DNA of 25,635 bases from the IMG/VR virus record IMGVR_UViG_3300008012_003973, positions 1 through 25,635 of that record. One strand, written 5' to 3'. The translations under genes and the position numbers were made by a program. The notes under the pieces are model-generated. The model worked only from the letters and a program-made list of their open reading frames with translations, was not told the DNA's origin and ran no database searches. Every line of letters begins with the position of its first letter. The first letter of the stretch is position 1. Origin of the DNA: a virus. Below are positions 1 to 25,635 of the stretch, piece after piece.

Positions 1-192
1 GGCGATGTTAAGAAGTTTAAAGTATATGTAAAGAATCCCAAAGGTAATGTTGTTAAAGTAAACTTCGGTGATAAGAACTCAAAAATTAAAAAATCTAACC
101 CTGCACGTAGACGTAGTTTCCGTGCTAGACACAACTGTGATAATCCAGGGCCAAGACACAAAGCAAGATATTGGTCGTGCAGGAAGTGGTAA
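1..192 (+). CDS. C-terminal end of a truncated phage protein (basic, Cys-containing tail)
   Basis: The reading frame is open from the first base of the window to TAA at 190-192, giving 63 residues; the start lies outside. The visible tail is basic and ends in a short module with two cysteines (FRARHNC, then RYWSCRKW). From memory, a similar FRARHNC...YWSC tail recurs at the C-termini of proteins from marine T4-like phages, but I do not know its function. The next gene starts two bases after the stop, so the two are probably cotranscribed. A structural or head-associated role is only a guess from position beside the putative packaged-protein block. Confidence 0.7.
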   Translation, partial: GDVKKFKVYVKNPKGNVVKVNFGDKNSKIKKSNPARRRSFRARHNCDNPGPRHKARYWSCRKW

Positions 193-193
193 T

Positions 194-532
194 ATGAAAA
201 TTAATGAATTTTACGATCAACCAATTGATGATAGTCTACCATATAATGTAGTCGACGATGTATGTATTTTTATGCGTAATGATCCTATGTTTTATCGTAA
301 AAGTTTTTTTCCTGCTATTAAGCGTATGCAAGAATGTAGTATGAGTGAAACAGAGTACGACAAAATTAAAGAATTAGGTCCTATGATAGATAAGGCTGCT
401 AGACTATATTGTTCTAAATTTAAAATTGGAAAAAGACCAGAAGAACTCTTGACAAAAGAAGACAAATATGCTTTAATACAAAAAGTATATGCAGAAGAAA
501 TGACAGAGATACGCAAGGGTACTTATAGATGA
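194..532 (+). CDS. Hypothetical phage protein, 112 aa
   Basis: The frame is open further upstream, but that part overlaps the previous gene. ATG 194, two bases after the upstream stop, is the natural start and gives MKINEF, an N-terminus like those of several downstream genes. The product is soluble, mostly helical and charged, with no signal peptide or membrane segment. Its stop overlaps the start of the next gene (ATGA at 529-532), indicating translational coupling. I do not recognise a family. Confidence 0.7.
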   Translation: MKINEFYDQPIDDSLPYNVVDDVCIFMRNDPMFYRKSFFPAIKRMQECSMSETEYDKIKELGPMIDKAARLYCSKFKIGKRPEELLTKEDKYALIQKVYAEEMTEIRKGTYR

Positions 533-1620
533 GATTTAGCGAATTCAAGATCTTAACCGAAGCGGCTAAGGTGGGTAGAGAATACCAACACCTAGAAGAT
601 CTTGTGTTCGTAGACGGCAGTGCAGGCGCAACAAAGGCTGTACATATTCTAAACAAACTAGGACACGATAGCAAAGACATTGCAATCAAATGGGATGGCT
701 ATCCTACTATGTACTGGGGCAGAGATAACAACGGTGAATTTGTTCTTGTAGGTAAGAACGGTTGGATGAAGGGTAACATCAGTAAGAGTGCAAAAGAACT
801 GTATAGTTTTATTACTAGCACGGGCAAAGGCGAAGACTGGCGTGAACGCTTTGCTAAAGAAATGGCAACTATCTTTAACATAATGGAACAAAGCACTCCA
901 GCATCATTTAGAGGATATGTATACGGAGATTTACTATATCATCCTGGTAAACCTTTTGACACATCAGATGCGGGTATTACATTTACTCCCAATCAAGTTA
1001 CTTACACAGTTGATCCTAATTCAGAGTTAGGCAAGCGTATGAGCAATACAACTGTAGGTGTAGTTGTACATACAAAGTATGCTGAGTTTGGTGACAAGTC
1101 AGGACAGCCTATTTCAGATGTAAAAGATCTTAATCAAGGCCCAGCACTTGTACTAGGACAAACATATGTTACGCATACGCCCGAAGTAGATACATCAGAA
1201 ACCAAAGACATACTAAAATTAGCACAAGCAAACGGCGCAGCAATTGATAAGTTTCTTGCTGGTGCAAAAGGATTAAGCAATCCTGCAGGAATTATTTACA
1301 CATATGTAAACCAAATGAGTAAAGGTAGAAAACTAGACAAATTAGAAACAGGGTTTTTTGATTGGTTAAAAACTAGTAAAGTAAGCCAAGGACAACAAGC
1401 ACGTCTAGCAGATATGCATCAAGAAAATCCTAAAGCATTACCTAGTATGTTTGGTTTAGTAAAAAGAATAATGGCAGCAAAGGATCACATCATACAACAG
1501 TTAGATGATGCTCCGGCTGATGTAAAACAAAGCACTAACGGTGAACAGGGCGGCGAGGGCTATGTGGCTCTAGGATCAAAAACTAAACTAGTGCCAAGAA
1601 CAAGATGGACACCGTCATGA
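529..1620 (+). CDS. Phage protein with KWDG (ligase-like nucleotidyltransferase) core, putative packaged protein
   Basis: A 363-aa protein. Residues 54-57 read KWDG within IAIKWDGYPT, which looks like motif I (KxDG) of the covalent nucleotidyltransferases: DNA/RNA ligases and capping enzymes. Further along, GYVYGDLLY (129-137) resembles motif III and VGVVVHTKY (176-184) resembles motif IV, in the expected order and roughly the expected spacing. Similar KWDG proteins of unknown function occur in marine T4-like phages. The N-terminus, MRFSEFKILTE|A, resembles the T4 capsid-targeting peptide with an LxE|A protease site after residue 11. It is coupled to its neighbours by ATGA overlaps at both ends. 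The ligase-like reading rests on motifs only; no activity is implied with certainty. Confidence 0.7.
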   Translation: MRFSEFKILTEAAKVGREYQHLEDLVFVDGSAGATKAVHILNKLGHDSKDIAIKWDGYPTMYWGRDNNGEFVLVGKNGWMKGNISKSAKELYSFITSTGKGEDWRERFAKEMATIFNIMEQSTPASFRGYVYGDLLYHPGKPFDTSDAGITFTPNQVTYTVDPNSELGKRMSNTTVGVVVHTKYAEFGDKSGQPISDVKDLNQGPALVLGQTYVTHTPEVDTSETKDILKLAQANGAAIDKFLAGAKGLSNPAGIIYTYVNQMSKGRKLDKLETGFFDWLKTSKVSQGQQARLADMHQENPKALPSMFGLVKRIMAAKDHIIQQLDDAPADVKQSTNGEQGGEGYVALGSKTKLVPRTRWTPS

Positions 1621-3263
1621 GATTAAGAAATTTATACGAAGCACCTGCAAGAAAAGTAGTTGCAATTATGCCTGGAGGGTTCCATCCGTTCCATCCTGGA
1701 CACAAAAGCCTATACGACTGGGCTGTAAAAACGTTTGGTCAAAGTAATGTTTATGTAGCAGCAACTAACGACACAGCATCAAGACCGTTTCCTTTTGAAA
1801 TAAAAAAGAAACTAGCAGGTATGGCAGGTGTTCCTTCAGACAAATTTATACAGGTTAATACTGCTCCGTTTAATGCCACAGCATATAAACATCTAATAGA
1901 TAATGATACTGCATTAGTATTCGTTAGGAGTGAGAAAGAACGCAATGTAACTCCTTTGCCTGATCAAATGAAAATAGACAAGGCCACAAAAAAACCCGGC
2001 AATGAACCGAGATATTATAGAAGTTACACAGGTAAAGATCTAAACACAGCAGACGAAATGGGTTACATAGCATATGGTCCTACTATTAACTTTGACTTTA
2101 GTGGTATGCAGATTAAGAGTGCAAGTGAGTTAAGAGCTACTTGGCCTGAAATGTCAGACGAAGATAAACTAAAGGCTGCTAAACTAATGTACGGCAATGG
2201 TGCTCCTGTTGCTGTGAAACTATTAAATAAAGCACTAGGTGATACAGAAGCACCAGTAGGCGAAGGCATTGACGAAGAAAATAAGGGACTATACTATAAC
2301 GTAAATAAACGTAAAAAAGCTGGTACTAGTCGCAAAAAAGGACATCCTAAGGCTCCTACTGACAAGGCATGGAAAGATGCTGCAAAGACTGCAAAAGAAG
2401 ATCTAGAAGAAGCACAAACAGGCGATGTGTATATGCGCTTCAAAGTTAAGCCGCCGTTAGATAAAAACAGAGGCAAGCCAACACTAATGGCATTTGCTGG
2501 ATTTGCAAACACACCGGGTGAACTAACACTTGATACTGCTAAAATGAACTTTAATGTTCTTACAAAGAAACAAGATATTGTCAATGCTGTCAAAAAAGTA
2601 ATTGGTGATAAAATCTTTATTGGGGCTGAGAAAGTTGTTGTGTATAATGACGGCGCAGTTAATCCTAAGAAGTTTCCGCAGTACAGTGAATTCCTTGATT
2701 GGATACAAAAGTTTGGTAAAGAAAAAGTACAAGTTGTAGACAAGCCCGACAGTGACGAAACAGGCGAAAAAGGTCCGGGCAAGAAACGTGTAAAAGCAAA
2801 GTGGGCTAACAAGAAAAACTACACTGACGATAATATCGAAACAACAAAATATTTTACAATCGACAACAACAGACTAATGAAATTTTTACAAAAGTCGGCG
2901 CCGAAGATTATGCAAGCATACAGACCTGCAACTAAACAATTTGTTATGGAGCCTGCACAATATAAAACATTCCGCAACTGGATGCGTTCGCCTGAAGTAG
3001 TAAGCAAGTTTGGTGATACTAATGTTAAGGTTGATAAGTCAAAGTCATTCTCACAGTCCGTTGGCAAAGAGTTTGAACAGATTGAAGAAGATATTCCAGC
3101 AGTAGGTGATATAGCAGCAATGGCTGCTGTGGCTGGATTAGCAGCGCCTGTAATGGCTAGTTTAATCAAAGGTGCATACAAGACTGGCAAGAATCTTTTA
3201 AAGATTAGAAAGATTGCACGTAAAGCAGGTGTAAGACTAGCAGACAGGGTAATGGGCGAATGA
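1617..3263 (+). CDS. HxGH nucleotidyltransferase-domain protein with long basic tail, putative packaged protein
   Basis: ATG 1617 is chosen over ATG 1605 because it gives the ATGA overlap seen at neighbouring junctions and the N-terminus MRLRNLYE|A. Length is 548 aa. Residues 14-175 form a cytidylyltransferase-type Rossmann domain: GGFHPFHPGH with HPGH at 26-29, and SASELR at 168-173 in the place of the family's ISSTxIR motif. This is as in NMN or pantetheine-phosphate adenylyltransferases, but the substrate is unknown. The middle is Lys-rich (NKRKKAGTSRKKGHPKAP, a motif recurrent in marine phages). Residues about 494-517 are hydrophobic and Ala/Gly-rich, followed by a basic helix to the end. 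It sits directly after the KWDG protein, so the two may act together. Confidence 0.75.
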   Translation: MRLRNLYEAPARKVVAIMPGGFHPFHPGHKSLYDWAVKTFGQSNVYVAATNDTASRPFPFEIKKKLAGMAGVPSDKFIQVNTAPFNATAYKHLIDNDTALVFVRSEKERNVTPLPDQMKIDKATKKPGNEPRYYRSYTGKDLNTADEMGYIAYGPTINFDFSGMQIKSASELRATWPEMSDEDKLKAAKLMYGNGAPVAVKLLNKALGDTEAPVGEGIDEENKGLYYNVNKRKKAGTSRKKGHPKAPTDKAWKDAAKTAKEDLEEAQTGDVYMRFKVKPPLDKNRGKPTLMAFAGFANTPGELTLDTAKMNFNVLTKKQDIVNAVKKVIGDKIFIGAEKVVVYNDGAVNPKKFPQYSEFLDWIQKFGKEKVQVVDKPDSDETGEKGPGKKRVKAKWANKKNYTDDNIETTKYFTIDNNRLMKFLQKSAPKIMQAYRPATKQFVMEPAQYKTFRNWMRSPEVVSKFGDTNVKVDKSKSFSQSVGKEFEQIEEDIPAVGDIAAMAAVAGLAAPVMASLIKGAYKTGKNLLKIRKIARKAGVRLADRVMGE

Positions 3264-4063
3264 AAATTAACGAAATCATCGAAGACGTAAAGTTTATAAA
3301 CGATACTGCACATGCCATTGAGCGTGTTAAAGTTGCTGCTGAAATGTGCAACAAACTAGGCAATACTCCTATACTATATAGAATGTTTAAAGGTGGCGAA
3401 ACTCAAGGCACTGATGCTACAAATCTTATGATCAAAGTGAATAACAACGACGGATCTCGGAAGGCTGTAAAAGGTGACAGTCATTTCTTCCAGAAAAAAA
3501 TCTTTGCCGGTCTAGGAGTGCAACACCCTACACAAGCATTAGTCCGTACACCTAATAACATAAAAGGATTTCACGGTACAAACTTTATTATGATACCAAG
3601 CGGGGATATTAAAGCATATTGGAACCCAGAAATACCAGATTTAGGTAGTTTTGAAGGCTACGATGAGGAATATCTGACAAAGCATGATGGTGGACACAGT
3701 AGAGCTATAGTGCGACCACGTGATATGGATGCAAGTGAAGAAGTTCAACGTGCTGTTAAAGGTTATAAAAAAGGTATTCCAAATCAACGCGAATGGGACG
3801 GTGAGGTTATCATAGATACACCTTTTTATTATATGCTAAACCTCAAAGAATTTTTACAAAAGTATGCTGGTAAGAAAAACAAAGAACTTGTAAATGCTCC
3901 ACAGTTTGTTAGACGCAAAGGTCCAGACTACGGCGAAATCAAAAAAGATTTACTACAAGCAAAACTTAAAACTTATCGTGATGTTGGTTGGTATTTGAGC
4001 AATCCAACAATGAACTTTTTAAACTGGTGGGCAGAAAAAGAGAAACAAAAATACAATGGATGA
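3260..4063 (+). CDS. Putative ADP-ribosyltransferase-like phage protein
   Basis: A 267-aa protein starting MKINEIIE|D, with an IxE site after residue 8. ILYR at residues 38-41 sits where mono-ADP-ribosyltransferases of the R-S-E class have their LYRG arginine. The stretch GFHGTNFIMIPSGDIKAYWNPEIPDL (split: GFHGTNFIMIPSG at 103-115, then WNPEIPDL) follows the pattern of phage ART-like proteins. EWDGE at 178-182 is a candidate catalytic glutamate region, though it is not the exact ExE spacing. T4 packages an ADP-ribosyltransferase (Alt) that modifies host RNA polymerase, which makes the context suggestive. The assignment is tentative; a structure-based search is needed to distinguish it from an unrelated fold. 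Confidence 0.6.
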   Translation: MKINEIIEDVKFINDTAHAIERVKVAAEMCNKLGNTPILYRMFKGGETQGTDATNLMIKVNNNDGSRKAVKGDSHFFQKKIFAGLGVQHPTQALVRTPNNIKGFHGTNFIMIPSGDIKAYWNPEIPDLGSFEGYDEEYLTKHDGGHSRAIVRPRDMDASEEVQRAVKGYKKGIPNQREWDGEVIIDTPFYYMLNLKEFLQKYAGKKNKELVNAPQFVRRKGPDYGEIKKDLLQAKLKTYRDVGWYLSNPTMNFLNWWAEKEKQKYNG

Positions 4064-4265
4064 ACTAGAGTATATTAAAAAACTAGCAGGTGTAAATGAA
4101 TTCAAAGGTTACACAGAGTATACTCTTGAGAATATTAGCGATGCAGCCGCAGAGAATCGCAAAAAAGAAAAAGAACAAAACATTAAGCCAGGAGATGCTA
4201 AATGGTTTGAACTATGGTTCAGTCAACCTAAAATGCAAGGTCGAGGCTTTAGGGGAAGAAAATGA
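4056..4265 (+). CDS. Small conserved marine-phage protein, 69 aa
   Basis: ATG 4056 overlaps the end of the previous gene by 8 bases, and the stop overlaps the next start (ATGA 4262-4265). The C-terminal half contains GDAKWFELWFSQP, which I recognise from memory as a recurrent motif (WFxLWF...P) in small proteins of marine T4-like phages; function unknown. The N-terminus MDELEYIKKLAGVNE is acidic and helical but does not show a clear LxE processing site, unlike its neighbours. A second frame across the same bases (4096-4305) is a shadow. Confidence 0.7.
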   Translation: MDELEYIKKLAGVNEFKGYTEYTLENISDAAAENRKKEKEQNIKPGDAKWFELWFSQPKMQGRGFRGRK

Positions 4266-5920
4266 AGATGAAAGATTTGACCGAAAACGGCGGGCGTATT
4301 GTTAAAGGTGTGAATACAACAGTCGATGTAGGTACAGACGAAATATCTAAACAGGCTAAAAAGTTTGGAAATTCTGTTGATAAAGATGGCTTCCCACCTA
4401 CTATGTCTACAGTTGTTAAACCAAAGAAAACTACAGTTAAAGAAGGCTATCGACTACGTTTAGAGCGTGACAAGAGTGCTAACATGTTAGTTCTACATAT
4501 TAAGGATACTCGTACAGGTCGACGTTCAGAAGTACGAGGAAAACTAGGGTACGAAACAGACGGTTATGATCCTAATGACAAACTACATCAATTATTAGAC
4601 AAAGTAGGTCGTAGTGCTAGTGTAAGCGATATGATGAACGGTGATGTTGTACATATTAATCCCAGACATCCACAAGGTCCTAGTGCTACAAAAGCAGCAA
4701 GCGCTATTACAGCAGAAACAATACTAGAAAAACTTGGAGAGATTGCTCCTAACACAGAAATCTATGTTGACATGGATGGTGTACTTGCTGACTTCTTCGG
4801 CGAATGGGCTAAAGCAATGGGCAAGAAAAGTTTTAGAGATATAGAAGATCCAGAAGCAGCAATTGGCAAAATAAAAGACATCAAGGACTTTTGGCTAAAT
4901 CTTCCAGTGCTACCACAAGCAAAACAATTACTTACACTAATTAAAAAAGTAAAAGGAAAGTATAAAATTTGTACTAGTCCACTAGCAGATGATCCTAGAA
5001 GTGAGCCACACAAACGTGAATGGGTAAAAAAGAACCTAGCATTCTTTCCTCCAGAAGAAGTTATTGTTACACACAACAAGCCACAATTTGCAACTCAAAA
5101 AGATGGAACACCTAACATACTAATAGACGACTACGGTGTTAATATTAATGCCTGGGAAGAAGCAGGCGGCATAGGTTTCAAATATAAAGATCATAAGTTT
5201 GATAGAACTGCTAAGGATATTAAACAGCATATGCAAGAGCCTGTAGAAGAAAACTTTGCTGACGGTAAGAAAAAAGGCAAAGTATATAATGAAAGTACAG
5301 ACTTAAATAGTCTTAGAAAATTTGTTAGATCTCAACGAGAAGCACCTGATCAAGTTCTTTATCAAATGATGATGGCTCCAGATACTTATGGACACTCAGC
5401 ATCAAACTTTGTAAGAAGTTGGTATGAGAAAACAAAAGAAGAAAATGGTTTAAATGATGTAGATTCAGCGTTAGAAATAATGGTTGATCAACTTGGATTG
5501 AATGAAAACTTTAATGAAGGCATAACAACTATTGATCTAAAAAACGCATTAGAAAAAATATCTAAGAACGCAACAAACGGTGAGCGTTTAGTAGATGTCT
5601 TTATAATGCGTTATCAACATAACATGACATTCAAGCAAATTGGAGATGAAATTGGCACAAGTATCGATCGTGCTAGGCAAGTATACTTACGAGCTGAAAG
5701 AATGATACGTAAGTCACTACAGGATTATGATCCAAAAGTAAAAGAAAACTTTGCTGACGGTAAGAAAAAAGGCAAAAGCAGACCAGGACGTGTAAAACGC
5801 TCAGGTGCTAGTTGTAACGGAAGTGTTACATCCCTGCGTAAGAAGGCCAAAGCAGGTGGCGAAAAAGGGAGGATGTACCATTGGTGCGCAAACATGAAAT
5901 CAGGACGGAAGAAGAAGTAG
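4262..5920 (+). CDS. Multidomain protein: HAD 5'(3')-deoxynucleotidase-like domain, sigma-70 region 4-like HTH, basic Cys tail
   Basis: A 552-aa protein starting MKMKDLTE|N (LxE after residue 8). A HAD phosphatase domain is clear: VDMDGVLADFF at 169-179 (catalytic D170 and D172), CTSPL near 238, and ILIDD at 286-290 as the last motif, as in NT5C-type deoxyribonucleotidases. Residues about 440-485 read as sigma-70 region 4: VFIMRY, TFKQIGDEIGTS, then RARQVYLRAERMIR. The C-terminus (about 507-552) is very basic with two Cys (SCNGSV and HWCANM) and probably binds nucleic acid. Two copies of NFADGKKKGK bracket the sigma-like part (see repeats). The combination is unusual. I infer nucleotide or phosphate chemistry plus DNA or RNA polymerase contact, possibly delivered from the capsid. 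Confidence 0.8.
   Translation: MKMKDLTENGGRIVKGVNTTVDVGTDEISKQAKKFGNSVDKDGFPPTMSTVVKPKKTTVKEGYRLRLERDKSANMLVLHIKDTRTGRRSEVRGKLGYETDGYDPNDKLHQLLDKVGRSASVSDMMNGDVVHINPRHPQGPSATKAASAITAETILEKLGEIAPNTEIYVDMDGVLADFFGEWAKAMGKKSFRDIEDPEAAIGKIKDIKDFWLNLPVLPQAKQLLTLIKKVKGKYKICTSPLADDPRSEPHKREWVKKNLAFFPPEEVIVTHNKPQFATQKDGTPNILIDDYGVNINAWEEAGGIGFKYKDHKFDRTAKDIKQHMQEPVEENFADGKKKGKVYNESTDLNSLRKFVRSQREAPDQVLYQMMMAPDTYGHSASNFVRSWYEKTKEENGLNDVDSALEIMVDQLGLNENFNEGITTIDLKNALEKISKNATNGERLVDVFIMRYQHNMTFKQIGDEIGTSIDRARQVYLRAERMIRKSLQDYDPKVKENFADGKKKGKSRPGRVKRSGASCNGSVTSLRKKAKAGGEKGRMYHWCANMKSGRKKK
5247..5281 (+). repeat. 35-bp direct repeat, copy 1
   Basis: This copy matches 5742-5776 exactly over 35 bases. It lies in frame within the 552-aa protein and encodes ENFADGKKKGK. 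It marks the junction between the HAD domain and the following helical region. Confidence 0.9.
5742..5776 (+). repeat. 35-bp direct repeat, copy 2
   Basis: Second exact copy of the repeat at 5247-5281, in the same reading frame. It marks the junction between the sigma-like HTH and the basic Cys-containing C-terminal module. The 495-bp offset is a multiple of three, so recombination between copies would delete 165 codons cleanly. Confidence 0.9.
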
Positions 5921-6051
5921 CATTTTATTGTAAAATGAGTAAATTTCACGAGGCAAATAGAACCTCTACTAACGAACGTAATGAGTTTTGGCGAAAACAT
6001 TCGCAGCGTATACTTGATCCCGAAACAAGTTTTAATATGGGAAAATTTTAA
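5884..6051 (+). CDS. Possible small protein (38-56 aa)
   Basis: An open frame fills the space between the 552-aa gene and the next one, ending TAA 6049-6051, one base before ATG 6053. GTG 5884 (55 aa) and TTG 5881 lie behind GGGAGG at 5867-5872; ATG 5935 gives a 38-aa product starting MSKFHEANRTS. The peptide is polar and charged (NEFWRKHSQRI). The tight fit to the next start argues for translation, but the start codon is uncertain and I know no homologue. Confidence 0.4.
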   Translation: MRKHEIRTEEEVAFYCKMSKFHEANRTSTNERNEFWRKHSQRILDPETSFNMGKF

Positions 6052-6052
6052 T

Positions 6053-6232
6053 ATGAAGATGAATGAAATTATAACTGAAAATACAGCATCCGCAGTCAGT
6101 GTTGTTGTACAACCAATAGGTATGAAACCAATTAAGCGCAATCCAGACGGTACTGTACCAAATGCATTAGACGGTGATAATGCTGTCCTAAGCGGCAACA
6201 TGAAAAAACGCAAGACTAAGAAAAAGGCATAA
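6053..6232 (+). CDS. Small putative packaged protein, 59 aa
   Basis: The open frame extends upstream to 5981, but ATG 6053 gives MKMNEIITE|N, the same N-terminal pattern as neighbouring genes (IxE after residue 9), and follows the preceding stop by one base. After the proposed cleavage point a 50-residue neutral to basic peptide remains, ending in MKKRKTKKKA. The small size, CTS-like start and basic tail resemble T4 internal proteins. That is an inference from features, not from homology. Confidence 0.65.
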   Translation: MKMNEIITENTASAVSVVVQPIGMKPIKRNPDGTVPNALDGDNAVLSGNMKKRKTKKKA

Positions 6233-6236
6233 ATAC
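6228..6236 (+). promoter_or_regulatory. Putative T4-type late promoter
   Basis: CATAAATAC followed by ACTATAAC matches the T4 late consensus TATAAATACTATT closely. It lies 26 bases upstream of ATG 6262, which has GGAG at 6252-6255 as ribosome binding site. The last bases of the preceding gene overlap the motif. Confidence 0.55.
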
Positions 6237-6261
6237 ACTATAACGTATTACGGAGTAACTC

Positions 6262-7086
6262 ATGAGAGAACAAGAGATTAGCGAAGGCCTGGGAGAATTA
6301 GCAGATCGTGCAGAGCGTGATCACGAAGTGCAAATGGCCCGCAGTGAACTATATAAATTAGCAAAGTATGCTATTAAACTACACGACATCTTAAAAGGTG
6401 TTAGCGAAGCAGAAGGCCTAGAAGGTTGGGTACAATCTAAAATTACTAAATCAGCTGATATGATTAGTAGCGTATATCATCATATGGATTACGAAGAAGC
6501 AAGTGAACCAATGGAACCAGATGCACTTAATCCTGTAAAAGAAGCAAAAGATACACATTGTTCAGACAAGTGTTGCGGTGCTGACGTAAAAGCAGAAGAT
6601 TGTACTTGTAAACCAAGTTGTCCTCACTGTAACTGCAATGCAGTAAACGAAACATTATCACCTGAAGATAAAAAGCTTGTAGACAAAATGTATAACAAAG
6701 ACGGTACACTAACTGCTATTGGTAAAAAAGTAATGGACCACGGCAAGAAAGATAAAAAGCCGGCAGTTAAAGAAGCCAAAAAGAAAATGGTAAAAGATCC
6801 TAAAACAGGAAAAATGGTACCAGACTATGCAGCAGATGGCAAAGGCAAAAACGATCTAAAAAAAGAATCACTCCAAAACAAACTAGCAGCCAAACTTTCT
6901 GAAGCAACACAAACTTGCAACGAATGTGGCAAAACTATGTTAACTGCTACCGAGAAAAAAGAACTAGCAAATCTGCCAGAAGGTAAGCGTCACGGCAACA
7001 GCAAAATCTACAAGAAGTGCTGGAAAGGCTGTCGTAAAGTAGCAGGCGTACCACGCGGTGAGCCGGGCTCATGCAAGTGTGATTAA
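6262..7086 (+). CDS. Cys- and Lys-rich putative packaged protein, 274 aa
   Basis: Starts MREQEISE|G: IxE followed by G is the ideal T4 prohead-protease site, here after residue 8. Residues about 10-80 are predicted helical. A Cys-rich patch follows (HCSDKCCGADVKAEDCTCKP, then CPHCNC) at about 95-125. A long Lys-rich stretch comes next, and a second Cys set lies at the C-terminus (CNECGK, KKCWKGCRK, SCKCD). The Cys pairs suggest metal binding, probably zinc, and the basic charge suggests nucleic acid contact. A strong RBS and the late-type promoter at 6228 precede it. No known family is recognised. Confidence 0.7.
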   Translation: MREQEISEGLGELADRAERDHEVQMARSELYKLAKYAIKLHDILKGVSEAEGLEGWVQSKITKSADMISSVYHHMDYEEASEPMEPDALNPVKEAKDTHCSDKCCGADVKAEDCTCKPSCPHCNCNAVNETLSPEDKKLVDKMYNKDGTLTAIGKKVMDHGKKDKKPAVKEAKKKMVKDPKTGKMVPDYAADGKGKNDLKKESLQNKLAAKLSEATQTCNECGKTMLTATEKKELANLPEGKRHGNSKIYKKCWKGCRKVAGVPRGEPGSCKCD

Positions 7087-7095
7087 GGAAAAGTT

Positions 7096-7890
7096 ATGGA
7101 CTGGCATAAACTACAACACACTCTTTTTGAAATTGAACCAACAGATAGAAATGCTGATTTAGCAAAGTTGACAGGTGCAGCTAATAGCTCCGTAGAAGCA
7201 GCGCCTACAAAAGATTATGTAAAAGAAAGTGTTGAAGTTGCGCCAGGTAGCATGCCATTGGGTATCGATAGTGTGGCTGACTTTGCTGCACTAGCAGGTG
7301 TACGTATAGATGAAACTAGAGCAGGTAAGCCAGGTGAGCAATCAAGACATGGTGGAAAAATGCCTAAAGCAAAACCTGGACGTACTAATCATCCAGATAC
7401 GGGTAAACTTGTAGGTGAAGAAGATAATGATTCTATCCTACAAAAAGGATATAAATTAGCAACTAAAGGTGCATTAGCTCCAGATTCATTTGAGAAAAAA
7501 GTTAAAGATGTTGTCGGTGGATCTGGTAAACCTAACAAGGCAGCACCTACAACTAAGGCAGATCCTGCTTTAGCAAAAAAGAAAGCAGTTAGTTGGAAAG
7601 TGTTCTTACAACAGCACACTAAACAACTACAACAAATAGCAGGTGATCCTGCAAAGAAACAAGCATTTGATCAATTTATGGCTAAAATAGGTGAAGCACA
7701 AGAAACACCAAAACCAAGAGATCCAAGTTCAAAAGATCTTGACGCACTAAGACGTAGTGGAGCAGGGGGCGCTCACAAACAGAAGAAAAAAGTTCTACCA
7801 CGTAAAGAAAAACATAAGGGCAAAGCGTATGAAAGCAGCATTAAAGAAATGTTACTACGCAAGTTAAACGAAAAGAATGAACGAACTTAA
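7096..7890 (+). CDS. Lys-rich, low-complexity putative packaged or scaffold-type protein, 264 aa
   Basis: ATG 7096 follows AGGA at 7087-7090. The N-terminus MDWHKLQHTLFE|I has an LxE site after residue 12. The body is rich in Ala, Lys and Gly with little predicted fold (AAPTTKADPALAKKKAVSW). A short helical region, KVFLQQHTKQLQQI, is followed by DPSSKDLDALRRSGAGGAHKQKKK; similar SGAxGAHKxKK tails are familiar from marine T4-like phages. The C-terminus ends in SIKEMLLRKLNE, an amphipathic helix. It overlaps the next gene by 14 bases. Function unknown. Confidence 0.65.
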   Translation: MDWHKLQHTLFEIEPTDRNADLAKLTGAANSSVEAAPTKDYVKESVEVAPGSMPLGIDSVADFAALAGVRIDETRAGKPGEQSRHGGKMPKAKPGRTNHPDTGKLVGEEDNDSILQKGYKLATKGALAPDSFEKKVKDVVGGSGKPNKAAPTTKADPALAKKKAVSWKVFLQQHTKQLQQIAGDPAKKQAFDQFMAKIGEAQETPKPRDPSSKDLDALRRSGAGGAHKQKKKVLPRKEKHKGKAYESSIKEMLLRKLNEKNERT

Positions 7891-8368
7891 TGCAAATATT
7901 AAAGACTGGATCTTAAATCATTTAAGTAAACCCAATCCAGTCTTTAATAATCTTCCTCCTTGTCCATATGCTAAAAAATCTTGGATAGAAGGAAATGTAT
8001 TGGTTAAAGAAATAAAAGATCCCGTAGCATATAATCTTAAGACAGAATTAAGTAATTATGCATATCAGTGGCCCGGTAAAGAAGTCATAATTTTTGCATT
8101 TGACCCTACCAAAATATCTGCATACGAACTTACAGAATTAGTAGAAAGTGTACAGCGAAAAGTTCTAAATAACTGGGGTCTTGTTGCGCTTGAAGATCAT
8201 CCAGACGAAGTTGAAGAAATTGACACTGTCGTTTTAAACAATGGCGAGCACGGACTTGTTCTACTACAAGAGCGTTCTAAACTAGAAGAAGCACGTAAGC
8301 ATCTTGACTCATTAGGATACTACAAGTACTGGCCTGAAGATTATAAAAAAGATGTGCAAAGTAGATGA
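7877..8368 (+). CDS. Conserved hypothetical protein, 163 aa
   Basis: Starts inside the 3' end of the previous gene and ends in an ATGA overlap with the next. Contains LPPCPYAKKSW at about residues 26-36 and an acidic, alpha/beta-like remainder (KEVIIFAFDPTKISAYEL). The PPCPxAKK motif occurs in uncharacterised proteins of phages and some proteobacteria, to my recollection. Unlike the upstream genes it has no LxE-type leader, so the CTS-like series probably ends before it. Confidence 0.65.
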   Translation: MNELNANIKDWILNHLSKPNPVFNNLPPCPYAKKSWIEGNVLVKEIKDPVAYNLKTELSNYAYQWPGKEVIIFAFDPTKISAYELTELVESVQRKVLNNWGLVALEDHPDEVEEIDTVVLNNGEHGLVLLQERSKLEEARKHLDSLGYYKYWPEDYKKDVQSR

Positions 8369-8799
8369 CTACTCGACTTAATTTACAAAAGACAAAATAT
8401 AAAACTATAGACTTTAAACTACTCGACGATTCTCACTTTACTGAATGTGAAAATATATATAAAGAGTATATAGAGTATAAAAAATTTGATAGCATTTATC
8501 CTATATACAGAGAGGACTGGACTCGAGGAACAGTGTTTGGATATTACGACAACGATGAACTAGCAGCATGGAGTTGTTATTATGTGTATCCAAGTAAAAA
8601 GATTGCTCATGCTGATCAATTTGCGTGGAATTATAAAAATCCTAAACTTAAATTAGGTTACAAAAGTTTACGTAGTGAATGTGCATACTTTAGAGAGCAA
8701 GGATTTAATTATCTTATACTAGGTGATATGTATAGTTACAAACAAGAGCTTAAAGGATTTGAAATAATTACATACAATTCACCAGGCGTATTTGAGTAA
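8365..8799 (+). CDS. Possible GNAT-like acyltransferase fold protein, 144 aa
   Basis: No signal or membrane segment. The central part (GYYDNDELAAWSCYYVYPS, then DQFAWNYKNPKLKLGYKSLR) has the look of a GNAT-type fold as in arginyl-tRNA-protein transferase or Fem-like enzymes: a strand with a self-description of environment, then a basic helix start. No acetyl-CoA P-loop (RxxGxG/A) is visible, so the call is weak. Coupled to the previous gene by ATGA and followed by a small hairpin and promoter region. Confidence 0.55.
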   Translation: MTTRLNLQKTKYKTIDFKLLDDSHFTECENIYKEYIEYKKFDSIYPIYREDWTRGTVFGYYDNDELAAWSCYYVYPSKKIAHADQFAWNYKNPKLKLGYKSLRSECAYFREQGFNYLILGDMYSYKQELKGFEIITYNSPGVFE

Positions 8800-8821
8800 T
8801 GTTAGCGCTCTAACTTATACT
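8792..8821 (+). promoter_or_regulatory. Possible sigma-70-type promoter
   Basis: TTGAGT at 8792-8797 and TATACT at 8816-8821 are separated by 18 bases. A small hairpin (GTTAG-CGCT-CTAAC, 8801-8814) lies between the boxes. The predicted leader before ATG 8838 would be only about 10 bases, with no clear ribosome binding site. Confidence 0.4.
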
Positions 8822-8837
8822 ATCAGTTAAATACGTT

Positions 8838-9035
8838 ATGTTAAGAAATGACCTTAAAGAGGAATATAGATTATTTTATATGGTCAAAGGCCATCTTAAC
8901 GCATCTCCCGAAACAGTAATAGATTGTGCCGACGGGTATTTTAAACGACTCTGGTCGGATGGTGCAGACGGAGCGCCCCTTTATGCATACTCGGAAGATT
9001 TTGAAGTACTTTGGGCAAAGATAAATAACTCATAG
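8838..9035 (+). CDS. Hypothetical protein, 65 aa
   Basis: A small acidic, soluble protein beginning MLRNDLKEEYRLFYM. No strong Shine-Dalgarno precedes ATG 8838; the upstream bases are AT-rich (GTTAAATACGTT). It may be translated from a very short leader or from an internal ATG (MVKGHLNA). No family recognised. Confidence 0.55.
   Translation: MLRNDLKEEYRLFYMVKGHLNASPETVIDCADGYFKRLWSDGADGAPLYAYSEDFEVLWAKINNS
9021..9027 (+). promoter_or_regulatory. Putative T4-type late promoter
   Basis: ATAAATA within GATAAATAAC, the same decamer found at 22298-22307. It lies 25 bases upstream of ATG 9053, whose RBS is AGGGGG at 9042-9047. Spacing matches the other two late-type motifs in this window. Confidence 0.45.
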
Positions 9036-9052
9036 CCAATAAGGGGGATCCA

Positions 9053-9271
9053 ATGGTTGCTAAACAATTTGAAAACTTAACTGAAGACGATTTGCGGTAT
9101 ATAGAACAATTACTAGGTAGTGAACTACGCAAAGAAATGGATGCAGATAAAACATGGGATTCAAAGCATCACTATCATCGCCCTTACGAAAAAACAAAGC
9201 GTATACTAAATTGTATGAACGCTGTAAAAGCCCAAAGAGATCTTACAAAAAAACTTTCCGTCAAGTGGTAA
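9053..9271 (+). CDS. Hypothetical protein, 72 aa
   Basis: Starts five bases after a strong AGGGGG RBS. The product is helical and charged (LTEDDLRYIEQLLGSELRKEMDAD in two parts: LTEDDLRYIEQLL and GSELRKEMD) with a His cluster (SKHHYHRPYEKTKR). A rho-independent terminator-like hairpin overlaps its stop codon, so it is probably the last gene of its transcript. Function unknown. Confidence 0.65.
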   Translation: MVAKQFENLTEDDLRYIEQLLGSELRKEMDADKTWDSKHHYHRPYEKTKRILNCMNAVKAQRDLTKKLSVKW

Positions 9272-9286
9272 TAACACTTGACTTTT
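9260..9286 (+). terminator. Rho-independent terminator overlapping next promoter
   Basis: GTCAAGTG (9260-9267), loop GTAATAA (9268-9274), CACTTGAC (9275-9282), then TTTT (9283-9286): a perfect 8-bp stem. The right arm contains the TTGAC of the -35 box of the promoter at 9278-9306, so terminator and promoter share bases. The stem also includes the end of the upstream coding region. Confidence 0.65.
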
Positions 9287-9306
9287 ATCCTTAATGCATA
9301 TATAAT
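9278..9306 (+). promoter_or_regulatory. Consensus sigma-70 promoter upstream of the DsbA-like gene
   Basis: TTGACT (9278-9283), 17-base spacer, TATAAT (9301-9306). The RBS AAGGAG at 9315-9320 and ATG 9328 follow. The near-consensus form suggests an early or strong host-polymerase promoter for the DsbA-like, membrane protein and polymerase genes. Confidence 0.8.
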
Positions 9307-9327
9307 AATCATATAAGGAGTATTCAT

Positions 9328-9588
9328 ATGAGTGATCGTACCTACGGGCAAGAAGAAAAAGCAAAACTAGAACGTCTAGTCAAAGAAGGCGTAACTGTTT
9401 TACAAGAAATTGAAGATCTAAACGCAGGACTTAAAGATACTGTAAAGGCAGTAGCAGAAGAATTGAACGTAAAGCCTTCTCTTATTAATAAAGCAATTAA
9501 AGTTGCAATGAAACGTGACTGGGACAAGCATCAAGACGAGTTTGAAGACTTGGAAACTATTGTTGCTACAGTTGGCGTCGACAAGTGA
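9328..9588 (+). CDS. DsbA-like double-stranded DNA-binding protein
   Basis: An 86-aa helical protein: a long first helix with coiled-coil character (EEKAKLERLVKEGVTVLQEI), then TVKAVAEELNVKPSLINKAIKVAMK, which reads as a helix-turn-helix. Size and layout resemble T4 DsbA, a small DNA-binding protein implicated at late promoters, and the homologues in marine T4-like phages. It has the strongest transcription and translation signals in the region (consensus promoter, AAGGAG RBS), fitting an abundant DNA-binding protein. The family call is by pattern memory and moderately sure. Confidence 0.65.
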   Translation: MSDRTYGQEEKAKLERLVKEGVTVLQEIEDLNAGLKDTVKAVAEELNVKPSLINKAIKVAMKRDWDKHQDEFEDLETIVATVGVDK

Positions 9589-9866
9589 TAAAGTCTGTCA
9601 TAGACTTTTGTAAAGAAAGTTACAGGCTTTCTCCTCTAGCATTTTATTGCGAAATGGTAGAAACAACAGTTTTGATTGCAGCAAGTGCTATACTTACATT
9701 TACAGTGCTTGATCCTGCAACAGAACTTTTTATTCCATTATACTTAATTGGTAGTATACTTGGTGTAGTTAGTACAGTTATTAGAAAAGCAGCATTTGCA
9801 ATTGTGCTATGTAGTTGGTTTGTTGTAATGAACTCAATTGCTATGGTGCAGTTATTCATACTGTAA
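9585..9866 (+). CDS. Phage inner-membrane protein, 93 aa
   Basis: Start is GTG 9585, overlapping the previous stop by four bases (GTGA). Two to three hydrophobic segments are visible: about residues 26-45 (TTVLIAASAILTFTVL), 48-66 (ELFIPLYLIGSILGVVSTV) and 70-92 (AFAIVLCSWFVVMNSIAM). No enzymatic motif. Similar small membrane proteins occur near replication genes of marine T4-like phages as I recall. Role unknown. Confidence 0.65.
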   Translation: MIKSVIDFCKESYRLSPLAFYCEMVETTVLIAASAILTFTVLDPATELFIPLYLIGSILGVVSTVIRKAAFAIVLCSWFVVMNSIAMVQLFIL

Positions 9867-9935
9867 TATATATTATAGAGTCGTCCACTCACGGACAGGT
9901 AGAAGGTTAGTTGGCCACAAGCAACAGGAGAATGA
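9867..9935 (+). promoter_or_regulatory. Untranslated leader of the DNA polymerase gene, possible operator
   Basis: The 69-base gap contains two small stem candidates: GTCC-actcac-GGAC (9883-9896) and GTTG-N8-CAAC (9910-9925), the latter ending directly at the AGGAG RBS (9926-9930). T4 gp43 represses its own translation by binding a hairpin next to its RBS, so an analogous operator is possible. The stems are only 4 bp, so support is weak. Confidence 0.25.
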
Positions 9936-12605
9936 ATGAGTTATGTAGACGCATTGTTTGATCGTGATCAAGATATGATCCGTGTAGTTGAACGCAAAGA
10001 CGGTAAAAGAGAATACCGCGAATATCAAGCAAAATATACATTTTATTATAAAGACCCAAGAGGCAAGTACAAGAGTGTGTACGGAGATCCTCTTAGTAGA
10101 GTTGTATGCAAGAATACAAAAGACTTTCGTAAAGAAGTAGCAATAAACAAAGGCAAGGAACTTTTTGAGAGTGATATTAATCCAATATTTCAGTCATTAT
10201 CTGAAAACTACCTCAATCAAGATGCGCCTAAACTTAATATTGCGTTCTTCGATATTGAGACTGACTTTGATCCAGAGCGTGGGTTTGCTGATCCTGCTGA
10301 TCCATTTATGCCTATTACTTCTATATCTGTATACTTACAGTGGTTAGAAACAATGGTGTGTTTAGCAGTGCCGCCAAAAACACTTACAATGGATCAAGCA
10401 AAAGCAGAACTTGAAGGTATTGAAAATGTAATGCTGTTTGAACGTGAAGGCGATATGATCGACACTTTCTTAACGCTAATCGAAGACGCTGATATTTTAA
10501 GCGGTTGGAACTCAGAAGGTTATGATATTCCGTATACTGTAAACAGAACTATGCGTGTACTAAGCAAAGATGACACTAGACGTTTTTGCTTGTGGGGACA
10601 ACTGCCTAAGAAGCGTGAATATGAAAAATACGGGAAGCAAGCAGTTACATTTGACTTAGTAGGTCGTGTACACTTAGACAGTTTAGAACTGTATCGCAAG
10701 TACACATACGAAGAACGTCACTCATATCGATTGGATGCAATTGGCGAGATCGAAGTAGGTGAAAACAAAGTGCCATATGAAGGCACACTTGATCAACTAT
10801 ATAACAATGACTTCCGTAAGTTTATTGAATATAACATTCAGGATACTGCACTACTTGACAAATTAGATAAGAAACTACGTTTTATTGATCTGTCAAACGA
10901 ACTAGCACATGCAAACACTGTTTTGCTAGCCACTACAATGGGCGCTGTTGCTGTTACAGAACAAGCTATTGTTAATGAAGCACATCACAGAGGATTACAG
11001 GTTCCTAATCGTCCAAAGCGTGATGACGAAAACACACAAGCAGCAGGTGCATATGTTGCATTTCCAAAGAAGGGATTGCACAAGTGGATTGGTTCGATGG
11101 ATTTGAACTCACTGTATCCGAGTGTGATTCGTGCATTGAATATGGCACCTGAAACAGTTGTAGGACAAATACGTCCTGAAATATCAGATGCTCGTGTAAC
11201 AGAAGACATGGGTCTAAAGAAAAAATCTTTTGCAGGCAGTTGGGAAGGGCGTTTTAGCACAGAAGAATACGAAGCAGTTATGGAGCAACGCAAGGACATT
11301 GCACTTACTATTGACTGGGAAAACGGTGGTAGTGACGTACTAAGCGGTGCTGAAATACACAAATTAATCTTTGATAGTAATCAACCTTGGATGCTTAGTT
11401 CAAACGGTACTATATTTACAACAGAGTTCGAAGGCGTTATTCCGGGTATCTTAAAACGCTGGTATAGCGAACGTAAAGACTTGCAGAAAATGCTGAAGAA
11501 AGCAAAAGACGCAGGTAACACAGCAGAGATTGAATACTGGGACAAACGTCAGTTGGTTAAGAAGATTAACTTGAACAGTTTGTATGGTGCTATTCTCAAC
11601 CCTGGGTGCCGTTTTTTCGATAAACGTATTGGGCAGTCTACTACACTAACAGGACGTACTATTGTTAAACATATGTCAGCAGAAGTAAACAAGGTCATTA
11701 CAGGCACGTATGATCATGTTGGTGAAGCAATGATATACGGCGACACTGACTCTTGTTATTTTAGTGGATATCCTACGCTTAAAAGTGAAATTGATGCAGG
11801 TAACTTGCCGTGGGACAAAGACAATGTAATCAAACTGTATGATCAGGTATGCGAAGCAGCAAATGCAACGTTTCCAGACTTTATGATGCAAGCATTTCAT
11901 TGCCCTAAAAGCCGTTCAGATGTTATTGCAGCAGCAAGAGAAATTGTAGCAGAATCCGGCTTATATATTACTAAGAAGCGTTACGCTGCACTTGTGTATG
12001 ACATAGAAGGCTTTAGAAGTGATACAGACGGAAAGCCGGGCAAAGTAAAAGCAATGGGCTTGGACTTGCGCCGTTCGGATACTCCGGTTTTTATGCAGCA
12101 GTTTTTAAGTGAGCTATTGCTTATGGTGCTTACTGATGTACCACAAAAAGAAATACTTGATAGTATTACAGAATTCCGTAAAGAATTTAGTAATCGCCCA
12201 GGTTGGGAAAAAGGTTCTCCCAAACGTGCAAATAAAGTAGGTCATTATCAACGTCTTGAAGAAAAGCAAGGCAGAGCAAATATGCCAGGACACGTTCGAG
12301 CTTCAATAAACTGGAATACACTCAAGCGTATGAACGGCGATAAATATTCGCAAGAGATAGTAGATGGTATGAAAGTTATTGTTTGTAAATTAAAACCAAA
12401 TCCGTTAGGCTATACTAGCGTTGCGTATCCAACAGATGAACTACGCTTGCCAGATTGGTTTAAGGAATTGCCATTTGATGATGATGCAATGGCAGAAACT
12501 ATTATTGACAACAAATTAGATAACTTAATTGGTGTGCTTAACTATCCATTAGAAGATACTAAACAGCATACTACGTTCGGCAGTTTGTTTGAATTTGGAG
12601 ATTAA
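9936..12605 (+). CDS. 43: Family B replicative DNA polymerase (T4 gp43-like)
   Basis: Copies the phage genome 5'-3' and proofreads. Length is 889 aa (T4 gp43 is 898). Exonuclease motif I is FFDIETDF with D106 and E108. NSEGYDIPY and YNIQDTALL are exonuclease II and III regions. Polymerase motif A is DLNSLYPSVIR with D389, motif B is KKINLNSLYGA, and motif C is YGDTDS with D603 and D605. All catalytic residues seem present, and no intein or intron interruption is seen. ATG 9936 is placed behind AGGAG at 9926-9930; ATG 9932 is out of frame. It stands alone between a membrane protein and a DUF2061-like gene, downstream of the promoter at 9278. Confidence 0.97.
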   Translation: MSYVDALFDRDQDMIRVVERKDGKREYREYQAKYTFYYKDPRGKYKSVYGDPLSRVVCKNTKDFRKEVAINKGKELFESDINPIFQSLSENYLNQDAPKLNIAFFDIETDFDPERGFADPADPFMPITSISVYLQWLETMVCLAVPPKTLTMDQAKAELEGIENVMLFEREGDMIDTFLTLIEDADILSGWNSEGYDIPYTVNRTMRVLSKDDTRRFCLWGQLPKKREYEKYGKQAVTFDLVGRVHLDSLELYRKYTYEERHSYRLDAIGEIEVGENKVPYEGTLDQLYNNDFRKFIEYNIQDTALLDKLDKKLRFIDLSNELAHANTVLLATTMGAVAVTEQAIVNEAHHRGLQVPNRPKRDDENTQAAGAYVAFPKKGLHKWIGSMDLNSLYPSVIRALNMAPETVVGQIRPEISDARVTEDMGLKKKSFAGSWEGRFSTEEYEAVMEQRKDIALTIDWENGGSDVLSGAEIHKLIFDSNQPWMLSSNGTIFTTEFEGVIPGILKRWYSERKDLQKMLKKAKDAGNTAEIEYWDKRQLVKKINLNSLYGAILNPGCRFFDKRIGQSTTLTGRTIVKHMSAEVNKVITGTYDHVGEAMIYGDTDSCYFSGYPTLKSEIDAGNLPWDKDNVIKLYDQVCEAANATFPDFMMQAFHCPKSRSDVIAAAREIVAESGLYITKKRYAALVYDIEGFRSDTDGKPGKVKAMGLDLRRSDTPVFMQQFLSELLLMVLTDVPQKEILDSITEFRKEFSNRPGWEKGSPKRANKVGHYQRLEEKQGRANMPGHVRASINWNTLKRMNGDKYSQEIVDGMKVIVCKLKPNPLGYTSVAYPTDELRLPDWFKELPFDDDAMAETIIDNKLDNLIGVLNYPLEDTKQHTTFGSLFEFGD

Positions 12606-12794
12606 ATGAATTATAGGCGTATTATAAAAACTTGCACTTGGCAACTAACTGGGCTTATTTGGTTTATGTCTTATGCATTACTAACCGGAGGTGATCTTAT
12701 GTATACATTGGGTTTATCTCTTGCAAGTATTCCAGCAGGCAGTGTTATGTTTTACTGTCATGAATGGCTTTGGGAGAGAGAAAATGGATTGTAG
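12606..12794 (+). CDS. DUF2061-like small membrane protein, 62 aa
   Basis: Starts directly after the polymerase stop. The pattern is RRIIKTCTWQLTG, a first membrane segment, the LLTGGD turn, a second hydrophobic segment, then FYCHEWLWER. It follows the DUF2061 layout (K..tWR...TGd...YylHErlW). Two membrane helices predicted. Function of the family is unknown; it recurs in phages and bacteria. Confidence 0.75.
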   Translation: MNYRRIIKTCTWQLTGLIWFMSYALLTGGDLMYTLGLSLASIPAGSVMFYCHEWLWERENGL

Positions 12795-13275
12795 CGTAAA
12801 AGATGGTGTAGCATTTATGTGGATACCAGGTAACGCAGATGATTGGCTAAAGGATAATATTTCTGAAACTGGAGATATTGTCCGTAAAGATTACAGTCAG
12901 TATGTTGTTATATTAAGAGATCCTCTAACTCGTTGGATTGATAATGTAGTAAAATATACAAGCGGTGATGTCGATCTTGAACAGCAAGTTTTAGATGATT
13001 ATGCTAATACACTAATGTATGACGATAATACTAGTTTACAAAATACGTGGATAGCAAATTTACTTCGCAAAACAAAAGCTAATATAGAATTTTACTATTA
13101 TGATAACTTAGAGTCTTTAAACAAAAAATATAATATTGCAGAAAGTCTACCCTTATCATCGTATAGTATTAGTACACTTGGAAATGACCTTGAAAATTTA
13201 TCTACATTACCGAGAATAATAAAATCAACATATAGCGAAGATTATAGATTAATTAAAGATAAACTTGGGTTTTAA
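12784..13275 (+). CDS. Possible sulfotransferase-like protein, 163 aa
   Basis: The frame is open from 12691, but that part lies inside the previous gene; ATG 12784 gives MDCSVKDGVAFMWIP, behind GGGAGAG at 12773-12779. The segment YVVILRDPLTRWIDNVVKY (about residues 39-57) resembles the RDPxxR region that contacts the 3'-phosphate of PAPS in sulfotransferases, and FMWIPGN could stand where those enzymes have the IPKTG loop. The latter lacks the expected K and T/S, so the protein may be a degenerate or unrelated relative. Confidence 0.55.
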   Translation: MDCSVKDGVAFMWIPGNADDWLKDNISETGDIVRKDYSQYVVILRDPLTRWIDNVVKYTSGDVDLEQQVLDDYANTLMYDDNTSLQNTWIANLLRKTKANIEFYYYDNLESLNKKYNIAESLPLSSYSISTLGNDLENLSTLPRIIKSTYSEDYRLIKDKLGF

Positions 13276-13550
13276 TGAAACGGTATTTTAAAAGAATATT
13301 CGTAGCATGGAGTATTTTTTGGAATACAGTGTTTGGTGGCAGAAATAATCAAACTATAAGTGCAAGGATGTGGCAAAGAAAACGTGATCGTAAATGGCAT
13401 ATTGTTCCTATTATAGATAGATTATTTTGGTGGCAAAAAGGTCATTGTCAAGACAGTTGGGTTAAATGGACAATTATTAATCACGCAATTCGTAGATACG
13501 ATAATCATATGGGTTTTGGTAAAAGGAATAAATTTCATTGGTACGAATAA
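13275..13550 (+). CDS. Small conserved phage protein, 91 aa
   Basis: ATG 13275 overlaps the preceding stop by one base. Features: a hydrophobic aromatic N-terminus (FKRIFVAWSIFWNTVFGG), then QTISARMWQRKR and a C-terminal LFWWQKGHCQDSW. The pattern (L/I)SxRxxxxR ... (H)C(Q)xS(W) recurs in small phage proteins, to my recollection, without known function. Basic and Trp-rich. Confidence 0.65.
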   Translation: MKRYFKRIFVAWSIFWNTVFGGRNNQTISARMWQRKRDRKWHIVPIIDRLFWWQKGHCQDSWVKWTIINHAIRRYDNHMGFGKRNKFHWYE

Positions 13551-13717
13551 AAGATTGGCTTACATCTACAAAAATATTTTGGCGGCTATGGTTTTGGTGG
13601 GGTATTAGACAAGCCCGCAAACATAGAATAGAAAATGAAAAGCGTTTAGCAGCAATGCCTAAACTATCACTAGAAGAGTATTGGGAAAAAATAGCAGAAG
13701 AAAGTAAAAAACAATGA
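13538..13717 (+). CDS. Possible 59-aa protein with TTG start
   Basis: The stretch between the neighbouring genes is an open frame ending TGA 13715-13717, overlapping the next start as ATGA. TTG 13538 follows AGGA at 13524-13527; the frame is closed by TAA at 13529-13531, so no earlier start exists except ATT 13532. The peptide is Trp-rich and amphipathic (TKIFWRLWFWWGIRQARKH) then ends acidic/helical (SLEEYWEKIAEESKKQ). The stop-start overlap supports translation. Confidence 0.45.
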   Translation: MVRIKDWLTSTKIFWRLWFWWGIRQARKHRIENEKRLAAMPKLSLEEYWEKIAEESKKQ

Positions 13718-14139
13718 GAATTGGTTTCACCGCATCGACCTTCGATTTACTTCACGCAGGACATGTTACTATGTTGCGTGAAGCAAAAGATCAATGCGAC
13801 TATCTTATAGTAGGATTACAAACAGATCCTAGTATAGATAGGCCTGAAAAGAACGCTCCAGTTCAAACTGTTGTTGAGCGTTATACACAATTAAATGGAA
13901 TAAAATATGTAGATGAAATAATTCCGTATAATAGTGAAAAAGATCTAGAAGATATCTTGACAATGTACACAATTCATGTTAGAATACTAGGAGAAGAGTA
14001 TAAAAATAAAACTTTCACAGGTAGATCTACTTGTGCAAAGAGAGGCATAGAACTATATTTTAACAAACGTGATCATAGATTTAGCAGCAGTGATCTAAGA
14101 GAACGTGTAACGCAACGAGGAATAAATGCCCAACGATAA
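13714..14139 (+). CDS. Cytidylyltransferase-like nucleotidyltransferase (TagD/RfaE-type)
   Basis: A 141-aa single-domain enzyme of the HxGH superfamily. Residues 5-20 read FTASTFDLLHAGHVTM with HAGH at 14-17. KNAPVQTVVERYTQL corresponds to the substrate/CTP-binding region and FSSSDLRERV near the C-terminus is the SSSxLR signature. Size and motifs match glycerol-3-phosphate cytidylyltransferase and the nucleotidyl domain of RfaE. The substrate cannot be told from sequence. Location just before phosphomannomutase, UDP-sugar dehydrogenase and epimerase genes suggests activation of a sugar or polyol phosphate. Confidence 0.85.
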   Translation: MRIGFTASTFDLLHAGHVTMLREAKDQCDYLIVGLQTDPSIDRPEKNAPVQTVVERYTQLNGIKYVDEIIPYNSEKDLEDILTMYTIHVRILGEEYKNKTFTGRSTCAKRGIELYFNKRDHRFSSSDLRERVTQRGINAQR

Positions 14140-14263
14140 TGATGTAACACTTAGTGAACTAACACAAATTCTTGCTAACACTGGTTTAGATTTTTACGTA
14201 AAGAAACAAAAAGACAATATTGTAAAAGTACACTTTATGGTAAGAAATGAAGATGACGATTAA
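14126..14263 (+). CDS. Tiny overlapping gene, 45 aa
   Basis: ATG 14126 has GAGG at 14117-14120 five bases upstream and overlaps the end of the previous gene by 14 bases; its stop overlaps the start of the phosphomannomutase gene by 17 bases. The peptide is MPNDNDVTLSELTQILA followed by a beta-like FYVKKQKDNIVKVHFMV segment, ending acidic. The good RBS and double overlap suggest a genuine small gene. No function recognised. Confidence 0.5.
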   Translation: MPNDNDVTLSELTQILANTGLDFYVKKQKDNIVKVHFMVRNEDDD

Positions 14264-14948
14264 ATATATTTTTGATGTAGACGGTACCCTAACTCCTAGT
14301 CGTGGACTAATGGATCTAAACTTCAAAGCATGGTTTAACACATTCTGTCTAGTAAATGATGTGTATCTAGTAACTGGCAGTGACAGAGATAAAACATTTG
14401 AGCAAATTGGACATACTATAGATCTTGCTAAAGTTGTATTCAATTGTTCAGGTAATGATATTTGGAGTGCTGGTGTAAACGTTCGCAGAAGTGAATGGAC
14501 GATGCCGGACACATTGCGTAGTATGCTCAATGGTTGGCTACAACAAAGTAGTTTTGTATTACGGACAGGTAATCATATAGAAGAACGACCAGGATGTGCA
14601 AACTTTTCAATTGTTGGCAGAAACGCTACGCTAGGTGAACGTAAACTTTATATCGAGCATGATGAGAGTATGCGTGAACGAGAAACGATTGCACACCAAA
14701 TTAATTCACATTATGAAGATATAACTGCAACTATAGGCGGAGAAACAGGTATAGACATTTACCCTACGGGCTGTGACAAAGGGCAAGTGTTTTATGAATT
14801 TAACGATCATGATACGCTATACTTTTTTGGTGATAAAGTTTTGCCCGGCGGCAATGACTACCCACTTGCAAAACTACTAAAGCACCCAAGTAAAGTGTTT
14901 GCTGTTACTGACTGGCGAGACACATGGCAGATTTTAAAAGATCTATGA
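14247..14948 (+). CDS. Eukaryotic-type phosphomannomutase (HAD-IIB family)
   Basis: Interconverts mannose-6-phosphate and mannose-1-phosphate in the known family. 233 aa. FDVDGTLTPSR at 9-19 carries the catalytic D10 and D12. GNHIEERPGCANFSIVGR matches the cap-domain substrate loop of PMM (EFRNGMLNVSPIGR). DIYPTGCDKGQ and FFGDKVLPGGNDYPLA match the last HAD motif with the Lys and metal-binding Asp pair. Bacteria usually use the unrelated ManB/AlgC type, so this is the PMM2-like class. Mannose-1-phosphate would feed GDP-mannose-derived sugars. Slightly shorter than human PMM2 (246 aa). Coupled to the next gene by ATGA. Confidence 0.85.
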   Translation: MKMTIKYIFDVDGTLTPSRGLMDLNFKAWFNTFCLVNDVYLVTGSDRDKTFEQIGHTIDLAKVVFNCSGNDIWSAGVNVRRSEWTMPDTLRSMLNGWLQQSSFVLRTGNHIEERPGCANFSIVGRNATLGERKLYIEHDESMRERETIAHQINSHYEDITATIGGETGIDIYPTGCDKGQVFYEFNDHDTLYFFGDKVLPGGNDYPLAKLLKHPSKVFAVTDWRDTWQILKDL

Positions 14949-15709
14949 AAATAGCAGTTGCTGGATATGGTGTACTAGGAAAGGTACATGTTGAATTATT
15001 ACAGCCTCACTTTGATATTATGATCTACGATCCTCCTTTGGGATATAAAACAAAACTAAAACACTGTGACGGATTAATTATTTGTTTACCTACTCCTACT
15101 ATTAACGGAGTATGCAATATTGATCAATTTATTCCGGTAATTAAAAAAGCACCTAATGTTCCTATTTTAGTTAGAAGTACTATTAGTATAGAAAGCTGGC
15201 GAAAACTACAATACGAGTTTCCTAAGTATAGTTTTACATTTTCTCCAGAATTTTTACGTGAGGCTACTGCTGATGAAGACTTTAAGAGTATTCAATACAT
15301 GGTAATGGGAGGTGGCAGTACGCATTTCTGGTCAGACATATTCCATCAAGGATATAACAAATCAATTAACATTGTACAACAAGAAGCCGAAGAACTTATT
15401 TTAACAAAATATCTAAGAAATAGTTTTTTGGCTACTAAGGTTGCATTTTTTAATCAAGCATACGAACTATGCGAATCCTTGGGTGTAGATTTTGAAAAAG
15501 TTGCACTCGGTGTAGGAAATGATAGCAGAATTGGCCATAGTCATATGTCAATTACACCCGAGCGTGGATATGGTGGTAAGTGCCTTCCTAAAGATGTAAA
15601 AGCAATAATAGGTACAGCAAAACAACAAAATGTTAAACTTAGTATCGTAGAAGAAATAGATTCTTATAATGAGAGTATAAGAGATGAAAATTTTAATAAC
15701 CGGTCATAA
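14945..15709 (+). CDS. Short UDP-glucose/GDP-mannose dehydrogenase-like protein
   Basis: ATG 14945 (ATGA overlap) is preferred to an earlier in-frame codon because MKIAVAGYGVLG starts the Rossmann GxGxxG motif. The family oxidises a nucleotide sugar to the uronate with NAD. SPEFLREA at 100-107, NSFLATKVAFFN and the catalytic Cys motif GYGGKCLPKD (C213) are all present. The protein is 254 aa, against about 390-450 for usual enzymes: it ends soon after the central domain and lacks the C-terminal UDP-binding domain. Overlaps the epimerase by 26 bases. The missing domain could be supplied in trans or the enzyme could act on another substrate. Confidence 0.85.
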   Translation: MKIAVAGYGVLGKVHVELLQPHFDIMIYDPPLGYKTKLKHCDGLIICLPTPTINGVCNIDQFIPVIKKAPNVPILVRSTISIESWRKLQYEFPKYSFTFSPEFLREATADEDFKSIQYMVMGGGSTHFWSDIFHQGYNKSINIVQQEAEELILTKYLRNSFLATKVAFFNQAYELCESLGVDFEKVALGVGNDSRIGHSHMSITPERGYGGKCLPKDVKAIIGTAKQQNVKLSIVEEIDSYNESIRDENFNNRS

Positions 15710-16415
15710 AGGATTTATAGGTTCACACTTATATAATTTAATATCCGGAGGTAAGCACGAGATAATCGGAATAGACTTGCAAGATGGAGACGACTTGCTA
15801 ACTTGTGATCTTCCTGAAGTTGATATGATTATACACTTAGCTGGTAAAAGTGGTGTAAGAGAAAGCATGGGAGACCCAGCAGCATATTGGCGTAACAATG
15901 TGGAAGTATCTAAAAGAATATTTGATAGGTATCACGATAAACGAATAATATGGGCTAGTTCAAGTAGTGCATATGAACCTCATCTAAATCCTTATGCTGC
16001 GAGCAAATTTGTTATAGAAGAAGCAGCAGCTTGTAATATCAATATATTAGGAATGAGATTTCATACAGTATATTCTAGTACACCAAGAAAAGGAATGTTT
16101 TTACAAAAGTTAATAGATAACGAACTTGAATACGTTACAACACACTATAGAGATTTTGTACATATAGATGACCTATGTACAGGAATTGTACTTTGCTTAT
16201 GGAGTAACATAACAGGTGAATTAGATATCGGATCAGGGATACCTGTTAAAGTCCGTGACTTAGCTCCTAATCTTCCTATCCGTCTAAATACCCCGAACGA
16301 AAGAGAGTACACCTGTGCTAACTTAGAAATAATTAATACCTTAGGCTACAAACCTAAATATAACATACAAAACTTCTTGACAAACAAGGACTTAGATAAT
16401 ATAATTTATATATGA
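15684..16415 (+). CDS. NAD-dependent epimerase/dehydratase (extended SDR)
   Basis: 243 aa. GHKGFIGSH at 7-15 is the NAD-binding glycine motif (GxxGxxG), HLAGKSGV near 51-58 is the expected second contact, and SSSSAYEP...YAASK gives catalytic Y104 and K108. RDFVHIDDLCTGI is the substrate-domain signature of UDP-glucose epimerase relatives. Shorter than typical GalE (about 340 aa), with a reduced C-terminal domain. It starts within the dehydrogenase gene, making a tight sugar-nucleotide pair. Its 3' end contains the promoter at 16377-16405. Confidence 0.9.
   Translation: MKILITGHKGFIGSHLYNLISGGKHEIIGIDLQDGDDLLTCDLPEVDMIIHLAGKSGVRESMGDPAAYWRNNVEVSKRIFDRYHDKRIIWASSSSAYEPHLNPYAASKFVIEEAAACNINILGMRFHTVYSSTPRKGMFLQKLIDNELEYVTTHYRDFVHIDDLCTGIVLCLWSNITGELDIGSGIPVKVRDLAPNLPIRLNTPNEREYTCANLEIINTLGYKPKYNIQNFLTNKDLDNIIYI
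16377..16405 (+). promoter_or_regulatory. Consensus sigma-70 promoter upstream of the clamp-like and DpdA genes
   Basis: TTGACA (16377-16382), 17-base spacer, TATAAT (16400-16405): both hexamers perfect. It lies inside the last codons of the epimerase gene and drives ATG 16429, which has TTGGAGA as RBS at 16416-16422. Likely an early promoter. Confidence 0.85.
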
Positions 16416-16428
16416 TTGGAGAATATAT

Positions 16429-17172
16429 ATGAAAGACATTTTACAAGACATCGTTGCACACACACATTCACTAGGATTTTTAAGTCTTGTGAAGGTTACT
16501 AACGAAGATAACGAAACTACTATGAATAGTATGGCTGAAAATAGAGCCGTTGTTATGAGTGCAGCAACGCATAATAAAGTTACAGAATTTACTGGTACAT
16601 TTGGTATGACTAATTTAGACAAACTAAATTTGCATTTGAAGAATCCAGAGTATCAAAAAGATGCAAAAATTGAAGTTGTAAAGGCTGAACGTAACGGAGA
16701 AGTAGTTCCAACACATATTCACTTTGAAAACTCAATAGGCGACTTTGAAAACAATTATCGCTTTATGGCAAAAGCAATTATTGAAGAGCAATTAAAAACT
16801 GTAAAGTTTAAAGGTGCTCAATGGAATGTAGAATTTACACCAAGTGTAGCCAGTATTGCTAGATTAAAATTACAAAGTGATGCGCATAGCGATATGGAGA
16901 ACTTTAATGTGTACACAAAAGACACAGGTGATGTAACCGATTTGTATTTTAGTTTTGGTGACGAAAGTACACACAGTGGCGAGTTTGTGTTTCAAAATAA
17001 CGTAAACGGATCGTTACAAGGTAAATTTACTTGGCCAGTATCTGAAGTAAAATCTATTTTAAACTTATCAGGCGACACAACTATGTCTATTTCAAATCAA
17101 GGTGCTATGCAAATTAGTGTTAATAGCGGAATGGCAACCTATGATTATATACTACCTGCGAAAACAAAATAA
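16429..17172 (+). CDS. Putative sliding-clamp-like protein, 247 aa
   Basis: Beta-rich, without enzymatic motifs or membrane segments. The N-terminal part (TTMNSMAENRAVVMSAATH) and the C-terminal part (WPVSEVKSILNLSGDTTMSI, then GMATYDYILPA) have the repeated strand-helix pattern of PCNA/gp45-type clamp domains, and I recall similar proteins called sliding clamp in marine T4-like phages. It sits behind a perfect promoter and directly before dpdA (stop and start overlap by one base). A processivity or other DNA-tracking role is plausible. Identity rests on pattern memory and could be wrong. Confidence 0.5.
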   Translation: MKDILQDIVAHTHSLGFLSLVKVTNEDNETTMNSMAENRAVVMSAATHNKVTEFTGTFGMTNLDKLNLHLKNPEYQKDAKIEVVKAERNGEVVPTHIHFENSIGDFENNYRFMAKAIIEEQLKTVKFKGAQWNVEFTPSVASIARLKLQSDAHSDMENFNVYTKDTGDVTDLYFSFGDESTHSGEFVFQNNVNGSLQGKFTWPVSEVKSILNLSGDTTMSISNQGAMQISVNSGMATYDYILPAKTK

Positions 17173-18710
17173 TGAGAACAGATCTTACTGAAGCACAAGA
17201 AGATTATGCACACTTTCTTCCTGCACTAAGTGGTTTCTATGCTACTTATGTAGGTAAACAACGTTTTGAAGAATACGTTCCTAAAGATCGTATCCCTTCT
17301 TTTTGGAATAGCGGTATAGAAAGTTTAAATTATCTTAATGCTAAAGAAGGTCAATTCCAATATAAATGGAGCTTATATTCAGCAGGACATGCTGACTTGG
17401 ATACAACTAAAGTTGTTCCTAAAGAAGACATGGTACGTAATAGAGATAGAGAAAACACTTGGTTACTAGGTGACTCAGGTGGCTTCCAGATTGGTAAAGG
17501 TGTTTGGGAAGGCGACTGGAAAGATCCCAACTGTCCTAAAGCACAAGCAAAACGTGATGGCGTTCTTCGTTGGATGGATGCTTACATGGACTATGGAATG
17601 ATACTTGATATTCCAGCCTGGGTTGCACGTTCTCCTAAAGGAGCAAAAGCAACAGGTATTAGTACATATCAAGATGCTGTGAACGCTACACGTATCAACA
17701 ACGACTACTGGATGAAACATAGAACCGGATCTTGTAAATTCTTAAATGTATTACAAGGTGAAACACATAAAGATGCCAACGACTGGTATGAACAGATGAA
17801 AGATTACTGCGATCCAATCAAATACCCAGACAATCATTTTAATGGCTGGTCAATGGGTGGTCAGAACATGTGCGATGTTGATCTTGTTTTAAAACGTTTA
17901 GTTACACTTCATTTTGATAATTTGCTACAAGAAGGTTATCATGATGTTATGCACTTCCTTGGTACTAGTAAATTAGAATGGGCTTGTTTACTAACTGACA
18001 TACAAAGAGCAGTTCGTAAGTATTATAATCCTAGTTTTATGATTACATTTGATTGTGCTTCTCCTTTCTTAGCAACTGCTAACGGACAAGTATATACATC
18101 AAACGAAACACCTGATAGAGGCAAATGGACGTATCGAATGTTGCCGAGTGTAGACGAACTTAAATATGCAACTGATACTAGAACATTTCAAAATGCTACA
18201 GTACAAGATGGAATATTTCCTAAGTTCGAAAATAGCCCGTTAACTGATGGTTTACTGGTTAATGAAGTATGTATATACAACAAAGGCGATAGAAATAAGA
18301 TAGGTACACCTAAGGTACTAGCAGGCGAAGTTGAACTGGATAAGAATGATCAACCGGTGCTTGACGAAAATGGATCACCAATTGTTAGGAAAAAAGACAG
18401 CACTAGTTGGGATAGTTTTAGTTACGCTATACAAATGGGTCATAATGTATGGAGTCATATTAATGCAGTACAAGAAGCAAATAGACAATACGATAATGGT
18501 GTTGTGCCTAACATGCTTGTGCAAGAAAAACATGATAGAATCTTTTTTAGAGATGTAGTAGATAGAATTTTCTCTTGTACAAATAAAGAAGAATCTATTA
18601 AACTTATAGACGAACATTCTATGTTTTGGACAGAAATTCCCGGAACTAGAGGTGCAATTGGTAAAAAGACTGTAAATAACCAAACGTACTTCGGAGAGTT
18701 ATTTGAGTGA
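17172..18710 (+). CDS. dpdA: DpdA-like tRNA-guanine transglycosylase-family DNA 7-deazaguanine transglycosylase
   Basis: A 512-aa TGT-fold protein. Motifs in order: LLGDSGGFQIGKG with D101 (the TGT DSGGFQ base-binding motif), DIPAW with D146, VLQGE at 193-197 (TGT VQGG), GWSMGG at 225-230 (TGT GLAVGE region), VMHFLGTSK, and ITFDCASP with D294, the probable nucleophile. The Zn-binding CxCxxC of classical TGT is not visible near the C-terminus. In characterised phages DpdA exchanges guanine in DNA for preQ0 or a derivative and protects against restriction. folE, queE and a QueD-like gene in the same window argue for DNA rather than tRNA as target. That target is inferred from context. Confidence 0.8.
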   Translation: MRTDLTEAQEDYAHFLPALSGFYATYVGKQRFEEYVPKDRIPSFWNSGIESLNYLNAKEGQFQYKWSLYSAGHADLDTTKVVPKEDMVRNRDRENTWLLGDSGGFQIGKGVWEGDWKDPNCPKAQAKRDGVLRWMDAYMDYGMILDIPAWVARSPKGAKATGISTYQDAVNATRINNDYWMKHRTGSCKFLNVLQGETHKDANDWYEQMKDYCDPIKYPDNHFNGWSMGGQNMCDVDLVLKRLVTLHFDNLLQEGYHDVMHFLGTSKLEWACLLTDIQRAVRKYYNPSFMITFDCASPFLATANGQVYTSNETPDRGKWTYRMLPSVDELKYATDTRTFQNATVQDGIFPKFENSPLTDGLLVNEVCIYNKGDRNKIGTPKVLAGEVELDKNDQPVLDENGSPIVRKKDSTSWDSFSYAIQMGHNVWSHINAVQEANRQYDNGVVPNMLVQEKHDRIFFRDVVDRIFSCTNKEESIKLIDEHSMFWTEIPGTRGAIGKKTVNNQTYFGELFE

Positions 18711-18897
18711 AAAGCCATTTAATAAAGTTATGAAGATGCAATTAGATAAATTATATAAAGAGCATAAAGAACTTGACAATAAAATAAAAATACTATATAA
18801 TAATTATACAAGCGGAGACGAGCTATACCGCCTAAAAACTAAAAAATTGTGGCTCAAGGATGAAATATACAGAATCGAACGACGGTTGAAGGACTAA
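18703..18897 (+). CDS. DUF465 (YdcH)-like coiled-coil protein, 64 aa
   Basis: TTG 18703 is chosen as start because GGAG at 18693-18696 precedes it at six bases; ATG 18730 is the alternative. The protein follows the DUF465 pattern: LYKEHKELDNKI, a short turn with SGDELYRLKTKKLWLKDEI, then a final basic helix. Members are small helical hairpins of unclear function. It overlaps the dpdA end by eight bases and so is probably coexpressed with it. Confidence 0.7.
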   Translation: MSEKPFNKVMKMQLDKLYKEHKELDNKIKILYNNYTSGDELYRLKTKKLWLKDEIYRIERRLKD

Positions 18898-18900
18898 AAA

Positions 18901-19425
18901 GTGAGAAGAGAATACCAAGATGGTGAAGCAGACGATGCGTCCTTCTTTATAGGGATAGAAGTTGAGCAAACACCGGCATTTGGTTTACGAACCTTATTTG
19001 TCGATGGCGTGCAACGTGAAGATAAAATAAAACAGTTATACGAAAACAATAACTGTAAACACATATTTTTTGGTGCTAATCATAGTTTTAGCCCTGCCGC
19101 TGGTGTATCTGAAGAATGGGCTCCTTGGGAAAATTTAATCTTAAGTTTCCTAAAACAAGATTATCTTTGCACACTAGATATTCCTATGCAATGTGTAGAA
19201 AACTTTCACGAAGGCGGATTATGTGAATTTGATAACTTTATTCCGCAAATAAGAGTCCCGATACCATATGTTAAATTATGGAACTATAATACAATGGTTA
19301 AGATAGATGACAAATCTTACAGAGCAACTAATCCAGGTGTCTGGTGTCACAGTCTACATGACTTAATGGCACATGACAAATTTACTGATTGGTTAAAATA
19401 TCGTAACGATGTTATCTTAAAATGA
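18901..19425 (+). CDS. Conserved marine-phage protein of unknown function, 174 aa
   Basis: Starts with GTG 18901, three bases after the previous stop. Alpha/beta appearance: FFIGIEVEQTPAFGLRTLFV, then CKHIFFGANHSF, YLCTLDIP and a conserved-looking end NPGVWCHSLHDL. I recall close relatives in marine T4-like phages, always uncharacterised. It is sandwiched between dpdA and the QueD-like gene, with an ATGA overlap to the latter, so a role in the same base-modification pathway is a reasonable hypothesis. Four cysteines and several His might bind metal, but no standard motif is seen. Confidence 0.65.
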   Translation: MRREYQDGEADDASFFIGIEVEQTPAFGLRTLFVDGVQREDKIKQLYENNNCKHIFFGANHSFSPAAGVSEEWAPWENLILSFLKQDYLCTLDIPMQCVENFHEGGLCEFDNFIPQIRVPIPYVKLWNYNTMVKIDDKSYRATNPGVWCHSLHDLMAHDKFTDWLKYRNDVILK

Positions 19426-19880
19426 CCGAAGAAGCACAGCAAGAATCATATTACAATTACATGAAACGGCGTAACAAAGAAGAGGACGCTAAGATGTCTA
19501 AACTAGAAAATGCAAAACGCAGCATCTGGGTAACGTTTACCAAAGAAGGTATTCATAAGTATCCAGCAGCGTTAGAAGATCCAGCACTAGCAACAGGGGA
19601 TGAATATGATGTAAGCTTCTTAGGCTATCCACATCGTCATACGTTTCATTTTAAAGTGCAGATACAAGTAACACACAATGACAGAGATATTGAGTTTATC
19701 CAATTCAAACGTTGGTTGGAAAACTTATATAAAGAAGATCTACTTCAGTTAGACTATAAGTCATGCGAGATGATCGCAGACGATTTGTACTTACAGATTA
19801 ACGAAAAGTATCCAGGCCGTTTTGTAGTCATCGATGTAGCCGAAGATGGCGAAAACGGCTGCCAAATAGTATATCCATAA
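19422..19880 (+). CDS. Divergent QueD/6-pyruvoyl-tetrahydropterin synthase-like T-fold protein
   Basis: 152 aa from ATG 19422; ATG 19494, behind GAGG at 19482-19485, is an equally good start giving 128 aa, near the usual QueD size. Alignment by eye to E. coli QueD: GIHKYPAA for AAHRLPHV (first Zn His), PHRHTFHFKVQI for LHGHSFMVRL (second and third Zn His), DIEFIQFKRWLE for GWIIDFAELK, KSCEMIADDLY for TSEVLAKWIW, and VIDVAEDGENGCQIVY for VMVKETCTAGCIY (catalytic Glu region). The catalytic Cys and the LDHHxLN motif of QueD are not found. QueD turns dihydroneopterin triphosphate into carboxy-tetrahydropterin, the step between FolE and QueE. Divergence leaves true activity open. Confidence 0.6.
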   Translation: MTEEAQQESYYNYMKRRNKEEDAKMSKLENAKRSIWVTFTKEGIHKYPAALEDPALATGDEYDVSFLGYPHRHTFHFKVQIQVTHNDRDIEFIQFKRWLENLYKEDLLQLDYKSCEMIADDLYLQINEKYPGRFVVIDVAEDGENGCQIVYP

Positions 19881-19901
19881 GACATAATAAAGGGAACCAT
19901 A

Positions 19902-20090
19902 ATGTCGATCAATAACCCAGTTGTTAATAAAATTTTTAGTGACTTAGACGAATACCGCGACTATTGCCGTTTTGAAGGCAAGGTCTTTGATGAAAAAGCT
20001 CTTTATAAGAGAGACGACCGTAATTGGCAAGCGTACGAAAAGTACAAGAACTGGTTACGTGCAAAGGCAAGAAACGCAAATAGGCGTTAG
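19902..20090 (+). CDS. Small conserved phage protein, 62 aa
   Basis: ATG 19902 follows AAGGGA. The sequence MSINNPVVNKIFSDLDEYRDYCRFEGKVFDEK (in parts: IFSDLDEYRDYCRFEG, KVFDEKALYK) then WQAYEKYKNWLRAK is of a type I recall from many marine T4-like phages. Helical, basic at the end. Function unknown. Confidence 0.7.
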   Translation: MSINNPVVNKIFSDLDEYRDYCRFEGKVFDEKALYKRDDRNWQAYEKYKNWLRAKARNANRR

Positions 20091-20092
20091 TT

Positions 20093-21157
20093 ATGACAAT
20101 CTATATTGTAGATATAGAAGCCGTCGACACTCGATATACTAAGCAGTGGAAGACACATTTACCAGAACAGATACGGCTTGCAACTAATCAAACAGTTGAA
20201 GTCGTATCTGGGGGAGAGACGCCTCAGGCTACTACGCCTGGGGCTTTTCTTAACTTCGGAGGCACTAATGTATACAAGTCTAAGCAACTTGAACTAATTG
20301 GTGAAATGTTTTGTGATGGGATAATTAAAGACAATGATTACTTTTTATACACAGATGCTTGGAACCCAACTGTTATTCAGTTACGGTATATGGCAGAGTT
20401 ATTGGGAGTACGTATTAGAGTCGGAGGGCTTTGGCACGCCGGCTCCTACGACCCTGCAGATTTCCTTGGACGACTAATAGGCGATAAGCCTTGGGTCAGA
20501 CATGCTGAAATGTCAATGTTTGAATGCTATGATCATAACTTCTTTGCAACTGACTTCCATATTGATATGTTTACAGATGTAATGATGGAAGACTATAATA
20601 TTGATTATGATAAAATACATCGTGTAGGCTGGCCTATGGAATATTTGTCAGATGAACTATGTATTTCAGAATACGACGAACAAGAAAAACGTAACTTAAT
20701 ACTCTTTCCGCATCGAGTAGCGCCTGAGAAGCAAGTTGAAATATTTAGAGACTTAGCAGAGTCTATGCCTGAATATGAATTTGTTATATGTCAAGAGCAG
20801 GAACTATCCAAGCACGAATATCACAAACTATTAGGTCAAGCAAAGGTTGTGTTTAGTGCGAACTTGCAAGAGACATTAGGTATTAGTTGGTATGAAGGTG
20901 CGTTGTTGGATGCTATTCCAATGGTGCCTGATAGATTAAGTTACAGTGAAATGGCTAGAGATAAATTTAAATATCCTAGCGAATGGACAGAGAACTTTGA
21001 TGCATATATTGCAAACAAAGATAAAGTAATCGCAAAATTAAGAGACTACATTGAAAATTACGACACTTATGAATTTGATATCTACGAACAAGCTGCGACA
21101 CTTTCACATAACTATTTCTCTGGTAAAGCATTATATGGAGCAATTGCTAATGAGTGA
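20093..21157 (+). CDS. GT-B family glycosyltransferase
   Basis: 354 aa, no membrane segment. The C-terminal half shows the donor-binding domain of GT4-type enzymes: LILFPHRVAPEKQVEIF (220s), FVICQEQ, AKVVFSANLQETLGISWYEGALLDAIPMVP with the E...G...E motif. The N-terminal half is the acceptor domain, with TTPGAFLNFGGTN as a conserved-looking loop. T4-like phages use glycosyltransferases to decorate DNA bases, and marine relatives carry this type without known acceptor. Position beside the 7-deazaguanine genes makes DNA a possible target, but a protein or surface glycan is equally open. An intrinsic-terminator-like hairpin lies in its first 55 codons. Confidence 0.8.
   Translation: MTIYIVDIEAVDTRYTKQWKTHLPEQIRLATNQTVEVVSGGETPQATTPGAFLNFGGTNVYKSKQLELIGEMFCDGIIKDNDYFLYTDAWNPTVIQLRYMAELLGVRIRVGGLWHAGSYDPADFLGRLIGDKPWVRHAEMSMFECYDHNFFATDFHIDMFTDVMMEDYNIDYDKIHRVGWPMEYLSDELCISEYDEQEKRNLILFPHRVAPEKQVEIFRDLAESMPEYEFVICQEQELSKHEYHKLLGQAKVVFSANLQETLGISWYEGALLDAIPMVPDRLSYSEMARDKFKYPSEWTENFDAYIANKDKVIAKLRDYIENYDTYEFDIYEQAATLSHNYFSGKALYGAIANE
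20221..20251 (+). terminator. Terminator-like hairpin inside the glycosyltransferase gene
   Basis: GCCTCAGGC (20221-20229), loop TACTAC, GCCTGGGGC (20236-20244), then TTTTCTT. The 9-bp stem has one G-T wobble and is far more GC-rich than its surroundings. It is in codons 43-53. It may act as an attenuator or be a by-product of a constrained protein loop. Confidence 0.45.
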
Positions 21158-21515
21158 TAAAGATAATGATTATGTTTTTGATATTACAAGTGAGTGGATA
21201 ACAAAAGATATGGATACCAATGTTACTATAGACACATCTATAAACGAAGATCTATATACTGTGGATGGTATTAGTGTTAGTACTATTACTCTAGGTCCAG
21301 ATACTATTACACTTGAAGATTCAACTCGTTGGGATGGTATTACTTGGGAACAAACTGAGTTTGTAGATATAATGCCTAGTTTAGACAAAATCAATAATAT
21401 GTGCGAACACTATCCTGCACTTGAAAAAGCATTTGAAAATCTTAAATCTATCTACAAAATGGTACATCAAGACTATGTAGGTAACCATGAAAAAGATGAC
21501 GAGGTGCCGTTTTAA
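21150..21515 (+). CDS. Hypothetical acidic protein, 121 aa
   Basis: The frame is open from 21051, but that part is a shadow of the glycosyltransferase; ATG 21150 overlaps its stop by eight bases. The product is acidic, with beta-like repeats (VDGISVSTITLGPDTITLED) followed by a helical end. No known motif. The stop overlaps the next start by one base. Confidence 0.6.
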   Translation: MSDKDNDYVFDITSEWITKDMDTNVTIDTSINEDLYTVDGISVSTITLGPDTITLEDSTRWDGITWEQTEFVDIMPSLDKINNMCEHYPALEKAFENLKSIYKMVHQDYVGNHEKDDEVPF

Positions 21516-21739
21516 TGCAACATACAATTGAAGATCTAATTAAACGTATAAATGTTATGCACGACTTGGCGATTCAAGTGCATCGTTTACGCAACGAGTT
21601 TTCTGAACAGGCAGAAAAAGATTACGACCATGACACTTGCAATCATTTAATAGAGCAGATACAATCTATGGCATTAGGAATTGCAAACGACAAACAAGGC
21701 ACCGAAATTAAAACTGAAATGGAGTACAAAAGTGAATAA
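21515..21739 (+). CDS. Hypothetical helical protein, 74 aa
   Basis: Almost entirely helical, with heptad-like spacing (IEDLIKRINVMHDLAIQVHRL, split at IEDLIKRINVMH and DLAIQVHRLRNEF). Starts at the last base of the previous stop. Its end overlaps the phosphoribosyltransferase start. No family recognised. Confidence 0.6.
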   Translation: MQHTIEDLIKRINVMHDLAIQVHRLRNEFSEQAEKDYDHDTCNHLIEQIQSMALGIANDKQGTEIKTEMEYKSE

Positions 21740-22280
21740 AAAACACTATAATTGGGAAGATGTACATAAAACAGCAGCACATATTGCATTACAAATGTAC
21801 AAAGACAACTGGCGGCCTGACTATATTGTAGGTATTACCAGAGGCGGAATGCCTTTAGCAGTTATACTAAGTCACATGTTAGACATACCATGTAATGCAC
21901 TCAAAGTTAGTTTACGAGATGACGACAGAGAAAGTGAAAGTAACTGCTGGATGGCAGAAGATGCTTTTGGTTACTTGCAAGCATATGACAGAGATGGCAT
22001 TTTTGAAAAGTCGACTAATCATCCGGATAAAAAGAAAAACATACTTATCGTAGATGATATCAACGACACTGGTGCTACGTTTAACTGGATTAAACAAGAT
22101 TGGCAAAGTGGATGTTTGCCTGATCATCCTAATTGGGATACTGTATGGGGCCAGAATGTAAGATTTGCTGTAATGACAGAAAATCTAAGCAGCGATTTCG
22201 GTGAAGTAAGATACTATTGGGACGAAGTAAATAAAGCAGAAGAAGATATTTGGTTAGTATACCCATATGAGTACGATTAG
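21732..22280 (+). CDS. Type I phosphoribosyltransferase (purine salvage-like)
   Basis: Start is GTG 21732, with GGAG at 21721-21724 seven bases upstream; the frame before it overlaps the previous gene. 182 aa. ILIVDDINDTGAT at 104-116 is the PRPP-binding motif and GITRGGMPLAV near 34-44 is the pyrophosphate loop. The layout resembles xanthine/hypoxanthine-guanine phosphoribosyltransferases. It could salvage purines for phage DNA, or handle a deazapurine base given the neighbouring pathway; the base specificity is not readable from sequence. Confidence 0.85.
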   Translation: MNKKHYNWEDVHKTAAHIALQMYKDNWRPDYIVGITRGGMPLAVILSHMLDIPCNALKVSLRDDDRESESNCWMAEDAFGYLQAYDRDGIFEKSTNHPDKKKNILIVDDINDTGATFNWIKQDWQSGCLPDHPNWDTVWGQNVRFAVMTENLSSDFGEVRYYWDEVNKAEEDIWLVYPYEYD

Positions 22281-22298
22281 TTAAACTAGCATTTAATG

Positions 22299-22305
22299 AT
22301 AAATA
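22299..22305 (+). promoter_or_regulatory. Putative T4-type late promoter
   Basis: ATAAATA in GATAAATAAC, identical to the decamer at 9020-9029. It lies 19 bases upstream of ATG 22325, whose RBS is GGAG at 22314-22317. Located in the 44-base gap after the phosphoribosyltransferase gene. Confidence 0.45.
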
Positions 22306-22324
22306 ACTATGATGGAGAATTAAT

Positions 22325-22627
22325 ATGATTGCTTTTATTATAGGTTATTTAATAATGGTAGTAAACGAAGGTTTTGTGATATTACGTCACGTGTGTCCTT
22401 GGTTTGCTAAACTACGCAGCGAATTACACGAAAAATTTGGCGCTCAAAAGGTTAAAAGAATACACGGCTATACTGACTGGTCGTGGATTATACTAATCAG
22501 CTTAGGTTTGTATTTAGATTTTGAAAGATGGCCCGAGTATGCTATACTAATGGCAGGCTTTTGGGGTTTAGTATTTTTTGGGGTATATGTTCCTAAGATT
22601 TACAGAGCACTAAGGACCTTACTATGA
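22325..22627 (+). CDS. Membrane protein, 100 aa
   Basis: Three hydrophobic segments: residues 2-16 (IAFIIGYLIMVVNEG), 52-64 (WSWIILISLGLYL) and 72-88 (AILMAGFWGLVFFGVYV). It overlaps the heme oxygenase gene by four bases (ATGA), so the two are translationally coupled. The two His (HVC and RIHGY) are not enough to call a heme-binding membrane protein. Unknown function. Confidence 0.65.
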   Translation: MIAFIIGYLIMVVNEGFVILRHVCPWFAKLRSELHEKFGAQKVKRIHGYTDWSWIILISLGLYLDFERWPEYAILMAGFWGLVFFGVYVPKIYRALRTLL

Positions 22628-23160
22628 GTGCAAAACTAAAAGAACTCACTTGGGAGAATCACCAAAACGCAGAACGTATGGTTGTTGCACGTAAACTACT
22701 TAAAGGTATGCCTGCACCCGAATATCATAGATTTATTTACAATCAATATGTACAGTACGAAGCACTAGAGGTAGCAGCAAGAGATGCTGGTATGCTAGAA
22801 GGCATTGAAGGAATTTGCAGAGCACCTGGTATGCTCGCAGATATGGAAGAACTGGAAGAAGAGTTCGGCATCGAAAGAGACGAATCTGTATTGTGTCCAG
22901 TTGTTCAAGAGTATGTCGACTATGTTAACAACTTAGAAGGCGAAGGACTAATTGCACACATTTATGTAAGACACTTTGGTGAATTGCACGGTGGGCAAAT
23001 GATTAAGAAACGTGCTCCTGGATCAGGTAAAATGTACGATTTTGAAGATTCGTATAAACTAATACAAGATACTAGAGCTAAATTACATGACGATATGGCA
23101 GACGAAGCAAATAGAGCATTTGAGTTTGCAATGCAACTTTTTAAAGAACTGGAAGAATAA
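22624..23160 (+). CDS. ho1: Heme oxygenase
   Basis: Opens heme to biliverdin, iron and CO. 178 aa, a little shorter than bacterial HO. ENHQNAER with H13 is the proximal heme ligand motif (THxxAE in HO-1). HIYVRHFGELHGGQMIKK at 112-129 (GELHGGQ for GDLSGGQ) is the distal helix with the flexible glycines. All-helical, soluble. Cyanophages carry ho1, usually with a bilin reductase; none (pebS, pcyA) is seen here. It is cotranscribed with a membrane protein of unknown role. Biliverdin, or the iron released, may be the useful product. Confidence 0.9.
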   Translation: MSAKLKELTWENHQNAERMVVARKLLKGMPAPEYHRFIYNQYVQYEALEVAARDAGMLEGIEGICRAPGMLADMEELEEEFGIERDESVLCPVVQEYVDYVNNLEGEGLIAHIYVRHFGELHGGQMIKKRAPGSGKMYDFEDSYKLIQDTRAKLHDDMADEANRAFEFAMQLFKELEE

Positions 23161-23271
23161 ATGTGCGGATGTGGAAGATCACCAACAGGTAAATGTATTG
23201 GCTGGCACAGGCTAAGCGAATCAGAGTACCAAAAGAAAAAAGCAGAATGGGAAGCAAAGAAAAAAGGTTGA
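23161..23271 (+). CDS. Tiny Cys-containing phage protein, 36 aa
   Basis: ATG immediately follows the heme oxygenase stop. MCGCGRSPTGKCIGWHRLSE has three Cys and a His, a pattern (CGCGRSPTGxCxGWH) I recall from small proteins of marine phages; it may bind zinc. The C-terminus is a charged helix. The -35 box of the next promoter overlaps the stop codon. Confidence 0.65.
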   Translation: MCGCGRSPTGKCIGWHRLSESEYQKKKAEWEAKKKG

Positions 23272-23296
23272 CTTTAGTTTAAATTTATGTTATTAT
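23268..23296 (+). promoter_or_regulatory. Sigma-70-type promoter
   Basis: TTGACT (23268-23273), 17-base spacer, TATTAT (23291-23296), upstream of ATG 23328 with AAAAGGA as RBS at 23315-23321. Confidence 0.7.
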
Positions 23297-23327
23297 ATTG
23301 TTATCAATAAACACAAAAGGATTTATG

Positions 23328-23546
23328 ATGGCAAGCGTAGGACAGTACACTAGAGAGAATATGATCCAAGCAATCAAGGATCATGCTAAAGGCCATATTG
23401 CTAAACATGCAATGAACGTAGAAGTTTATCTACGAAGTTCAGCAGGTGTCGGAGAACACCCTGATGTACTCGAAGCAATTGAACAAGAACTTAAAATTGT
23501 AGCAGAGTATAATGATCAACTAGAAATGTTAGAAAAATATTTTTAA
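23328..23546 (+). CDS. Small conserved phage protein, 72 aa
   Basis: ATG 23328 (MASVGQYT) is favoured over ATG 23325 by spacing to AAAAGGA; the longer frame from TTG 23298 would start before the RBS. Helical: ENMIQAIKDHAKGHIAKHAMNVEVYLRSS, in parts MIQAIKDHAKGHIAKHAM and NVEVYLRSSAGVGEH, then a long helix to the end. A pattern (GHIxKHxMNVEVYL...GVGEH) that I associate with marine T4-like phages; function unknown. Its own promoter precedes it and a hairpin follows. Confidence 0.75.
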   Translation: MASVGQYTRENMIQAIKDHAKGHIAKHAMNVEVYLRSSAGVGEHPDVLEAIEQELKIVAEYNDQLEMLEKYF

Positions 23547-23547
23547 C

Positions 23548-23576
23548 TTGACAATTACCTAAATACATGGTATACT
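23548..23576 (+). promoter_or_regulatory. Consensus sigma-70 promoter of folE
   Basis: TTGACA (23548-23553), 17-base spacer, TATACT (23571-23576). The -10 box lies in the left arm of the inverted repeat at 23567-23592. A CTAAATA motif (23559-23565), possibly a late-promoter element, lies in the spacer. Confidence 0.8.
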
Positions 23577-23592
23577 TTTATTAGTATACCAT
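23567..23592 (+). terminator. Perfect 10-bp inverted repeat: terminator of the upstream gene and/or folE operator
   Basis: ATGGTATACT (23567-23576), loop TTTATT, AGTATACCAT (23583-23592), followed by TTTT. As RNA from upstream it can act as an intrinsic terminator; as DNA it covers the -10 box and start site of the folE promoter, where a dimeric repressor could bind. Confidence 0.6.
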
Positions 23593-23631
23593 TTTTCATG
23601 GCAATCCACTGCCTAAACATCGGAGACATAA

Positions 23632-24318
23632 ATGAGCAAAGCGGAACAATTAAAAGCCCGTCTAGAAGATCTAGGCATTCGTTACTGGGCTGGCGACAAC
23701 ATTTCTAAAGTCCTACAAAAAGGTGATAAAGAAGAACTTATTGAAAATGCTACAGTAGCATTTGAAGGTGTGTTAGATGCACTATTAATTGATCGTCATA
23801 ACGATCCTAATTCACAAGGTACAGCAAGACGTCTTGCTAAGATGTACTTTAATGAGATTATGGCGGGACGTTATGATCCTGCACCAACAGCAACAGCATT
23901 TCCAAACGATTCAGACGATCGTTACGAAGGTATGCTTGTTGTGCGAAGTGAACTTAAAAGTATGTGTTCGCATCATCACCAGCCAGTAGCAGGTGTTGCA
24001 TACATTGGTATTATTGCCGCAGACAAACTGATTGGTTTGAGCAAGTATACACGTATTGCACAATGGTGTGCTAGACGTGGGACGCTACAAGAAGAACTTG
24101 CAAATGACATTGCACGTGAGATTGCAAAAGCAACAGGTGCAGAACACTTAGGTGTATATATCCAAGCAACACACGGTTGTTGTGAAAATCGAGGTATTAT
24201 GGCAACCAGTAGTCTTACACAAACAACTGTGTTGCGTGGTGCATTTAAAGATGACGCAGGTACAAAGAAAGAGTTTTTTGACAATATTAAACTACAACAG
24301 GAGTTTGCATCAAGATGA
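23632..24318 (+). CDS. folE: GTP cyclohydrolase I (FolE)
   Basis: Converts GTP to dihydroneopterin triphosphate, the first step to 7-deazaguanines (and folate). 228 aa, usual length. SMCSHHHQPVAGVAYIGI gives Zn ligands C112 and a His in 114-116 (bacterial motif CEHHLLPF), GLSKYTRIAQWCARRGTLQEEL is the substrate-binding region, and ATHGCCENRG holds the third Zn Cys (183 or 184). ATG 23632 follows GGAG at 23622-23625. Own promoter and hairpin upstream. The last 30 bases are duplicated at 24931-24960. With queE downstream and dpdA upstream, queuosine-type DNA modification is the likely role. Confidence 0.95.
   Translation: MSKAEQLKARLEDLGIRYWAGDNISKVLQKGDKEELIENATVAFEGVLDALLIDRHNDPNSQGTARRLAKMYFNEIMAGRYDPAPTATAFPNDSDDRYEGMLVVRSELKSMCSHHHQPVAGVAYIGIIAADKLIGLSKYTRIAQWCARRGTLQEELANDIAREIAKATGAEHLGVYIQATHGCCENRGIMATSSLTQTTVLRGAFKDDAGTKKEFFDNIKLQQEFASR
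24289..24318 (+). repeat. 30-bp direct repeat, copy 1 (folE 3' end)
   Basis: Encodes KLQQEFASR and the stop codon, including the ATGA overlap. It matches 24931-24960 in 29 of 30 bases. The two copies bracket the 59-aa gene and hemJ. Confidence 0.9.
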
Positions 24319-24494
24319 GTGAAGGACCATTTAAAGCAGCATTCGATGCTGACACAAGCGGAGTAATTCGTAGAGAAATTATTACATATCGTATGCGTAA
24401 TGGCATTATGGTTAAAGAAGAAGCAAGTCGTGATTATTACAAATCAGGCGATTATCACGACTCAAACAATACTAAACCGTTGGTTGAACGTTAA
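24315..24494 (+). CDS. Small hypothetical protein, 59 aa
   Basis: Starts in an ATGA overlap with folE and ends one base into the hemJ start. The peptide MSEGPFKAAFDADTSGVI, then RREIITYRMRNGIMVKEE, looks like a beta-hairpin protein of a kind seen in marine T4-like phages, from memory. It lies within the repeat-bounded segment with hemJ. Function unknown. Confidence 0.65.
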   Translation: MSEGPFKAAFDADTSGVIRREIITYRMRNGIMVKEEASRDYYKSGDYHDSNNTKPLVER

Positions 24495-24919
24495 TGTATG
24501 ATTGGGTTCTTGTAATTCACATAGTGTCGCTCATTAGTTGGATGGCGGCACTATTCTACTTACCAAGGATTATGGTATATCATTTAGAGTATAAAGGTTA
24601 TTCTGATGAAGTATATCGCATTTTAGAAACTATGGAATATAAGCTTCAAAAGTTTATTATGCTTCCTGCTATGGTTGCTACACTAGTGTCAGGGCTGACA
24701 CTAGTAAGTTTCGGTGTAGTTGACTGGAGTCTTACTTGGCCTTGGGTCAAAGCAGGAGCAGTGTTTCTTATGTTCGGGTTTCATGGTTGGTTAAGTTCAA
24801 CACGAAGAAAAATGGCAGACGGTGACTTTAGTTACACAGGTAGGCAAATGCGTATATTAAACGAAGTGCCAACAATATTGTTGACTATTATTGTCATCAG
24901 TGTTATAATACAGTATTAG
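24494..24919 (+). CDS. hemJ: HemJ-type protoporphyrinogen IX oxidase
   Basis: Oxidises protoporphyrinogen IX to protoporphyrin IX at the inner membrane in the known family (UPF0093). 141 aa, the usual size, with four hydrophobic segments (about 4-24, 54-74, 84-100, 122-140). YDWVLVIHIVSLISWMAALFY carries the conserved His (H9) and W16; YLPRIMVYH follows; WPWVKAGAVFLMFGFHGWLS has the conserved Lys (K86) and GFHGWLS; R104 and R105 follow. All signature residues I know are present. It provides protoporphyrin for heme or chlorophyll, upstream of heme oxygenase in the tetrapyrrole pathway. A 30-bp direct repeat flanks its segment. Confidence 0.88.
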   Translation: MYDWVLVIHIVSLISWMAALFYLPRIMVYHLEYKGYSDEVYRILETMEYKLQKFIMLPAMVATLVSGLTLVSFGVVDWSLTWPWVKAGAVFLMFGFHGWLSSTRRKMADGDFSYTGRQMRILNEVPTILLTIIVISVIIQY

Positions 24920-24927
24920 GAGTTAAT

Positions 24928-24960
24928 ATGAAACTACAACAGGAGTTTGCATCGAGATGA
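24928..24960 (+). CDS. 10-codon leader ORF, duplicate of the folE C-terminus
   Basis: ATG 24928 has AGGAG at 24918-24922 five bases upstream and encodes [10 protein letters not shown], ending in TGA that overlaps ATG 24957 (ATGA). It is a copy of the last nine FolE residues placed behind a new start. Probably it keeps the next gene translationally coupled, as folE once did. Confidence 0.5.
   Translation: MKLQQEFASR
24931..24960 (+). repeat. 30-bp direct repeat, copy 2
   Basis: Copy of 24289-24318 with one mismatch (A to G in the Ser codon, silent). Forms the body of the short leader ORF and the start of the next gene. Confidence 0.9.
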
Positions 24961-25127
24961 AAATTGCAATATATACTATTGGACTTTTAATTGCTATTGC
25001 GATAGGTGTCGGTGGCTGGTATCTAAAGCGTGAAATCAATGCTTGGTTGTTTTATGACGGCGCAACACAAGAAGTTGTTTGTGAAATGGTTAAGCCTGAA
25101 TATTTAAAAGAAGGAGCGTGTGAATGA
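24957..25127 (+). CDS. Small membrane-anchored phage protein, 56 aa
   Basis: Starts in ATGA overlap with the leader ORF. An N-terminal membrane segment ([19 protein letters not shown]) precedes a short soluble part with two Cys, [17 protein letters not shown] recall similar VKPEYLKEG ends in small marine-phage proteins. It overlaps queE by four bases. Function unknown. Confidence 0.65.
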
Positions 25128-25635
25128 AACTACGCTATTCAGAAGCATTTTATAGTGTGCAAGGTGAAGGCAAGTATGTAGGAGTACCAAGTGTATTCTT
25201 GCGTACATTTGGTTGTAACTTTCGTTGTATGAACTTTGGTACTAACGAAACAAAAAATCGTTGGGAGCAACATGCAGAAGGTAACCGTTATAATGCAGAA
25301 GTAAAAGCATTAATTGACGCAGGTGTACACGAAACAACTGAAAAGTTTGAAGACTTGCCAATTATTCATACAGGCTGTGATACATATGCAAGTATCTATC
25401 CAGAATTCAAACACTTTAACAAAGAAGCAACTATTGACGAAGTAGTTGAACACCTATTGTCACTTACACCAGAAGGCAAGTGGACAATGGATAATGGTCA
25501 GGATGTACACCTTATTATGACAGGTGGTGAACCGTTATTAGCGTGGCAGCGATTGTATATCGAACTGTTCGAACATCCCCGTATGCAGGATTTAAAAAAT
25601 GTTACATTTGAAACAAACACTACACAACCTTTACA
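25124..25635 (+). CDS. queE: QueE-like 7-carboxy-7-deazaguanine synthase, 3' end outside the window
   Basis: Radical SAM enzyme that in the known family rearranges carboxy-tetrahydropterin into 7-carboxy-7-deazaguanine. ATG 25124 overlaps the previous stop; 170 residues are visible before the window ends. [25 protein letters not shown] matches QueE in parts (FYSVQGEG, then GVPSVFLRT), followed by C31-NFR-C35 of the cluster motif. The position of the third Cys (38) is Phe. TGCDTYAS (C85) looks like the displaced CDTxxA part of the same motif. MTGGEPLL is the SAM-binding GGEP motif. Cluster binding with a split motif is an inference. Confidence 0.85.

Follow-up and report, generated by a model that had tools for sequence, protein, structure and literature searches.

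The block of genes between positions 529 and 7890 of the window, the 25,635-nucleotide viral stretch that we analysed, is likely an island of cargo genes in a phage of the T4 superfamily, whose five unrelated leader-bearing proteins would be packaged in the head, processed and probably delivered with the DNA. These proteins, encoded by the ORFs starting at 529, 1617, 3260, 4262 and 6053, begin with a leader of 8-11 residues that follows the pattern M[K/R]-h-x-x-h-(h)-x-E. That they share a destination, the prohead core and then the virion, is well supported, because a conserved cleavage motif precedes a body that is itself conserved, homologues without the leader start where the mature body does, leaders and bodies are exchanged, candidate sites occur in head proteins of a relative, and leader-bearing proteins have been found in virions of cultured cyanophages. 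An earlier note had drawn this conclusion from seven shared leaders; it held for these five genes, with their conserved motif and exchange, but not for ORFs 6262 and 7096, whose leaders are not conserved.

All seven leader-type N-termini noted earlier are present on the plus strand (ORF starts 529, 1617, 3260, 4262, 6053, 6262 and 7096), and four of these starts (529, 1617, 3260 and 4262) share bases with the stop codon upstream. The five CTS-like leaders lie at 529..561 (MRFSEFKILTE/A, the slash marking the candidate cut), 1617..1640 (MRLRNLYE/A), 3260..3283 (MKINEIIE/D), 4262..4285 (MKMKDLTE/N) and 6053..6079 (MKMNEIITE/N), and apparent leaders head the Cys/Lys-rich ORF 6262 (6262..7086; MREQEISE/G) and ORF 7096 (7096..7890; MDWHKLQHTLFE/I). 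Comparison with relatives outlined a syntenic island with changing cargo, in which the bodies are exchangeable. The island also has a leaderless member, a conserved gene of ~70 aa on the same strand (4056..4265; MDELxxIKKLAGxNEF; MDELEYIKKLAGV), for which 0/16 orthologues carry the stricter pattern defined below. The exact late promoter TATAAATA was absent from both strands of the window, none of the six block proteins searched matched defence-system models, and gp21, gp22 and gp23 are absent from the window record, itself a fragment.

We then compared the leader pattern with chance. After exclusion of the dubious ORFs at starts 3, 5884 and 9644, [LIF]xE ending at residues 7-14 was found in 7/8 block genes and in 5/34 other called genes (Fisher p 2e-4), and a stricter pattern (hydrophobic residues at position 3 or 4 and again within 6-8, followed by xE) in 6/8 and 1/34, respectively (p 3.6e-5), p values that flatter the feature because the block had been picked by that same feature. 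Over all 45 called ORFs the stricter pattern gave 7 matches against a mean of 0.30 and a maximum of 3 in 300 shuffles of residues 2-20, a comparison with shuffled N-termini that had been proposed as a check. A clustering scan blind to the block was significant in the window (p 0.017) and in the relatives G001 (p 0.005), G004 (p 5e-5) and G003, but not in G002, G006, G007, DLP_6, P-TIM40, T4 or S-CREM2 (p 0.05 to 1). At the family level, without orthologue curation, at least 60% of the members bore a leader in 12/190 families (shuffled mean 2.3, maximum 8 in 50 runs), an excess that is supportive yet diluted by families such as MKKRTRSILEE. The stricter pattern is imperfect: it matched 7/277 called ORFs of T4 (shuffled mean 2.2, maximum 7), recovering IPII, IPIII and gp24, missing IPI, Alt and gp22, and also picking up DNA ligase; DLP_6 (2/254) and P-TIM40 (2/235) showed no clear excess over shuffles. 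A leader pattern modelled on T4 IPIII had 0 matches in the window.

We also compared the leaders among orthologues. Those more than 97% identical and alignments starting well inside the protein were left out, as were families with under three distinct N-termini. The stricter pattern was kept in 58/70 distinct orthologue N-termini of five families (27/34 for ORF 529, 11/14 for 1617, 6/7 for 3260, 9/10 for 4262 and 5/5 for 6053), compared with 0/104 in 13 other families of the window, and was found in 0/8 for ORF 6262, whose orthologues include MTNKKVQE and MVKKTNE, and 2/7 for ORF 7096 (MDWHKLQQTLFA). A less demanding criterion, [LIFMV]xE with its E at residues 6-14, gave 60/70 for the five families, 6/8 for ORF 6262, 2/7 for ORF 7096 and 15/104 for the 13 control families. 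Therefore, five of the seven leaders hold; that of ORF 7096 was rejected, and that of ORF 6262 less firmly so. The leader of ORF 3260 is retained in a homologue with 28% identity. Two observations count against the packaging reading. In the families of ORFs 3260 and 4262 the E is mostly followed by D, E, K, N or G rather than A, and in the leaderless relatives HTVC008M and Melnitz, the nucleotidyltransferase begins MKTLKELLRKK and the HAD proteins MKYSAFKAET and MMKKERVKMT.

The bodies behind these leaders were examined in turn. That of ORF 529 (562..1620) matches PF19782, DUF6267, with E 7e-26 in a profile search. Of 36 distinct DUF6267 N-termini, 35 carry [LIV]xE at most 9 residues ahead of the body. 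Only homologues whose GR-x-x-HLED body start lies in their first 90 residues entered this count, which excludes the cyanophage forms that lack a leader, DLP_6 and fusions such as L064. The cleavage-type E falls anywhere from residue 9 to 51, so the leader varies more than fivefold in length, and the next residue is A in 30/35. In S-SZBM1 and P-TIM40, unlike in the window, DUF6267 has no leader and begins at the mature body. ATP-dependent ligase-type nucleotidyltransferases carry the motif order KxDG, EG and KxK. An alignment of 33 of 80 DUF6267 loci plus the window gave the invariant motifs KWDG, GGEGY and KxKLVPR, with K54, D56, G57, E343, G344, K351 and K353 invariant in all 34 sequences and K54-W-D-G57 (~688-699) as the putative nucleophile motif. 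Ligases took the first 25 rows of a structural comparison (Z 4.9-5.9; best match Z 5.9 over 96 residues at 3.7 A), and in 18 of these rows the alignment starts at model residue 54. The motif order is that of T4 Rnl2, archaeal RNA ligase and DNA ligases, but DUF6267 differs from these in a helical region of ~100 residues (225-327) in its model before the EG motif, and neither Foldseek (best E 0.16) nor a profile search of the PDB gave a significant match. DUF6267 thus looks like an ATP-dependent ligase-type nucleotidyltransferase, in agreement with its earlier description as ligase-like.

The nucleotidyltransferase label of ORF 1617 also found support. Its body (1641..3263), a cytidylyltransferase/NMNAT-like domain followed by a long C-terminal region, contains HPFHPGH (the HxGH motif) and scores 22.5 bits against PF01467 CTP_transf_like (cut-off 21) and 25.7 bits against NCBIfam TIGR00125, slightly below the cut-off of 27.7. 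We compared 18 of its 20 loci, leaving out two without an N-terminus: all 12 close ones, including one locus nearly identical to the window, have the leader, and the six distant ones, with two distinct N-termini, are leaderless and start at the catalytic body. A different nucleotidyltransferase subfamily in locus L260 is headed by the same leader type. Across 78 of 80 cytidylyltransferase loci (two lacked residue 1), 21/23 distinct N-termini have the leader, and the other two have a TTG start, reading TFHVFITE/A.

The remaining labels fared less evenly. ORF 4262 (body 4286..5920), described earlier as a HAD-sigma fusion, has a HAD 5'-nucleotidase-like domain by profile, but its sigma-70 region-4-like stretch falls below the cut-off; a Lys-rich cassette follows. 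The ADP-ribosyltransferase (ART) label of ORF 3260 (body 3284..4063, no assigned function) found no profile or fold support in PDB profile searches, Foldseek, VIA-align (best Z 2.5) or Pfam on 7 members, and we dropped it as a claim rather than excluding it; the fold search used a model of moderate confidence (mean pLDDT 72.7; other models 49-62). In the models of DUF6267 and ORF 3260 the leader has a pLDDT below 50. ORF 6053 has a small body (6080..6232) with the basic end KKRKTKKKA. The N-terminal part of ORF 6262 resembles S-SM2 SSM2_109 (E 8e-12), which is encoded between gp16 and gp17.

A relative of 187 kb, G001, encodes a gp21-type protease (Peptidase_S77) and gp23. The latter has a candidate cleavage site, NYLAE/T, at 41, chosen by analogy since earlier [L/I]xE sites exist at 6 and 18; the protein between gp21 and gp23 begins MLDALKTLFE/N, and an acidic protein adjoining gp21 has LLIAE/D. 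By the mechanism we propose, the leader would dock each protein to the scaffold core during prohead building, a gp21-type prohead protease would cut after [L/I]xE and release the leader, and the mature body would stay in the head with the DNA. The cargo would comprise the ligase-like DUF6267, the cytidylyltransferase/NMNAT-like protein, ORF 3260, the HAD protein with its sigma-like stretch and the small basic-ended protein. Packaging and cleavage in this phage, like the putative activities of the bodies, are inferred; more tentatively, by analogy with T4 Alt and IPI, the bodies would probably reach the host together with the DNA and be active immediately.

Cyanophage virions offered a comparison, within the parts of the published sources that were available. 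Leaders head several non-structural virion proteins detected by mass spectrometry, namely a cytidylyltransferase/NMNAT, a SAM hydrolase, a kinase and Cas9. These virion-associated proteins come from the cultured cyanophages S-SM1, S-CREM2, S-SZBM1 and S-SCSM1, which thus share with the window cytidylyltransferase-like cargo behind a leader. The leaders of virion-detected cytidylyltransferases read MKKFSAFLNE/A in S-SM1 (virion proteins taken from the main text of its paper), MKNFSSFLTE/A in S-CREM2 and MRFRQFIIE/A in S-SZBM1 (sources include PMC10665884 and PMC9146016). In the S-CREM2 virion list (PMC10665884), the IPIII-modelled pattern within the first 30 residues matched 6/52 virion proteins and 2/167 others (p 0.003), none of the six being among the 24 named structural proteins or the named tail proteins; over all 52, other patterns were weaker (p 0.025, 0.059 and 0.029). 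The available proteomes contained only leader forms of 9-10 residues and no member of the 8-residue form of ORFs 1617, 3260 and 4262, and the leaderless DUF6267 of S-SZBM1, which adjoins the cytidylyltransferase, is absent from the available virion table of 30. Our literature search found no virion proteome of this phage or a close relative, and the available part of PMC5349666 contained none for DLP_6. The cyanophage virion papers raise the question whether the particles carry these enzymes as cargo, the sections used here name no targeting leader or entry route for them, and the four papers were not among the literature matches for "capsid targeting sequence".

The type of system is known from T4; the island of enzyme cargo and the short leader dialect are new. 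The window leaders resemble those of T4 IPI, IPII and IPIII: they are short, combine a basic residue with hydrophobic positions and [L/I]xE, and stand before diverse bodies, among them a small one with a basic end (ORF 6053; role of internal proteins and CTS in the available parts of PMC9026906 and PMC3012670). In contrast to the T4 proteins, the window leaders have a lineage-specific form of 8-11 residues, the bodies are larger in four of five cases, with recognised enzyme domains in two and a probable ligase-type domain in one, and the genes form a single syntenic island upstream of gp43. Alt of T4, a packaged ADP-ribosyltransferase cut after ITE-6 (PMC5694885, as available), likewise is enzyme cargo behind a very short leader, but the block showed no homology to Alt and ORF 3260 has no detectable ART match.

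An unlikely alternative is that the leaders bind the growing prohead but the proteins are core or scaffold assembly helpers, degraded or lost rather than ejected. T4 gp22, gp67 and gp68 are mostly degraded or lost from the head. The same cut motif around gp21 of G001 would fit such helpers, as would the influence of T4 IPIII on head assembly (PMC9026906, available part); however, several bodies are large and have enzyme domains or conserved active-site-like motifs, unlike scaffold proteins, and homologous cytidylyltransferases are present in purified cyanophage virions, as far as the available sources go. We consider it very improbable that the N-termini resemble each other by chance, through the context of phage start codons and amphipathic first helices, and do nothing for packaging. 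Simple motifs are common, as the 5/34 other window genes and 15/104 control orthologues attest, and two of the seven leaders fail conservation, but the excess over shuffles, the 58/70 against 0/104 under the stricter pattern, and an [LIV]xE that stays next to the body despite the more than fivefold range of leader lengths all argue against such a coincidence.

It is scarcely probable that the leader proteins ride on the neck, tail or baseplate, their motif cut incidentally by the prohead protease or not at all. Among the DUF6267 loci listed (52 of 80 used, fragments and duplicates left out), the gene stands among small presumed structural genes in other relatives, as judged by eye, and the ORF 6262 stretch resembling an S-SM2 protein encoded between gp16 and gp17 points the same way. 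Against this, the T4 protease works inside the prohead (PMC9026906 and PMC5694885, available parts), the leaders match the candidate head-protein sites of G001, and the S-CREM2 leader proteins are absent from its named tail proteins in the available list.

Under the preferred reading of a packaged cargo island, a readable address label would explain the entry of the cyanophage virion enzymes (cytidylyltransferase, kinase, SAM hydrolase and Cas9) and would allow packaged proteins to be proposed from sequence in uncultured phages. What marine T4-like phages inject becomes a directly testable question, and for DUF6267 both a class of enzyme and a site of action become likely. A more speculative and rather doubtful extension is that the island is a pre-loaded kit for the first minute of infection, in which DUF6267 as a ligase-like protein, the enzyme resembling NMNAT and the HAD phosphatase would arrive with the DNA, mend tRNA that has been cut or nucleic acid that has been nicked, and restore NAD+ before any phage gene is read. 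They would thereby blunt abortive host defences based on RNA cleavage or NAD+ destruction, with the leader as an exchangeable label and the bodies swapped by each phage as host defences change.

Finally, because the counts are small and many are orthologues, we only note a Lys-rich C-terminal cassette as a possible second packaging signal. Such cassettes lie in the C-terminal region of ORF 1617 (~2286-2402) and at the C-terminus of ORF 4262 (~5801-5917), and the MYHWCANMKSG cassette occurs in 14 called proteins, 8 of them with the leader pattern.

All seven N-termini that an earlier note had written out for the genes at 529-7890 (the block) as resembling the T4 capsid targeting sequence (CTS) were found in the sequence. 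With three doubtful ORFs excluded, [LIF]xE occurred at residues 7-14 in 7 of the 8 block genes and 5 of the 34 other window genes, and a stricter pattern (a hydrophobic residue at position 3 or 4, another at 6-8, then xE) in 6/8 and 1/34. Enrichment over shuffled N-termini was confirmed: the stricter pattern matched 7 of 45 called ORFs, whereas 300 shuffles averaged 0.30 matches and never gave more than 3. An excess of observed over shuffled matches was also detected in contigs of viral relatives (G001, 8 vs 1.4; G002, 6 vs 1.1; G004, 6 vs 1.0; G006, 6 vs 0.7; G007, 5 vs 0.4), with little or none in G003 (3 vs 1.0) and in phages DLP_6 (2 vs 1.1) and P-TIM40 (2 vs 1.2).

Because the block had been picked for its motif, we added tests independent of that choice. 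Leader matches clustered within 8 consecutive genes in the window (p = 0.017), G001 (0.005), G003 (0.003) and G004 (5e-5); clustering was not above chance in G002, G006, G007, DLP_6, P-TIM40, T4 and S-CREM2. Among window genes represented by three or more distinct orthologue N-termini, the stricter pattern was kept in 27/34 orthologues of ORF 529 (window genes are named by start position), 11/14 of ORF 1617, 6/7 of ORF 3260, 9/10 of ORF 4262 and 5/5 of ORF 6053, but in 0/8 of ORF 6262, 2/7 of ORF 7096 and 0/104 of the remaining 13 window families pooled. Plain [LIFMV]xE gave 60/70 for the five leader families, 6/8 for ORF 6262, 2/7 for ORF 7096 and 15/104 for the 13 others. The shared leader claimed for seven proteins is therefore a conserved feature of five, and was not supported for ORFs 6262 (less firmly rejected) and 7096. 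Orthologues of the former keep E-GLG with a variable residue two before the E, and those of the latter have TLF[EAQ]; in both, the N-terminus is conserved in another way and its first residues look like a leader by chance.

The position of the candidate site was followed in ORF 529, whose body is DUF6267 (PF19782). When N-termini were traced as far as the conserved body, with leaderless homologues excluded, [LIV]xE lay no more than 9 residues from the body in 35 of 36 distinct segments, followed by A (30), S (3) or E (2), while the position of the E ranged from residue 9 to 51. Several long leaders carry an insert between two [LIV]xE sites, such as a Cys-rich one in locus L021 and a Lys-rich cassette in G006. 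A site that stays fixed as the leader lengthens or shortens behaves as a protease recognition site would; the known precedent is T4 IPI, whose site lies at residue 19.

Leaders also appear to move between bodies. The leaderless DUF6267 proteins of S-SZBM1 and P-TIM40 start at the mature-body start, as do the nucleotidyltransferases (NTases) of six distant loci (two distinct N-termini). Both these cyanophages carry the leader on the adjoining cytidylyltransferase instead, and DLP_6 carries it on both genes. An ORF 1617-type leader precedes a different NTase subfamily in L260, and in L003 and L083 the ORF 4262 relative has a related MKINEI/V-type leader, which fails the stricter pattern, directly ahead of an inner domain. 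Counting against modularity, the related NTase or HAD proteins of Melnitz and HTVC008M are leaderless. Leader genes with varying bodies form an island upstream of gp43 in G001, G004, L005, L014, L170 and L171; those of G004 and L171 are without DUF6267. L010 and L083 have the same island genes, gp43 not being among the genes listed (in part a contig end).

Lys-rich C-terminal or linker cassettes (window 5801-5917 and 2286-2402; also in G004, G001, L005, L010, L014, L170 and L171), for example SGASCxGSVTxLRxxAK...MYHWCANMKSGRKKK, KKFDDPGAPYAIAWAQHNK and KAGTSRxKxHPKAPTDKAW, are shuffled among unrelated island proteins, where they may serve to bind DNA inside the head. The conserved island gene at window 4056-4265 (70 aa) has an IKKLAGxNEF motif, and a similar stretch, FAALAGVRIDE, lies within ORF 7096.

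Regarding the bodies, DUF6267 has K54-W-D-G57, G133-D134, G341-G-E-G-Y and K351-x-K353 invariant in 34 sequences, and these motifs succeed one another as they do in the ATP-dependent ligase superfamily. Its structural model (mean pLDDT 85; residues 1-17 below 50) gave weak Foldseek matches (best E 0.16). In a second structural comparison DNA, RNA and tRNA ligases filled the first 25 rows (Z 4.9 to 5.9), and 18 of the 25 alignments begin at model residue 54. DUF6267 is thus probably a ligase-type nucleotidyltransferase, although such Z values alone are no proof. ORF 1617 matched CTP_transf_like marginally above the cut-off; ORF 4262 matched an NT5C-type HAD above it and sigma-70 region 4 marginally below it. 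ORF 6053 has 59 residues and a basic end, and ORF 3260 matched no family by profile, nor did its model, of moderate confidence, find a match in the structure comparisons.

We detected Peptidase_S77, the gp21-type prohead protease, in 4 and the capsid protein gp23 in 5 of the 24 records searched, which are mostly fragments. Both are encoded in G001 (187 kb), whose gp23 has a candidate site NYLAE/T (slash, predicted cut) at 41, chosen by analogy with FLTE/A at 65 of T4 gp23, and further such sites at 6 and 18. Encoded between gp21 and gp23 is a protein, a scaffold by position only, that begins MLDALKTLFE/N; an acidic protein adjoining gp21 has LLIAE/D and gp21 itself NFLRE/T. In these head proteins N, D and T therefore follow the likely cut, which would fit the window leaders DLTE/N and IITE/N.

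Virion proteins of cultured cyanophages offered a further comparison. Table 3 of PMC10665884 gives 52 virion proteins for S-CREM2. Using deposited starts, a pattern modelled on the T4 IPIII leader ([FYL]xx[FY][ILMF]xE within residues 1-30) matched 6 of these 52, as against 2 of the remaining 167 proteins (p = 0.003). The six are a SAM hydrolase, Cas9 (residues 19-25), gp13, an APH-like kinase, gp136 and a cytidylyltransferase, none of which belongs to the 24 structural proteins named there. With alternative leader patterns, p over the whole set of 52 was 0.025, 0.059 and 0.029, and the non-structural or unknown virion proteins gave 6/28 versus 7/167 of the others (p = 0.004). Other reports place a cytidylyltransferase (T4-GC190) in S-SM1 virions (PMC3037559) and an NMNAT in those of S-SCSM1 (PMC9602691), and S-SZBM1_140 is listed in Table 1 of PMC9146016. 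The S-SM1 enzyme begins MKKFSAFLNE/A and S-SZBM1_140 begins MRFRQFIIE/A; its 78 viral-contig relatives have 23 distinct N-termini, of which 21 carry the leader. The leaderless DUF6267 S-SZBM1_141 is missing from the short list of 30 virion proteins in that table. The virion-associated Cas9-like gp12 of S-CREM2 (L163 7704-10313) has CTS-like LRFASFMAE/A at residues 17-25, preceded by a longer start.

According to PMC9026906, the first ten residues of T4 IPIII are enough for incorporation; targeting depends on residues 4 and 7, processing on 8 and 10, and both the internal proteins and Alt pass into the cell. Across T-even phages the internal proteins are diverse, the CTS alone being conserved (PMC3012670). 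The window leaders follow the same logic in a shorter form, with hydrophobic residues at 3 and 6 (and 7) and E at 8 or 9, that of ORF 529 being longer. Since this logic is kept, we propose that the leader would dock the protein to the core and be cut by a gp21-type protease, the body being retained in the head and, in the least supported step, ejected. The kind of system is already known, and PMC9026906 itself raises the idea that T4-like phages can package a variety of proteins by means of the CTS. New within the literature searched are an island rich in enzyme cargo, a short dialect of the leader, body exchange behind it, a connection between such leaders and the enzymes that others have reported from cyanophage virions, and a probable enzyme class for DUF6267.

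T4 gp61.1 (L157 18966-19130), a small protein annotated as hypothetical, begins with the CTS-like MKTFKEFIKE/D and has a Lys/Glu-rich tail. A gene near gp17 (L102 17958-18530; G001 37958-38530, minus strand), with relatives in G002, G006 and G007, has leaders such as MKSLKQYLAE/S and MKKFLEYIVE/S, kept in 3/3 distinct members, and is a candidate for a further packaged protein.

The record is a complete viral contig of 25,635 bases and a fragment of a T4-superfamily phage, from which head genes are absent. Its family B DNA polymerase (9936-12605; phrog_262, E 1e-197) is closest among isolates to the rhizobial jumbo phages Sinorhizobium phage Phosso (50%) and Agrobacterium phage Atu_ph07 (45%); megablast of the block against phage records gave no match at the DNA level. 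GTP cyclohydrolase I and QueE-like radical SAM genes lie near each other (23632-24318 and 25124-25633) and may serve 7-deazaguanine metabolism or DNA modification. Heme oxygenase (PF01126) and UPF0093 membrane protein (PF03653) genes are located at 22624-23160 and 24494-24919.
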